A DNA stretch of 64,000 bases from Elioraea tepidiphila DSM 17972 (lineage in GTDB: Bacteria > Pseudomonadota > Alphaproteobacteria > Acetobacterales > Acetobacteraceae), in the NCBI RefSeq assembly GCF_000378465.1, contig NZ_KB899917.1, positions 92,933-156,932 of the forward strand. Reading direction: 5' to 3'. Position 1 is the stretch's first letter; each line of letters starts with the position of its first letter. Positions 1 to 64,000 of this stretch are shown one piece after another. Below the pieces are notes generated by a model. It saw nothing but the letters and a program-made list of their open reading frames with translations. It was not told where the DNA came from and did not search any database. Both the position numbers and the translations under genes were made by a program.

Positions 1-2073
1 CTGATGCAGGATCGCATTGTTCGGGATCGCGCGCAGCTCGCGCGGATGGCTGATCATCGCCGGCCCGCCCAGCCCGTCGGTCTGGCGCTTGGCCGGGCGC
101 GAGCCGGTGGGATCGAGCAGCGCGGGGCCGAACGCGCCGAGCAGCGCCGCATAGCCGGGATCGAGCACCAGCGCCTCGACGGCGGCGCGCATGGAGCCGA
201 AGAACTCGGCCGCGTAATCGGCCTCGGTGTAGATCGGATCATCGGCCGTCGCGGGCGGGACGAACAGGTGCTCGGCGATCCGCGCCACCGAGGCGGTCGC
301 GAGCGCCGGCGTGCCGAACAGCAGATACCCGTCCGAGCCCTGGAAGCTCGACTCCTCGCGCACCGACAGCCCGGCCTCGGCGAAGCGCGCGCGCGAGTGC
401 ACGGGCGCGAGATATTCGAGCCGATCCGCGAGGCTGGTCGGGTGCGCCCCGCGGCCGATCGACTCGCCATGGGTGTTGAACAGCACCAGGTCGAGCCCGC
501 CGAGATCGAAACGGCGCAGCGTCTCGGCGAGCTTCAGCCGCAGCCGCTCGATCAGGAACGAGGCGGCGGGCTGGCCGACGAACCGCCCCGAGTCCGAGTA
601 GCCGAATTGCAGGCAGAGCCGTCCGAGACGCCTGAGATAGGCGCGGAAATGAGGCGAACGCAGCGCCTCCTCGAGCACGCGCGCGCCGTGCTCCAGCCCC
701 TCGGGCGTCTCGAACAGCGGGCTGATCTCGACCCGATCCTCCACACCGAAACGGCGGGCGAGCCAGAGTGCGGCGAGCAGCGTGTAGCCCGTCTCGGTCT
801 CGGCGATCAGGAACCGGATCGGCTGCGACCCGTCGATGTGCTTCAGGATCTGCGCAACCGTCATCATCAGCCGCGCCGCGGAGGACTGCTCGGCGAGGAT
901 GGCGCCGAAATCCACCGGCACGGTCTCAACCGAATCGAGTGCCGCGTTGATCGCGGCGACCAGGCCGCGCCGGCGCGCGCGATCCTCCGGCGCGGCATCG
1001 AAGCCCAGGCGGTGGCGCAGCGCGTTGTGCACCTGCTGCGCGTTCAGCCGCACATGCGTGTGGGCCAGGGACAGCCCGTGCGAGACGAGGCCGGCGCGCG
1101 CGACCACGAGCCCGAGCCGCGCCGCCTCGTCGGCCTCGGCGATCGCAGCGTCGAACTGGGCCTGCACGGCCTCGATCCCGGTCAGCGCGGTCTCGCGCCC
1201 GGCGATCAGGGCGCGAGCGAAACGCTGCACCTCCTCCGGCTCGGGCGTCGTGCCGACGGGGCAGAGGGTGAGCTGCCGGTCGGTCTCGGCCAGCGCGGCG
1301 GCGAGCGTGTCCGCAAGCGGGCCGGGCGGGACGGCGGCGGCGAGCCGCGCCAGCCCCATCGCCTTCATGCGCAGACGGAAGCGGATCGTGTCGGCCCAGC
1401 CGATATCGGTGCGCCCGTCGGTGTCGTAGCCGACCCAGGAGGCCACCAGCACCGGCGTGGGGTTGAGCGCCATCCAGCGATCGGGCCACGTCCGCCGCGC
1501 CGCGGCGACCAGGGCGGAGACCAGCGCATCGATCGCATCGCGCGCATGCGCGATCGCGCCGGCGGCCTGGGCGAACTCCTCCTCCAGCGTGATCGGCGCG
1601 GGGCGGTGCGCCGGCGGCGCGGCGTGGCACGCGCTCTCGTCATGCGCGGCGCGCGCGAGCAAGGCGGCCGCAGGGAACGGCATGGAGAAGGTCGGGTGCG
1701 CGGTGAACACCGCCGCATAGCGCGGGCGCTCGACCGCGGCTCGGAAACCGGCCCAGGGCACCGGGCTGTCGGCGGGGTCTGGGCGGACGATGCGCGCGGC
1801 AATGCGATCGAACTGATCGGTTCCGGTCTCGCCGACATAGCGCGCGAGACGCTGGGCCCGGTCGCGGAACGCCTCGTCGGCCAGCCGGCGCAGCGCCGCG
1901 GCGAGCGAGGCCTCGTTCAGCGCGCCGTCGTCGATCCGCCGGCTGATGCCGAGGGCGACGGACAGCACCGGGTTGCCGAACGGATCGGTCGCGGCGGCGG
2001 CGCGCGCGCGCGCGGTCAGCCCGAGCAGGTCCTCGACCGCGGCATCGAGAAAGGGGGTCGGGGCGGTGTCCAC
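1..2073 (-). CDS. ppc: Phosphoenolpyruvate carboxylase, 3' end beyond window
   Basis: Carboxylates phosphoenolpyruvate to oxaloacetate, an anaplerotic cytoplasmic step. About 691 residues are visible and the C-terminus lies outside the window. Seen: TAHPT near residues 124-128 (the catalytic His loop), later GYSDSGR, then GSRPAKR and LRAIP near the visible end, all PEPC landmarks in the right order. The first motif reads TAHPTF rather than the canonical TAHPTE, and the LRAIP motif continues into NNAIL rather than the WIFAWTQ of enterobacterial enzymes, so this is a divergent, alphaproteobacterial-type PEPC. The start is a GTG at 2073. No convincing Shine-Dalgarno sequence precedes it, but no other in-frame start lies just upstream. 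Divergent from the GMC oxidoreductase across about 100 bp. Confidence 0.88.
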   Translation of the reverse strand, partial: MDTAPTPFLDAAVEDLLGLTARARAAAATDPFGNPVLSVALGISRRIDDGALNEASLAAALRRLADEAFRDRAQRLARYVGETGTDQFDRIAARIVRPDPADSPVPWAGFRAAVERPRYAAVFTAHPTFSMPFPAAALLARAAHDESACHAAPPAHRPAPITLEEEFAQAAGAIAHARDAIDALVSALVAAARRTWPDRWMALNPTPVLVASWVGYDTDGRTDIGWADTIRFRLRMKAMGLARLAAAVPPGPLADTLAAALAETDRQLTLCPVGTTPEPEEVQRFARALIAGRETALTGIEAVQAQFDAAIAEADEAARLGLVVARAGLVSHGLSLAHTHVRLNAQQVHNALRHRLGFDAAPEDRARRRGLVAAINAALDSVETVPVDFGAILAEQSSAARLMMTVAQILKHIDGSQPIRFLIAETETGYTLLAALWLARRFGVEDRVEISPLFETPEGLEHGARVLEEALRSPHFRAYLRRLGRLCLQFGYSDSGRFVGQPAASFLIERLRLKLAETLRRFDLGGLDLVLFNTHGESIGRGAHPTSLADRLEYLAPVHSRARFAEAGLSVREESSFQGSDGYLLFGTPALATASVARIAEHLFVPPATADDPIYTEADYAAEFFGSMRAAVEALVLDPGYAALLGAFGPALLDPTGSRPAKRQTDGLGGPAMISHPRELRAIPNNAILHQ

Positions 2074-2171
2074 GGGAGGGCATTGTGCACCTGCGAAGGC
2101 GGCGAATGCCAGCACCCGTTGACCCCGGACCGCACGCCGATACCGTTCGCGCGCCACAGGCGGAGGGCAGC

Positions 2172-3779
2172 GTGAGCGAGGGTTCCGAGTCGGACTACGT
2201 GATCGTCGGCGGCGGCAGCGCGGGCTGCGTGCTGGCCGCGCGGCTCTCCGAGGATCCGTCGGTGACGGTGACGCTGCTCGAGGCCGGGCCGGAGGACCGG
2301 CACCACTGGATCCACATCCCGGCCGGCTATGCCAAGCTGTTCATCTCGGGCCAGTTCGACTGGAAATACGAGACCGAGCCCGATCCGGAACTGCACGACC
2401 GGCGCATCAAGTGGCCGCGCGGCAAGGTGCTGGGCGGGTCGGGCTCGATCAACGGGCTCGTGTTCCTGCGCGGCAGCCCCCGCGACTACGACCGCTGGGC
2501 GCAGGCGGGCGCGCGCGGCTGGTCCTACGAGGCGTGCCTGCCCGCCTTCAAGGCGATCGAGACCTGGGAAGGGCCGCCGTCGGCGCTGCACGGCACGGAG
2601 GGGCCGATCCGCAACGGGCCCACGCGCGACCTCTCGCCGGCCGGACGCGCCTTCGTCGCCGCGTGCCAAGCGGCAGGGCAGCCGGCCTGCCCGGACTTCA
2701 ACGGCGCCTGGTACGAAGGCGTCGCGCCCAACCCGCTGAACGTGAGCGGCGGGCGGCGCATCAGCTCGGCGCGCGCCTATCTGAAGCCGGCGCGGTCGCG
2801 GCCGAACCTGCGCGTGCTGACCGGCGTGCGCGCGCATCGCATCGCGATCGCCGAGGGCCGGGCGCGCGCGGTGGAAGGCCGCGGACCGGGCGGGGCGGCG
2901 CGCTGGGCGGCGCGGCGCGAGGTGATCGTGAGCGCCGGTACGATCGAGAGCCCGAAGCTGCTGATGCTGTCGGGTATCGGCGACGCGGCGACGCTGGCGG
3001 CGTTCGGCATCGCGCCGGTGCTCGACGCGCGCGGGGTCGGGCGCAACCTCCAGGACCATCTCGTGGTGCGCATGCCGTTCCGCACGCGCGCGGCCGGCAC
3101 GATGAACGAGTACACCGCCTCGTGGCTCGGCTATCTGCGCATGGGCGCGCGCTGGCTGTTCGCGCGGCGCGGCCCGCTCGCGGTCGGCGCCTCGGAGGCG
3201 TCGCTGTTCGCCCGCGTCACCCCCGGCGCCGAGGAGCCGGACCTGCAGATCCAGTTCATCAATTTCAGCTTCACCACCCTGGCCGAGGGGCTGCATCCGC
3301 ATCCCGGCATCGCCTTCGTGGTCGGGCAGTGCCGGCCCGACAGCCGCGGCGAGATCACGCTCGCCTCGGCCGATCCGGAAGCGCCGCCGCGCATCATCCC
3401 GAACTACCTCACCGCACCCAACGACCTGCATGTCACCGTAGAGGGCGTGAAGCTCACGCGCCGGATCGTCGCCAGCCAGCCGCTTGCCGGGCTCGTAGAG
3501 GAGGAGCTGCTGCCAGGCCGCGCCGTGGCGAGCGATGCCGCGATCGCGGACTGGGTGCGCTCGGCCGCCTCGACCGTCTATCACCCCTGCGGAACGGTGC
3601 GGATGGGCGACGATGACGCGGCGCCGCTCGACACGCGGCTGCGGGTGAAGGGTGTCGCGGGGCTGCGCGTGGTGGATGCGAGCGTGTTCCCGCTCGTGCC
3701 GTCGTCCAACATCCAGCCGGCGGTGCTGATGGTGGCGGAGCGGGCGTCCGCGATGATCCGCGAGGATGCGCGCGGCTGA
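2172..3779 (+). CDS. GMC-family FAD oxidoreductase (choline/alcohol dehydrogenase-like)
   Basis: FAD-dependent oxidation of an alcohol substrate, 535 aa, the usual length for choline dehydrogenase-like GMC enzymes. Seen: the N-terminal dinucleotide fold VIVGGGSAGCVLAARL, GMC signature 1 (KVLGGSGSINGLVFLRG), signature 2 (SAGTIESPKLLMLSGIG), and the C-terminal catalytic region with YHPCGTVRMG (active-site His) and VPSSNIQPA (Asn). The GTG at 2172 was chosen because GGAGGG sits 6-7 nt upstream; the open frame extends further 5' but without family homology. The exact alcohol cannot be read from sequence. The gene stands alone, with its stop 3 bp from the convergent aminotransferase. Confidence 0.9.
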   Translation: MSEGSESDYVIVGGGSAGCVLAARLSEDPSVTVTLLEAGPEDRHHWIHIPAGYAKLFISGQFDWKYETEPDPELHDRRIKWPRGKVLGGSGSINGLVFLRGSPRDYDRWAQAGARGWSYEACLPAFKAIETWEGPPSALHGTEGPIRNGPTRDLSPAGRAFVAACQAAGQPACPDFNGAWYEGVAPNPLNVSGGRRISSARAYLKPARSRPNLRVLTGVRAHRIAIAEGRARAVEGRGPGGAARWAARREVIVSAGTIESPKLLMLSGIGDAATLAAFGIAPVLDARGVGRNLQDHLVVRMPFRTRAAGTMNEYTASWLGYLRMGARWLFARRGPLAVGASEASLFARVTPGAEEPDLQIQFINFSFTTLAEGLHPHPGIAFVVGQCRPDSRGEITLASADPEAPPRIIPNYLTAPNDLHVTVEGVKLTRRIVASQPLAGLVEEELLPGRAVASDAAIADWVRSAASTVYHPCGTVRMGDDDAAPLDTRLRVKGVAGLRVVDASVFPLVPSSNIQPAVLMVAERASAMIREDARG

Positions 3780-3782
3780 CCG

Positions 3783-4922
3783 TCAGCCGAGCGCGCGGAT
3801 CGCGGCGCAGACCTGATCGACCTGCGCGTCGGTCAGTTCCGGGAACATCGGCAAGCTGAGCACCTCGGCGGCTGCGCGTTCCGTCTCGCGGCAGGCGGCG
3901 GGGCCGAGGGCGACGCGCCCGCGATAGGCCGGCTGGGCGTGCACCGGCATCGGATAGTGCACGTTGGTGCCGATGCCGCGCGCGCGGAACTGCGCCTGCA
4001 CGCCAGCGCGGTCGGCGCAGCGGATCACGTATTGATGGAAGACATGCGTCGTGCCGGGCCGGCGCGCCGGCGGGGAGAAACCTGTGCCCGCGAGCGCCGC
4101 GTCGTAGCGCGCGGCGATCGCCTGCCGACGTGCATTCGCCGCATCGAGATGCGCGAGCTTCACGGCCAGGATCGCCGCCTGCACCTCGTCGAGCCGCGAG
4201 TTCACGCCCGCGAGGTCGCTGATGTAGCGCTCCTTCCAGCCGTACTGTCGCAGCGCCGCGATCCTGTCCGCGAGCGCCGTATCGTCGGTCGTCAGCACAC
4301 CGCCATCGCCGAGCGCGCCGAGGTTCTTGGTCGGATAGAGGCTGAACGCGGCGGCGCGGCCGAGCGTGCCCGCCTTGCGGTTGCCCACCGTCGCGCCGTG
4401 GCACTGCGCGCAATCCTCGATCACGGAGGCGCCGTGGCGATCCGCGATCGCGATGATCTCCGCGATCGCCGCGGGCTGGCCGTAGAGATGCACCGGGATC
4501 ACCGCGCGGATCGGCGGCAGCCCGGCGGGCGGGTCGCGCAGCACCGCCTCCAGCTCTGCCGGATCCATCGTGTACGTCGCCGGATCGATGTCGATCAGCA
4601 CCGGTGTCGCGCCGATCATCTCGATCGCCGCGACGGTCGCCACGGCCGTGTGCGACACGGTCGCCACCGCGGAACCGGGGCCGATGCCGAGGCCGCGCAG
4701 GATCAGCGCCAGCGCGTCGGTGCCGTTCGCGACGCCGATCGCGCGCGCGGCACCCTGCCAGCGCGCGAACGCCTCCTCGAAGGCCGCGCACTCGCGGCCG
4801 AGGATGTACCAGCCGGACTCCAGCACGCGCGCGACCGCCGCATCGATCGACGCCTTCAGCGCGCGGTAGGACGCGCCGGGATCGGCCTGCGGCACGGTGA
4901 CGGGTGGGGTCGGAACGTTCAT
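3783..4922 (-). CDS. DegT/DnrJ/EryC1/StrS-type PLP aminotransferase
   Basis: Sugar-nucleotide aminotransferase family (keto sugar to amino sugar), 379 aa. Seen: GVANGTDAL near residue 63, VIPVHLYGQPA, VIEDCAQCHGA near 167, and SLYPTKNLGALGDGG with the probable PLP lysine at residue 199. It lies 11 bp downstream of an NAD-dependent epimerase/dehydratase gene on the same strand. The two probably act in sequence on a nucleotide-activated sugar for surface polysaccharide or glycosylation. No glycosyltransferase is next to them, so the pathway is open. ATG start at 4922. Confidence 0.9.
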   Translation of the reverse strand: MNVPTPPVTVPQADPGASYRALKASIDAAVARVLESGWYILGRECAAFEEAFARWQGAARAIGVANGTDALALILRGLGIGPGSAVATVSHTAVATVAAIEMIGATPVLIDIDPATYTMDPAELEAVLRDPPAGLPPIRAVIPVHLYGQPAAIAEIIAIADRHGASVIEDCAQCHGATVGNRKAGTLGRAAAFSLYPTKNLGALGDGGVLTTDDTALADRIAALRQYGWKERYISDLAGVNSRLDEVQAAILAVKLAHLDAANARRQAIAARYDAALAGTGFSPPARRPGTTHVFHQYVIRCADRAGVQAQFRARGIGTNVHYPMPVHAQPAYRGRVALGPAACRETERAAAEVLSLPMFPELTDAQVDQVCAAIRALG

Positions 4923-4933
4923 GACACGGTCTT

Positions 4934-5899
4934 TCAGAGATAGCGGTCGAGACGTGGGCGGAACCAGGCGAGCGTGCGGCGGAGCCCGTCGTCGAGCTTC
5001 ACGCGCGGCATCCAGCCGGTGGCGGCGCGGAAGCGGGAGTCGTCGGCGACATAGCTGCCGATGTCGATCTTCGCCCGGTCGGCCGGGAAGTCCTTCACGA
5101 CATAGCGCCCGCCGCCGTTCGCCGCGACCAGTGCCTCGGCGAGATCGCGGAGCGAGACGGGCGGCGCGCCGCCGAGATTGTAGGCGCCCGCCGGCGCATC
5201 CGCCGCAGCCAGGAAGGCTTCCGCCACGTCATCGGCATAGGCGAGGTCGCGCGTCTGCTCGCCGCCCCAGACCTCGAACGCCTCGCCCTCCAGCACGCGC
5301 CGCACCCAGAGGCCGAGGAAGGTCTGGCGGTGGTCCTTCACCCTGAGCCCCGGCCCGTAGCAGTTGGTGAGGCGCAGCGAGACCACCGGCCGGCCATGCA
5401 CCTTGCGCTCCAGCAGCCAGTACTGCTCGGCCGCCCATTTGCTCACCGCATTGGCGTCGGGCGGGTCGATCGGATGGTCCTCGTTGACGGGCAGCGCGCG
5501 CGGCCGGCCATAGAGCTGGCGCGTCGAGGCGTGCACCACCCGCGCCGCCGGCGCGGCCGTCCGCGCGGCCAGGATCAGCCGCAGCGTCGCATCCGCGTTC
5601 TGCGCGAGATCGCCGCGCGGATCGGCCTGGCTGCCCATGTGCGAGGTCTGCGCCGCGAGATGGAAGATCGCCGCCGCGCCGGCGAGCGCGTCCTCCAGCG
5701 CGTCGTGCCGCAGATCGGCGCGGATCACCCGCAGGTCGAGCCCTTCCAGGTTCGCCGCGTTCGCGCCCGTCTCGGGCAGGAAGGCGTCGATCACCGTCAC
5801 GCGGGCGCCGCGCGCGACCAGCGCCCGCGCCAAGGCCGAGCCGAGAAATCCCGCACCGCCGGTGATGACAGCCCCGGCCCCCGTCCAGTCCATGCCCAT
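4934..5899 (-). CDS. NAD-dependent sugar-nucleotide epimerase/dehydratase-like SDR
   Basis: Extended short-chain dehydrogenase of the UDP-glucose 4-epimerase group, 321 aa from the ATG at 5899, which follows GAGGGACG. A second ATG two codons later and an upstream ATG at 5923 are alternatives. Seen: GGAGFLG Rossmann motif near the N-terminus, HLAAQTS, STRQLYG, and a core reading NAVSK where the family normally has YxxxK. The Tyr position is therefore Asn (about residue 150) while the Lys (about 154) is kept. Variants of this kind occur in some sugar-nucleotide epimerase-like families, so it may still be active by another route. First gene of a two-gene operon with the aminotransferase. Confidence 0.85.
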   Translation of the reverse strand: MGMDWTGAGAVITGGAGFLGSALARALVARGARVTVIDAFLPETGANAANLEGLDLRVIRADLRHDALEDALAGAAAIFHLAAQTSHMGSQADPRGDLAQNADATLRLILAARTAAPAARVVHASTRQLYGRPRALPVNEDHPIDPPDANAVSKWAAEQYWLLERKVHGRPVVSLRLTNCYGPGLRVKDHRQTFLGLWVRRVLEGEAFEVWGGEQTRDLAYADDVAEAFLAAADAPAGAYNLGGAPPVSLRDLAEALVAANGGGRYVVKDFPADRAKIDIGSYVADDSRFRAATGWMPRVKLDDGLRRTLAWFRPRLDRYL

Positions 5900-5948
5900 C
5901 GTCCCTCGGCCCGGAGTCACCACGGCGGCATGGCCGATTGATGGCGCA

Positions 5949-6866
5949 TCAGCGCTCGTCGCGGCCGCGGCTCGCGCTCATGATCTCGGCGAAGCCGAAC
6001 AGCAGCAGCAGCACGCCGAGGACCGCCTGGATCGAGGCGAGTGCGCGCGCCGCCGGGGCGAAGGGAACGACGTCGCCATAGCCGATGGTCGAGAGCGTCA
6101 CGACCGAGAAGTAGAGCGCCTCGGCGAAGCTCATCTCGCGCGGCTGGCCGGCGAAGCTCAGCAGCGGACCGGGGGTCGCCTCGTCGACCAGCCGGTAGAT
6201 GCAGGCGAAGACGATCACCAGCAGCGAATAGAGGGTCAGGAAGGCGAAGGTCGGGATCAGCAGGCGCCGGATACGGGCGAAGAACGTCTCGAACAGCAGC
6301 GAGGCATCCAGCAGGAAGGCGACGACGTCGCGGCTCGCCGCCGCGACCACGAGCGAGACCGCCGCCATGGCGACAAGCAGGATCGCCTCCTCCGCGGCGC
6401 GGCCAGGCGCGACCTCCGGCACCGCGAAGCTGGCGGCGCCGATGAGCGTGATCGGCACCAGCCAGGCGAGCAGGCGCGGGAAATGGGCCGTCTCGCGCAG
6501 CCGTTCGCTCGCGACCAAGGCAGCGAGCGTGGCCCGGTGGCGCCCGGCGGAGGCAAGGAAGGCAAGCACGGGCAGGATGAAGCCGAGATAGCCGACCGGG
6601 GTGCGCACGTGCGCGAAGTTGCTTTCGGAGAAGAAGGTGAACAGTGTCGCGTAGACCGCGAGCCCGTTCGCCAGCGCGACCGCGAAATGCAGCCCGCCGG
6701 GGAACAGGACGTAGAAGAAGCCGAAGCCGGCTGCCGCGGTCGCAAGCAGGAGGGCCGCGAAGCTCGGGTCGCTGGGCCGCGCGGCAACGCCGACCAGCAG
6801 CGCGAGCGCCGCCGTGAAGGCGACCGCGCGCCACCAGCGCCGATCGATCCTGGCCGTGCGGTTCAC
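5949..6866 (-). CDS. Two-pore-helix potassium-channel-like membrane protein
   Basis: Membrane protein of 305 aa with several N-terminal hydrophobic segments. The C-terminal pore module is helix, re-entrant loop with TIGYGD (residues 260-265, the K+ selectivity filter), then a last helix. Related to bacterial 'ion channel' (Ion_trans_2) proteins. No RCK or cyclic-nucleotide domain is present. The GTG at 6866 is the chosen start, with a GGAGG about 12 nt upstream, longer than ideal, so the start is uncertain. Upstream reading frame is the shadow of the divergent antiporter gene. Likely role is K+ conductance across the inner membrane. The neighbouring antiporter genes suggest a loose ion-homeostasis neighbourhood. 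Confidence 0.8.
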   Translation of the reverse strand: MNRTARIDRRWWRAVAFTAALALLVGVAARPSDPSFAALLLATAAAGFGFFYVLFPGGLHFAVALANGLAVYATLFTFFSESNFAHVRTPVGYLGFILPVLAFLASAGRHRATLAALVASERLRETAHFPRLLAWLVPITLIGAASFAVPEVAPGRAAEEAILLVAMAAVSLVVAAASRDVVAFLLDASLLFETFFARIRRLLIPTFAFLTLYSLLVIVFACIYRLVDEATPGPLLSFAGQPREMSFAEALYFSVVTLSTIGYGDVVPFAPAARALASIQAVLGVLLLLFGFAEIMSASRGRDER

Positions 6867-7190
6867 GGGTCCGTCCGACCTCCGGGTGGTCGAAGGCCGA
6901 TGCGTGGGATCCGCGGCACACCGTGCCGCAGCGGTGGTTCCAGCTTCGCCACTCCAGCACGGGCCCCGAGCGCGGCGCCGATCATCCCCATCCCTGGCAT
7001 CGCAAACGGCGCCGCGCCAGAAGGCGGCGGGCCTACTCGCCGTCATGGATGCCGGCGAGCATGGCCGATTGATGGCGGCGGAACGCCGGAGATCGGTGAC
7101 ATTGCAATCCCTCGGACGGGACCGCACATCGAGGCAGCCAGCGGCGGCGAGCATCGAGCGGGGAGGCAGCCCGATCACGGGCGGGACGCG
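6867..7190. other. Divergent intergenic region, channel gene / antiporter remnant
   Basis: About 320 bp separating the minus-strand channel gene from the plus-strand antiporter gene. Both promoters should lie here. I see no tRNA, no strong hairpin with a U tract and no clear sigma-70 boxes; the base composition is as GC-rich as the flanks. Open frames crossing it are antisense shadows. Confidence 0.5.
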
Positions 7191-8337
7191 ATGGACTGGA
7201 TCTTCACGACCATCTTCATCGGCGCCGCGCTGATCGTCCTCTCCGTCTTCACCAGCCTGATCGCCTTCCGGTTCGGCACGCCGCTGTTGCTGTTCTTCCT
7301 CGGCATCGGCCTGCTGGTCGGCGAGGACGGGCTCGGGCTGCAGTTCGACGATGCCGCGAGCGCCTATTTCGTCGGCAGCCTCGCCCTGGCGGTGATCCTG
7401 TTCGATTCCGGCTTCAGCACGCGCTGGCGCACCTTCCGCCAGGCCGCCGGCCCGGCGGTCGTGCTGGCGACGCTCGGCGTGCTGCTGACGACCGCGCTGC
7501 TGGGGGCCTGCATCCATTACATCTTCAGCGCCCCCTGGCCGGAATCCCTGCTGATCAGCGCGATCGTCAGCTCGACCGACGCGGCGGCGGTGTTCTTCCT
7601 GCTGCGCACCGGTGGCATCACGATCAAGGAGAGCGTGCGCGCCACGCTGGAGGTCGAATCGGGCTCGAACGACCCGATGGCGGTGTTCCTCACCGTGCTG
7701 CTGGTCGAGCTGGTCGCCGCGGGCGGCGGGGTGGAGCGGCTCACCACCGACCTGCTGGTCGGTTTCGTCACCCAGATGGGGCTCGGGCTCGCCTTCGGTG
7801 TCGCCGGCGGGTTGTTGATCGTGCAGCTCGTCAACCGGGTCGAGCTGGAGAACGCGCTCTACCCGATCGTGGTGCTCGCCGCGGCGCTGGTGCTGTTCTC
7901 GCTCACCGGCGCGCTCGGCGGCAGCGGCTTCCTCGCCGCCTATGTCGCCGGGCTGGTTGCCGGCAACCGGCGGATGCGCGCGCTCCAGAGCCTGCGCCGG
8001 TTCCAGGAGGGCATGACCTGGCTCGCGCAGATCGCGATGTTCCTGATCCTCGGCCTGCTCGCGACCCCGTCGGAGTTCCCCGCCGCCGCGCTATCTCGAC
8101 CGCGAGATCGGCGCGTTCATGCTGGGCCGGCTCGGCGGGTCGGCCGAGATGGGCGATCGCGTGCAGTGCGGGGACGCCGAGCTGGTGGTGCGCGAGGTCG
8201 ATGCCCAGGGGCGCATCACCGAGGTCGGGCTCACGCTCGGCGAGGAGGCCCAGGCCTGGCAGTTGCCGCTGTTCCTGAGCGCGCGCGAGATGCTCGCGCT
8301 CGCGCGCCGGCTGCTCGGGCGCCTCATGCGGCGGTGA
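7191..8337 (+). pseudogene. CPA1 K+(Na+)/H+ antiporter (CvrA/NhaP2-like), internal deletion and frame change
   Basis: The first ~298 codons encode the amino-terminal part of a CPA1 antiporter transmembrane domain: FGTPLLLFFLGIGLLVGEDG, ISAIVSSTDAAAVFFLL and EVESGSNDPMAVFL are family hallmarks. Near 8085-8092 the text jumps, in a different frame, to YLDREIGAFML and a C-terminal cytoplasmic domain (MGDRVQCGDAELVVREVD ... LPLFLSAREML) typical of the end of these transporters, stopping at 8337. Family members are about 570-620 aa. Here roughly 200 residues (last membrane helices and TrkA-C-like region) are missing. If read on in the first frame the protein would end in unrelated Arg-rich sequence at 8468. 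A genuine deletion or an assembly collapse in the GC-rich junction are both possible. The 3' end overlaps the convergent CPA2 gene by 14 bp. Confidence 0.8.
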
Positions 8338-10006
8338 CGCGCGCGGGCTCCGCGGGCTGCACGCCGAGGCCGAGGATGCGGTTCACCGCCTCCTCCGCGG
8401 CGTCGGCGAAGGGCGAGAGCACCGCATCCGCGCCGATCCCCTTCAGGCGCGCCGCCTCGACCGGGTAATTGGCGGTGAGCGCGATCCGGCCGCGGAACCC
8501 CGCATGGCGCAGCGCCGAGACCAGCGCATCGTTGGTGTCGGCATAGCCCAGCACCCCGACGGTGTGCGGCACGGCGACCACCACCCAGGTCGCGGTCTCG
8601 AGCGGCAGGTGCGCGACGAAGATCGGGTCGCTGACATCGCCGTAGATCGCGGGCCAGCCGCGCCGCTGGAAGGCGCGCACCGCCTCGGGATCGAAATCCA
8701 CGCCGAGGAAGCCCACGCCGCGCTCGGCGAGGCGCTCGGCGATCGCGGTGCCGTAGCGGCCGAGGCCGCAGAGGATGATCGGCCGATGCGGCGCCTCGTC
8801 CGCCTCCGCGAGATGGTCCTCGCGCACCGCGCGGCGGCGCTCGAACGGCGAGAGGTAGCGCTCCAGCCAGCGGTACAGCGTGGCGGAATAGACGATCATG
8901 TAGGTCGAGAGCCCGATCGTGACGATGCCGACCAGGGTGGTCAGCCCCACCGCCTCCAGCCCGACATGGCCGAGCGCGTGGCCGAGCGCGATGAAGACGA
9001 GGCTGAACTCGCTGATCTGCGCCACGGTCAGCCCCGCGAGGAAGCTCGTGCGCTTGCGGTACCCCATCACGCCCATGATCGCCATGACGATCAGCGGATT
9101 GCCGACCAGCACGAAGACCGAGAGGATCGCCGCCTCGCCCAGCCGGTCGGCGATCGCGGCGAAGTTGAACAGCCCGCCGAGCTGGAGGAAGAAGAACAGC
9201 AGCAGGAAGTCGCGCAGGGAGGCGAGGCGCGCGGCGATCGCCTCGCGCACGCTGGTCGAGCCGAGGCTGACGCCCGCGAGCAGCCCGCCGAGCTCCTTCG
9301 ACAGCCCCACCGCATCGGCGGCCGCCGCGCCGACCGCCGCCCAGCCGATCGCGAACACCACGAGCAGTTCGGGCTCGCGCGCCATCCGCGTCAGCAGCGG
9401 CTCGGCGAGGTAGCGCATGAACAGCCCCGCCACCGCCACCAACGCCACGCCGCCGCCGAGCGCCGAGGCGAGCGCCAGCGCCCCGCCCTCGCCGGCGGCG
9501 GCATCGAAGGCGGAGAGCACGATCATCGCGACCACGACGCAGATGTCCTGCACGATCAGGAAGCCGAGCGCGATCCGTCCGTGCAGCGCATCGATCTCGC
9601 GCTTGTCGGACAGGAGCTTCACGATGATGATCGTGGAGGAGAAGGTGAGCGCGACCGCGACATAGAGCGCCTCGACCGCGCCCATCCCCAGGGCGAGGCA
9701 GATCACGAACCCGCCGATCGAGGTGAACGCCACCTGGCCGAGCCCTGTCGCCACGGCGACGCGGCCGAAGCTCCGGATCAGGCCGATGTCGAGTTTCAGT
9801 CCCACCAGGAACAGCAGCAGCGCGATGCCGAGCCGGGCGAGCGTCTCGATCACGATCCCGCCGGTGACGATGCCGAAGCCCGAGGGGCCGACCAGGATGC
9901 CGACGGCGATGAAGGACACGATCAGCGGTTGCCGCGCGGCGACCCCGATCAGCCCCACCACCGAGGCGATCGCCAGCAGCGCCGCCACCTCCTCGAACAC
10001 CGACAC
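8324..10006 (-). CDS. CPA2 cation:proton antiporter with TrkA-N domain (YbaL/KefB-like)
   Basis: Inner-membrane monovalent cation/H+ antiporter, 560 aa. Residues 1 to ~390 are membrane-spanning (start MSVFEEVAALLAIASVVGL; GILVGPSGFG; FLVGLKLD, the usual half-channel motif region). Residues ~410-530 form a cytoplasmic nucleotide-binding RCK/TrkA-N domain with CGLGRYGTAIAERL and an acidic VDFDPE at the end of the second strand, the NAD(H)-binding pattern. Such domains gate transport by nucleotide or redox state. Intact, in contrast to the antiporter gene convergent with it. ATG start at 10006. Confidence 0.9.
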   Translation of the reverse strand: MSVFEEVAALLAIASVVGLIGVAARQPLIVSFIAVGILVGPSGFGIVTGGIVIETLARLGIALLLFLVGLKLDIGLIRSFGRVAVATGLGQVAFTSIGGFVICLALGMGAVEALYVAVALTFSSTIIIVKLLSDKREIDALHGRIALGFLIVQDICVVVAMIVLSAFDAAAGEGGALALASALGGGVALVAVAGLFMRYLAEPLLTRMAREPELLVVFAIGWAAVGAAAADAVGLSKELGGLLAGVSLGSTSVREAIAARLASLRDFLLLFFFLQLGGLFNFAAIADRLGEAAILSVFVLVGNPLIVMAIMGVMGYRKRTSFLAGLTVAQISEFSLVFIALGHALGHVGLEAVGLTTLVGIVTIGLSTYMIVYSATLYRWLERYLSPFERRRAVREDHLAEADEAPHRPIILCGLGRYGTAIAERLAERGVGFLGVDFDPEAVRAFQRRGWPAIYGDVSDPIFVAHLPLETATWVVVAVPHTVGVLGYADTNDALVSALRHAGFRGRIALTANYPVEAARLKGIGADAVLSPFADAAEEAVNRILGLGVQPAEPARVTAA

Positions 10007-10088
10007 GCCCGGCCCCTCCGCTCACGCTCACGCTCACGCGAGAGGCTAGCGGTTGGGCGTCGCGTCGGGAAACCGTAAGCTCGCATCC

Positions 10089-12689
10089 ATGCGCGCACCG
10101 GACGGACCCTCGACCCTGCGGGACCTGGTGGAAGGGCTCGCCCGGCACGGCGACCGGCCCGCGCTGGTGCAGGTGCGCGACGGCAAGGGCGAGGCGCTGA
10201 GCTATGCCGCGATCGGCGCGCGCGCGCTGGCCCTCGCCGGTGCCTTGGCCGCGCGCGGCGTGAAGCCGGGCGAGACGGTCCTGCTGTTCGGGCCGAACGG
10301 GCATGACTGGGTGGTGGTACGGCTGGCGCTCGGCGCGCTCGGCGCGATCACCGCGGCGCTCGATGATCTCACGACCGACGACGAGCTGAAGGTGCTGGTG
10401 CCGGACAGCGGCGCGCGGCTCGCGTTCTCAGCCGCTGCACACGCGAAGCGGCTTGCCGCGGTCGATCCGACGCTCGCGCTCGTCACGCTCGATCCAGGCG
10501 AAGGGCTGCCGCGCTGGACCGACTGGGAAGCGGGCGAGAAGGCCGAGCTGCCGCCGATCCGGCCCGAGGATCCGATGATGCTGGTCACCACCAGCGGCAC
10601 CACGGGCCGGCCGAAATCGTTCCTGCTCACCCACGCCAACGTGCTGCACAACGTGCGCGCGCTGGCCGCGCAGGGGATCGTGACGCGCGAGGACCGCGCG
10701 CTGCTGCCCTTGCCGCTGCACCATGTCTATCCGCTGACCGTCGGCATCCTCACGCCGTTCGCGCTCGGCACCACGGTCGTCCTGCCGGAGAGCGTGACGG
10801 GGCCGCACATCGTCGCCGCGCTCAAGGAGGGGCGCTGCACGGTGATGGTGGCGGTGCCGCGGCTCTACGCGGCGCTGCTGAACGGGCTGATGGCGCGCGT
10901 CGCGCAGCAGCCCGCGCCGAGGCGGCTGATCTTCCGCGCCCTGTTCGCGCTGTCGATGGTCCTGCGCCGACGCTTCGGGCTTCGGGTCGGACGGCGCCTG
11001 TTCGGCTCGATCCACCGCAACCTCGCACCGGATCTCTGGCTGATGGCCTCGGGCGGGGCGGCCTTCGAGGCCGAGCTGATCTGGCCGCTCGAAGCGCTCG
11101 GCTGGCAGGTGCTGTCCGGCTGGGGGCTGGCCGAGACCGCCTCGATCCTCACCAACAACCACAAGGACAAGGCCCGGATCGGCTCGGAGGGCTGGCCGCT
11201 GCCGGGCGCGGAGCTGCGCGTCGCCGAGCCCGACGAGAAGGGTGTCGGCGAGCTGCAATGCCGCGGCCCCTCGGTCTTCGCCGGCTACCGCGACAACCCG
11301 GAGGCGAACGAGACCGCGTTCACGCCCGATGGCTGGTTCCGCACCGGCGATCTCGGCTTCATCGACCCCGACCGCTACGTGCACATCGTCGGCCGGGTGA
11401 AGGAGATGATCGTGCTCGGGGGCGGCAAGAACGTCTTCCCCGAGGAGCTGGAGAAGCACTACGGCGCCGATCCGGCGATCAAGGAGATCGCGGTGCTGGA
11501 GCGCTCGGGCGCGCTCGTCGCGCTGGTGGTGCCGGACGAGCCGGCGATCGCGGCCTCGGGCTCGCCGCGCATCGACGATGCGGTGCGCGTCGCCCTCGGC
11601 ACGGCGGCGCAGCGCCTGCCCTCATATCAGCGGCTCGCGGGCTACGCGATCACGCGCGAGCCGCTGCCGCGCACGCGGCTCGGCAAGATCCAGCGCTTCC
11701 GCCTGCCCGCGCTCTACGACGCCGCGAAGGCGGGCCGCTCCGCCTCCGCCGCGCCGATGACGGAGGAGGAGCGCGCGCTGCTGGCTGACCCCACCGCGCG
11801 GGCAATGTGGGAAGTCCTGACTGCGCGCTTCCAGGGCAAACTGGTCGCGCCATCGCAATCGCCCCAGCTCGATCTCGGCATCGACAGTCTCGGCTGGGTG
11901 GAGATCACGCTGGAGGCCGAGGGCCGGCTGGGCCTCCGCTTCAGCGAGGACGACTGGGGCACCATCGCCACGGTGCGCGACATCCTGGAGCTGGCGGTCA
12001 AGCGCGCCGCGGAGGGCGCGCCGGCGCGCGCAGCCGAGCCGCCCGACCTCTCCTGGCTGGAACCGCCCTCGGGCGCGCATGCGGTGGCGGGGAAAGTGCT
12101 GGCGGCCGCCAACCGCGTGCTCTGCGCGGCACTGTTCCGGCTGCGCGTCCGCGGGCGCGAGCACGTCCCGGACGGGCCGGTGATCGTCGCGGTCAACCAT
12201 CTCTCCGACATCGATCCCGCGATCATGGCGGCCGCCCTGCCGAAAGCCGCGCTCGCGCGCATCCGCTGGTCGGGCGAGCGGTCGCGGCTGTTCGTCTCGC
12301 GCATCGGCCGGTTCCTCGCGCGCGCCGCGCGCATCTTCCCGGTGGACGAGCGCCAGCCCGCGACCACCCTCGCCTACGCGAAGGAGGCGTTGGCACGCGG
12401 CGACTGCCTGGTGTGGTTCCCGGAGAGCTGGCGCAGCCCCGACGGCACGATCCAGCGTTTCCTGCCGGGTGTCGGCGAACTCGTGCGCGCGACGGGCGCG
12501 GCGGTGGTGCCGGCGCGGATCATCGGCACCTTCGAGGCGATGCCCCGCACCGCGCGGTTCCCCAAGCCGCATCCCGTGCGCGTGGCGTTCGGCGCGCCGA
12601 TCCCGGCCGCGACGCTGATCGAAGGCGCCGCGAGCGCGCAGGAGATCGCCGATCGCGTGCGCGAGGCGGTCGCGCGCCTGGAGCCTTGA
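10089..12689 (+). CDS. AMP-binding acyl-activating enzyme fused to carrier domain and PlsC acyltransferase
   Basis: A protein of 866 aa with three parts. Residues 1 to ~550 are an adenylating acyl-CoA/ACP synthetase (TSGTTGRPKSFLLTH, GWGLAETASI, GWFRTGDLGFID, KEMIVLGGGKNVFPEELE). Residues ~575-650 resemble an acyl-carrier domain with DLGIDSLGWVE, the Ser being the expected phosphopantetheine site. Residues ~680-866 are a PlsC-type acyltransferase (NHLSDID as HX4D; FPESWRSPDGTIQRFLPG). It should activate a fatty acid, hold it on its own carrier arm and transfer it to a glycerolipid-type acceptor, as Aas does in lysophospholipid repair, though Aas lacks the carrier insert. ATG at 10089 chosen as the closest start to the conserved domain; no strong ribosome site. 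Confidence 0.85.
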   Translation: MRAPDGPSTLRDLVEGLARHGDRPALVQVRDGKGEALSYAAIGARALALAGALAARGVKPGETVLLFGPNGHDWVVVRLALGALGAITAALDDLTTDDELKVLVPDSGARLAFSAAAHAKRLAAVDPTLALVTLDPGEGLPRWTDWEAGEKAELPPIRPEDPMMLVTTSGTTGRPKSFLLTHANVLHNVRALAAQGIVTREDRALLPLPLHHVYPLTVGILTPFALGTTVVLPESVTGPHIVAALKEGRCTVMVAVPRLYAALLNGLMARVAQQPAPRRLIFRALFALSMVLRRRFGLRVGRRLFGSIHRNLAPDLWLMASGGAAFEAELIWPLEALGWQVLSGWGLAETASILTNNHKDKARIGSEGWPLPGAELRVAEPDEKGVGELQCRGPSVFAGYRDNPEANETAFTPDGWFRTGDLGFIDPDRYVHIVGRVKEMIVLGGGKNVFPEELEKHYGADPAIKEIAVLERSGALVALVVPDEPAIAASGSPRIDDAVRVALGTAAQRLPSYQRLAGYAITREPLPRTRLGKIQRFRLPALYDAAKAGRSASAAPMTEEERALLADPTARAMWEVLTARFQGKLVAPSQSPQLDLGIDSLGWVEITLEAEGRLGLRFSEDDWGTIATVRDILELAVKRAAEGAPARAAEPPDLSWLEPPSGAHAVAGKVLAAANRVLCAALFRLRVRGREHVPDGPVIVAVNHLSDIDPAIMAAALPKAALARIRWSGERSRLFVSRIGRFLARAARIFPVDERQPATTLAYAKEALARGDCLVWFPESWRSPDGTIQRFLPGVGELVRATGAAVVPARIIGTFEAMPRTARFPKPHPVRVAFGAPIPAATLIEGAASAQEIADRVREAVARLEP

Positions 12690-12744
12690 CACATCCGCAA
12701 CGGCATGGCCCATCGCCGCCACCCCCTTGCGACGGACCGCACCG

Positions 12745-13365
12745 ATGTCTCGCCAGATCGACGCCGTGATCTTCGACCTGGGCGGCGTGCTGATCGACTG
12801 GAACCCGCGCCACCTCTACCGCAAGCTGTTCGACGACGAGGCGGCGATGGAGACCTTCCTCAGCGAGGTCTGCGCGCCCGCCTGGAATCTCGAACAGGAC
12901 CGCGGCCGGCCGTGGGCGCAGGCGATCGCCGAGCTCTCGGCACGGCACCCCGACAAGGCCGAGCTGATCGCCGCCTATCGCGGGCGGTGGCACGAGATGC
13001 TCAACGGCCCGATCGCGGGCACGGTCGCGATCCTGGAAGAACTTGACGACGCCGGCACGCCGCTGTTCGCGCTCACCAACTGGTCGGCCGAGACCTACCC
13101 CTACGCCGAGCAGCTCTACGGCTTCCTCGGTCGGTTCCGCGCCGTCGTGGTCTCGGGGCGGATCGGCCTGATCAAGCCCGATGCCGCGATCTACCGCCAC
13201 GCCATCGCCCGGTTCGGGGTCGCACCGGAACGCACCGTGTTCATCGACGACAGCGCGAAGAACGTCGCCGGCGCCGAAGCCGTGGGCCTGCGCGCGATCC
13301 GGTTCACCGGCCCCGACGCGCTGCGCCGCGACCTCGCGGCCCTCGGGTTGCCGCTCGGAGGCTGA
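12745..13365 (+). CDS. HAD-superfamily hydrolase, subfamily IA
   Basis: Cytoplasmic phosphatase/haloacid-dehalogenase-like hydrolase, 206 aa. Seen: motif I VIFDLGGVLIDW with nucleophile Asp at about residue 11, motif II LTNWS, motif III lysine in GLIKPDAAIY, motif IV FIDDSAKNV. The WN sequence right after motif I and TNWS are typical of the YihX/haloacid dehalogenase-like subgroup that acts on sugar phosphates or small phosphoesters. Substrate unknown. Start ATG at 12745 (MSRQID); another ATG lies six codons upstream. Seven bp before the YqhA-like gene, probably co-transcribed. Confidence 0.87.
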   Translation: MSRQIDAVIFDLGGVLIDWNPRHLYRKLFDDEAAMETFLSEVCAPAWNLEQDRGRPWAQAIAELSARHPDKAELIAAYRGRWHEMLNGPIAGTVAILEELDDAGTPLFALTNWSAETYPYAEQLYGFLGRFRAVVVSGRIGLIKPDAAIYRHAIARFGVAPERTVFIDDSAKNVAGAEAVGLRAIRFTGPDALRRDLAALGLPLGG

Positions 13366-13371
13366 CCGGCC

Positions 13372-13896
13372 ATGACCGTGCTGCAGAAGCTGATCGAGCA
13401 GATCATCCTCGCCAGCCGCTACATCCTGGTCGTGTTCTACATCGGCCTCGCGGTCGCGCTCGCGGTGTTCGCCGCCCAGTTCCTGGTGAAGCTCGCGGGC
13501 CTGGCGCTCCAGTTCCCGGCCAAGGACGACAACGTCTTCCTGCTCGGCGTGCTGCAGCTGATCGACAAGGCGCTGGTGGCCGGCCTGATCGTGATGGTCA
13601 TGCTGTCGTCCTACGACAATTTCGTCGCCAAGCTGGAAAGCGAGGACACCCAGCGTCAGATCGGCTGGCTGTCGAAGCTCGACCCGGGCAGCCTGAAGAT
13701 CAAGGTCGCCTCCGCCATCGTCGCCATCAGTTCGATCCACCTGCTCCAGGTGTTCCTGAACACGGGCACCTACACGACCGAGGAGATCTTCTGGAAGGTG
13801 ATCACGCACATCGTGTTCATCGCCTCGGCAGTCTTCCTGGGCGTGCTCGACCGCATGACCGACAAGGCCGCGGGGAAGCCGGCGAAGGCGGAGTGA
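13372..13896 (+). CDS. yqhA: UPF0114 (YqhA-like) inner-membrane protein
   Basis: Small membrane protein of 174 aa with an N-terminal segment LIEQIILASRYILVVFYIGL, a second hydrophobic span, the conserved stretch VMVMLSSYDNFVAKLE, and two more spans, matching the UPF0114/YqhA family in length and order. Function of the family is not established. Follows the HAD hydrolase by 6 bp. Ends just before a cluster of hairpins. Confidence 0.85.
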   Translation: MTVLQKLIEQIILASRYILVVFYIGLAVALAVFAAQFLVKLAGLALQFPAKDDNVFLLGVLQLIDKALVAGLIVMVMLSSYDNFVAKLESEDTQRQIGWLSKLDPGSLKIKVASAIVAISSIHLLQVFLNTGTYTTEEIFWKVITHIVFIASAVFLGVLDRMTDKAAGKPAKAE

Positions 13897-13904
13897 CGGA
13901 CCGT

Positions 13905-13947
13905 CATACCCGGCGCATGAAGGTTTCACCTTCGTGCGCCGGGTATG
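13905..13947. repeat. 43-bp near-perfect inverted repeat (REP-like hairpin)
   Basis: Arms CATACCCGGCGCA (13905-13917) and TGCGCCGGGTATG (13935-13947) are perfectly complementary. The inner GAAGGT/ACCTTC continues the stem across one mismatch to a 3-nt loop, about 20 bp of stem in all. It lies 9 bp after the YqhA-like stop and can act as a terminator for that gene; the long symmetric stem without a T tract looks more like a repetitive extragenic palindrome. Confidence 0.75.
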
Positions 13948-13958
13948 GGGTTTCCTTT

Positions 13959-13993
13959 GGCGCGCAGCCGCCACACCAGCCCTGCGCGCGATC
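13959..13993. repeat. Dispersed 35-bp intergenic repeat, copy A
   Basis: Matches 16231-16265 at about 30 of 35 positions (shared core AGCCGCCA...CCAGCCCTGC). Both copies are in intergenic DNA next to hairpins, which argues for a repeat family and against shared coding origin. Confidence 0.6.
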
Positions 13994-13998
13994 CCGGT

Positions 13999-14023
13999 CT
14001 GCCAAAGGTCAAACCTTTGGCAG
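13999..14023 (-). terminator. Hairpin downstream of cbpM
   Basis: CTGCCAAAGGT (13999-14009), loop of 3, ACCTTTGGCAG (14013-14023): an 11-bp perfect stem beginning 8 bp past the cbpM stop. No long T tract follows on the minus strand, so efficiency as a Rho-independent terminator is uncertain. Confidence 0.5.
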
Positions 14024-14030
14024 CCCGGTA

Positions 14031-14330
14031 TCACTCGCCGCCGCGCGCGAGGGCGGCCCGCACGCGCTCGAGCAGCCGCCGATCCTCCCCGGCCAGCAGG
14101 GCGAGCACGCGCCTGAGCGCGCCGCGCGCCTCGTGCAGCTGGTCCAGGAGGTCGAGCACCACGTCCACCCCCTCCTCGTTCACGCCGAGGTCCTGCACGA
14201 GATCGCGCACCAGCAGCGCGCGGGCGAGATCGGCCTCGGAGAGTTCGCGCCGCACATAGCCGGCCTCGATCCACGCCTCCAGCGTCGCGGCGTCGAGCCG
14301 GGCGCGCAGGCAGAAGGTCGCGCGATCCAT
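14031..14330 (-). CDS. cbpM: Chaperone modulator CbpM
   Basis: Small cytoplasmic protein of 99 aa with a MerR-like helical N-terminus (TLEAWIEAGYVRR) and a C-terminal helical part (VNEEGVDVVLDLLDQLHEARGALRRVL), as in CbpM. Known CbpM proteins bind the J-domain of CbpA and restrain its co-chaperone activity. Lies 3 bp after cbpA on the same strand, which supports both the name and the partnership. Confidence 0.85.
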   Translation of the reverse strand: MDRATFCLRARLDAATLEAWIEAGYVRRELSEADLARALLVRDLVQDLGVNEEGVDVVLDLLDQLHEARGALRRVLALLAGEDRRLLERVRAALARGGE

Positions 14331-14333
14331 CGC

Positions 14334-15245
14334 TCAGCCCTCCAGTCCGGCGCGCGGATCGTGCCGGCGCCCGGCCTCCCAGCCGCGCAGGAACTGCTCC
14401 AGCGCGGCATCGGGCTTGGGCGGCAGGACGACCTTCAGCGTGACGATGCAGTCGCCGCGCGTGCCGTCGGGCCGCGCGACACCGCGGCCGCGCAGCCGCA
14501 GCACCGAGCCGGTGTTGGACCCCGGCGGCACCGTCAGCATCACCCTGCCCGCCGGCGTCGGCGCCTCGACCTTCGCCCCCAGCACCGCCTCCGCGAGCGA
14601 CACGGGAAGTTCGTAGCGGATCGTGTCGCCCTCGCGCCGGTAGAGCGGATGCGGCATCACGGCGAGCTCGACCAGGGCGTCCCCCGGCGGGCCGCCATTG
14701 ATGCCGGGCAGGCCCTTGCCGCGCAGACGCAGCACCTGGCCGTCGGTCGCACCGGGAGGAATCTTCAGGTCGATCACGTCGCCGCCGGGCAGGCTCACGC
14801 GCGCGGTCGCGCCGTTCACCGCATCGAGGAACGGCACGGTGAGCCTGAGCGACAGGTCGCCGCCCGGGAAGGCGAATCGCTCGCCGCCCTCGCGCTCGGC
14901 GAACAGGTCCTCGAACAGGTCCTCGATGCCGGAGCGCGCGGCGCGCGGACCGCGCCGGGTGCGGAACGGTCCGGCGTCCGCGGTGGCGTGGTCGCGGAAG
15001 AACGGACCGCGCGGGCGCTCCTGGCCCTCGGCGTCGATCTCGCCGGCATCGAAGCGGCGCCGCTTCTCGGGGTCGGACAGCAGATCGTAGGCGGCCGAGA
15101 CCTCCTTGAAGCGCGCCTCGGCGCTGCGGTCGCCCGGGTTCAGGTCCGGGTGCAGCTTCTTGGCGAGCTTGCGATACGCCTTGCGGATGTCCTCCGCCGT
15201 CGCGGTGCGCGCCACGCCAAGGGTTTCGTACGGGTCCTTGGCCAC
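14334..15245 (-). CDS. cbpA: DnaJ-family co-chaperone CbpA
   Basis: Cytoplasmic/nucleoid-associated J-protein of 303 aa. J domain at residues ~5-70 with HPD at 32-34, an Arg/Gly-rich linker (~70-120), and the two C-terminal substrate-binding beta domains ([35 protein letters not shown]). No zinc-finger CXXCXGXG repeats, so it is class II/CbpA and not DnaJ. Start is GTG at 15245 ([10 protein letters not shown]). Four bp after mtnP and followed by cbpM; the three form one transcription unit. Confidence 0.92.
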
Positions 15246-15249
15246 GGCG

Positions 15250-16152
15250 CTACCCCGCGGCTTCCGCCTTCAACACGCGGCCCGCGACCACGTCGAGGCG
15301 CGACAGCAGCGACGGATCGCGCTTCGCCGGCGCGGTGACGATCGCGTTCTCGAGCGCGGTGTGGCAGCCCTCCGGGCAGAAGCCGCGCCGCTGGCCGAGC
15401 ACGGGCACCACCTGCTTCAGCAGCGCACGCGCCTTGGCGGCGTTCTCGAACAGCACCTTCACCACCAGCTCCACCGTCACGTGGTCATGCTCGGGGTGCC
15501 AGCAGTCGTAGTCGGTCACCATCGCCACCGTCGCGTAGCAGAGCTCGGCCTCGCGGGCGAGCTTGGCCTCCGGCATGTTGGTCATGCCGATCACGTCGCA
15601 GCCCCAGGCGCGGTAGAGCTCGGACTCCGCGCGGGTGGAGAACTGCGGGCCCTCCATTACGAGATAGGTGCCGCCCCGCTTGTGCGGCAGGCCGAGCGCG
15701 CGGCAGCCCTCCTCCAGCACGTCACCCAGGCGGCGGCAGACCGGGTGCGCCATCGACACATGCGCGACGCAGCCGGCGCCGAAGAAGGATTTCTGCCGCG
15801 CGAAGGTGCGGTCGATGAACTGATCGACGATCACGAAGGTGCCGGGGGCAAGATCGGCGCGCAGGCTGCCGACTGCGGAGAGCGACAGGATCTCGGTGCA
15901 GCCCGCGCGCTTCAGCGCGTCGATATTGGCGCGATAGGGCAGATCGGTCGGGCTGAGACGGTGGCCGCGGTCGTGACGCGGGAGGAACACGCAGGGCACG
16001 CCGGCGAGCCGGCCGAACAGCAGCTCGCCCGAGGGCAGACCCCAGGGCGTGCGGACCTCCCGCCACTCGGCGTTCTCCAGTCCCTCGATGTCGTAGATGC
16101 CCGATCCGCCGATGATGCCGATCACCGGGGACGGCGCGTCCTCCTCCGCCAT
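15250..16152 (-). CDS. mtnP: S-methyl-5'-thioadenosine phosphorylase
   Basis: Phosphorolyses methylthioadenosine to adenine and methylthioribose-1-phosphate in polyamine/methionine salvage; 300 aa, usual for the family. Seen: [15 protein letters not shown] at the N-terminus, [33 protein letters not shown], and [19 protein letters not shown] with YDCWH downstream, matching human-type MTAP landmarks. Start ATG at 16152 (MAEEDAP); an in-frame ATG 17 codons upstream would overlap the upstream terminator hairpin and is unlikely. Begins the mtnP-cbpA-cbpM unit. Confidence 0.93.
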
Positions 16153-16174
16153 GGCCTCGTTCCCCAACAGGAAA

Positions 16175-16197
16175 GGGCCGCCCCGAACGGGGCGACC
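16175..16197 (-). terminator. Terminator of the pet operon
   Basis: CGCCCCG (16179-16185), AA loop, CGGGGCG (16188-16194). On the minus strand the hairpin is followed by GCCCTTTCC. It lies between petC and mtnP, so it should separate the cytochrome bc1 operon from mtnP-cbpA-cbpM. Confidence 0.6.
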
Positions 16198-16230
16198 CCA
16201 CAACCTTGGCCGGTTTCGCCCCCACGAGCT

Positions 16231-16265
16231 GGCGCGAAGCCGCCAAGCCAGCCCTGCACGCGCTC
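16231..16265. repeat. Dispersed 35-bp intergenic repeat, copy B
   Basis: Second copy of the repeat seen at 13959-13993, five mismatches, same orientation, in the petC-mtnP gap. Confidence 0.6.
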
Positions 16266-16300
16266 GCGATGCATACAGGGCGAGCCTGCGTGCGTCGGGC

Positions 16301-17065
16301 TCAATGCTTCAGGTCGGCCCAGATCTTGCGCTTCACGCCATAGGTGAGCCCCGCGAGCACGATCAGGAACAGGATCACGCGCACGCCCATCGCGCGGCGC
16401 TGCTCGAGTTCCGGCTCGGCCGCCCAGGCCATGAAGGTCGTGACGTCGCGCGCCATTTGCTCGATCGTCGCCCGCGTGCCGTCGGGGTAGTCGACCATGT
16501 CGGGCCAGAGCGGCTGGGCCATCGCGATCCAGTGGCCCGGGAAGTACTCGTTGTAGTGCATCCCCTCCATCGGCTCGACGCCGGCGGGCGGGTTCTCGCG
16601 ATAGCCGGTCAGCAGCGCGTAGAGGTAGTTGGCGCCGTTCTCGCGCGCCTTGGTGATCAGCGAGAGATCGACCGGATAGGCGCCGTTGTTCGCCGCGCGC
16701 GCGGCCTGCACGTTCGGGAACGGGCTGCGGAACCGGTCGGACGGACGGCCAGGGCGCTCGAACATCTCGCCGTCGTCGTTCGGCCCGTCCTTGATCATCA
16801 CGTCGGCGGCGATCGCGCGGATCTCATCCTCGGAGAGCCCGATCCCCTCGAGGTTTCGGTAGGCGAGCTGCTTCATCGCGTGGCAGCTCGCGCAGACCTG
16901 CTTGTAGACCAGGAAGCCGCGCTGCGCCGAGGCGCGATCGAAGGTGCCGAAGAGCCCGCCGAACGACCAGGTCTGCGACGGGATCGCGACCGACGGGCCC
17001 GCCGCGTGCACTGGTGCGGCGAAGGCGAGCGCGGCGGCCGCCAGAGCGAGACGAAGCATGCGCAT
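16301..17065 (-). CDS. petC: Cytochrome c1 of the bc1 complex
   Basis: Haem-c subunit of ubiquinol:cytochrome c oxidoreductase, 254 aa. Signal peptide at residues ~1-22 ([21 protein letters not shown]), haem-binding CASCH at ~58-62, the sixth-ligand Met region (MAQPLWPDMVDY; ~182-193), and a C-terminal membrane anchor (VILFLIVLAGLTYGV, ~230-244). Accepts electrons from the Rieske centre and passes them to soluble cytochrome c in the periplasm. Start overlaps the petB stop (TGATG). Confidence 0.96.
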   Translation of the reverse strand: MRMLRLALAAAALAFAAPVHAAGPSVAIPSQTWSFGGLFGTFDRASAQRGFLVYKQVCASCHAMKQLAYRNLEGIGLSEDEIRAIAADVMIKDGPNDDGEMFERPGRPSDRFRSPFPNVQAARAANNGAYPVDLSLITKARENGANYLYALLTGYRENPPAGVEPMEGMHYNEYFPGHWIAMAQPLWPDMVDYPDGTRATIEQMARDVTTFMAWAAEPELEQRRAMGVRVILFLIVLAGLTYGVKRKIWADLKH

Positions 17066-18330
17066 CACGCCTTCTCCATCGGCTTGGACGCGGCGGCCGC
17101 GGGCACCGGCCCGCCGCCCAGCACGCGCTGGCTGATGCTCGCCGGCAGCGGCAGCGGCCGCTCGAGCTTGCCGAGCACCGGCAGGATCACGAGGAAGTAG
17201 AGGAAGTAGTAGGCCGTGCCGACGCGCGAGAGCACCACCCAGATCCCCTCGGCCGGCATCGCACCGCAATAGCCGAGCAGCAGGCAGGCGGCGACGAACA
17301 CCCAGAAGAAGGGGCGCGCCAGCGGACGGAACTTCATCGAGCGCACCGGGCTGGTGTCGAGCCACGGCAGCACGAACAGCACGAAGATCGAGGCGAACAT
17401 CAGCACGACGCCGCCGAGCTTGTCCGGCACCGCGCGCAGGATCGCGTAGAAGGGCAGGAAGTACCACTCGGGCACGATGTGCGCGGGCGTGACCAGCGGG
17501 TTGGCCGGGATGTAGTTGTCCGGGTGGCCCATGAAGTTCGGCGCGAAGAAGACGAAGAAGGCGAACACGATCAGGAAGATCACCAGCCCGAAGCTGTCCT
17601 TGATCGTGTAGTAGGGGTGGAACGGGATCGTGTCCTGCGGCCCCTTCGGCTCGATGCCGAGCGGGTTGTTCGAGCCGGTGATGTGCAGCGCGACCACATG
17701 CAGGAACACCACGCCGACGATCACGAACGGCAGCAGGTAGTGCAGCGAGAAGAACCGGTTCAGCGTGGGGTTGTCGACCGAGAACCCGCCCCACAGCCAG
17801 GTCACGATGTCCGGCCCGACGATCGGGATGGCGCTGAACAGGTTGGTGATGACGGTCGCCCCCCAGAAGCTCATCTGGCCCCAGGGCAGCACGTAGCCCA
17901 TGAAGGCCGTCGCCATCATCAGCAGCAGGATGACCACGCCGAGGATCCACAGCAGTTCGCGCGGCGCCTTGTACGAGCCGTAATAGAGGCCGCGGAAGAT
18001 GTGGATGTAGACGACGATGAAGAACATGCTCGCGCCGTTCATGTGGATGTAGCGCAGCAGCCAGCCGTAGTTCACGTCGCGCATGATGCGCTCGACGCTG
18101 TCGAAGGCGTAATCGACATGAGGCGTGTAGTGCATGGCGAGGAAGATGCCGGTGACGATCATCACCACCAGGCAGACCATCGCCAGCGCGCCGAAGTTCC
18201 AGAAATAGTTGAAGTTCTTGGGCGTCGGGAACTCGGCATACTCCTTGGTGAGCATGCTCGGGATCGGCAGGCGCTGGTCGATCCAGCGCACCACCGGGTT
18301 CTTGAAGTCGCTCTTGTGCAGGCCGACCAT
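17065..18330 (-). CDS. petB: Cytochrome b of the bc1 complex
   Basis: Di-haem membrane subunit that oxidises quinol and reduces quinone; 421 aa. Seen: [22 protein letters not shown] and [20 protein letters not shown] carrying the paired haem-ligand histidines, the Qo-site motif [33 protein letters not shown], and eight or more hydrophobic segments. Start ATG at 18330 (MVGLHKSDF); upstream in-frame sequence lacks homology. Ten bp after petA, overlapping petC by one base. Confidence 0.96.
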
Positions 18331-18340
18331 CGCTTGTGCC

Positions 18341-18898
18341 TCAGCCGATCCGGATCGCGGTGTCGGAGGTGAAGGTATAGGGCGGGATCGCCAGATTGGC
18401 CGGCGCCGGGCCACGGCGGATCCGCCCAGAGGTATCGTAGTGGCTGCCGTGGCAGGGGCAGAACCAGCCGTTGAAGTCGCCCTTCGGGTCGGTCGGCCGC
18501 TGGCCCAGCGGCACGCAGCCGAGATGCGTGCAAATGCCGATCATCACCAGCCATTCGGGCTTCTGCACGCGCGACTGATCGGTCTGCGGATCGGGCAGGG
18601 CGCTGAGCGGGGTGTCGCGCGCCGCGGTGATGTCCTCGGCGGTGCGATGGCGGATGAACACGGGCTTGCCGCGCCACACCACCGTGATCGCCTGGCCGAC
18701 GACGATCGGGGCGAGATCGACCTCGGTCGAAGCCAGCGCCAGCACGGAGGCCGACGGGTTCATGCTCTGGATGAAGGGCCAGGCGAAAGCGGCCACACCC
18801 ACACCGGCCACCGCCGTGGTGGTCAGCGACAGGAAATCGCGCCGCGTGCCGCCCGCGCCATGACCGCCCTGTGCCTGAGCCGTCGAAGTCTCGGCCAT
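18341..18898 (-). CDS. petA: Rieske iron-sulfur subunit of the bc1 complex
   Basis: 185 aa. N-terminal twin-arginine-type anchor (TRRDFLSL near residues 18-25, then a hydrophobic span to ~43), followed by the periplasmic 2Fe-2S domain. Ligands CTHLGC (Cys123, His125, Cys128) and CPCHGS (Cys148, His150) are intact. First gene of petABC. Start ATG at 18898 preceded by AGAGGAACGGGG. The probable promoter is at 19048-19076. Confidence 0.97.
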
Positions 18899-19047
18899 CC
18901 CCGTTCCTCTCCGCATCCGGCCCGCCCCGGGGGAGGGGCAGGCCCACTTGTCCGCAACGCCGAGCGGCCCCACGGCGCACCGGCCCGCTCGGGCCAGCGC
19001 GCCCCGGGCGCGCGTTTCCGCACCGCACCACACCAAGGCGTCGCGCC

Positions 19048-19076
19048 CTTATAGGCAGGGGGTGGCGGCGCGGCAA
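19048..19076 (-). promoter_or_regulatory. Probable sigma-70-type promoter of petABC
   Basis: On the minus strand TTGCCG (19071-19076), a 17-bp spacer, and TATAAG (19048-19053). The predicted 5' untranslated region to the petA ATG is about 140 nt. Only position and box match support it. Confidence 0.5.
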
Positions 19077-19177
19077 CGGCCCCTTGTCACGTTCCGAGGT
19101 ATGGGCACTCGCGGGTTGCGCAAGCCCCGGGGGCCGTCACGGTTGACGCTGCCGGGCCGGCCCGTGATCGTTGCCGC

Positions 19178-20044
19178 ATGACCCCGCTTGCGGATGCGCG
19201 GCAGGAGGCCGCCCGGACCTGGTTCGAAGACCTGCGCGACCGGCTCTGCGCCGCGTTCGAGGCGATCGAGGACGCGCTCGCCTCCGGCCCGCATGCCGAC
19301 CTGCCGCCGGGCCGCTTCGTACGCACCGCCTGGGACCGGCCAGGCGGCGGCGGCGGCGTGATGAGCGTGATGAAGGGGCGGGTGTTCGAGAAGGTCGGCG
19401 TGAACGTCTCGACCGTGTTCGGCGAATTCAGCCCGGAGTTCGCCAAGCAGATCCCCGGTGCGGCCGAGGACCCGCGCTTCTGGGCCTCGGGGATCTCGCT
19501 GGTGGCACACATGCGAAGCCCGCGCGTGCCGGCCGCGCACATGAACACGCGCATGATCGCGACCACCCGGACGTGGTTCGGCGGCGGCGGCGACCTGACG
19601 CCGATGCTGCTGGAGACCCCGGAGACGGCGGAGGACCGCGAGACCTTCCACGCCGCCTTCAAGGCGGCGTGCGACCGGTACAACCCCGACTACTACCCGC
19701 GCTTCAAGGAGTGGTGCGACCGCTACTTCTTCCTGCCGCACCGGGGCGAGCCGCGCGGGGTGGGCGGGATCTTCTACGACACCCTCGAGTCGGGGGACTG
19801 GGCAGCGGATTTCGCCTTCACGCGCGATGTCGGGCTCGCCTTCCTCGACGCCTATCCGGCGATCGTGCGCCGGCGGATGCACGAGCCCTGGACGGCGGAG
19901 GAGCGCGACCGGCAGCTGGTCCGGCGCGGCCGCTATGTCGAGTTCAACCTGCTCTACGACCGCGGCACGCTGTTCGGGCTGAAGACCGGCGGGAACGTCG
20001 AGGCGATCCTGATGAGCCTGCCGCCCGAGGTGCGGTGGCCGTAG
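19178..20044 (+). CDS. hemF: Oxygen-dependent coproporphyrinogen III oxidase
   Basis: Converts coproporphyrinogen III to protoporphyrinogen IX using O2; 288 aa cytoplasmic homodimer. Seen: [52 protein letters not shown]-like [18 protein letters not shown], and the C-terminal [18 protein letters not shown], the classical HemF blocks. Divergent from petABC: a haem-synthesis gene next to a haem-containing respiratory complex. ATG at 19178. Confidence 0.96.
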
Positions 20045-20055
20045 GAGGGAGCGTG

Positions 20056-20460
20056 ATGGCGGCGCGCGTGCGCACAGTGACGGTGAGCGATTCGGGTGTG
20101 GCCCCCTACGGCATGACGGCGGTCGCGCGCGGTCATGCCTGGGCGGTGGACGAGCCGGGCGAGACGGGGGGGAAGGATTCGGGGCCTGAGCCGTTCGAGC
20201 TGCTCTGCGGCGCGCTCGGCGCCTGCACGGCGATCACGGTGCGGATGTACGCCGGGCGGAAGGGCTGGACGCTGGAGCGGATCGCCGTGACCGTCACCTA
20301 CGAGAAGCCGGCGGAGCGGGGGCGGTTCTCGATCGCGATCGCGCTGGAGGGGCCGCTCGATGCGGCGCAGCGCGAGCGGCTGCTGGCGATCGCCGAGAGA
20401 TGCCCGGTGCACCAGGTTCTCGCGCAGGGCGCGGAGATCGTGACGGCACCGGCGGCGTAG
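20056..20460 (+). CDS. OsmC-family protein
   Basis: 134 aa, OsmC/Ohr fold. Seen: GPEPFELLCGALGACTAITVRMYAGRKGW with the first reactive Cys in the LGACTA helix, and the second Cys in ERCPVHQVL, the two-cysteine centre used against organic hydroperoxides. Also found as redox or hydrolase-fusion domains, so the substrate is open. ATG 20056 with GGAGGGA upstream. Twelve bp after hemF; probably co-transcribed with it. Confidence 0.88.
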   Translation: MAARVRTVTVSDSGVAPYGMTAVARGHAWAVDEPGETGGKDSGPEPFELLCGALGACTAITVRMYAGRKGWTLERIAVTVTYEKPAERGRFSIAIALEGPLDAAQRERLLAIAERCPVHQVLAQGAEIVTAPAA

Positions 20461-20476
20461 GCGGGCCGCCGGCCGA

Positions 20477-21478
20477 TCACCCCATCCACGGCGGCGTGGG
20501 CAGGCCCTTGCCGCGCAGGAACTCGGGGTTGAACAGCTTCGACTGGTAGCGCGCTCCCCCGTCGCAGAGAATCGTCACCACCGTGTGGCCGGGGCCGAGC
20601 GCGCGCGCGACGCGGATCGCGGCCGCGACGTTCAGCCCCGCCGAGCCCCCGACGCTCAGCCCCTCGTGGATGGTGAGATCGAACACCTGCTCCAGCATCT
20701 CCTCGTCGGTGATCCGGATCGCATCGTCGATCGGGGCGCCCTCGAGATTGCCGGGCACCCGGCTCTGGCCGATGCCCTCGGTGATCGAGCTGCCCTCCAG
20801 CTCCAGCACGCCGCGCGTCTTCCAGGCATAGAGCGCGCTGCCCAGGGGGTCGGCGAGCACGATGCGCACCGAGGGCTTCCGCGCCTTCAGCGCGAAGGCC
20901 ACACCCGCGAGCGTGCCGCCGGTGCCGCAGGCGCAGGTGAAGGCATCGACGCCCCCCCCGGTCTCGGCCCAGATCTCCTCGCCGGTGGTGCGGCGATGGC
21001 CCTCGCGGTTGGCGAGATTGTCGAACTGGTTCGCCCAGATCGCGCCGTTCGGTTCCTGCGCGGCAAGTTCCTCGGCGAGCCGGCGCGAGACATGCACGTA
21101 GTTGCCGGGGTCCCTGTAGGGCGCGGCGGGAACGAGGCGGAGATCGGCGCCGATCATGCGCAGGAACTCGATCTTCTCGCGGCTCTGCGTCTCCGGCATG
21201 ACGATGACGGAACGATACCCGCGCGCATTGCCGACCAGCGTCAGCCCGATGCCGGTGTTGCCGGCCGTGCCCTCGACGATCGTGCCGCCGGGGCGCAGCA
21301 GCCCCCTCGCCTCGGCGTCCGTGATGATCGCGAGGGCGGCGCGGTCCTTGACCGATCCGCCGGGGTTCATGAACTCGGCCTTGCCGAGGATCTCGCAGCC
21401 CGTGGCCGCGGAGGCGCGCCTCAGCCGGATCAGCGGCGTGTTGCCGATCGCACCGGTCAGCCCGTCCACCATCGCCAT
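20477..21478 (-). CDS. cysK: Cysteine synthase A-type PLP enzyme
   Basis: Makes cysteine from O-acetylserine and sulfide (or a close beta-replacement); 333 aa. Seen: AIGNTPLIRL at the N-terminus, PLP lysine in GGSVKDR (Lys44), GTAGNTGIGL phosphate-binding/substrate loop, CACGTGGTLAGVA, SVGGSAGLNVAAA. The insert EEIWAETGG follows the usual CysK order. ATG 21478 has AGGAG eight bases upstream. Divergent from a rhodanese gene 57 bp away, which suggests shared sulfur-metabolism regulation. Close PLP relatives (cystathionine beta-synthase-like) remain possible. Confidence 0.9.
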   Translation of the reverse strand: MAMVDGLTGAIGNTPLIRLRRASAATGCEILGKAEFMNPGGSVKDRAALAIITDAEARGLLRPGGTIVEGTAGNTGIGLTLVGNARGYRSVIVMPETQSREKIEFLRMIGADLRLVPAAPYRDPGNYVHVSRRLAEELAAQEPNGAIWANQFDNLANREGHRRTTGEEIWAETGGGVDAFTCACGTGGTLAGVAFALKARKPSVRIVLADPLGSALYAWKTRGVLELEGSSITEGIGQSRVPGNLEGAPIDDAIRITDEEMLEQVFDLTIHEGLSVGGSAGLNVAAAIRVARALGPGHTVVTILCDGGARYQSKLFNPEFLRGKGLPTPPWMG

Positions 21479-21535
21479 GAGGTCGCTCCTGCCGCTACCC
21501 TGTCCGGGTCCGACATCCGCAGAGGAACCGACCAT

Positions 21536-21952
21536 ATGAGCGACGTGCCCGAGGTCTCGCCCACCGAAACCTGGCAGGCCCTGAACGAGGATCCGCGCGC
21601 CATGCTGGTCGATGTCCGGACGGATGCCGAATGGACCTATGTCGGCATGCCCGACCTCTCGGCGACCGGCAAGCCCGTGGTGCCGATCGCCTGGCAGCTC
21701 TTCCCGTCGATGGCGGTGAACCCGGGCTTCGTCGAGGCACTGCGCGAGGCCGGGCTGACGCCCGAACACCGGCTCTACTTCCTCTGCCGGTCGGGGGCGC
21801 GGAGTCTCGCGGCGGCGCGGATGGCGCGCGCGGCCGGATTCGCCCACGTGTTCAACATCCGCGACGGCTTCGAGGGCCCGCTGGACGGCGAGGGGCACCG
21901 GCGCACGGTGTCGGGCTGGATCGCAGCCAGCCTGCCCTGGCGGCAGCGGTGA
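21536..21952 (+). CDS. Rhodanese-like domain protein
   Basis: Single-domain sulfurtransferase-like protein of 138 aa. Seen: MLVDVRTDAEW near residues 23-33, active-site loop CRSGAR with Cys84, and GFAHVFNIRDGFEGPLD. The six-residue loop fits sulfane-sulfur transfer. Divergent partner of cysK. Confidence 0.92.
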   Translation: MSDVPEVSPTETWQALNEDPRAMLVDVRTDAEWTYVGMPDLSATGKPVVPIAWQLFPSMAVNPGFVEALREAGLTPEHRLYFLCRSGARSLAAARMARAAGFAHVFNIRDGFEGPLDGEGHRRTVSGWIAASLPWRQR

Positions 21953-21985
21953 GGGCGGGGCAAAAGGCGATGGCCGCGACCGACG

Positions 21986-22660
21986 TCAGACCCACATCGC
22001 CCTGGCGCGCGGCGGCGTTGACGGGGGAGGATCGCCGCCACCGGCGGCCATGTCGTCCACCACGAAATTGTCGAACAACGCCGCGTTGCCGCTCAGCGCG
22101 AAGCCCAGGCCGCAGAACTGCCCGGACGGCAACGCGCCGAAGGTGTGGCTCACCTCATCGTACAGGCTGAGATCGTCGTTCCGCACCCGCGCCGTTACGA
22201 GCAGCCCCTCGATCGTGAGTTCCAGCCAGTAGTAGCCGCTGGTCGCAGGCGCAGTGATCGTCTTCGTGGCGCGATTGGTCCCGGCGGACCAGTTCTGGTT
22301 CACCCCCTCGCGCACCTGCAAGGAGGTGCCGCTCGACCCCAGGACCGCATAGATGGCGCTGGTCGTGCCGTTGTCCGTCCCGTTCGTGCAGAGCGTGGTC
22401 AGGCAGATGTTGGAGTAGCTGCCGTTGAACGTGAAGCGCGTGCGCAACCGGTGCGTGCCGAGCCCGGTGACCTGCACGCGGTTGTTGCGGTAGTTGTTGG
22501 TGCCCCTGATCTGCCCGGCCCCGTTACCGACCATGTTGGAGCTGTTGATGTCGGCCCAGGTGCGGGTGCCCGATCCGCCGTCGCCGTTGTCGAGCGTGCG
22601 GCCAGCGATGCTGACGCCGTCGCCGAGGCCCGCAAAGGTGTCGGATGCGATGACGGCCAT
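21986..22660 (-). CDS. Hypothetical structural protein of a phage-tail-like cassette
   Basis: 224 aa, beta-rich, Gly/Ser/Thr/Asn-rich, lacking a signal peptide. It begins MAVIASDTFAGLGDGVSIAG and has a pattern resembling concanavalin-like/LamG jelly-roll proteins (SGYYWLELTIEGLLVTARV; ALFDNFVVDD). No catalytic motif seen. Last gene of the minus-strand cassette that begins at 26383; 4 bp after the 734-aa protein. Probably a fibre- or spike-associated carbohydrate-binding protein, by context and composition only. Confidence 0.6.
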   Translation of the reverse strand: MAVIASDTFAGLGDGVSIAGRTLDNGDGGSGTRTWADINSSNMVGNGAGQIRGTNNYRNNRVQVTGLGTHRLRTRFTFNGSYSNICLTTLCTNGTDNGTTSAIYAVLGSSGTSLQVREGVNQNWSAGTNRATKTITAPATSGYYWLELTIEGLLVTARVRNDDLSLYDEVSHTFGALPSGQFCGLGFALSGNAALFDNFVVDDMAAGGGDPPPSTPPRARAMWV

Positions 22661-22664
22661 GGCT

Positions 22665-24869
22665 CTACTCCGGTGTCCTGGTGCCCCACTGGGGCTTGAT
22701 GGCGCGCGAGGCGTCGGTGATGCCGGCTGCCGCTTCCTCGGCCCGCAGGTAAGCGAGCGCCACGCCCGCCGCAGGGATACCGACCATGGCGCCCGTCTCG
22801 CAGGCCCGCCGCGCCAGATTGGGATAGCTGTGCCCGCCGTCGATGGGCCGCGCCAGTCCGCTCGTCGGGCACGCGCCACCCGACCCGCCCGCGTCGGAAA
22901 TGAGCTTGATGGTCAGCCCGGAGATCTGGTCGCTGCTGTGAGAGCAGTAGACGGTGTCCCAGTTCTGCGCGATCGGGGACGCCGTCGTCGGCTGCGGTCC
23001 CTCGCGCCAAGCGCACGTGTAGAGGCCCGCCCCGCGATACGGGCAGGCATTGATGACGCCGAAGAGCTGCTTGCTGATGTGCTCGGTTACCAGCTTGTGC
23101 GCGGTCGTGATCCGGCCGCGATGCACCGACATGCAGATGGTCGGCACGAAATAGCCGTGCGCCTGCCAGGGCGCGAAGCCGATGTTGGAGACGCCCCCGT
23201 AGGAAGTGCGCCAGACGCCGAGCGCGACGCGATCCGGCGCATACTCGGGCGGCGTGAGGAACTGCTCGGCGATCGCGAACCCGTTGACGAGAAGCTGGTT
23301 CATGTACGGCTTGCAGGGATGCGCGTCGGGCATGATCCATTCCGCGTCGCACACGATCTTGTGCTTCCAGGCGTTCTGCCGGTGCGCGGTGATCTGGAGC
23401 GTGCCGCAATCGCGCGACGCCCCGTTCACCAGGGGCCGGCGCGAGTAGTCCACCGCGTTGCTCGGGTCCTCCCGGCCGATGCAGCCGACGCCGAGGATCA
23501 CCATGAAGTCGAGCCACCACTCCCAGCCCGTCACCATGGCCTGGTAGGTCGGATACTGCGGCTGGTGCGATGCATCGGTCGCGGAACCGGGAAACGTGCC
23601 ACCTGAGCGGGTGAGGGTCGGGTTCGATGCCCAGCCGATGGCCGGCTGCGCCGGGGTGAGGCCGCGCGACGTGTAGTCCTGGTTGACGATCACGGGCGGG
23701 TGGCCGCTCTCGTGCCGCACCAGCCAGGCCGGGAACTTCACCCCCATCGCCAGCGCGTTGACGCGCGAGTTGCGCAGCAGCGTGGCGCGGTCGGCGGCCG
23801 ACTTCTCGGTACCGCTGGTCGCCAGCAGCGCGTGCGCGTCCCAGTCCGGGATGTCGCCGATCCAGGCGCTCGCGCCGCTCTGGTTGATGTCGGCGTCACC
23901 GAAGGCTCCGGACGGCGTGGCGGGGCTGTAGGACAACGGCGCCGGCACGGGCACGCTGGCCCGCACCGTCGCGCTGTCGTAGGTGTTCCAGATCAGCCTG
24001 TGGTCGTGGAACCAGCGCCAGGACGCGCGCGGATGCACATGCGTGGCGTTGGCGGACCAGTGCGGCAGGCCGTCGGCGGTGCAGAGGAAGTAGGCGGACC
24101 AGCCATAGGCCGTGAAGCTGGTCGTGTGGGAAATGATCGAGGAAGAGCCGTTCAGGAACTCGAACTCCTGCACAGTGTAGGACTGCGAGTTCGCCACGCG
24201 GCCGTTGATCGCATAGGGGAAGATGGTGATCGTCCCGTCGGCCCAGACGTAGCTGTAGAAGTGCCCCTGCCACTGGCCCTGGTCGGTGTCGCTCGCGCCC
24301 GTGCCCTGACGGAACACGCCCCAGTGGTGCCAAGCCCGCACGACAGGCCCGGCGCGCCGCTCGCGGAACGTTCCCGCCGCGTCGAGGTTGTTGAGCACGC
24401 ACCAGCAGTCGATGCCGTCGATGCGCAGGCGCATGCGGTAGTCCTGCGCCGTGAGCGTGCTGCGGGAGATCGGCGAGGAGCCGGAGCCGCCGCCCTGGAC
24501 TGCATGGAGCGAGATCGCGATCGTGCCGTTGTCGGCGATGGTCGCGCTCGGCTTGCAGGAGAACACCGCGCGCCGGAGCGAGCCGTCCCCGTGATAGGAG
24601 AGCCCATCCGCCTGCTGGAGCGCGATCGCCTCGCCGCCGTAGCGCAGCTCGACGCGGCTTCCCGCCGGCACCTCTCCCTCCAGGAAGTCGCGCGCGAAGG
24701 AGATGTTCGGATCGGTGCGCGACGCGCCCGAGAAATTGTCGAGGATGACCGTCTCGATCAGCACACCCCCGCCGCCACCGCCACCGGTGGGCCGGAACAG
24801 CGGCAACGCGCCGTAGACGCGGGCACCCGGGGCTTTCAGTCGCGTCCCGTAGGTCTGGATGAGCAGCAT
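22665..24869 (-). CDS. Large hypothetical tail-fibre/spike-like protein
   Basis: 734 aa with no recognised name. A Gly-rich linker follows the first ~25 residues; residues ~30-200 look like a beta-barrel domain with a GDGSLRRAVF element; the rest is Trp/His/Tyr-rich (WRWFHDHRLIW; WEWWLDFMVILGVG; HESGHPP), as in secreted or virion-borne carbohydrate-acting proteins. Start ATG at 24869 overlaps the stop of the preceding tail-fibre gene (TGATG), so translation is probably coupled. A polysaccharide lyase/hydrolase role (rift-barrel lyase-like N-terminus) is a guess. Confidence 0.6.
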   Translation of the reverse strand: MLLIQTYGTRLKAPGARVYGALPLFRPTGGGGGGGVLIETVILDNFSGASRTDPNISFARDFLEGEVPAGSRVELRYGGEAIALQQADGLSYHGDGSLRRAVFSCKPSATIADNGTIAISLHAVQGGGSGSSPISRSTLTAQDYRMRLRIDGIDCWCVLNNLDAAGTFRERRAGPVVRAWHHWGVFRQGTGASDTDQGQWQGHFYSYVWADGTITIFPYAINGRVANSQSYTVQEFEFLNGSSSIISHTTSFTAYGWSAYFLCTADGLPHWSANATHVHPRASWRWFHDHRLIWNTYDSATVRASVPVPAPLSYSPATPSGAFGDADINQSGASAWIGDIPDWDAHALLATSGTEKSAADRATLLRNSRVNALAMGVKFPAWLVRHESGHPPVIVNQDYTSRGLTPAQPAIGWASNPTLTRSGGTFPGSATDASHQPQYPTYQAMVTGWEWWLDFMVILGVGCIGREDPSNAVDYSRRPLVNGASRDCGTLQITAHRQNAWKHKIVCDAEWIMPDAHPCKPYMNQLLVNGFAIAEQFLTPPEYAPDRVALGVWRTSYGGVSNIGFAPWQAHGYFVPTICMSVHRGRITTAHKLVTEHISKQLFGVINACPYRGAGLYTCAWREGPQPTTASPIAQNWDTVYCSHSSDQISGLTIKLISDAGGSGGACPTSGLARPIDGGHSYPNLARRACETGAMVGIPAAGVALAYLRAEEAAAGITDASRAIKPQWGTRTPE

Positions 24870-26383
24870 CAATCCGCCGTCCTTACGCCGAGGAAGGTGA
24901 TGAAGAGGCCGGTCAGGCCGGTCGCGTTCGTTACCACGACGTCCAGCAGATTGTCCTGGGCGAGCGCCTCGGTGCTCGCCGTGTTGGTCACCGATGTCGT
25001 CTGCGAGACCGCCCCGGAGAACCCGTTGATCGGCGAGCCGTTCTTCCTGATCTGGATCGAGCACGTGCCGCCGAGCGTGCGCGCGCGCACGGCGGTGAGC
25101 GTCGTGGGCTTGTTGCCCCACATGCCGATCTGGCCCTCCGCCGCGCCGCCCGAGACATTGCCGGTGATCGGCAGGAAGACGGAGCCCACCACCTTCTCGG
25201 TGCGCGCCTCGAACCCGGTGCCGGCACTGTTCAGCGTCGCGACCTGGTTGGCGGCGAGCTGGATCGTGCTCGGCACGGCGACGCGCCAGTACGGGCTGGC
25301 CGAGCCCTCGTAGACGACCTCACGCTCCTCGCCGGGGAACAGGATGAAGCTGTTGTTGCCGGCGGTGTTGAAGCCGTCTGTCCCCGCGCTGATCGTGGCC
25401 GCATCGCTGCCGATGTTGATCAGCAGCACCCGGTCGCGCGCCGAGAAGCCCGTGCGGACGAAGGTGGCGGTGATCCCGGCGCCGTTGATGTAGATCACGC
25501 CGTTGCGGTCGGCGTCGGTGATGTTGCCGCTCGCCGTGATCGTGCGCTGCGAGGCATAGCCCGCCGCAGCGCCGCCCGTGCCGACATTGTCGGCCGCCGG
25601 GGCCCAGGCCGTGCCGTTCCACTTCAGCACCTGACCCGAGGAGGCACCCGCCTGCGCCAGCTTGCTCGGCGCGATGGTGCCGGAGATGTCGGCTTCGGTG
25701 TGGGTGTGGGTCGCGTTTGCCTTGGCGTCGAGCGCCGCCTGAAGGTTGGTGACGTTGGCGATCGTGTGCGTGTGGCTGGCGTTCGCCTTGGCGTCGAGCG
25801 CGCTTTGCAGGCTGGTGATGTCGGCGATCGCGTGCGCATGTGCGGCCGCCGCCTTGCCGTCGAGCGCCGCCTGGAGGTTCGTCACGTCGCCGATCGCGTG
25901 CCCGTGCACGGCAGCCGCGGCCCCCAGCGTGCCGCGCGCGGCGGTGGCATCGTCGTCGTCGAGCAGCGTGCGCGCGAAGCCCGTGACGATCGCCAGGGCG
26001 GCCGTGTTCGCCCCCGTGTAGTAGGCGACGCGGTCGGCCGCCGGGGTCAGGGTGTCGATCGCGTCGATCGCCGCCGGCATGCCGGTGAGCGCCGACCACT
26101 CGGTCGAGCCGCCCGCGCCGACAGCATCCGCCGACGGCGCCCAGGCCGTGCCGTTCCACTTCAGCACCTGGCCGGCGCTCGCACCCGCCTGCGCCAGCCG
26201 GCTCGGCGCGATCGTGCCGATGATGTCGGCTTCGCCGTGCGTATGCACGGCCGGCGCGAGCGTCGCGCGCACCTGGCCGACCGTGAGCTTGACCGTCGTG
26301 CCGCCCTGATTGGCGACCAGCTCGTCGGTGTTGTTGGCAGTGGCGGCCGGGGGATACTGGGAGATCTTCAGGGGACCGGACAT
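24869..26383 (-). CDS. Repeat-containing phage tail-fibre-like protein
   Basis: 504 aa. The first half holds at least three imperfect repeats of the type (I/V)(A/G)D(I/V)T(N/S)LQ(A/S)ALDxKA followed by HxH (residues ~160-240) and two copies of GQVLKWNGTAWAP, which are hallmarks of phage tail fibre/collar proteins. The second half is a beta-rich head domain. The repeated HTH/HxH tripeptides could bind metal ions along the shaft, as in other fibres. ATG at 26383 follows AAGGAG with ideal spacing. First gene of a three-gene operon. Confidence 0.8.
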   Translation of the reverse strand: MSGPLKISQYPPAATANNTDELVANQGGTTVKLTVGQVRATLAPAVHTHGEADIIGTIAPSRLAQAGASAGQVLKWNGTAWAPSADAVGAGGSTEWSALTGMPAAIDAIDTLTPAADRVAYYTGANTAALAIVTGFARTLLDDDDATAARGTLGAAAAVHGHAIGDVTNLQAALDGKAAAAHAHAIADITSLQSALDAKANASHTHTIANVTNLQAALDAKANATHTHTEADISGTIAPSKLAQAGASSGQVLKWNGTAWAPAADNVGTGGAAAGYASQRTITASGNITDADRNGVIYINGAGITATFVRTGFSARDRVLLINIGSDAATISAGTDGFNTAGNNSFILFPGEEREVVYEGSASPYWRVAVPSTIQLAANQVATLNSAGTGFEARTEKVVGSVFLPITGNVSGGAAEGQIGMWGNKPTTLTAVRARTLGGTCSIQIRKNGSPINGFSGAVSQTTSVTNTASTEALAQDNLLDVVVTNATGLTGLFITFLGVRTAD

Positions 26384-26535
26384 CGGCTGCTCCTTGCGGA
26401 GTGAAGGCACCGCCGGCGCTGAGGGGGCGGCGCGGAAGGGACGAGATCGCCTGCGCCGTCACGCACGGGGGATCTCGACGGCGGGCAGGGCTTTGCTGTA
26501 GTGGACCGACGCGGACGGGCCGATCGGGCCCGCGG

Positions 26536-26610
<75 letters not shown>

Positions 26611-26621
26611 GCCGCCCTCGG

Positions 26622-26637
26622 ACCGGGCCGGCCCGGT
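26622..26637. terminator. Perfect 16-bp palindrome between tRNA-Thr and a convergent gene
   Basis: ACCGGGCC directly joined to GGCCCGGT, located 12 bp after the tRNA and 6 bp before the convergent gene's stop. Position suggests a bidirectional terminator; no T tract. Confidence 0.45.
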
Positions 26638-26643
26638 GATGCG

Positions 26644-26880
26644 TCAGACCAGCGCGGCGACGTTCACGGTCGAGCCGGAATGCGCCGTCACGTGCAGGAT
26701 CGAGAACGCATCGCTCGAGCGCGCCAGCACCATGTCGCCGCGCCGGACCAGGTGCGCGGCCGGGTTGAAGTAGCCGGTCGAGAGCATCTGGCTGCGCGTG
26801 TCGTTGTCCGTGCGGTAGTGCCACAGCGTGAAGCCGTTGGCGTAGGCGAGCACCGACAGGCTCTGGATCTCGAAGGGCAT
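26644..26880 (-). CDS. Small hypothetical protein, paralogue of the next upstream gene
   Basis: 78 aa, no signal peptide, no known name. Aligns along its whole length with the 112-aa protein at 26981-27319: shared L(S/A)VL(A/S)YA.GFTLW.Y and GYF, then VR..D..L and V.AH.G..V.VA. Looks like a compact beta-rich domain. ATG 26880 preceded by AAGGAG/CCTCCTG. Sits next to the tail-fibre cassette, and a virion-decoration or fibre-associated role is inference from context. Confidence 0.65.
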   Translation of the reverse strand: MPFEIQSLSVLAYANGFTLWHYRTDNDTRSQMLSTGYFNPAAHLVRRGDMVLARSSDAFSILHVTAHSGSTVNVAALV

Positions 26881-26980
26881 CAGGAGGCTCCTTGGGGCGG
26901 GGCTGGAGACGCGCGGCAGCACGTGCCGGCTTGGATGGCCGGCGCCTTGGGCACGGCCGGTGATCGGGCAAGGCGCAGGC

Positions 26981-27319
26981 CTAGCCCTGAAGGATCGGTG
27001 CGCCGGCCTCGTCGAGGATCGGGTTGCCCGCCTCGTCGAGGATCGCCTCGCCCGGAACCTCCGGCGGCGCGATCGGCACATCGCCGGCGATCGAGGCGAC
27101 ACTGACGCGGGCGCCGTCATGCGCGACCACACGCAGGATCCGGGCGCCGTCGGCAGCGTTCAGGAGGATCAGGTCGTCGGCGCGGACATAGGTGCGTGCG
27201 TCGTCGAAATAGCCCGCCCCGAGCACCGCGCCGACGCTGTCCTCGACGGTGGCATAGGTCCAGAGCGTGAAGCCGGCGGCGTAGGACAGGACCGCGAGAT
27301 TGTTCGGCACGAACGCCAT
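26981..27319 (-). CDS. Small hypothetical protein with C-terminal ILDEAG repeats
   Basis: 112 aa. Residues 1-80 are paralogous to the 78-aa neighbour (26644-26880). The extra C-terminal tail contains the near-tandem repeat ILDEAGNP / ILDEAGAP ending ILQG. No known family name. Start ATG 27319 (MAFVPNN) with only a weak ribosome site. The pair probably arose by tandem duplication. Function unknown. Confidence 0.65.
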   Translation of the reverse strand: MAFVPNNLAVLSYAAGFTLWTYATVEDSVGAVLGAGYFDDARTYVRADDLILLNAADGARILRVVAHDGARVSVASIAGDVPIAPPEVPGEAILDEAGNPILDEAGAPILQG

Positions 27320-27640
27320 GGCGGGATCGGTCCCTTCGCGCAGGGCGGCGCACCCGGTGCGGCGACGCACCGGGGCGGCGGCAATGGTGAGGACAGGGGG
27401 CGACACGTCGGCGCCACCAGCGAGGCCTTCCGCCCCGCAGGCGCACGACTCCCGTGACGCGATGGAGGCTGCCAATCATTGGGACTGTAGTCAAGGAAAA
27501 TATTCATGCGCCCGCGAGCCACGCGCGCGGAACTCGGCCACGGCCCGCTCGACCCGCCCCGCTGTCGTGATACGGTCCGCCGCGAGTGTCCGCGCGCGGA
27601 CCTGCGCGGGCGTCCACCGACGAGGGAGACCACCGGGACG
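27320..27640. other. Divergent intergenic region with an AT-rich patch
   Basis: About 320 bp between the minus-strand small gene and potF-like. A locally AT-rich stretch near 27475-27510 (containing AAGGAAAATATTCAT) stands out in this GC-rich DNA and probably holds a promoter. TTGACT occurs on its minus strand but no good -10 at 17 bp follows. No RNA gene seen. Confidence 0.45.
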
Positions 27641-28762
27641 ATGACCATGCACGCCCCCGCGCTGCGCCGCCTTCTCCTCGGCGCGATCGCCGCGTTCGCC
27701 GTCGCTTGCATGCCCGCCGCGCCGGCCGCCGCCCAGAGCCAGACGGTCAACGTCTACAACTGGAACGACTACATCGATCCCGAGGTGCTGGAGCGGTTCA
27801 CCCGCGAGACCGGCATCGCCGTCCGCTACGACGTGTTCGACAGCCTCGAGACGCTCGAGGCGAAGCTGCTCGCCGGGCGGTCGGGTTACGACATCGTGGT
27901 GCCGACCAATGAGCCGTCCTTCTCACGGCTCATCGCCGCCGGCGCGCTGCAGCCGCTCGATCGTGCGAAGATCCCGAACTGGGGCAATCTCGACGCCACG
28001 CTGATGCAGCGGCTCGACGCCTCCGACCAGGGCAACCGCCACGGCGTGATCTATCTGTGGGGCACGATCGGGCTCGGCATCAACGCGGCCCGCATCCGCG
28101 AGGTCGCCCCCGACGCGCCGCTCGACTCCTGGGACCTGCTGTTCAAGCCCGAGCACGCGAGCCGGATCGCGCGCTGCGGCATCGTCATGATGGACAGCCA
28201 GATCGACGTGCTGCCGACGGTGCTGCGCTATCTCGGGATCGATCCGAACAGCACGGCCGAGGCCGATCTGCGCCGCGTCGAGCAGACGCTGATGGCGATC
28301 CGCCCGCATATCCGCACCTTCTCCACCGGCGGCGCGATCGAGCTGCTCGCGACCGGCCAGGCGTGTCTCGCCTTCGCCTATTCGGGCGACGCGATCCAGG
28401 CCGCCGATCGCGCCAAGGAGGCGGGCCAGGGCGTGGAGGTGAGATACGTCGCGCCGAAGGAAGGCGCGCAGCTCTGGTTCGACGTGCTCGCGATCCCGCG
28501 CGACGCGCCCAACCGCGACAATGCGCACCGCCTGATCAACTTCCTGCTCCAGCCGGAGGTGATGGCGGCGATCACCAATGAGGTGCACTACCCCAACGCG
28601 GTACCCGCCTCGAAGCCCGGGATCGATCCCGACATCCTCGCCGACCGCAACGTCTATCCGGCGGAGGAGGACTTCGCGCGGTTCTTCACCGTGCGCGCCG
28701 TGCCGCAGGCGGCGGAGCGCGCGCGCAGCCGCATGTGGGCGAGGTTCAAGGCCGGCCGCTGA
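27641..28762 (+). CDS. potF: Polyamine ABC transporter periplasmic binding protein
   Basis: 373 aa. Signal peptide ~1-31 (hydrophobic core LLLGAIAAFAVACMP, cleavage after AAAQ), then the PotD/PotF fold: VNVYNWNDYIDPEVLERFTRETGI, YDIVVPTNEP, LQPLDRAKIPNWGNLD, and GLGINAARI. Binds spermidine/putrescine-like cations in the periplasm and delivers them to the PotGHI-like proteins encoded directly downstream. ATG 27641; GAGGGAGA lies further upstream than ideal. The ligand cannot be read without modelling the binding pocket. Confidence 0.93.
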   Translation: MTMHAPALRRLLLGAIAAFAVACMPAAPAAAQSQTVNVYNWNDYIDPEVLERFTRETGIAVRYDVFDSLETLEAKLLAGRSGYDIVVPTNEPSFSRLIAAGALQPLDRAKIPNWGNLDATLMQRLDASDQGNRHGVIYLWGTIGLGINAARIREVAPDAPLDSWDLLFKPEHASRIARCGIVMMDSQIDVLPTVLRYLGIDPNSTAEADLRRVEQTLMAIRPHIRTFSTGGAIELLATGQACLAFAYSGDAIQAADRAKEAGQGVEVRYVAPKEGAQLWFDVLAIPRDAPNRDNAHRLINFLLQPEVMAAITNEVHYPNAVPASKPGIDPDILADRNVYPAEEDFARFFTVRAVPQAAERARSRMWARFKAGR

Positions 28763-28766
28763 GACG

Positions 28767-29918
28767 GTGCAGCAGGCGAACCTCGCCCCTCCGGGCGCGC
28801 CCGAACCCTGGCGCGACCCGGAGGCGGCGCCCTATGTCCGCATCCTCGGGGTCACGAAGAGGTTCGGCGCCACCGTCGCGGTCGACGACGTCAGCCTCGA
28901 CATCTATCGCGGCGAGCTGTTCGCCCTGCTCGGCGGCTCGGGCTCGGGCAAGACCACGCTTCTGCGCATGCTCGCCGGCTTCGAGCGGCCCGATGCCGGG
29001 CGCATCCTGCTCGACGGCCAGGATGTGGCGGACGTGCCGCCCTATGCGCGGCCGGTGAACATGATGTTCCAGTCCTATGCGCTGTTTCCGCATATGACGG
29101 TGGCGCAGAATGTCGCGTTCGGGCTGCGCATGGAGGGGATGGCGAAGGCCGAGATCGCCGAGCGTGTCGGCGCGATGCTGGAGCTCGTGCGGCTCGGCGG
29201 CATGGAGAAGCGCCGCCCGCACGAGCTCTCGGGCGGACAGCGCCAGCGCGTCGCACTCGCGCGCAGCCTCGTGAAACGCCCCAAGCTGCTGCTGCTCGAC
29301 GAGCCGCTCGGCGCGCTCGACAAGAACCTGCGCGAGCAGACCCAGTTCGAGCTCGTCAACATCCAGGAGAAGACCGGCATCACCTTCGTCATGGTCACGC
29401 ACGACCAGGAGGAGGCGATGACGATGGCCACCCGGATCGCCGTGATGCACCACGGCTATCTCGCCCAGGTCGGCACACCGGCCGAGGTCTACGAGTATCC
29501 GCAGACGCGACTGGTGGCCGAGTTCCTCGGCACCGCCAACGTGTTCGAGGGCATCGTGCGCGAGGCGGGTGCCGCCGGCGCCCTGGTCGAGGCGACCGCC
29601 CTCGACGCGCAGTTCCAGTCCGACACCGATCCGCCCAAGCCCGTGGGCGCGCGCGTCTTCATCGCCGTCCGCCCCGAGAAGATGCGCGTGCGCAGAGCCG
29701 CGGATGACGAGCGGGCGGGCACGAACCGCCTCGTCGGCGCGGTGCGCGACATCGCCTATTACGGCGATTTCTTCATGTTCGTGGTCGATCTGCCCGAGGG
29801 CGGCACGGTCCGCGTGAGCCAGCCCAACCAGGCGCGCATCACCGAACTGCCGATCACCTGGGGCGACCGCGTCGTGGTGGAGTGGCCGCCGCTCGCGACC
29901 GTGGTGCTGCCGGAATGA
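28767..29918 (+). CDS. potG: Polyamine ABC transporter ATPase
   Basis: 383 aa, GTG start at 28767, 4 bp after potF. Walker A GGSGSGKTT (residues ~56-64), Q-loop FQSYALFPHM, signature [15 protein letters not shown], Walker B LLLLDEPLGALD, H-loop MVTHDQEEA. The C-terminal TOBE domain (IAVRPEKMRV ... GDRVVVEWP) is that of the PotA/PotG group. Powers import across the inner membrane. Confidence 0.94.
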   Translation: MQQANLAPPGAPEPWRDPEAAPYVRILGVTKRFGATVAVDDVSLDIYRGELFALLGGSGSGKTTLLRMLAGFERPDAGRILLDGQDVADVPPYARPVNMMFQSYALFPHMTVAQNVAFGLRMEGMAKAEIAERVGAMLELVRLGGMEKRRPHELSGGQRQRVALARSLVKRPKLLLLDEPLGALDKNLREQTQFELVNIQEKTGITFVMVTHDQEEAMTMATRIAVMHHGYLAQVGTPAEVYEYPQTRLVAEFLGTANVFEGIVREAGAAGALVEATALDAQFQSDTDPPKPVGARVFIAVRPEKMRVRRAADDERAGTNRLVGAVRDIAYYGDFFMFVVDLPEGGTVRVSQPNQARITELPITWGDRVVVEWPPLATVVLPE

Positions 29919-30804
29919 GATGGCGCGCCCCCTCCAGCCGCGCGCTGGTGCTGGCGCTGCCGTTCCTCTGGCTCGGCCTCTTCTTCCTCGCCCCCTTCCT
30001 GATCGTCGCCAAGATCGCGGTGAGCGAGGCCGCCCTCGGCATTCCGCCCTACGCGCCGGTCGCGCGCTGGACCGATCAGGGCGCGCTCGCGCTGGTGCTG
30101 AACCTCGAGAACTTCACCCTCCTGATCGAGGACAGTTTCTATCTCGACGCCTATCTGCGCTCGGTGCGGGTCGCCGGCATCTCGGCGCTGATCTGCCTGC
30201 TGCTCGGCTATCCGATGGCCTACGCGATCGCGCGCGCGCCCGAAGCTCGGCGCAACGTGCTTCTGCTGCTCGTGATCCTGCCGTTCTGGACCAGCTTCCT
30301 GCTGCGCATCATGGCCTGGATCGGCCTGCTCGCCGACAACGGCGTGATCAACAACATCCTGCTTGCGCTCGGGATCGTGTCGGAGCCGGTGCGGCTGCTC
30401 TATACCGACGCCGCGCTCTATCTCGGCATCGTCTACTGCTACCTGCCGTTCATGGTGCTGCCGCTCTACGCCAATCTGGTGAAGCTCGACCCTGTGCTGC
30501 TGGAGGCGGCCTCCGATCTCGGCGCGCGGCCCTGGCGCGCCTTCCTCGCGGTGACGCTGCCGCTGTCGCTGCCCGGCATCCTCGCCGGCACGATGCTGGT
30601 GTTCATCCCCGCGGTCGGCGAGTTCGTCATCCCGGAACTGCTCGGCGGGCCCGATGCGCAGCTGATCGGCCGCGTGCTCTGGACCGAGTTCTTCACCAAC
30701 CGCGACTGGCCGATGGCCTCGGCACTTGCGGTCGTGCTGCTGCTGCTGCTCGTGCTGCCGATCGCCTGGTTCCAGCACCTCCAGGGCCGCGCGACGGAAG
30801 GACG

Positions 30805-30808
<4 letters not shown>
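29915..30808 (+). CDS. potH: Polyamine ABC transporter permease 1
   Basis: 297 aa, about six membrane helices, with the EAA loop LEAASDLGARPWRAFLAVTLPLSLPG typical of importer permeases that contact the ATPase. ATG at 29915 overlaps the potG stop (ATGA). Includes the periplasmic insertion after helix 1 characteristic of PotH/PotB. Confidence 0.93.
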
Positions 30809-32869
<2,061 letters not shown>

Positions 32870-32895
32870 CCGATCGCCGGACCGAGGGTCGCTGC

Positions 32896-34098
32896 ATGCC
32901 CGCACTCGCCAACCGCCTGAAGCAGGTCGAGGTCGCAGCCTCGGTCGTGATGACCAACAAGGCGCGCGCGCTGCGCGCCGCCGGGCACACGGTGATCAGC
33001 CTCGCCGTGGGCGAGCCCGATTTCGAAACCCCGCCGCACGCGATCGAGGCGGCGCACAGTGCGGCACTTGCCGGCGACACGCACTACCCGCCGCAGGATG
33101 GCACGCCGGCCCTGAAACAGGCCGTGCAGCGGAAGTTCAAGCGCGACAATGGGCTCGACTACGCGCTCGACGAGATCATGGTCTCGAACGGCGGCAAGCA
33201 GATCATCGCCAACGCCTTCCTCGCCACGATCGACGAGGGGGACGAGATCATCATCCCGACCCCGTACTGGATCAGCTACGCCGAACAGGCGAAGCTCTGC
33301 GGCGGCAAGCCCGTGTTCGTCGCCTGCCCGCAGAACAACGGCTTCAAGCTGCGGCCCGAGGACCTGGAAGCCGCGATCACGCCGAGGACCAAATGGCTGG
33401 TGCTGAACAGCCCGAGCAACCCCTCCGGGGCGGCGCTGTCGGCTGACGAGCTGCGTGCGATCGGCGCGGTGGTCGCGCGGTATCCGAACATGTGGGTGCT
33501 GTCGGACGACATGTACGAGCACATGGTCTATGACGGGTTCGCGTTCTCCACCCTCGCCCAGGTCGCGCCCGAAACGCGCGGCCAGGTGCTGACGGTGAAC
33601 GGCGCCTCCAAGGCCTATGCCATGACCGGCTGGCGCATCGGCTTCTGCGGCGGGCCCAAGGCGCTGGTGAAGGCGATGGTGAACGTGCAGGGCCAGCTCT
33701 CCTCGGGCGTCTGCACGGTGGCGCAGGCCGCCGCCGCGGCGGCGCTCGACGGGCCGCAGGACCTCGTCGCGGAACGCGCCGCGATCTACCGCGCGCGGCG
33801 CGACCTGGTGGTGGAGATGCTGAACCAGGCGCGCGGCATCGTCTGCCACAAGCCCGAGGGCGCGTTCTACGTCTATCCGAACGTCGCGGGCTGTCTCGGC
33901 AAGACCTCCGCCGGCGGAAGGCGGATCGAGACCGACTACGACTTCGTGCTCGCCCTGCTGGAGGAGCATCACGTCGCCGCGGTGCATGGGGGCGCCTATG
34001 GCATGAGCCCCTACATGCGCATCTCCTACGCCACCGACACCGACAGCCTGCGCGAGGCCTGCACACGCATCCAGGCCTTCTGCGCCGGCCTGACCTGA
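32896..34098 (+). CDS. Aspartate-type PLP aminotransferase, copy 2
   Basis: 400 aa, tandem duplicate of the preceding gene: residue numbering is colinear without gaps to at least Lys239 and long blocks are identical ([22 protein letters not shown]). Differences cluster around the substrate region ([39 protein letters not shown]), which suggests divergence in substrate preference. ATG 32896. Probably in one transcript with copy 1 and the GNAT gene. Confidence 0.92.
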   Translation: MPALANRLKQVEVAASVVMTNKARALRAAGHTVISLAVGEPDFETPPHAIEAAHSAALAGDTHYPPQDGTPALKQAVQRKFKRDNGLDYALDEIMVSNGGKQIIANAFLATIDEGDEIIIPTPYWISYAEQAKLCGGKPVFVACPQNNGFKLRPEDLEAAITPRTKWLVLNSPSNPSGAALSADELRAIGAVVARYPNMWVLSDDMYEHMVYDGFAFSTLAQVAPETRGQVLTVNGASKAYAMTGWRIGFCGGPKALVKAMVNVQGQLSSGVCTVAQAAAAAALDGPQDLVAERAAIYRARRDLVVEMLNQARGIVCHKPEGAFYVYPNVAGCLGKTSAGGRRIETDYDFVLALLEEHHVAAVHGGAYGMSPYMRISYATDTDSLREACTRIQAFCAGLT

Positions 34099-34100
34099 TC

Positions 34101-35105
34101 ATGACCACCCTGCCGGGAATCCGTCCGGGGCGCGACGATGACGCGGCTGGATTCATCAGCCTGATCGGCGAGTGCTGGGCCGAGTATCCCGGCTGCATCC
34201 TGGACGTGGACGGCGAGGTGCCGGAGCTGCGTCGGCTCGCCTCGCACGTCGCCGAGCGCGGCGGCGCGCTCTGGGCGGCCGAGGCGTCGGGACGGATCGT
34301 CGGCATGGTGGCGGCGACGCCGATGCGCGAGGACGATGCGTGGGAGATCGCGCGCATGTATGTCGCCCGCCCGTTCCGCGGCACCGGGCTCGCGGCGCGC
34401 CTGCTCACGACCGCGGAGGGGCATATCCGCGCGGCCGGCGCGCGCCGCGTGGTGCTCTGGACCGACACGCGCTTCGAGGCCGCGCACCGTTTCTACGAGA
34501 AGCACTCCTTCGTGCGCGCGGGCTCGATCCGCGTGCTCGACGACAAGAGCCGCAGCCTGGAGTTCCGCTACGCCAAGCCGGTGGCCGGCACGGTGGTGGA
34601 GGTGCTCGATGCCGCCGCAGCGGTCTCGGCCGAGCGGCGGCTCGCCGATGTGCTGAAGGCCTGCGTCGATGACGGCGCGGTGGTGGGGTTCCTCTCCCCG
34701 CTCGCGACCGAGAAGGCGCGCAGCTTCTGGCGCGACCGGGCGGCCGAGGTGGCGGCCGGCAAGCGGGTGATCCTGTGCTGCTGGGTGGACGGCATGATCG
34801 CCGGCTGCCTTCAGCTCGACCTCGACACGCCCGAGAACCAGAGCCACCGCGCCGAGGTGCGCCAGCTCATCGTGCATCCGGCGATCCGCCGGCGCGGCGT
34901 CGGCCGCGAACTGATGGCGCGGATCGACCAGGCAGGCCTCGCGCATGGCCGCCGCCTGCTGGTGCTGCGCACCTGGCCGGGCGGACCCGCCGAGACCATC
35001 GTGCGCAGCCTCGGCTGGTCCTTCGTCGGCGTGATCCCGGGCTACGCGATCCGCCCCACCGGCGAGCCGGTGGACGAGGGCTACTGGTGGAAGCGGGTGG
35101 ATTAG
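34101..35105 (+). CDS. Tandem double GNAT N-acetyltransferase
   Basis: 334 aa with two GNAT domains. The first (~5-165) has acetyl-CoA motif A in YVARPFRGTGLAARLL; the second (~170-334) has LIVHPAIRRRGVGRELM. Both motif A loops keep the R/Q-x-x-G-x-G/A core. Acetylates an unknown small molecule or protein. Starts 2 bp after the second aminotransferase stop, so it may act on an amino acid from that pathway; this is inference. Confidence 0.85.
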   Translation: MTTLPGIRPGRDDDAAGFISLIGECWAEYPGCILDVDGEVPELRRLASHVAERGGALWAAEASGRIVGMVAATPMREDDAWEIARMYVARPFRGTGLAARLLTTAEGHIRAAGARRVVLWTDTRFEAAHRFYEKHSFVRAGSIRVLDDKSRSLEFRYAKPVAGTVVEVLDAAAAVSAERRLADVLKACVDDGAVVGFLSPLATEKARSFWRDRAAEVAAGKRVILCCWVDGMIAGCLQLDLDTPENQSHRAEVRQLIVHPAIRRRGVGRELMARIDQAGLAHGRRLLVLRTWPGGPAETIVRSLGWSFVGVIPGYAIRPTGEPVDEGYWWKRVD

Positions 35106-35109
35106 GCGC

Positions 35110-35985
35110 TCAGAGAAACGCCTCCAGCGCCGTGAGCGTCTCCCCGGGCGCCTCCTCGGCGAGATAGTGGCCCGACGGAATCGGCTGGCCGCGCACGTCC
35201 TCGGCATAGAGCCGCCAGACGCCCGGCACGTCGTACCACGCCCCTACCCGCCCCTTGGCACCCCAGAGCACCAGCAGTGGGCAGCGGATGCGCTGGCCGG
35301 CGGCGCGACTCGCGCGGTCATGCTCCAGGTCGATCGTCGCAGCGGCGCGGTAGTCCTCGCAGATCGCGGCGATCGTGCCGGGCTGATGCAGGGCGGCGAG
35401 ATAGTCGGCGAAGGCTTCGGGCGCGAAGAAATCCGGCGGCACGCCGTGCTTGCCGCTGTGGCTCAGCAGCCAGAACCGCGGGTCGGCGGCGATCAGGGTC
35501 TCCGGAAAGGGCGCGGGCTGGGCCAGGAAGAACCAGTGGTAGTAGCCCATGGCGAAGCCCATGTCGGCGCGCTCGAAATGCTCCAGCGTGGGGATGATGT
35601 CGAGCAGCGCCGCCCGCTCGACGCGCTCGGGGTGATCGAGCATCAGGCGGTGGGCGACCCGCGCGCCACGATCGTGGCCGACCAGGCGGAACCGCTCGGC
35701 CCCGAGTCGCGCCATCAGCGCGACCATGTCCGCCGCCATGGCGCGCTTGGCGTAGGCCGCGTGGTCGAGCGACGGTGGCGGCTTCGACGAGAAGCCGTAG
35801 CCGCGCAGGTCGGGACAGACCACGGTGAAGCGCTGCGCCAGCCGAGGCGCGACCGCGTGCCACATCAGATGGGTCTGCGGGTTGCCATGGAGCAGCAGCA
35901 CGGGCGGACCGGACCCGCCGATCCGCGTGCGCAGCGCGATCCCCGGGGCGACCTCGATGCTGCGGAGCGTGAAGCCTGGAAACAC
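35110..35985 (-). CDS. Alpha/beta hydrolase, fluoroacetate (haloacetate) dehalogenase-like
   Basis: 291 aa, cytoplasmic. All residues known to matter in bacterial fluoroacetate dehalogenase have counterparts: nucleophile Asp105 in GHDRGAR with Arg106 and Arg109 (carboxylate binding), acid Asp129 in LLDIIPT, halide-pocket His150-Trp151 in YYHWFFLAQPAPFPE, Tyr212 in CEDYRAA, and base His273 in SGHYLAEEAP; spacing matches the family. Expected reaction: haloacetate plus water to glycolate plus halide. The GTG at 35985 was chosen for GGAGGG just upstream and fit to family length. Convergent with the GNAT gene. Related epoxide hydrolases or other dehalogenases are less likely given the His-Trp pair. 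Confidence 0.82.
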   Translation of the reverse strand: MFPGFTLRSIEVAPGIALRTRIGGSGPPVLLLHGNPQTHLMWHAVAPRLAQRFTVVCPDLRGYGFSSKPPPSLDHAAYAKRAMAADMVALMARLGAERFRLVGHDRGARVAHRLMLDHPERVERAALLDIIPTLEHFERADMGFAMGYYHWFFLAQPAPFPETLIAADPRFWLLSHSGKHGVPPDFFAPEAFADYLAALHQPGTIAAICEDYRAAATIDLEHDRASRAAGQRIRCPLLVLWGAKGRVGAWYDVPGVWRLYAEDVRGQPIPSGHYLAEEAPGETLTALEAFL

Positions 35986-36084
35986 GACGCGCCCTCCGTT
36001 CTCGGACCAGGGGCCCAGCCTGGGCGCAGGATGCGCAGGAGGCAATCCGTGACCCCGCCACGCCCCCGCTCGGTTGAGAAACGA

Positions 36085-36118
36085 GCAAAAAAGAGAGGGT
36101 CCAGGTTGCCCTGGACCC
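36085..36118 (-). terminator. Strong Rho-independent terminator
   Basis: On the minus strand GGGTCCAGG (36110-36118), short loop, CCTGGACCC (36097-36105), then TCTCTTTTTT. A classic stem plus U tract, about 310 bp beyond the LysR stop, so it more likely ends a separate short transcript (the sRNA at 36090-36172). Confidence 0.85.
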
Positions 36119-36172
36119 CCAGTCAACAGGGAGGCTTCACGTCTGGGAGACGAAGGGGTCCGAAGACCCCGG
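36090..36172 (-). ncRNA. Probable small RNA, mmgR/suhB (alpha-r8)-like
   Basis: The minus strand reads a tetraloop hairpin (GGGGTCTTCGGACCCC, 36155-36170), a single-stranded CTCCCAGACGTGAAGCCTCC tract with two C-rich anti-Shine-Dalgarno-like segments, CTGTTGACT, then the strong terminator. From memory, GTGAAGCCTCCCTGTT resembles the conserved core of the alphaproteobacterial mmgR/suhB RNA family. The 5' end is uncertain: a second hairpin (36176-36191, CCGGC...GCCGG) may be included. No open frame fits. A trans-acting riboregulator of mRNA translation is expected. Confidence 0.6.
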
Positions 36173-36191
36173 TTTCCGGCAAAGTCGCCGG

Positions 36192-36426
36192 AACTGTGCT
36201 CGGCCAACGCCGAAATTCACTGAAATCTATCAACGAAGCCGTCTAAGCCCTGTGATCTTCGTCAATCGACAACGCAGAAGGTAGGCGCGGGTTCCGTTCT
36301 GCTGCATCGCGAAATGCCGGGGGCCGACATGCGTGTGCCGCATGACCGACTCTGCAACTGTGCCGCGAGTCGGATCAACCGCTGTTTGCGGTCCCGGTTA
36401 CGCCGACCTGCGACAGGCGAGGAGGG
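36192..36426. other. Intergenic DNA between sRNA and LysR gene
   Basis: About 235 bp with lower GC than the flanks in places (AAATTCACTGAAATCTATC near 36215). Likely holds the minus-strand promoter of the sRNA. No conserved coding frame seen. Confidence 0.4.
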
Positions 36427-37314
36427 TCAGCCGCGCTCGGCGAGCTGGGCGAGCAGGAAGTCGCGGAACACGGACACGCGCTTGGAGTTCCGGAGCTCCT
36501 CCGGATAGACGAAATAGGCTTCCACCTTCGGCGCCTTGATGTCGGGCAGCACGCGCACAAGATCGCGCGTCTCCTCGACCATGTAGTCCGGGATGGCGGC
36601 GATCCCGAGCCCGCTCTTCACCGCCAGCAGCAGCCCGTAGATGGAGTTCACCTCCAGCACGGGGCGGCGCGTGATGCCCTGCCGCTTGCCGGCATCCAGC
36701 ACCCAGTTGATGTCGGGCACAGGGGCGCGGTAGTCGCCGAACACCAGCAGCCGGTGCTGGTCGAGATCCTCCGCCCGCTCCGGCACCCCCATCCGCTTGA
36801 GGTAGTCGGGCGAGGCCATCAGCGTCCAGCTCATGGTCATCAGGTGGCGTTGGATCAGGTCGGGCTGGCGCGGCGGATGCATCCGGATCGCCACATCCGC
36901 CTCACGCATTGCAAGGTCGAGGTCCTGGTCATCCAGCACGACCGAGAGCGAGATCTCCGGGTAGTGCTCCAGGAAGTCCTTGATGCGCGGCGCGAGCCAG
37001 GTCGAGCCGAAGGCGATGGTGGTGGTGACCTTGAGCTTGCCGGTCGGCTTCTCCTTGCTCTCGGTCAGCATCGCCTCGGTCATGGCGAGCTTGGCGAAGA
37101 CCTCGCGCACGGTGCGGTTCAGCGTCTCGCCCTGCTCGGTCAGGATCAGCCCGCGCGCATGGCGATGGAACAGCGGCACCTGCAGCGCCTCCTCCAGCGC
37201 CGAGATCTGCCGGCTCACCGCCGACTGCGAGAGGTTCAGCGTCTCGCCGGCATGCGTGAAGCTTCCAGCCTCGGCGACCGCGTGGAAGACGCGCAGCTTG
37301 TCCCAGTCGATCAT
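36427..37314 (-). CDS. LysR-family transcriptional regulator
   Basis: 295 aa. N-terminal winged helix-turn-helix (residues ~4-62: LRVFHAVAEAGSFTHAGETLNLSQSAVSRQISALEEAL in pieces) followed by a LysR substrate-binding domain of the type-2 periplasmic-binding fold (~90-290; LAPRIKDFL, SGLGIAAIPDYM). ATG 37314. Lies downstream of trxB on the same strand across a 230-bp gap. Target and ligand unknown; usually such regulators act on adjacent genes. Confidence 0.9.
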   Translation of the reverse strand: MIDWDKLRVFHAVAEAGSFTHAGETLNLSQSAVSRQISALEEALQVPLFHRHARGLILTEQGETLNRTVREVFAKLAMTEAMLTESKEKPTGKLKVTTTIAFGSTWLAPRIKDFLEHYPEISLSVVLDDQDLDLAMREADVAIRMHPPRQPDLIQRHLMTMSWTLMASPDYLKRMGVPERAEDLDQHRLLVFGDYRAPVPDINWVLDAGKRQGITRRPVLEVNSIYGLLLAVKSGLGIAAIPDYMVEETRDLVRVLPDIKAPKVEAYFVYPEELRNSKRVSVFRDFLLAQLAERG

Positions 37315-37544
37315 CGTCTCGTCCCGCCCCGGTTCGCGGGCGCGGCGCGGCCGTCTGCTCCACTGGCCTTGCGGCCCGGTGGCGCGGTGCCGGCGCGGTT
37401 CGCACCCGGTGCCCGCGACTCTAGGCATCGCGTCGCGGGCCTTGTGATGGTGCCGTCGGCAGGCCGCCGTTGTCACCTGGAATGACAACGTTTCAGCCGT
37501 GGTCCGACGGCGCGCCGCGGCCTCACGCCGCGGCGGCAGTCGTT

Positions 37545-38513
37545 TCAGTCGGCCGCCACAGCCGTCTGGGCCGGCGTGGCAGCGAGGTACTTCTCGGCCT
37601 CCAGTGCGGCCATGCAGCCCGTGCCGGCCGCCGTGACCGCCTGGCGGAACACCTTGTCCTGCACGTCGCCGGCGGCGAAGACGCCGGGCACCGAGGTGCG
37701 GGTGCTGTCGGGTGCGGTCAGGATGTAGCCCTCGTTGTCCATCTCGACTTGGCCCTTGAACAGCGCGGTGGTCGGGGTGTGGCCGATCGCGATGAACACA
37801 CCGTCAAGATCGAGCACCCGGGTCGCCCCGGTGCGCGCGTGGCGGAGCCGAAGCCCGGTCACGCCCGGCGGATCGTCGGTGCCCAGAATCTCGTCCACCA
37901 CATGGTCCCAGACCACGGAAACCTTCGGGTTCGCGAACAGGCGCTGCTGGAGGATCTTCTCCGCGCGCAGGCTGTCGCGCCGATGCACCAGCGTCACCTG
38001 GGCCGCGTGGTGTGTAAGGTAGAGCGCCTCCTCCACCGCCGAGTTGCCGCCGCCGATCACCGCGACCCGCTTGCCCCGGAAGAAGAACCCGTCGCAGGTC
38101 GCGCAGGCCGAGACCCCGAAGCCCTGGAACCGCTTCTCCGACGGGAGGCCAAGCCAGCGCGCCTGTGCCCCCGTGGCGATCACCACCGCGTCGGCGAGGT
38201 AGGTCGCGCCCGAGTCGCCGGTGGCGCGGAACGGCCGGCGCGAGAGGTCGATCGCGGTGACGATGTCCTCGATCACCCGCGTGCCGACATGCTCCGCCTG
38301 CTTGCGCATCTGCTCCATGAGCCACGGGCCCTGGATGACGTCGGCGAAGCCCGGGTAGTTCTCGACATCGGTGGTGATCATCAACTGCCCGCCGGGCTGC
38401 AGCCCGGCGACCAGCACGGGCTTCAGCGCCGCGCGCGCCGCATAGATCGCCGCCGTGTAGCCGGCCGGGCCGGCGCCGATGATCAGCACCGGCGAGGTGA
38501 TCGTGTCCGCCAT
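37545..38513 (-). CDS. trxB: Thioredoxin reductase
   Basis: NADPH-dependent flavoprotein reducing thioredoxin; 322 aa, usual low-Mr length. FAD site LIIGAGPAGYTAAIYAARA, redox pair CATC (Cys137/Cys140), NADPH site VIGGGNSAVEEAL, C-terminal FAD motif VFAAGDVQD. ATG 38513. Divergent from an Lrp/AsnC regulator 145 bp away, an arrangement common in alphaproteobacteria. Confidence 0.97.
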   Translation of the reverse strand: MADTITSPVLIIGAGPAGYTAAIYAARAALKPVLVAGLQPGGQLMITTDVENYPGFADVIQGPWLMEQMRKQAEHVGTRVIEDIVTAIDLSRRPFRATGDSGATYLADAVVIATGAQARWLGLPSEKRFQGFGVSACATCDGFFFRGKRVAVIGGGNSAVEEALYLTHHAAQVTLVHRRDSLRAEKILQQRLFANPKVSVVWDHVVDEILGTDDPPGVTGLRLRHARTGATRVLDLDGVFIAIGHTPTTALFKGQVEMDNEGYILTAPDSTRTSVPGVFAAGDVQDKVFRQAVTAAGTGCMAALEAEKYLAATPAQTAVAAD

Positions 38514-38612
38514 CGCCCCCTCGTTCGCGTCAGCCTCAGGATATTGCCCTCAACAGGCCCGGAGCAAGGCGAGCCGGCGCGCGCCGCTCGGCTTCCGCCC
38601 CTGGCGCTTCTG

Positions 38613-38620
38613 GAATATTC
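38613..38620. promoter_or_regulatory. Palindromic AT site between trxB and lrp
   Basis: GAATATTC, a perfect 8-bp palindrome inside a short AT-rich patch (TGGAATATTCTTG) about 40 bp before the Lrp-family start. Lrp-type proteins favour AT-rich palindromes, so it may be an autoregulatory site. Confidence 0.3.
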
Positions 38621-38658
38621 TTGCGCGGACCGGCCCAAGAAACGTTCAGGATTCGCCG

Positions 38659-39147
38659 ATGCGCAAGACTCCGGCCGCCGTGCCCGTGCTGGATGCGATC
38701 GACCGTCGCATCCTCGCCGAGCTGCAAGAGGACGGCCGCATGACCAATGTCGAGCTGGCCCGCCGCGCCGGCATTTCCGCCCCGCCCTGCCTGCGCCGGA
38801 TGCGCCGGCTGGAGGAGGCCGGGGTGATTCGCGGCTACCATGCCGAGACCGAGGCGGCGATGCTGGGCTGGCAGGTGCTGTTCTTCGCCATCGTCGGGCT
38901 GGAGAGCCAGAAGCAGTCGGTGCTCGATGCCTTCGAGCAGTTGGCCAGCTCCTGGGCCGAGGTGCGCGAGTGCCACATGATCCGCGGCGGCGGCGATTTC
39001 CTGCTCAAGCTGGTCGCGCGCGACACCGCGCACGAGAACGAGCTGACGCGACGGCTCACCGAGGCGCCGAGCGTCACGCGGGTGACCACGCTGCAGACCA
39101 TCCGCACCGGCAAGGACGTCGCCGGGGTGCCGATCCCGCGCGACTGA
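38659..39147 (+). CDS. Lrp/AsnC-family regulator
   Basis: 162 aa. N-terminal helix-turn-helix (LDAIDRRILAELQEDGRMTNVELARRAGIS, split across ~11-40) and C-terminal RAM/ACT-like domain (~75-155; VRECHMIRGGGDFLLKLVA) that binds amino acids and drives oligomerisation. Divergent from trxB. May respond to an amino acid; the target is probably itself and trxB. Confidence 0.92.
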   Translation: MRKTPAAVPVLDAIDRRILAELQEDGRMTNVELARRAGISAPPCLRRMRRLEEAGVIRGYHAETEAAMLGWQVLFFAIVGLESQKQSVLDAFEQLASSWAEVRECHMIRGGGDFLLKLVARDTAHENELTRRLTEAPSVTRVTTLQTIRTGKDVAGVPIPRD

Positions 39148-39185
39148 ACGGGCCGCCCAAGAGATCCACCACGGAGGCATTGGCC

Positions 39186-39965
39186 ATGCGACTTCAGGGC
39201 CGGACGGCGATCGTCACGGGGGCGGCAAGCGGCATCGGGCGGCGCATCGCTGAACGCTTCGCAAGCGAGGGGGCGAAGGTCGCGATCGCCGATCTCAACC
39301 GCGACGCCGCCGAGGCCGCCGCCGTGGCGATCCGCAAGTCCGGGGCGACGGCGAGGGCCGTGGCGATGGACGTCGCCGACGAAGCCGCGGTGCAGGCGGG
39401 GGTGAACGTCGTGTTGGCGGACTGGGGGCGGATCGACGTGCTGGTCAGCAATGCCGGCATCCAGATCGTCCACCCGGTCGAGGAATTCAGCTTCGCGGAG
39501 TGGCGCAGGGTGGTCGGCATCCATCTCGACGGCGCCTTCCTGCTGACGCGCGCCTGCCTGCCGTCGATGTACGCCAACGGGTACGGCCGGATCATCTACA
39601 TGGGCTCGGTGCACTCCAAGACCGCCTCGGTGCTGAAGGCGCCCTACGTCGCTGCCAAGCACGGGCTGATGGGGCTCGCGCGCGTGGTGGCGAAAGAGGG
39701 GGCGAAGAAGGGGGTCACCGCCAACGTGGTCTGCCCCGGCTTCGTGCTCACGCCGCTGGTCGAGAAGCAGATCCCCGAACAGGCGAAGGAGCTGCACCTG
39801 TCCGAGGATCAGGTGGTGAAGACGATCATGCTGAAGGATACGGTCGACGGCGAGTTCACCACCGTGGACGATATCGCCGAGGTGGCGCTGTTCTTTGCGG
39901 GCTACCCGAACGCGGCGCTGACCGGGCAGAGCCTGATCGCGAGCCACGGCTGGCACATGGAGTGA
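39186..39965 (+). CDS. bdhA: 3-hydroxybutyrate dehydrogenase
   Basis: SDR enzyme interconverting 3-hydroxybutyrate and acetoacetate with NAD; 259 aa. Rossmann TGAASGIG near residues 11-18, NAG (VSNAGIQ), catalytic Ser in MGSVHSK, YVAAK, and the diagnostic C-terminal region TPLVEKQIPEQAKE ... GQSLIASHGWHME shared by BDH enzymes. GGAGG lies about 10 nt before ATG 39186. Supports turnover of polyhydroxybutyrate or ketone bodies. Confidence 0.93.
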   Translation: MRLQGRTAIVTGAASGIGRRIAERFASEGAKVAIADLNRDAAEAAAVAIRKSGATARAVAMDVADEAAVQAGVNVVLADWGRIDVLVSNAGIQIVHPVEEFSFAEWRRVVGIHLDGAFLLTRACLPSMYANGYGRIIYMGSVHSKTASVLKAPYVAAKHGLMGLARVVAKEGAKKGVTANVVCPGFVLTPLVEKQIPEQAKELHLSEDQVVKTIMLKDTVDGEFTTVDDIAEVALFFAGYPNAALTGQSLIASHGWHME

Positions 39966-39987
39966 TGCTCGCCGGCGCGGGGAAGGA

Positions 39988-41307
39988 TCACAGATAGCCC
40001 CCGGAGCGCAGCGAGGTGATGCCGTTCCGGCCGACGATCAGGTGATCGCCGACCTCGATATCGACGATCGCGCAGGCGCGGCTGATCTCCTTGGTGAGCG
40101 CGATGTCCTGCCGGCTCGGCCGGGCGTCGCCCGAGGGATGGTTGTGCACCAGGATCAGCTTGGTCGCGTGCAGTTCGAGCGCGCGCTTGATCAGCTCGCG
40201 CGTGTGCACGGCGACGAAGTCGGTGGTGCCCCGCGCCTGGAGGTCGTCGGCCAGCAGACGGTTGCGGTTGTCGAGGTAGAGGACACGGAAGTTCTCGACC
40301 CGTTCGCTCGCGAGCGAGGCATAGACATAGGCCGAGAGCTGGTCCCAGTCCTGCAACACCAGCCCCTCCTGCATGCGCGTGCGCAAGAGCCGCACGGCTG
40401 AGGCATTCACCGCCTTGATGCAGACCGCCTGCTCGCGCGTCAGCCCGGCCCGGCGCGTCAGTTCCGCGATCGGTGCGGCCAGCACCTCGGCATAACCCTC
40501 GAAGGTGACCATCAGCCGCTCGGCGAGGCGGCGCGCCTCATCCGGATTGGCCACCAGGGTCAGCAGGAACTCGAGCAGCGTGCGGTCGTCGAGCTGATCC
40601 GCCGCCTGCGCGACGACAAAGGCGTAGCGGCTGGTGGCATCCAGCGTGGCCGGGGCGTCCTTGGCGAGGTTGTCATGCGCCATGCTGTCGTGCAGGGCCG
40701 CGGCGAGGGTCCTGGCGATGCCGCTGTCGGCAGAATGGGGGCTGGGCTCGTGATGGCCCTGCTCGGTCAGCCGCGACAGCCGGGCGGCGAGCGCCTGGCG
40801 CTCCTGCTCCGAGATCTTGAGGCGGTCGCGCAACGCCTCGGCCTCGGCGGCACGGCGCCGGCGCTGCACCGCGGAGGCCGCGGCGCGGCGGACGATGTCG
40901 ATCACATCGCCCATCCGGAACGGCTTCTTGATGAAGTCGAAGGCGCGCACGCGCACGGCATCGATCGCCACATCCGCGGTCGCCCCGCCCGTCATCACAA
41001 CGACTTCGATGGCAACGGTCTCCTGACGGTTCCAGAGCAGGTCGCTTGCCAATGAGATCCCTGACTGCTCGGGCATACGGAGATCCGTCAAAACAACGCA
41101 AATGGAAGCGTCGGCCTTGATCAGAGTCCAGGCCTGCATCGGCGAGTAGGCTGGGACCACTTCGAAACCATGCTGCGAAAGCCCGAAAGTGACGAGGTGA
41201 ACAATCGCCTTCTCGTCGTCGACAACAAGAATTCTTGGCCTCTCAGGTGCTATCACCTGAGTTCCGACGCCGTCGTCGTCCAGTTTCTCGATACGTCGTC
41301 GAGCCAT
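39988..41307 (-). CDS. Response-regulator receiver domain fused to RadC (JAMM) domain
   Basis: 439 aa with an unusual order. Residues ~23-140: a CheY-type receiver with acidic pair Asp30/Asp31 (RILVVDDE), phospho-acceptor Asp75 in VLTDLRMPE, Thr106 and Lys128 (FIKKPF), all intact. Residues ~141-182: charged helical/coiled-coil linker. Residues ~240-310: RadC helical N-domain (LLEFLLTLVANPDEARRLAERL). Residues ~318-439: RadC MPN/JAMM domain with FRVLYLDNRNRLLADD, HNHPSGD (His388, His390), Ser398 and Asp401, and DHLIVGRNGITSL. Normal RadC has no receiver. Implies phosphorylation-controlled RadC activity; RadC's biochemical role is itself unsettled. No histidine kinase gene is in the window. ATG 41307. 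Confidence 0.93.
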   Translation of the reverse strand: MARRRIEKLDDDGVGTQVIAPERPRILVVDDEKAIVHLVTFGLSQHGFEVVPAYSPMQAWTLIKADASICVVLTDLRMPEQSGISLASDLLWNRQETVAIEVVVMTGGATADVAIDAVRVRAFDFIKKPFRMGDVIDIVRRAAASAVQRRRRAAEAEALRDRLKISEQERQALAARLSRLTEQGHHEPSPHSADSGIARTLAAALHDSMAHDNLAKDAPATLDATSRYAFVVAQAADQLDDRTLLEFLLTLVANPDEARRLAERLMVTFEGYAEVLAAPIAELTRRAGLTREQAVCIKAVNASAVRLLRTRMQEGLVLQDWDQLSAYVYASLASERVENFRVLYLDNRNRLLADDLQARGTTDFVAVHTRELIKRALELHATKLILVHNHPSGDARPSRQDIALTKEISRACAIVDIEVGDHLIVGRNGITSLRSGGYL

Positions 41308-41530
41308 TGTCGACCTTCGCCGATGTCCACGTACGACAGTCTAGTGCGACATCGGCTGACGCGACATAGGGGATTTGCTGGAAATTGGTGCATTCAGAAA
41401 AAGTCCTTGCTCTCGTGGCCTGCGCGCAACGCATAAGGACTGTCATACTATTGAAGAGCCGCTCCCCGCAGCAGGCGCCCCGCGCGGACGGGGCCGCAGA
41501 CCGCGTCCGGTGCCACCAGATCAACCCGCG

Positions 41531-42136
41531 TCAGCGGTGCGCGACGATCGGCGGCGGCTCTTCGGGCATCCGGTAGGCGTAGCCCTCGCAATCCACCTGC
41601 GGATTGATCGGATTGAAGAGCCCCGCCGGATTGTCCTTCCAGAGCCAGACATGCAGGTCATAGTGATGCAGCTCGCGCGGCATCAGCGGCTCATGGCCTT
41701 CCATCGGGCCGTCGAAGGGCCGACCGAAGATGTGTGGACGTTCGGTGATGCCGGTCGCGAGCGGGACGAACCACTCGGCCGCGACCAGGTGCAGCGTCCC
41801 GTCGCGGGCGGGCTCGTAGACCAGGATCTGCGGCCGGAACGGATCGGGCGTCGGGCCGATCAGCGCCGGATTCAGGAAGTGCACGCCCATCCCGCCGTTC
41901 GGGTAGACGACGCAGCCGAGCGTCGAGAAGTAGCCGTCACGGATCGCGACCACCGGGTCGGCGTATTTCGCGAGCGCATCGCGCACCTCGACCAGCTCAG
42001 GTGTCAGGGTTGCCGGTACGCCGCTGGACAGGGTCCGCGGGCCATGCGCGGCGGTGGGGCCGGCGGCGATCGCCGCGGCGAGGACCGCGCCCAGGCGAAG
42101 GGCGCGCAGCGGGTTGTTGGGTGGTCGGTCGGTCAT
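41531..42136 (-). CDS. Secreted hypothetical protein
   Basis: 201 aa. Signal peptide at ~10-31 (LRLGAVLAAAIAAGPTAAHG, cleavage after TAA). The mature part has no catalytic motif I recognise but is aromatic- and Pro-rich with LGCVVYPNGGMGVHFLNP, and HHYDLHVWLWKDNPAGLFNP, ending with a single Cys in VDCEGYAYRMPEEP. Resembles uncharacterised periplasmic proteins of proteobacteria. ATG 42136 with GGAGA upstream. Stands alone on the minus strand. Confidence 0.75.
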   Translation of the reverse strand: MTDRPPNNPLRALRLGAVLAAAIAAGPTAAHGPRTLSSGVPATLTPELVEVRDALAKYADPVVAIRDGYFSTLGCVVYPNGGMGVHFLNPALIGPTPDPFRPQILVYEPARDGTLHLVAAEWFVPLATGITERPHIFGRPFDGPMEGHEPLMPRELHHYDLHVWLWKDNPAGLFNPINPQVDCEGYAYRMPEEPPPIVAHR

Positions 42137-42264
42137 GGCAGGTCTCCGTGCTGCGGTCTGCGCGTCGTTGCGCTCCCGTCACGCGCACAGGATGACAAGC
42201 CAGACTTTCCGCCTCCATCGCCGCACTTCGCCGGATCTTGCCAGAAGTCTCCGGGTGGAATGTG

Positions 42265-43470
42265 CTACAGTCGCTTGACCCGGAACGCCGCCCCTTCAAG
42301 CGCCGCCAGGATCTCCGCGCCGTGCGCGGCATCACGCGCCTCGACCACCAGGTCGAGCTCGGCCGTGCGCACCGAGGGTGCCGCGAACAGCCGCTGATGC
42401 GCGACATCGATGATGTTGCCGCCCGCCTGGGCGATCCGACCGGCCACGTCGGCCAGCACGCCGGGCCGGTCGGCGATGTCGACCGCGAGCCTGAGCAGCC
42501 TGCCGTCGCGCACCAGGTCGCGCAGCAGCACGTTGGCGAGGATGCGCGTGTCGATGTTCGCCCCGCACAGGATCACGCCGACATGCCGCTGCGCAAACAG
42601 AGCCGGATGGACGAGCAGGGCGGCGATGCCTGCGGCACCCGCGCCCTCGGTGACGATCTTCGCCTCCTCGACCAGCAGGCCGATCGCCTCCTCGATCGCG
42701 CGCTCGGGCACGACGAGCACGCGCTCGACATGATCGCGGATGATGGCGAACGGCCGCTCACCGATGTCGCGTACGGCGATGCCCTCGGCGATCGTAGCAC
42801 CTCCGGTCTGGACCGGCTCGCCGGCGAGGCGTTGCGCGCAGGCGGTCCAGCCCTCGACCTCGACGCCGATCACGCGCATCCCCGGGCGGAGCGCGTGCGC
42901 CGCCACGGCGCAGCCGGCGATCAGCCCGCCGCCGCCCACCGGAATGACGAGCGTATCCAGGATCGGCGCATCATCGATCATCTCGATCGCGGCCGTGCCC
43001 TGACCGGCAATGATCGCGTCGTCGTCGTAGGGATGAACGATCGTCAGCCCGCGCTCCGCGGCAAGCGCCCGCGCGTGCTCGGCGCTGTCCGACAGCGTCT
43101 CGCCGTGCAGCATCACCGCGGCGCCATGCGCGCGGGTGCGCATCACCTTGGCGTTGGGCGTGGCGGCCGGCATCACCACGGTCGCGGGAATGCCGAGCCG
43201 GTGCGCGTGATACGCCACTGCCTGGGCGTGGTTGCCGGCCGACATCGTGATCACGCCCGAACGCCGCTCCGCCTCCGAGAGTGCCAGCAGCCGATTGAGC
43301 GCGCCGCGTTCCTTGAAGCTGCCCGTGCGGTGCAGCGTCTCCAGCTTCATCGCGAGCGAGGCGAGGCCGAGCCGCGCGGCAAGCGCGCCCGCCTGCACGC
43401 TCGGCGTGCGTGCGACACCGTCGGCGATCCGTGCCGCGGCCGCGACGATGTCGTCATGTGTGACGGCCAC
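42265..43470 (-). CDS. ilvA: Threonine ammonia-lyase with ACT domain
   Basis: Deaminates threonine to 2-oxobutyrate for isoleucine synthesis; 401 aa. PLP lysine in GSFKERGA (Lys53), SAGNHAQAVAYHA, the phosphate loop PVGGGGLIAGCA, and a C-terminal ACT domain (~325-401; VDIADRPGVLADVAGRI) for allosteric control. Length and single ACT fit the TdcB/short IlvA form. Start GTG 43470, 14 bp after greA; likely an operon. Confidence 0.93.
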   Translation of the reverse strand: MAVTHDDIVAAAARIADGVARTPSVQAGALAARLGLASLAMKLETLHRTGSFKERGALNRLLALSEAERRSGVITMSAGNHAQAVAYHAHRLGIPATVVMPAATPNAKVMRTRAHGAAVMLHGETLSDSAEHARALAAERGLTIVHPYDDDAIIAGQGTAAIEMIDDAPILDTLVIPVGGGGLIAGCAVAAHALRPGMRVIGVEVEGWTACAQRLAGEPVQTGGATIAEGIAVRDIGERPFAIIRDHVERVLVVPERAIEEAIGLLVEEAKIVTEGAGAAGIAALLVHPALFAQRHVGVILCGANIDTRILANVLLRDLVRDGRLLRLAVDIADRPGVLADVAGRIAQAGGNIIDVAHQRLFAAPSVRTAELDLVVEARDAAHGAEILAALEGAAFRVKRL

Positions 43471-43484
43471 GGCGCGGCGCGGGT

Positions 43485-43958
43485 TCAGCCGAACCCGACC
43501 GCGGTGATCTCGTAGCTCTTCGCCCCGCCGGGCGCGGGCACCTCGACGACATCGCCCACCTTCTTGCCGAGGATCGCGCGCGCGACCGGCGAGGAGATGC
43601 TGATCAGGCCCTTCTTGATGTCGGCTTCGTGCGCGCCGACGATCTGCCAGGTGCGTTCCTCCTCGGTCTCCTCGTCGACGAGCGTGACCTTGGCGCCGAA
43701 CATCACCTGGCTGCCCGACAGCTTGGAGATGTCGATGACTTCGGCCGCGGCGATGATCGCCTCCAGCTCGGCCACCCGCCCCTCGATGAAGCTCTGGCGC
43801 TCACGCGCGGCGTGGTATTCGGCGTTCTCCGACAGGTCGCCATGCGTGCGCGCCTCGGCGATCGCGCGAATCACGGCAGGCCGCTCGTTCGTCTTCAGAT
43901 GCCGGAGTTCATCCTCCAGTCTTGCCAGGCCCTCGGCCGTCATCGGGAATTTCTGCAC
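43485..43958 (-). CDS. greA: Transcription elongation factor GreA
   Basis: 157 aa, the standard length. N-terminal coiled coil with the acidic tip ([35 protein letters not shown] carries the Asp-Glu pair that activates RNA polymerase cleavage) and C-terminal FKBP-like domain ([21 protein letters not shown]). Rescues backtracked polymerase. Start GTG 43958. TTGACA occurs at 44048-44053 on the minus strand as a possible -35 but the -10 is poor. Confidence 0.96.
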
Positions 43959-44061
43959 GGGAGGCGTCCTCTTCGAACCCTTGTCTCGTGTGACTGGAAC
44001 AACCGAACCGCAGGAACGGGCATCGAGCTTGCCCGGTTCCTGATCTCTGTCAAACGACGCT

Positions 44062-44092
44062 GCGCGCCCCCCGGTTGCCCGGGAAGGCGCGC
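44062..44092 (-). terminator. Hairpin between carB and greA
   Basis: GCGCGCC (44062-44068) and GGCGCGC (44086-44092) enclose a second pairing CCCGG/CCGGG. It starts 10 bp past the carB stop. No T run, so possibly a weak terminator. Confidence 0.4.
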
Positions 44093-44101
44093 GGCTCCGT
44101 C

Positions 44102-47100
44102 CTAGAACGATCCGTGAAAATACGACTGGAGGGGCGCGACTTCAAGCGTGCCGGCCTTCAGGGCGGCGATCGCGTGGACCGCGGCGCGTGCACCGGCCAG
44201 CGTCGTGTAGTGCGGGACGTTGTGGGTCAGGGCCGAGCGGCGGATGTCGAAACTGTCCGACACGCTGCGCCCACCCGAGGTGGTGTTGATCACGAGCTGG
44301 AACGCGCCGGACTTGATCGCATCGACGCAGTGCGGCCGGCCTTCCAGCACCTTGTTCACCACCGTCACCTCGATCCCGGCCTCGCGGATCGCGGTCGCGG
44401 TGCCGCGCGTCGCGGTGATGGTGAACCCCATGTCGGTGAGCCGCCGCGCCAGTGCCACCGCCGCCTGCTTGTCGCCGTCCTTGACGCTGATGAACGCCGT
44501 GCCCGCCGCCGGCAGCCGCACGCCGGCGCCGAGCTGACTCTTGGCGAAGGCGCGCTCGAAGCTCGCATCGAGCCCCATCACCTCGCCGGTGGACTTCATC
44601 TCCGGCCCAAGCAGCACGTCCACATGCGGGAAGCGCGCGAAGGGGAATACGCTCTCCTTCACCGCGACGTGCCGGCTCACGGCTTCGTCGTCCAGCCGGA
44701 ACGAGGAAAGCTTGGCTCCGGCCATCACCTTCGCACCGATCTTCGCCACCGCCACACCCGTCGCCTTGGCGACGAAGGGGACGGTGCGCGAGGCGCGCGG
44801 GTTCACCTCCAGCACGTAGATCGCCTCATCCTTGATCGCGTACTGCACGTTCATCAGCCCGACCACCTTCAGCGCCTTGGCCAGCGCCTCGGTCTCGGCA
44901 CGCAGCTCCGCCACCAGCGCGGGCGAGAGCGAGTAGGGCGGCAGCGAGCAGGCGGAATCGCCCGAGTGGATGCCCGCCTCCTCGATATGCTCCATCACGC
45001 CCGCGACATAGACCGTGTCGCCATCGGCGATGCAGTCCACGTCCACTTCGATCGCGTCGTTCAGGTAGCGGTCGATCAGCACCGGGTTGTCACCCGAGAC
45101 CCGCACCGCCTCGCGCATGTAGCGGTGCAGGCCCTGGCGATCGTGCACGATCTCCATCGCCCGACCGCCGAGCACGTAGGACGGGCGGATCACCACCGGG
45201 TAGCCGATCCGTTCCGCAATCGCCTCCGCCTCCTCGGCCGAGCGCGCGGTGCCGTTCTCCGGCTGGCGCAGCCCGAGCCGCTTCAGCAGATCCTGGAACC
45301 GCTCGCGGTCCTCGGCGATGTCGATCGCATCCGCGCTCGTGCCCAGCAGCGGAATGCCCGCCGCCGCCAGCGCCTGCGACAGCCGCAGCGGCGTCTGCCC
45401 GCCATACTGCACGATGCAGCCGAGCACCGTGCCGTTCTGCTGCTCGCGGCGCACGAGCGCGATCACGTCCTCGCCCGTCAGCGGCTCGAAATAGAGCCGG
45501 TCGGAGGTGTCGTAGTCGGTCGAGACCGTCTCGGGGTTGCAGTTGACCATGATGGTCTCGAACCCCGCCTCCTTCAGGGCATAGGCCGCATGCACGCAGC
45601 AATAGTCGAACTCGATCCCCTGGCCGATCCGGTTCGGCCCGCCGCCGAGGATCACCACCTTGGTGCGATCGGTCGGGTCGGCCTCGCACTCGGCCGGCTC
45701 GATCCCGTTGCCCTCATAGGTCGAGTACATGTAGGGCGTGAGGCTCTCGAACTCGGCCGCGCAGGTATCGATCCGCTTGTACACCGGATGCACGCCGAGC
45801 TTCATGCGCAGCTTCGCGACCTCGGCCTCCTTCACGCCCGCGAGCACGGCGAGCCGCCGGTCCGAGAACCCCATCGCCTTCAGCCGCTGCAAGCCCAAGG
45901 CATCCTTCGGCAGGCCCGCCGCGCGCACCATCTCCTCGGCGTGCACCACCGCCTCGATCTCGCGCAGGAACCACGGATCGAAGCGCGTCGCCCCGTGGAT
46001 CTCCTCCACCGTCAGCCCCTCGCGGAACGCCTGCGCCACCGCCAGCACGCGATCCGGCGTCGGTGTCGACAGCGCGGCCAGGATCTCGCCCTTCTCCGCC
46101 CCCGCCAGCGCCTCCACCTCGTCGAGCCCCGAGAGACCCGTCTCGAGGCTGCGCAGCCCCTTCTGCAACGCCTCGGCGAAGGTGCGACCGATCGCCATCG
46201 CCTCGCCGACGGACTTCATGCTCGTCGTCAGCAGCGCCGGCGTGCCGGGAAACTTCTCGAAGGTGAAGCGCGGCATCTTCACCACCACATAGTCGATCGT
46301 CGGCTCGAAACTCGCGGGCGTCACCTTGGTGATGTCGTTCGCCAACTCATCCAGCGTGTAGCCGACCGCGAGCTTCGCCGCGATCTTGGCGATCGGGAAG
46401 CCGGTCGCCTTGGATGCGAGCGCGGAGGATCGGCTCACGCGCGGGTTCATCTCGATGATCACCATCCGCCCATCGGCCGGGTTGATCGCGAACTGCACAT
46501 TCGATCCGCCGGTGTCCACCCCGATCTCGCGCAGGCACGCGATCGAGGCATCGCGCATCCGCTGATACTCCTTGTCGGTGAGCGTCAGCGCCGGCGCGAT
46601 CGTCACCGAATCGCCCGTGTGCACGCCCATCGGGTCGAGATTCTCGATCGAGCAGACGATGATGCAGTTGTCCGCGCGGTCGCGCACAACCTCCATCTCG
46701 TACTCCTTCCAGCCGAGCACGCTCTCCTCGATCAGCACCTCGGTGGTCGGCGAGGCGTCGAGCCCGCCCGTGACGATCGCCTCGAACTCCTCCATGTTGT
46801 AGGCGATGCCGCCGCCCGTGCCGCCGAGCGTGAAGCTCGGCCGGATCACCGCCGGCAGCCCCACCAGCTTCAAGGCCTCGCGCGCCTCCGCCAGCGAGTG
46901 CGCGATCGCGCTCTTCGGGCTCTCGATGCCGATCGCCGCCATCGCGTCGCGGAACTTCTGCCGATCCTCGGCCTTGTCGATCGCCTCGCGCTTCGCCCCG
47001 ATCAGCTCGACGCCGTAGCGGTCGAGCACGCCGAGATCGGCAAGCTTCATCGCCGTGTTCAACGCGGTCTGGCCGCCCATCGTCGGCAGCAGCGCGTCGG

Positions 47101-47347
47101 GGCGCTCCTTGGCGATGATCTTCTCGACCATCTCCGGCGTGATCGGCTCGACATAGGTCGCATCCGCGAGCCCCGGATCCGTCATGATCGTTGCCGGGTT
47201 GGAGTTGACCAGGATCACCCGGTACCCCTCCGCCTTCAGCGCCTTGCACGCCTGCGCGCCGGAATAGTCGAACTCGCAGGCCTGGCCGATCACGATCGGG
47301 CCGGCGCCGATGATCAGGATGCTCTTCAGGTCTTCGCGCTTGGGCAT
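44102..47347 (-). CDS. carB: Carbamoyl-phosphate synthase large subunit
   Basis: 1081 aa. Two homologous ATP-grasp halves: carboxyphosphate domain ([19 protein letters not shown] at start; [19 protein letters not shown]) and carbamoyl-phosphate domain ([40 protein letters not shown]), then a C-terminal MGS-like allosteric domain (~940-1081). Uses ammonia channelled from CarA to make carbamoyl phosphate for arginine and pyrimidines. ATG 47347 with CGGAGGA upstream. Separated from carA by an SDR and a lysE gene. Confidence 0.97.
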
Positions 47348-47359
47348 GTCCCATCCTCC

Positions 47360-47378
47360 GCAAGGGCTCCGCCCTTGC
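47360..47378 (-). promoter_or_regulatory. Leader hairpin directly before the carB ribosome site
   Basis: GCAAGGGC, 3-nt loop, GCCCTTGC; on the minus strand the stem ends immediately before the GGAGGA of carB. Such placement could influence translation start, or it may be a repeat hairpin. Confidence 0.45.
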
Positions 47379-47384
47379 ATCCCG

Positions 47385-47408
47385 CCGGGGGGCCGGAAGG
47401 CCCCCCGG
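47385..47408 (-). terminator. GC-rich hairpin after lysE
   Basis: CCGGGGGGCC (47385-47394), GGAA loop, GGCCCCCCGG (47399-47408), 10 bp past the lysE-like stop. A very stable stem without U tract; may partly terminate transcription between the carA unit and carB. Confidence 0.5.
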
Positions 47409-47417
47409 CCCCCCCGA

Positions 47418-48047
47418 TTACCGTCGATCCGTCGCCAGCTTCACCGCGAGCAACGCCAAGGCGCCGCCCAGGACCCAGCGCTGCGCCGCCATCCACATGG
47501 GCCGCTCCTGGAGGAACTTCGCGACACCGCCCGACGTTGCCACCAGCAGCGCGTCGCCCAAGGTGCACACCAGCACCTGGATGCCACCCAGCACCGCGCC
47601 CTGCAGGAACACGGTCCCGCGCGACGGATCGATGAACGGCGGCAGCACCGCGACATAGAACAGCGCGACCTTCGGATTCAGGATCGCTGTGGCCACGCCG
47701 ATCAGGAACAGCCGCAAAGACCCCTCGCGCGGCATCGGCCGCGGGGCGAACAGGGGCACACCGCCAGGCCGCACGCTCTGCCAGGCGAGCCACCCGAGAT
47801 ACGCCGCGCCCCCGAAGCGCAACACGTCATACGCGGCCGGCACCGCCAGCAGCACGGCGCTGATCCCCGCCGCACCCAGCAGCGCATAGACGAGACTGCC
47901 GCACTGGCACCCGACCAGTGAGACGAACCCGGCGCGATGGCCCTGCGTCAGACTGCGCGAGACGAGATAGAGCATGTTCGGCCCGGGCGTGATCCATAGC
48001 CCGAAGCTCAGCGCGGCGAAGGTCAGCAGGGTGGTGGTATCGGGCAC
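47418..48047 (-). CDS. LysE/RhtB-family amino-acid exporter
   Basis: 209 aa inner-membrane protein with about six helices. Starts with [35 protein letters not shown], the family signature (PGPN..L...S..QG...G). Exports amino acids or derivatives. Located 3 bp after the SDR and before carB; a substrate linked to arginine is tempting but unproven. ATG 48047. Confidence 0.9.
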
Positions 48048-48050
48048 GGC

Positions 48051-48809
48051 CTACATCGACGCCGCGTAGCCGCCATCGACCGGGATCGCCGTGCCGGTGA
48101 CGAAATCCGATGCGCTGCTCGCGAGGAACACCGCGATCCCGCCCAGATCGTCCGGCACACCCCAGCGCCCGGCCGGCGTGCGCGCCACCACCTTCTCGTT
48201 CAGCCCGGCCACGTCCTGCCGTGCGCGGCGCGTCAGCGCCGTGTCGATCCAGCCGGGCAGCACCGCATTCGCCTGGATGTTGTCGGCCGCCCAGCCGGTC
48301 GCGAGCGCCTTGGTGAACTGCACGATCCCGCCCTTGCTCGCGGCATAGGCCGGCGCGAAGCCGGCGGCGAAGATCGACATCATCGAGCCGATCGCGATCA
48401 CCTTGCCGCGCCCCGACGCCTTCAGCGCCGGATAGGCCGCCTTGGCGCAGGTGAAGGCGCTGTCGAGATTGGTCGCGATCACCTGACGCCACTCCTCGAA
48501 CGCCAGTTCCTGCACCGGCTTGCGGATGTTCATCCCGGCATTGATCACCAGGATGTCGAGGCCGCCGAACCGATCCGTGGTCGCCTTCACCATCGCCGCA
48601 ACCGACGCCGCGTCGTTCACATCCGCCACCACCGACGCCGCGCGCGCGCCGAGCTCCGCCACGGCCGCGGCGTTCTTCTCGATGTTGCGCCCGGCGATCA
48701 TCACGCTCGCGCCGGCGCCATGCATCGCCTTCGCCATGCCGAGCCCAATGCCACCGTTGCCGCCGGTGACCAGCGCCACCCGCCCGGTCAGATCGAACAA
48801 TGAACTCAC
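48051..48809 (-). CDS. Classical SDR oxidoreductase
   Basis: 252 aa. Cofactor motif TGGNGGIG (~15-22), INAGMN, catalytic Ser-Tyr-Lys (IGSMMS ... YAASKGG), C-terminal VTGTAIPVDGGYAASM. Similar to gluconate/2-deoxygluconate dehydrogenases and 3-oxoacyl-ACP reductases; substrate unknown. Starts with GTG at 48809 overlapping the carA stop by four bases (GTGA), so it is translationally coupled to carA, an odd partner for this enzyme. Confidence 0.88.
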   Translation of the reverse strand: MSSLFDLTGRVALVTGGNGGIGLGMAKAMHGAGASVMIAGRNIEKNAAAVAELGARAASVVADVNDAASVAAMVKATTDRFGGLDILVINAGMNIRKPVQELAFEEWRQVIATNLDSAFTCAKAAYPALKASGRGKVIAIGSMMSIFAAGFAPAYAASKGGIVQFTKALATGWAADNIQANAVLPGWIDTALTRRARQDVAGLNEKVVARTPAGRWGVPDDLGGIAVFLASSASDFVTGTAIPVDGGYAASM

Positions 48810-50164
48810 GCTGCCTTCCTCCCTTGCATCATCGTGACGAACCGCTCGAACAGATGATGGCTGTCGGTCGGTCCCGGGCTCGCCTCGGGGTGGTACTGCA
48901 CGCTGAACGCCGGCAGCGCCTCCGACGCGATGCCCTCGTTCGTGCCGTCGAACAGCGACACATGCGTCACCCGCACGCTCTCCGGCAGGCTCTCGGGGGT
49001 CACCGCGAAGCCGTGGTTCTGGCTGGTGATCTCCACCTTGCCGGTGGCGAGCTCCTTGACCGGATGGTTCGCGCCGCGATGCCCCTGGTGCAGCTTGCGC
49101 GTCTTCCCCCCGAGCGCGAGCGCGAGCAACTGATGCCCGAGGCAGATGCCGAACACCGGCACGCGCTTCTCCAGCACGCCGCGGATCGCCGGCACGGCGT
49201 AGTCACCGGTGGCGGCCGGATCGCCCGGGCCGTTCGACAGGAACACGCCGTCGGGCGCATGCCGCAGGATGTCCTCCGCGGACGCGGTCGCGGGCAGCAC
49301 CGTCACCCGGCAGTCCGCGTTGGCGAGGCAGCGCAGGATGTTGCGCTTCGCCCCGTAATCGATCGCGACCACATGGAAGCGCGGCGCCTCCTGCCGGCCG
49401 TAGCCCGCGGGCCAGGCCCAGGTCGTCTCGTCCCAGCCATACTGCTGGCGCGTCGTGACCTCCTTGGCGAGGTCCATGCCCTCCAGCCCCGGCCAGGCCT
49501 GCGCCTCGGCGATGAGCGCCGGCAGGTCGAACTTCCCGTCCGCCGGGTGGGCGAGCACGCCGGTCGGCGCCCCGGCGAGCCGGATGCGCCGGGTCAGCCG
49601 CCGCGTGTCGATCCCGGCGATCCCCGGCAGGCCGTGCGACACGAGCCACTCCGGCAGGCCGCGCGAGGCCCGCCAGTTCGAGGCCAGCGTCGGGTCATCC
49701 TTCACCGCGAGTCCGCGCGCGGCGGGCGTGGTGGTCTCGATGTCCTCGGCGTTGGTGCCGACATTGCCGATATGCGGGAAGGTGAAGGTGATGATCTGCC
49801 CGGCATAGGACGGGTCGGTCAGGATCTCCTGGTAGCCGGTGATGGAGGTGTTGAAGCACACCTCGCCGACCGTGGTGGCGTGCGCGCCGAAGCCGCGGCC
49901 CCACAGCACTGTGCCGTCCGCCAGCACCAGGGCGGCGGTCGCGCCGACCGGGCGGCCGTCGGCGCTCGCCGCGGGCTCGGCCGACTCGGCGCCGGGCATG
50001 TCGGCGAGCGCCAGCCCCGTCTCCTTCAGGATCAGCGGCCAGTGCTTGGCGGGGATGGTGCGGCCCTGGCGCCACTTGCGGATCGCCTCGGTGCCGACGC
50101 CGGTGAGCTGGGCTGCCCGATCCGGGCCGCCGAGCCTGTCGATGATCTCGTCCACGCTGGCCAT
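48806..50164 (-). CDS. carA: Carbamoyl-phosphate synthase small subunit with N-terminal helix-turn-helix
   Basis: 452 aa; ordinary CarA is about 375-400. Residues ~1-52 form a Cro/YdaS-type helix-turn-helix (DEIIDRLGGPDRAAQLTGV then GTEAIRKWRQGRTIPAKHW), residues 53-74 an Ala/Glu/Pro-rich linker, and from ~75 normal CarA (ALVLADGTVLWGRG; EVCFNTSITGYQEILTDPSY). The class I glutaminase is intact: FGICLGHQ (Cys341) and YHPEASPGP (His425, Glu427). One uninterrupted frame joins the parts. ATG 50164 was taken; an ATG at 50212 would add 16 residues and put a palindrome inside the gene. Two 15-bp palindromes lie just upstream. Confidence 0.93.
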   Translation of the reverse strand: MASVDEIIDRLGGPDRAAQLTGVGTEAIRKWRQGRTIPAKHWPLILKETGLALADMPGAESAEPAASADGRPVGATAALVLADGTVLWGRGFGAHATTVGEVCFNTSITGYQEILTDPSYAGQIITFTFPHIGNVGTNAEDIETTTPAARGLAVKDDPTLASNWRASRGLPEWLVSHGLPGIAGIDTRRLTRRIRLAGAPTGVLAHPADGKFDLPALIAEAQAWPGLEGMDLAKEVTTRQQYGWDETTWAWPAGYGRQEAPRFHVVAIDYGAKRNILRCLANADCRVTVLPATASAEDILRHAPDGVFLSNGPGDPAATGDYAVPAIRGVLEKRVPVFGICLGHQLLALALGGKTRKLHQGHRGANHPVKELATGKVEITSQNHGFAVTPESLPESVRVTHVSLFDGTNEGIASEALPAFSVQYHPEASPGPTDSHHLFERFVTMMQGRKAA

Positions 50165-50177
50165 GGCGCGGAGATAC

Positions 50178-50192
50178 GGGAACAGATTTCCC
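50178..50192. promoter_or_regulatory. Candidate operator 1 for the CarA HTH domain
   Basis: GGGAACAGATTTCCC, an imperfect 15-bp palindrome 14 bp upstream of the carA start codon. Shares GGGAA(C)-N5-TTCCC with the site at 50215-50229; centres are 37 bp apart. Confidence 0.5.
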
Positions 50193-50214
50193 GCCGCAAC
50201 CCGAAACCGCATAT

Positions 50215-50229
50215 GGGAACTGCGTTCCC
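50215..50229. promoter_or_regulatory. Candidate operator 2 for the CarA HTH domain
   Basis: GGGAACTGCGTTCCC, 6-bp perfect arms around a 3-bp centre, in the carA-yqeY divergent region. Matches operator 1 in both half-sites. Confidence 0.5.
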
Positions 50230-50251
50230 GGGCTGCGTCGCGCGGGACACT

Positions 50252-50266
50252 CCCCTATAATAGGGG
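50252..50266 (+). promoter_or_regulatory. Palindromic -10 region of yqeY
   Basis: CCCCTATAATAGGGG is a perfect palindrome about a central A and contains consensus TATAAT at 50256-50261 reading toward yqeY, about 30 bp before its start. No good -35 at the right distance. The symmetric sequence also gives TATTAT toward carA, so it may serve both directions. Confidence 0.55.
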
Positions 50267-50290
50267 ACCACGCATCAAGGAGATCCGCGC

Positions 50291-50749
50291 ATGGGCCTGC
50301 GCGAGCAGTTCACCGAGGCGATGAAGGCCTCGATGAAGGCGGGCGAGTCCGCCACCACATCGACCATCCGGCTGATCATCGCCGAGCTGAAGAAGGTCGA
50401 TATCGAGGCCCGGCCGAAGGGGATCGAGAAGGTCGAGGACGGCGAGATCGTCGCCATGCTGCGCCGGATGGTGAAGTCGCGGCGCGAGAGCATGGAGCTC
50501 TACCGCCAGGGCAACCGCCAGGACCTCGTGGACAAGGAGGCGGCGGAGATCGCGGTGATCGACCGGTTCCTGCCGGCGGAGATGGACGAGGCCGGGATGC
50601 AGGCCGCCGTGCGCGCGGCCGTGGCCGAGACGGGTGCGGCTTCGATCAAGGACATGGGCAAGGTGATGGCCGCGCTGAAGGCGAAGCATGGCGGCGCGCT
50701 CGACATGGCCAAGGCGGGGCCGCTGGTGAAGGCGGCGCTCGCGGGCTGA
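50291..50749 (+). CDS. yqeY: GatB/YqeY-domain protein
   Basis: 152 aa, all helical. Starts LREQFTEAMKASMKAGE, contains EIVAMLRRMVKSRRES and the C-terminal GatB-tail-like domain (IKDMGKVMAALKAKHGGALDMAKAGPLVKAAL). Thought to help tRNA-dependent amidation or act as a GatB-like tail protein; function is not settled. AAGGAGAT ribosome site 6 nt before ATG 50291. First gene of yqeY-dnaG-rpoD. Confidence 0.93.
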   Translation: MGLREQFTEAMKASMKAGESATTSTIRLIIAELKKVDIEARPKGIEKVEDGEIVAMLRRMVKSRRESMELYRQGNRQDLVDKEAAEIAVIDRFLPAEMDEAGMQAAVRAAVAETGAASIKDMGKVMAALKAKHGGALDMAKAGPLVKAALAG

Positions 50750-50750
50750 C

Positions 50751-52517
50751 ATGGCCCTGCCCGAAGCCTTCCTGGACGAACTGCGCGCCCGCACCCCGCT
50801 CGGCGCGCTGGTGGGCCGGCGCGTGCGGCTCACCCGGGCCGGGCGCGAACTGAAGGGCCTCTGCCCGTTCCATAACGAGAAGACGCCCTCGTTCCACGTC
50901 GTCGAGGACAAGGGGTTCTTCCACTGCTTCGGCTGCGGCGCGCATGGCGATGCGATCGGCTTCGTGATGCGCTGCGAGAACCTGGGCTTCATGGAGGCGG
51001 TGGAGCGGCTTGCCAACGAGGCCGGTATGACCGTGCCGCGCGCGAGCCCCGAAGCGGCGGCCGCCGCCGAGCGCGCCGCCGGGCTGTCCGCCATCGCCGA
51101 GGCGGCGTCTGCCGCCTTCGTCCGCCGACTGCATCTGCCCGAGGGACGGCCCGCGCTCGACTATCTCCGCAAGCGGGGGCTGACCGAGGAGACGATCCGG
51201 CTGTTCGGGCTCGGCTGGTCGGGCGAGGGGCGTGGCGCGATCGCGGCCGATCTGCGCGGCCAGGGCGTGACGGTCGAGCAGCTCGTCGCGGTCGGGCTGA
51301 TGAAGCAGGAGGACGACCGCCCGCCGGTCGATCTGTTCTTCAACCGCGTGATGTTCCCGATCCGCGACCGCCGCGGCCGGGTGATCGGCTTCGGCGGCCG
51401 GACGCTGGGTGACGGTCAGCCCAAGTACCTGAACGGTCCGGAAACCGCGCTGTTCTCCAAGCGCCGGACGCTCTACGGACTCGATCTCGCCCGCGCCAAT
51501 GCCCGCGCCGGCGCCGAACTGGTGGTGGTCGAGGGCTACATGGACGTGATCGCGCTGCACCAGGCCGGGTTCGGCGGTGCGGTGGCGCCGCTCGGCACAG
51601 CGCTGACCACCGATCACCTCGCCGAGCTTTGGCGCATCGCCCCGGCACCGGTGATCTGCTTCGACGGGGATGCCGCCGGGGCGCGGGCGGCGCTACGCAC
51701 CGCCGAGGTCGCGCTCCCCGCGATCGGCCCCGGCCGGACGCTCGGCCTCGCGACCCTGCCGCCGGGCGAGGACCCCGACACGCTCGTGCTGCGCCGCGGC
51801 GCGGACGCGTTCCGCGCCGTGCTGGATGGTCGACGCGGCCTCGCGGACGCGCTGTTCGACGCGATCGTGGCCCCAGCGGCCGCCCCGGAAGAGCGCGCCG
51901 CCCAGCGCCGGCGCCTGGACGAGCTCGCCGAGCGCATCCAGGACCGCGACCTGCGCGACGAATACCGCCGCCACTTCCGTGACCGCTGGTTCCGTCACCG
52001 CCCGGCTGGTCGGGCCGCCCCGGCCCGGCCCTCCCGCCCCGTCCAGCGTCCCGCCCTCGCGGCCGACCGTTCGCGGATGCTGCGCGAGCGCAATCTGCTC
52101 GCCCTGCTGCTGACACATCCGATGCTGCTGCCCCGCTTCGAGGATGCGCTCGCGGCCGAACGCTTCGCCTCTCCGCACTGCGAGCAGGTCAGGACCGCCC
52201 TGATCGGCCTTGACCCCGAGGGCGCCGTCGACCACCTGCGCAACTCGGGGCTCGCAGAGGCGCTGGAGGCCGTTCTGGGGCGCGGCCTGACCGACATTCC
52301 GCCGACGACGCTGCCGGATGCCACGCCGGAGGAGGCTGCCATCGCGATCGAGCGCGCCTTCGCCGGGCTGCACCCGGAGCGGCTGGAACAGGAAGTCGCG
52401 GAGGCCCGGGCGGCGCTCGCGGCCGATTTCTGCGAGGCGAATCTCCGCCGGGTCGAGGCGCTGGACCGGATGTGTGCCGAACTGCGCGCCGACTACGCCG
52501 AGGACGCCGCGCCATGA
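50751..52517 (+). CDS. dnaG: DNA primase
   Basis: 588 aa. N-terminal zinc ribbon with CPFHNEKTPSF and FHCFGCGAHGD (three Cys, one His; ~37-66), TOPRIM domain (~255-340) with VVVEGYMDVIAL (catalytic Glu) and CFDGDAAGARAA plus EDPDTLV metal-binding acids, and a C-terminal DnaB-binding helical domain (from ~440). Makes RNA primers for lagging-strand replication. ATG one base after the yqeY stop. Confidence 0.96.
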   Translation: MALPEAFLDELRARTPLGALVGRRVRLTRAGRELKGLCPFHNEKTPSFHVVEDKGFFHCFGCGAHGDAIGFVMRCENLGFMEAVERLANEAGMTVPRASPEAAAAAERAAGLSAIAEAASAAFVRRLHLPEGRPALDYLRKRGLTEETIRLFGLGWSGEGRGAIAADLRGQGVTVEQLVAVGLMKQEDDRPPVDLFFNRVMFPIRDRRGRVIGFGGRTLGDGQPKYLNGPETALFSKRRTLYGLDLARANARAGAELVVVEGYMDVIALHQAGFGGAVAPLGTALTTDHLAELWRIAPAPVICFDGDAAGARAALRTAEVALPAIGPGRTLGLATLPPGEDPDTLVLRRGADAFRAVLDGRRGLADALFDAIVAPAAAPEERAAQRRRLDELAERIQDRDLRDEYRRHFRDRWFRHRPAGRAAPARPSRPVQRPALAADRSRMLRERNLLALLLTHPMLLPRFEDALAAERFASPHCEQVRTALIGLDPEGAVDHLRNSGLAEALEAVLGRGLTDIPPTTLPDATPEEAAIAIERAFAGLHPERLEQEVAEARAALAADFCEANLRRVEALDRMCAELRADYAEDAAP

Positions 52518-52552
52518 CCCGTCCCGACCTCGCGAGACACATACATAAGATA

Positions 52553-52574
52553 GGGGGTGCTTTTTCGCGCCCCC
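52553..52574 (+). promoter_or_regulatory. Hairpin in the dnaG-rpoD gap
   Basis: GGGGGTGC, loop TTTTTC, GCGCCCCC (one G-T pair). A TAAGATA run precedes it. Could be a leader structure or weak terminator within the macromolecular-synthesis operon, where separate control of rpoD is common. Confidence 0.4.
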
Positions 52575-52602
52575 GCCCCGACCACCGACCGAGGTGACCC
52601 GA

Positions 52603-54549
<1,947 letters not shown>

Positions 54550-54556
54550 GTGATGC

Positions 54557-54575
54557 GGGGGGGGCATCCCCCCCC
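54557..54575 (+). terminator. Hairpin just after rpoD
   Basis: Eight G (54557-54564), loop CAT, eight C (54568-54575), beginning 8 bp after the rpoD stop. A stable stem but lacking a T tract. Confidence 0.55.
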
Positions 54576-54582
54576 GACCTCT

Positions 54583-54930
54583 GAACCTCCACTCGTACTG
54601 GCTGAGGAACAGCTGGAAGCTCTGGCGCGGGATGCCGTTGAACCGGCGCAGGTGCCGCTTCGCCTGGCTCCAGAAGTTCTCGATCCCGTTGATGTGCGTC
54701 TCGCGCGCCGCGAAGCCATCGCCGTGATGGATCCGCCGATGGTGGAACGCCGAGGCATCCAAGGGATCGTCGCTGGCATAGCTGTCCTTGTAGACCATGC
54801 TGTCGGGCACGATCATGCGCTCCATGATCGGCATCGGCGTGGCCGAGCGCAGGTTGGGGATCATCACCGTGTAGACCCTGCCGCCGCCAACATAGCTCTG
54901 CCCTCTGGTCGACCTTCGGTCTCCGTCCAC
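54583..54930 (-). pseudogene. IS1595-type transposase, C-terminal remnant
   Basis: About 116 codons of a DDE transposase tail: SYVGGGRVYTVMIPN, MVYKDSYASDD, HHRRIHHGDGFA, HINGIENFWSQAKRHLRRFNGIP and FLSQYEWRF, the INGIE.FW..AK..L motif being diagnostic of the ISXO2/IS1595 group (catalytic Glu region). The N-terminal zinc-ribbon half is absent, and upstream sequence belongs to a different transposase remnant, so the element is dead. No clear terminal repeats found. Confidence 0.75.
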
Positions 54931-54934
54931 CTCC

Positions 54935-55530
54935 ATCGCGCCGGGGTGGCACGGTGTACCGCAACCAGCTCAACCGCCGCCCGCTGTTGTTCTGCGCCAG
55001 GTGCAGGCTGACGTTGATCTCGCGCAGCCCGGCACCGAAGTCGCGCGCGCCGAATGCCTTGTCTGCGCCCAGGGTAACCGCGTTCGATCGGTCGGCGTGC
55101 GGCGCGATGAGGTGCAGCGCGGCCAGCCCCTCGGCGTGGCTCGAGGCGCGGATGACGACGGCTCCGACGATCCGGCCGTTCCGGTTCTCCGTCAGTGCAT
55201 GGCCCGTGAAGCAGAGCGTCACCTCCTTGCCCGGCCCCTTTCCGAACAGCCTGGCGTCCGGGTCTGTGGTCGATGCATGCGTGTCGGTGCCGCGCGTTTC
55301 TGGCCGCGGAAGTCTTCCTCGCCATTGAGGTCCGCATCGGGAGACTGGCCTGAGCCGTCCTTCGGCCGCCCCCTTTCGGTCCTGGCCCATGCTTCCAGGG
55401 GCGTGCCGTCGACTGAGAAGAGCTCGGTCGAGAGCAGGCCGCGCACCTTCGGCTGCGCCGGGACCGTGGCCGCAGGCGGCGGCGCTGGGCTTTGGTGCCG
55501 TGCTTGAGAGCACCACGTTTGCCGCGCGCC
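54935..55530 (-). pseudogene. IS5/IS1182-type transposase remnant, frameshifted
   Basis: Reading on the minus strand from ~55480: LSTELFSVDGTPLEAWA, RPKDGSGQ and NGEEDFRGQKR in one frame, then DPDARLFGKGPGKEVTLCFTGHAL, ENRNGRIVGAVV, TLGADKAFGARDFGAGLREINVSLHLAQN in another. This is the central part of an IS5-group transposase, with a frameshift near 55290 and neither start nor end preserved. It runs straight into the IS1595 remnant, so one element has probably inserted in or recombined with the other. Confidence 0.75.
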
Positions 55531-55843
55531 ACCTTGTCGACGGCCATATCGTTGCACCGCTTCTTGCAGGTGATATCGGACGCGAACCGCGCGGACACTA
55601 CCTTGTCTCTCCACTGGCGCAGGCTGCCGCGTCGGAGAGCGGGACGTTTACGCAATGGATCGAGAGGAAGTGCTCCTGCGCATGACCAATTGTCTCATGC
55701 CGGACCCCTTCTGCATTGACCTCTGTCCGGTCCTGCATAGCCATAGACGTGAGAGCCTCGCGTTGCCGACGGGCTTCTGTCACAGATCACTGTGACTCAG
55801 GTCGATCCGCTTGCGACCGGCGCGGAGGCAGACACGCTCCAGC
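55531..55843. other. Unassigned DNA next to IS remnants
   Basis: About 310 bp with no gene I can support. Lower GC than surroundings around 55670-55740. Short frames here have no recognisable motif. Probably further decayed mobile-element sequence. Confidence 0.4.
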
Positions 55844-56902
55844 TCACGGCACCAGACCGAGCGCACGCCGAACAGCACTGTCAGACAGTCCGCGCGCCTG
55901 CATGCTGGCATCAAAGTCCTGCTCCGTTACCGCGATGATGTGGCGCGCGATGAAAGCCGCCCCCTCGCGTGCGCCATCCTCCGCGCGCTTCAGGCAGCAC
56001 TCCCACTCCAGCGTCGCCCAGCCGTCGTAGCCGTGCTCCGCAAGACCCGAGAACACGGCGCGAAAGTCGATCGTGCCGTCGCCGAGGCTGCGGTAGCGGC
56101 CGGGCCGATCGATCCAGGTCTGGAACCCGCCGAATGCACCTGATCGGGCGGACCGGCGGAACTCCGCGTCCTTCACATGGAACGCAGCGATCAGCGGCGC
56201 ATAGGCATCGATAAAGCCGCGATAGTCCATGCCCTGCAGAACCATGTGGCTCGGGTCGTATAAGAGCTTGATGCGCGGGTGGTTGCCGAGGGCTGCGCGG
56301 AACCGCTCGAAGGTGACGCCATCATGCACGTCGCAGCCGGGATGCGGCTCGACGCAGAGATCGACGCCGGCATCGTCGAAGGTCTGCACAATGGGGCGCC
56401 AGCGCCGCGCGAGCTCGGCGAATCCCTCGGCGATCAGGCCGGCATCACGGAGCGGCCAGGGATGCACGTAGGGCCACACCAGCGCGCCGGAGAACACCGC
56501 GCAGCGCGCCACGCCGAGCGCACGGCACGTCTGCGCCACGTGGCGAAGCTGCTCGGCCGCCCACGCCGCGCGATCCTCGACATCCGCCGGTGCCATGCGC
56601 TCTGCCGCGACACTATAGGCCGGGTGGTGCGCGAGCAGCCAGCCGAACCGCTGTGCCCCGAGTTCCGAGAGCACCAGTCCATGATCAGCGAGGACCCCGC
56701 GCACCTCGCCCGCGCGCGCCGACGAACGGGCGATCGCTGCGACGTCGAGGATGCGCGCATCGTGTGTCGGCACCATGACGCCGCGGAACCCAAGCCCCGC
56801 GGCCCATCGGGCCAGTCCGGGCAGTGAATCGAAGGGCGGCGCCGCGCCGATGAACTGCGAGAGGAACACCCCCGGCCCCTTCATCGTCGCAGGCTTCGCC
56901 AT
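55844..56902 (-). CDS. Sugar-phosphate isomerase/epimerase-type TIM-barrel protein
   Basis: 352 aa of the xylose-isomerase-like AP-endonuclease-2 fold. Metal-site elements: [14 protein letters not shown] (Glu, His), [13 protein letters not shown] (Asp, His), [10 protein letters not shown] (His, Asp), and WATLEWECC (Glu). Acts on a sugar, inositol or keto-acid derivative; the reaction is unknown. Divergent by 74 bp from the ABC-transport/dehydrogenase operon, so probably part of the same catabolic pathway. ATG 56902. Confidence 0.85.
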
Positions 56903-56976
56903 GGCGACCCCTTGTCAGCGGAACGACCCGGTCCTCAGAATGGACCGGTTTCGTGCGGGAAGGGAGAGGGGCGTCC

Positions 56977-58046
<1,070 letters not shown>

Positions 58047-58050
<4 letters not shown>

Positions 58051-59084
58051 CCGCGCCGATGCGGGTCGGGCTGATCGGCTACGGCGCCTGGGGCCGACAC
58101 CATGCGCGCGCGATCGCATCCGCCCCCTCGGCGCGGCTTGCCGTGATCGCGGCGCGCGGCGAGGCGGCCGAGGCAGCGCGTCGCGCGTGGCCCGAGGCGC
58201 GCATGGTCGGCGATTGGACCGAAGCCGTGACCGCGCCCGAGATCGAGGCTGTCTTTGTCGCCGTGCCGAACCACCTGCATGCCGAGGTCGCCCAGGCGGC
58301 GCTCGCGGCAGGAAAGCACGTGCTGCTTGAGAAGCCCATGGCGCTCTCGCTTGCCGAGTGCGACCGGCTGATCGCCGCCGCGCGCGCCTCCGGTCGTGTC
58401 CTGACGATCGGCCACGAGATGCGCCTTTCCACGCAGTGGGGCCGGATCGGCGCGCTGATCGATGAGGGGGCGATCGGCAGGCCGCGGGTGGTGCAGATCA
58501 CGCTGTTCCGCTTTCCCTACCGATCGGGCTCGGGCGGTTGGCGCTACGACCGCGCGCGCGTCGGCTCATGGCTGCTCGAGGAGGCGGTGCACCACGCCGA
58601 TCTCGCGCTCTGGTGGCTGCGCGGCTCGGGCGAGCCGGTGTCGCTGCGCGCGAACGCCGTGGGCGATCCCGGCATGCCGCACGCCCTCGACGCCACGCTG
58701 CGGTTCGCCGACGGCGCGGCCGCGACCATCGTCAACACGGTCGCTGGGTTCGAGCATCATCTCGCCGTCTCGCTCATCGGCGACGGCGGCTCGATCCGTG
58801 CGCTCTGGTCTGCCGCGATGGACCGGGCCGAGACGGCGTCCGCGAGCCTGCACCTGTTCCGCGGACGCGCAGCGCCGGGCGAGCGCGCCGAGGCACTCGA
58901 CTTCGCCCCCTCGGGCGAGGTGCATGAGCTCGCGACCCAGGCGGAACGGGCGATCCAGGGATTCCGCGCCGGCCGGGCGATCGTCACGCCGGAAGAAGGC
59001 CGCGCGGCGGTGGCCGCCTGCCTGCTCGCGGAACGCTCGGCGCGCGAGGGCCGCGAGATCGCTTGGCGCGAGGCCGCTGCCTGA
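58047..59084 (+). CDS. Gfo/Idh/MocA-family oxidoreductase
   Basis: 345 aa NAD(P)-dependent dehydrogenase. Rossmann [48 protein letters not shown] with the conserved Glu-Lys-Pro, and [14 protein letters not shown] in the C-terminal domain. Oxidises or reduces a sugar or inositol derivative. GTG 58047 overlaps the ATPase stop (GTGA); an ATG four codons later is the alternative start. Confidence 0.92.
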
Positions 59085-59126
59085 TCTAGCATCGAAACCA
59101 AACCCCACCAGAACGGGAGGACTGCA

Positions 59127-60374
59127 ATGCTTGGCCGCCGCTCCGCCCTCAAGGCATCCGTGGCGCTCGCCGCCTCGCTCGCAACCCCGGCGATCGCGCA
59201 GACGCGCCGGCGCATCAGCTTCCTCACCTGGAACATCATCGATCAGGAGCCACTGATCCGGGGCTGGATCGAGAGCTTCCAGCGCGCCAACCCCGGTGCC
59301 GAGGTCGAGTGGCTCGACAAGAAGGGGCCGGAGCTGCCGCCGTTCTACCAGACGCAGCTGGCCGCCGGCACGCCGCCCGACGTGATCAACACCCAGGGTG
59401 CGCTCTGGCTGGAATATGCCGCGAACGGCGCGTTGATGGACCTGACGGAGGCGATCGCCGGCGATCCCGCGGTCAAGTCGCGCTTCAACGCCGAGTATCT
59501 GGCGAACTGGACCTACCAGGGCCGCAACTTCATGGTGCCGTTCTACATCACCAAGACATTGCTGTTCTATAACAAGCCCCTGTTCCAGCAGGCCGGCCTC
59601 TCCGGCCCGCCCGGCTCCTTCGACGACATCCTCGGCTTCGCCGACCGGATCAAGGGCGGCGATCGGACGGGCTTCCTGACGCTCAACTTCGACTGGCTCT
59701 ACTGGCCGCTGTTCGCGATGAACGGCATCGAGCTGCTGACGCCGGATCTGAAGAAGACCGCGTTCAACACACCGAAGGCCGCGGAGGTCGTCGAGAAGCT
59801 CGCCCGCGCCTCCGACAGCGGCGCGATCAACAAGATCTCGTGGACGGGCCGCTGGGTCGAACCCAACGGCGCGTTCGGCGCCGGCAATGTCGGCATGCTG
59901 CACGCGCACTCGCCGGCCTACTACTTCTTCCGCGGTCAGGGGACCTGGGTGACCCCGGAGAGCCTCGGTGTCGCGCATGCGCCGGGCGGCTACTCCACGC
60001 CGAACAGCCATGGGCTCGGCGTCAGCAAGGGCTCGCGCCACCCTGACCTTGCGGTTGCCTTCGTCAAGCATGTCACCGCCGACGCGCAGGCCGGCCAGCT
60101 CGCCAACCAGCGCCGCATCCTCACCGGCAACACCGCCGTCGACACCGCGCTCCTGGCGAAGCTCGAGAAGGAGGATCCGACCGTCCACGCAATCCTGCGC
60201 ACCCAGATCGAGCATACCGACAAGATGGTCGGCAACTGGCGCACGCCGCTCGACAGCCGCATCAAGGAGGCCTTCTGGCCCGAGCTCCAGAACGCGCTGC
60301 TGGGGCGCAAGCCGGCGGCGCGCGCGCTCGCCGATGCCGAGCGGCGCGTGCAGCGGGAGCTCGACCGGGCCTGA
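59127..60374 (+). CDS. Extracellular sugar-binding protein (UgpB-like)
   Basis: 415 aa. N-terminal RR-containing signal (GRRSALKASVALAASLATPAIA, ~3-24), then a cluster B/D solute-binding fold (ISFLTWNIIDQEPLIRGWIESFQ in pieces; GTPPDVINTQGALWLEYAANGALMDL). GGAGGA lies 7 nt before ATG 59127. Delivers the operon's substrate to the permeases encoded next. Confidence 0.9.
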   Translation: MLGRRSALKASVALAASLATPAIAQTRRRISFLTWNIIDQEPLIRGWIESFQRANPGAEVEWLDKKGPELPPFYQTQLAAGTPPDVINTQGALWLEYAANGALMDLTEAIAGDPAVKSRFNAEYLANWTYQGRNFMVPFYITKTLLFYNKPLFQQAGLSGPPGSFDDILGFADRIKGGDRTGFLTLNFDWLYWPLFAMNGIELLTPDLKKTAFNTPKAAEVVEKLARASDSGAINKISWTGRWVEPNGAFGAGNVGMLHAHSPAYYFFRGQGTWVTPESLGVAHAPGGYSTPNSHGLGVSKGSRHPDLAVAFVKHVTADAQAGQLANQRRILTGNTAVDTALLAKLEKEDPTVHAILRTQIEHTDKMVGNWRTPLDSRIKEAFWPELQNALLGRKPAARALADAERRVQRELDRA

Positions 60375-60376
60375 CC

Positions 60377-61291
60377 GTGGCCGGAAAGGTAGGCTGGTAC
60401 GGCAGGAAGCGGACGCGCGAGCTTGCGCTGATCGTCTGCTTCCTGCTGCCTTCGCTTGCGATCTTCCTGCTCTACCGCATGATCCCGCTCGGCTGGAACG
60501 TGGTGCTGTCGTTCCAGTCCTGGTCGCCGATGCGCCCGGCCCGTTGGGTCGGGTTCGAGCACTACGAGGAGATGTTCCTCTGGGATGACGTGTTCTGGCA
60601 GGCGTTCTGGAACACCCTGATCTGGATCGGCGCCGCGCCCGTCGCGATCGTGCTGGCGCTCGGGATTGCGCTCCTGGTGAACAGCGATCTCAAGGGGGCC
60701 TCGGTCTACCGCACGATCGTCTTCCTGTCGTATCCGCTGATGACGGTCGCGGTCGGGATCATCTGGCGCTGGATGTATGACGAGCGCGGCGGGTTCTTCA
60801 ACTGGGTCTTGCGCTCGACCGGCGTCATCGAACAGCCCCTCGGCTTCCTGGCCTCGTTCGACATGGCCCTGCCCGCGGTGATCGTCACCGATATCTGGCA
60901 GGTTATCGGATTCTACATGATCGTGCTGTTGACGGGGCTCCAGTCGATCCCGCAGCATCTCTACGAGGCCGCGCGGATCGATGGTGCCCCCGCCCGGGCA
61001 CGGTTCTTCCGCATCACCCTGCCGATGCTGCGGCCCTCGCTGTTCCTCTGCGCCGTGATCGGGCTGCTGAACAGCTTCACCAGCTTCGATCTCGTCTACA
61101 TCATGACCAATGGCGGCCCGGGCCACGCGACCGAGCTGCTGATCACCTACATCTACAAGGCCGGGTTCGGGCAGACGAAGTTCGACTATGCCGCCGCGAT
61201 CACGGTGGTGCAGTTCAGCCTGCTGCTGGTGCTGACCGTGCTCGCCAACTGGGCGGCCGGCGGCAATGCCGGGGCGGTGGAGCGCGACTGA
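60377..61291 (+). CDS. Sugar ABC transporter permease (UgpA/MalF type)
   Basis: 304 aa, about six helices; FLLPSLAIFLLYRMIPLGWNVVLSF near the start and EAA loop YEAARIDGAPARARFFRITLPML. GTG start at 60377, two bases after the binding-protein gene. Confidence 0.92.
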   Translation: MAGKVGWYGRKRTRELALIVCFLLPSLAIFLLYRMIPLGWNVVLSFQSWSPMRPARWVGFEHYEEMFLWDDVFWQAFWNTLIWIGAAPVAIVLALGIALLVNSDLKGASVYRTIVFLSYPLMTVAVGIIWRWMYDERGGFFNWVLRSTGVIEQPLGFLASFDMALPAVIVTDIWQVIGFYMIVLLTGLQSIPQHLYEAARIDGAPARARFFRITLPMLRPSLFLCAVIGLLNSFTSFDLVYIMTNGGPGHATELLITYIYKAGFGQTKFDYAAAITVVQFSLLLVLTVLANWAAGGNAGAVERD

Positions 61292-62103
61292 TGCGCCGCG
61301 GTTTTCCCTGGGCCCGCCACGCCGTGCTGGTGCTGGTCTCGGCGGTGATGCTGCTGCCCTTCTACTGGGTGCTGAAGACCGCGATCACCGACGAGAACAT
61401 CTATGCCTATCCGCCGCGCCTGACGCCGCTTGACCCGCATCTCTTCAACTTCGTCGATGTCTGGTACCTGATCCCGTTCCCGCGCTACCTGCTGAACAGC
61501 GTGATCGTCTCGGCGCTGGCGGTCGCCGGCAATGTCGTGCTGAACGCGCTCGCGGGATACGCGCTCACCAGGCACTTCCCGGCGAAACGCCTGGTACTGC
61601 TGCTGCTGCTTTCCTGCATGCTGATCCCCTTCCAGGCGACGATCATTCCCGCCTATCTGATCTCGGCCCGGCTCGGCGTGCTGAACACGCATCTCGGGCT
61701 CGCCCTGCCGCTGCTCTCCACCATCGTCTGCATCTTCATCTACAAGGCCTCGTTCGAGGCGGTGCCGAAGAGCCTGATCGATGCCGCGCGCATCGACGGG
61801 CTCTCGGAGTGGCGCATCATCGCCACCGTGCTGCTGCCGCTGTCGAAGCCCGCGATCGCGACCAACGTGATCCTCGCCTTCATATGGTCGTGGAACAGCT
61901 TCATGTGGCCGCTGATCATCACGCGGGACGCGGAGATGCAGACCCTACCGCTCGGCCTCGCCCGCTTCCTGTCCTATCTCGAGGACACCACGGGTGCGCT
62001 CTACGCCTTCGTGGTGATGGTGCTGCTGCCGGGTATTCTTGTGTTCCTGATGGCGCAGAAGGAGTTCATCCGCGGACTCACCTCGGGAGCGACCAAGGGA
62101 TGA
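61291..62103 (+). CDS. Sugar ABC transporter permease (UgpE/MalG type)
   Basis: 270 aa, six helices. EAA loop IDAARIDGLSEWRIIATVLLPLSKP and AFIWSWNSFMWPLIITRD, typical MalG-type. One-base overlap with the preceding permease (TGATG). Confidence 0.92.
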   Translation: MRRGFPWARHAVLVLVSAVMLLPFYWVLKTAITDENIYAYPPRLTPLDPHLFNFVDVWYLIPFPRYLLNSVIVSALAVAGNVVLNALAGYALTRHFPAKRLVLLLLLSCMLIPFQATIIPAYLISARLGVLNTHLGLALPLLSTIVCIFIYKASFEAVPKSLIDAARIDGLSEWRIIATVLLPLSKPAIATNVILAFIWSWNSFMWPLIITRDAEMQTLPLGLARFLSYLEDTTGALYAFVVMVLLPGILVFLMAQKEFIRGLTSGATKG

Positions 62104-62471
62104 GCGCGTCCTGGCTGCGGTCGCGCTGGGTGGTCGTGCCGGGAGCGATCCTTGCCAGCACGCTCGCCTGGAACGTCTATGTCGCGGCGCACGCCACCGG
62201 CGTGATCGAGGGCCGCGTTGTCGACCGCTCGGGGAGGCCCGTGGAGGGCGCAATCGTGACCCTGTTCAATCGCTCGTTCATCACCAACGATCCCCGCCAA
62301 CGGACGATGACGGGACCGGAGGGGCGCTTCCGCTTCGATGGCAACGACAGCCATGCCGTGCAGCTCGAAGCCGAGGTCGCGGGGCACCGCAGCGAGCGGA
62401 TGACGGTGCGCCTGTGGTTCCGCGCCCAGGAGCGGAGGCTGGAGACCCCGCTGGTGCTCGCCGGACGATGA
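62100..62471 (+). CDS. Membrane-anchored carboxypeptidase-regulatory-like (transthyretin-fold) protein
   Basis: 123 aa. An N-terminal hydrophobic segment (VVVPGAILASTLAWNVYVAA, ~11-30) works as signal or anchor. The rest is a seven-strand CarboxypepD_reg-like domain (VIEGRVVDRSGRPVEGAIVTLF; TGPEGRFRFDG). Exposed in the periplasm. ATGA overlap with the permease gene and with the next gene implies tight co-translation. Could bind the transported sugar or cap an enzyme; unknown. Confidence 0.75.
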   Translation: MSASWLRSRWVVVPGAILASTLAWNVYVAAHATGVIEGRVVDRSGRPVEGAIVTLFNRSFITNDPRQRTMTGPEGRFRFDGNDSHAVQLEAEVAGHRSERMTVRLWFRAQERRLETPLVLAGR

Positions 62472-63247
62472 GGATCGACGGCTCGACGCGGATCATCGGC
62501 ATCGTCGGCGACCCGACGGCGCACATCAAGGGCTTCGCCGAGTACGCGGACGGCATCGCTGCGCGCGGCGCCAATGCGGTCTATCTGGCCATGCATGTCG
62601 CTCCCGACGGGCTCACATCCTTCCTCCACGGCATGCGGCACCTGCGCAACCTGGCGGGGCTGGTGCTAACAATCCCGCACAAGATCGCCGGCCTGACGGT
62701 CGCAACGCCCGACGAGGCGGCGCGGCGCGCCGGGTCGGCCAACATGTTGCGCCCCGCGGCCGAAGGCTGGCAGGCGGGCAACTGCGACGGGGCGGGGTTT
62801 CTCGCGGGCGCGCGCGCAGCCGGAATCATGATTTCCGGCAAGCAGGTACAGGTTCTCGGCGCCGGCGGAGCCGGCCGCGCTGTCGCCATGGCGATCGCGG
62901 GCGAGCGTCCGGGGGCGATCGCGGTGCACGATTCCGATCGGATGCGCGCGGAGGCGCTTGTTGCTGCGCTGCGCGAGACGTTCCCCGGGTTGTCCGCCGT
63001 GGCTTCGCTGGGGCGGTCTGACCTCCTCGTCAACTGCACGCCGATCGGCATGGATCGCGACACGCGGTTGCCCTGCGACCGCTCGCTCATCCCGACCGGT
63101 GGCGCGGTCTATGACATCGTCAACCGTCCCGATACGCCGCTCGTGGTGGAGGCGCGCGCGCGTGGCTGCCGTGCTGAGCACGGCTGGAGCATGATGGCCG
63201 CCGAGATCCCGCTGATCCTCGACTGGATGCTCGGGCCACGATCGTGA
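62468..63247 (+). CDS. Shikimate dehydrogenase-like NAD(P) oxidoreductase (AroE paralogue)
   Basis: 259 aa. LTIPHK with the catalytic Lys, NCDGAGFL with the catalytic Asp, VLGAGGAGRAVAMAIA dinucleotide site, and VNCTPIGM. The N-terminal SxS shikimate-hydroxyl motif is replaced by DPTAHIKGF, so shikimate itself is unlikely; quinate or another polyol-acid is possible. Embedded in an ABC/dehydrogenase operon and not in aromatic amino-acid synthesis. ATG 62468 overlaps the preceding stop. Confidence 0.85.
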   Translation: MRIDGSTRIIGIVGDPTAHIKGFAEYADGIAARGANAVYLAMHVAPDGLTSFLHGMRHLRNLAGLVLTIPHKIAGLTVATPDEAARRAGSANMLRPAAEGWQAGNCDGAGFLAGARAAGIMISGKQVQVLGAGGAGRAVAMAIAGERPGAIAVHDSDRMRAEALVAALRETFPGLSAVASLGRSDLLVNCTPIGMDRDTRLPCDRSLIPTGGAVYDIVNRPDTPLVVEARARGCRAEHGWSMMAAEIPLILDWMLGPRS

Positions 63248-63495
63248 CAGGCGCCACGATCCTGCACGCCGACGATGTCGGCATGCGCCATGGCGCGAAC
63301 GCGGCCTTTCTTGTGCTCTCGCGGAGAGGCGCGATCGGCGGCGGCAGTGTGATCGTGTCCTGTCCCTGGTTTCCGGAGATCGCCCGCACGGCTGCATCGG
63401 CGTCTCGACGAGGCCTCCCCGTTCGGCTCCGTGCATCCGACGACGTCGCTCACATCAGCGGTGGCCACGCGCACCGGCATGCGCCCGTTTCGTGA
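63244..63495 (+). pseudogene. ChbG/YdjC-like deacetylase, truncated
   Basis: Starts ATG-TGA coupled after the AroE-like gene. Residues 1-50 match the ChbG/YdjC carbohydrate deacetylase N-terminus (LHADDVGMRHGANAAFL, the metal-binding HADD; SVIVSCPWFPEIAR). Beyond ~63400 the frame degenerates to Arg/Ala-rich text and stops at 63495; a related text in another frame (EASPFGSVH) suggests a frameshift. Full-length family members are 250-300 aa. The IS481-type element starts about 50 bp further on and probably removed the rest. Confidence 0.7.
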
Positions 63496-63546
63496 CTCTG
63501 AACGGTCAGCGACTGGCGTGGCGCATCGCGTCGGCAAGGTCCCAAA

Positions 63547-64000
63547 TGTCCTCTTAACCATCTTGCCTGACGGATTGTTGGATGGTTTCGATTGGCCTGC
63601 GTCCCTGGTTTCGGTAGCCGAGATGCGGCCGTTCGGTGTTGTAGTGGATCAGCCAGGCGTCGAGATCGGCCTGCAGCGCTTCGACCGAAGCGTAGACCTT
63701 CTCGCGCATCGCCACGCGGAAGAACTCGTCCAGCACGGTGCCGTTGAAGCGCTCCACGAAGCCGTTGGTGCGCGGCGTGCGCACGCGCGTCCTGCGGTGC
63801 TCGATCTCGTTCAGCGCCAGGTAGAGCTCGTAGGGGTGCGTCTCGGTGCCGCAGAACTCGCGACCGTTATCGGTCAGCACCGCACCCACCGGCAGATCGA
63901 GCTCGCGGTAGAACGGCAGCACGTCGTTGTGCAGCACCGCCACCGCTGCTTCGGGCTGCTTGCTGACGTGCAGGAAGCCGAAGGCATAGGAGCCGAAGGT
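63547..64000 (-). mobile_element. End of an IS481-type insertion sequence
   Basis: TGTCCTCTTAACC from 63547 has the TGT start typical of IS481 termini and is followed by the transposase stop codon. The element continues beyond the window. Confidence 0.65.
63554..64000 (-). CDS. IS481-family transposase, C-terminal part (5' end beyond window)
   Basis: About 148 residues visible, of the integrase-core (rve) fold: LTDNGREFCG (second catalytic Asp), RTPRTNGFVERFNGTVLDEFF (catalytic Glu), and YNTERPHLGYRNQGRRPIETI at the C-terminus. The upstream part with the first Asp lies outside. Frame is open throughout the visible part. Confidence 0.9.
   Translation of the reverse strand, partial: TFGSYAFGFLHVSKQPEAAVAVLHNDVLPFYRELDLPVGAVLTDNGREFCGTETHPYELYLALNEIEHRRTRVRTPRTNGFVERFNGTVLDEFFRVAMREKVYASVEALQADLDAWLIHYNTERPHLGYRNQGRRPIETIQQSVRQDG

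Follow-up and report, generated by a model that had tools for sequence, protein, structure and literature searches.

Can a two-component signal control RadC? The question is raised by one gene in the window (the whole 64,000-nucleotide stretch of DNA that was analyzed), which was originally predicted to join a receiver domain to RadC. RadC itself is disputed as a repair protein and its activity is unproven in passages of PMC5512222 and PMC11981726. Passages of these papers and of PMC3482391 argue from domain contexts that RadC acts on nucleic acids or nucleotides, without a groove for a ubiquitin tail.

A receiver and RadC in a single reading frame

The minus-strand frame from 41307 to 39988 is open through 439 codons, while the plus-strand reading of 39988..41307 is broken by stops. 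The gene is here called REC-RadC, and its features are given below with conservation counts for two groups of REC-RadC proteins; group 1 includes the window protein, and group 2 is described in a later section.

39988..41307, minus strand: REC-RadC gene, 439 codons plus stop (ATG at 41307, stop ending at 39988; supported by domain matches and homologues)
40891..41232, minus strand: FixJ-like receiver domain, residues 26-139 (Pfam Response_reg, 68.3 bits; FixJ the best NCBIfam receiver match; strand and helix order of the model)
41215..41220, minus strand: receiver acidic pair Asp30-Asp31 (D in 13/13 group-1 and 4/4 group-2 sequences reaching the site)
41083..41085, minus strand: predicted phospho-acceptor Asp75 (D in 15/15 group-1 and 7/7 group-2 sequences reaching the site)
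40990..40992, minus strand: receiver switch residue Thr106 (17/17 in group 1, 7/7 in group 2)
40924..40926, minus strand: receiver Lys128 (17/17 in group 1, 7/7 in group 2)
40759..40914, minus strand: long predicted helix, residues 132-183, comprising the last receiver helix and the linker (DSSP on the AlphaFold2 model)
40363..40608, minus strand: RadC helical domain, residues 234-315 (NCBIfam), lacking the plain-RadC motifs GHRxRLRxRF and DxKP
40000..40353, minus strand: RadC JAB/JAMM domain, residues 319-436 (Pfam RadC, 132.3 bits; fold match 2qlc)
40294..40296, minus strand: JAMM glutamate Glu338 (17/17 in group 1, 7/7 in group 2)
40105..40146, minus strand: JAMM zinc-site motif HNH..S..D, residues 388-401 (17/17 in group 1, 6/7 in group 2)

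Both Pfam matches clear their cut-offs, Response_reg at residues 26-139 (68.3 bits against 30.2) and RadC at residues 319-436 (132.3 bits against 22.1). In NCBIfam, TIGR00608 is passed over residues 235-439 (173.8 against 133.85) and NF000642 narrowly over residues 233-438 (183.3 against 180). The C-terminal third matches only RadC and Prok-JAB in Pfam. By sequence, the nearest solved structures are 2qlc, a RadC homologue, on the C-terminal side and 1d5w, the FixJ receiver, on the N-terminal side. The reading frame and the Pfam and NCBIfam matches bear out the original prediction of one 439-codon frame holding an intact receiver, the RadC helical domain and a full JAMM motif, and they place it on the minus strand. 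Residues read by script put D30, D31, D75, T106, K128, H388, H390, S398 and D401 where they had been predicted; the JAMM glutamate, which had gone unnamed, is E338.

A sequencing or assembly error fusing two genes would also give such a frame. This is refuted, with nothing found in its favor and practically no probability left to it: the domain-architecture search proposed along with the prediction yielded 16 more clusters in which both domains occur, at 50-98% identity to the window protein (one source-labelled Elioraea sp.), and a second genome, G097, carries the gene at full length, 73% identical and possibly among the 16 clusters. Because all of these share the architecture, chance or a joining error is excluded. 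The original prediction knew of no response regulator with a RadC output, and the RadC literature searched likewise yielded no description of this architecture, as judged by titles, abstract openings and the RadC passages in PMC5512222 and PMC3482391. Judged from sequence, REC-RadC reads as a response regulator by each feature tested and as a RadC member by score and active site, though not as a canonical RadC.

The receiver and the linker

The best NCBIfam receiver match is FixJ (92.3 bits), which lies under the FixJ model's own cut-off of 255. The residue set of response regulators (acidic pair, Asp, Thr and Lys) is invariant wherever present among 24 sequences. The counts for Asp30/31 and Asp75 are lower because some records, 4 of the 17 in group 1 and 3 of the 7 in group 2, start within the receiver, perhaps through start-codon choice. 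No helix-turn-helix output family of Pfam was matched in the protein at E up to 0.1.

The receiver runs into a long predicted helix. A coiled coil in the linker was considered and rejected, since the hydrophobic heptad score is not above that of shuffles (p 0.23 for the window protein, 0.98 for P0048 and 0.27 for P0121, the latter two from group 2). An AlphaFold2 model of the window protein, built with 18 sequences, has a mean pLDDT of 74.5 and a pTM of 0.40. It has a receiver-type order of strands and helices, the helix at 132-183, the helical domain and the C-terminal domain. In Foldseek, the C-terminal domain matches 2qlc and the other top matches are receivers. We make no claim on domain packing because, at this pTM, the arrangement is unreliable.

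Base composition varies along the gene. Third-position G+C in the receiver part (40888-41235) is 0.75 in the window's genome, G000, and 0.70 in G097, and in the linker and RadC parts (39988-40887) it is 0.89-0.96 in both. The dS between the two genes is highest in the receiver as well, at 1.34 versus 0.42-0.66 for the other parts. This combination might reflect either a mosaic origin or some constraint acting on the 5′ part.

A complete JAMM site in the RadC half

The window protein has the complete JAMM site E-HxH-x7-S-x2-D, formed by E338, H388, H390, S398 and D401. H388, H390 and S398 are present in 17/17 group-1 and 6/7 group-2 proteins, and D401 in 17/17 and in 7/7 aligned positions, that of P0126 by alignment only. 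P0126, whose tail is frame-broken, is the sole exception to the invariance of the zinc site. In the sequences compared, both the phosphorylation residues of the receiver and the full JAMM site are intact and conserved.

Alternatively, the RadC half may act not as an enzyme but as a binding module or adaptor under the control of phosphorylation, with the receiver gating the docking of a partner. RssB is such a regulated adaptor, and its structures 3f7a and 3eq2 match the model over 176-179 columns; moreover, passages of PMC5512222 and PMC11981726 report no activity for RadC. However, an adaptor would not need the five JAMM residues, which are invariant in 17/17 group-1 proteins down to 50% identity. 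We regard the adaptor as unlikely, and an enzyme under receiver control as the preferred reading.

Rare occurrence and purifying selection

REC-RadC is rare and patchy in occurrence. It was found in two of the seven genomes of the genus, G000 and G097, and these are also the two with a full-length match among 397 genomes of the family. At E ≤ 1e-95, no match besides G000 was found in a class sample of 385 genomes or in a phylum sample of 398, and 0 of 96 genomes of one other alphaproteobacterial family had a match at 1e-92. Because these limits are strict and few candidates were scored per genome (4 in most rows shown, 18 in the 96-genome survey), fusions with other receivers may be missed. 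A collection of genome contigs, which may leave out records near the window's genome, gave 21 related loci, 20 through the receiver end and one through the RadC end, with no fusion by matched ranges. Among plasmids, P0048 matched 77 records and the window protein 12; none of these reached 80% query coverage.

A comparison of the G000 and G097 genes gives dN/dS values (NG86) of ~0.15 in the receiver, 0.20 in the helical domain, 0.22 in the JAB domain and 0.66 in the linker; identity is 87% in the helical part and 86% in the JAB part. The low values in the receiver, helical and JAB parts indicate that both ends of the gene are under purifying selection.

A second group and the number of origins

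P0048, which is 33% identical to the window protein, led to six further clusters (P0121-P0126), making up group 2 with seven clusters. The RadC half of P0048 is close to plain RadC (~80% identity, for example to P0128 and P0097), whereas the window protein shares 43% identity with P0048 in the RadC half and 28% in the receiver. Two of the seven group-2 proteins, P0048 and P0121, had their receivers scanned; PhoB and PleD models score highest, and the best 25 families listed for them do not include FixJ. A further protein of 771 residues, P0239, lies on a 1.7 Mb contig and shares 82% identity with P0048 in its RadC part.

In a tree of 119 hand-picked RadC halves, group 1 (16 rows) forms one clade (100/99) and so does group 2 (6 rows; 100/100). 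Group 2 is nested in a 30-row set (100/100), of which the remaining rows are receiver-less RadC. Group 1 joins a long branch, L069, also receiver-less, and treekit warns that this long-branch join is possibly false, leaving the placement of group 1 unsure. With 36 hand-picked rows in each case, the AU test rejects the two groups as one clade, at a borderline p of 0.041 for the whole RadC half and at 0.0068 for the JAB part. Because of this rejection and the differing receiver types (FixJ-like vs PhoB/PleD-like), the receiver-RadC pairing likely, not certainly, arose at least twice.

When a profile of both groups was run against the protein database, no third REC-RadC group was found among the best 120 listed. 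A third may still exist, because scoring was limited to 8000 candidates and the list missed 15 of the 16 group-1 clusters already known.

Plain RadC in the same genomes

Whether the genome has a separate, plain RadC was a check proposed at the outset, and two such genes were found in tandem, adjoining at C32:12442-14024 of G000. Two plain RadC genes are likewise carried by G097. Plain RadC is present in all seven genomes of the genus, with two neighboring copies in six of them among the matches listed, and RadC is present in 191 of the 200 family genomes examined. The two plain genes could fill the ordinary role, and REC-RadC would therefore be an added, signal-driven paralogue. The L069 branch mentioned above is a third, divergent RadC in a relative of the genus, G154 (C2:966014-966610); its frame has no receiver seen and no GHRxR or K-P motif.

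N-terminal residues of plain RadC are lost in both groups

What part of plain RadC gave way to the receiver was addressed by comparing columns between 253 plain RadC rows (nearest matches, many alphaproteobacterial by name or genome) and 17 group-1 plus 6 group-2 rows. Eight odd rows were left out of the plain set, among them P0086, P0101, P0095, P0100 and L069. Of 83 columns at least 85% conserved in plain RadC, ten are kept by less than 20% in both fusion groups. Five of these (G, H, R, R and G) belong to the GHRxRLRxRF..G helix and five (E, F, A, K and P) to the helices after it. All ten lost columns fall in the junction (5 of 7) or the helical domain (5 of 20), and none is among the 56 of the JAB domain (Fisher p 0.0008, helical vs JAB). 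When the groups are taken singly, group 1 departs from 9 and group 2 from 1 of the 56 conserved JAB columns.

All ten residues are kept in 179 of the 253 plain rows, which range from 4 to 10, and in 11/11 plain relatives nearest group 2. In contrast, none is kept in 16/17 group-1 and 4/6 group-2 rows, and the other three rows keep one. Because the junction columns are cut off by the fusion itself, the informative columns are the alignable E, F, A, K and P, of which 0/5 are kept in 17/17 group-1 and 5/6 group-2 rows. As patterns, GHRxR and KPLAK occur in 0/17 and 0/6 of the fusion rows, versus 243 and 235 of 264 other rows, a set that includes two further copies of the fusion type. PF20582 is not matched in the window protein at E up to 0.1 in Pfam. 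An alignment of 57 plain RadC shows no variation at H57, R58, R60 and E77 and almost none at D91, K93 and P94. A plain RadC model (pLDDT 90.5, pTM 0.77) has GHRxRLRxRF in a helix at 53-68, at the head of the helical domain, and weakly matches the Hef HhH domain (1x2i, E 0.045). Aligned in this way, the receiver and linker occupy the position of the GHRxRLRxRF helix, and REC-RadC has lost the DxKP motif.

An N-terminal extension alone does not force the loss, because P0068, a RadC with a different extension, keeps all ten residues. P0068 is a 424-residue metagenome RadC, the N-terminal stretch of which weakly matches ChlI, below the curated cut-off. Conversely, motif loss needs no receiver, because P0086, P0101, P0095, P0100 and L069 keep 0-2 of the ten residues and have none; overall, 12 of 262 receiver-less rows match neither motif pattern. 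P0086 and P0101 are 375-residue RadC proteins with a long N-terminal region, lacking the GHRxR and K-P motifs, and Pfam gives nothing for this region of P0086 at E up to 0.01.

Two other candidate marks of the fusion were rejected. The second G of the helix-hairpin-helix GxG is found in just 112 of 253 plain RadC. Mean net charge over the first helix and helical region is +4.2 in plain RadC, -0.8 in group 1 and +1.0 in group 2, and it was dropped given the small differences beyond the first helix (+2.6, +2.0 and +1.0, respectively).

These losses, seen also in some receiver-less RadC, together with the two plain genes and the patchy occurrence, would fit a decaying spare paralogue that acquired its receiver by accident. 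Decay is at odds with 87% and 86% identity of the helical and JAB parts between G000 and G097 at a dN/dS near 0.2, and with a pairing that likely arose twice, and it appears to us very improbable. That two fusions, likely separate in origin, lack the same N-terminal residues points to the part of ordinary RadC whose place the receiver takes.

Histidine kinases and gene neighborhood

No HisKA or HATPase_c match was found within the 64-kb window. The nearest HATPase_c match lies ~47 kb from REC-RadC in G000 and ~20 kb in G097. The HATPase_c matches number 31 in G000 (none in the window) and 26 in G097 (one on the REC-RadC contig); there are 23 HisKA matches in G000, 22 of them over the cut-off and none linked to the REC-RadC gene. 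Listings of codon-position-filtered ORFs, named by eye, gave no shared neighbors between the window and G097, and the gene upstream of REC-RadC in the window is also present in G097, on a different contig.

That no partner kinase was found near the gene would agree with a receiver that serves as a fixed dimerization or docking module and stays unphosphorylated in the cell. Against such a module stand the retention of D30, D31, D75, T106 and K128 in every sequence of either group that reaches them and the receiver dN/dS of ~0.15, and we consider it quite unlikely, favoring a phosphorylated receiver.

SOS control of the gene was also considered and rejected; the sole perfect GTTC-N7-GTTC near the gene falls within its coding frame (40291-40305) rather than upstream. 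With up to one mismatch, this pattern has 44 matches in the whole window versus a mean of 31 and a largest count of 42 in 100 shuffles.

A proposed mechanism

The original prediction that RadC is under receiver control is supported. It is the best reading because neither group shows any change at the phosphorylation residues, wherever these are present, and because two lineages likely acquired the pairing. The receiver would in turn be controlled by a histidine kinase. REC-RadC is probably a response regulator with a RadC-type JAMM output, and a histidine kinase encoded by a separate gene, by phosphorylating Asp75, would likely switch the predicted zinc hydrolase.

Phosphorylation of Asp75 would change the α4-β5-α5 face of the receiver, and the phosphorylated protein would dimerize through this face or through the ~50-residue helix that follows. 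Dimerization may then open or re-orient the JAMM site, where activation is a guess at the direction. Gating of the JAMM site by phosphorylation through the long helix is suggested by analogy with PorX. The substrate may be a nucleic acid or a nucleotide, as proposed in print for RadC. With the first-helix motif and the K-P pair exchanged for receiver control, REC-RadC would no longer find its substrate in the way plain RadC does.

A broader idea, to which we lean less, is that PorX-like, signal-gated hydrolases of nucleic acids or nucleotide messengers evolved at least twice, the receiver replacing an N-terminal helix for targeting or control and the K-P motif being erased, which might mark the natural switch of RadC. 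If RadC is controlled by the receiver, acetyl phosphate, BeF3- and D75 mutants would offer a chemical on/off handle for seeking RadC activity in vitro.

Comparison with known systems

Plain RadC (UPF0758; TIGR00608, NF000642) and REC-RadC have in common the helical and JAB domains, the full E-HxH-S-D site, scores passing both cut-offs and the fold match to 2qlc. Plain RadC has the GHRxRLRxRF helix where REC-RadC has the receiver and linker, and REC-RadC is without DxKP and PF20582. In both carrier genomes, REC-RadC is a further gene, with two plain genes located elsewhere.

Among response regulators, the REC-RadC receiver is closest to FixJ (NCBIfam; 1d5w). However, FixJ and NarL transcription factors have a C-terminal HTH output, whereas REC-RadC has a JAMM output, with no DNA-binding output family matched. 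PorX likewise couples a receiver to an output with a metal site. In the abstract of PMC11320123, it is described as a response regulator of type IX secretion with zinc-dependent phosphodiesterase activity, the output of which has an alkaline-phosphatase-like fold and not JAMM; such an output is not seen in the REC-RadC protein. The Foldseek match of 8tef to the REC-RadC model is poor over the full length (rmsd 19) and good over ~120 columns (1.5 Å, one chain). RadC-like DinG proteins, as described in passages of PMC11981726, use a RadC-type domain as a module joined to a helicase. RadC serves as a module in both architectures, with a helicase as its partner there and a receiver here.
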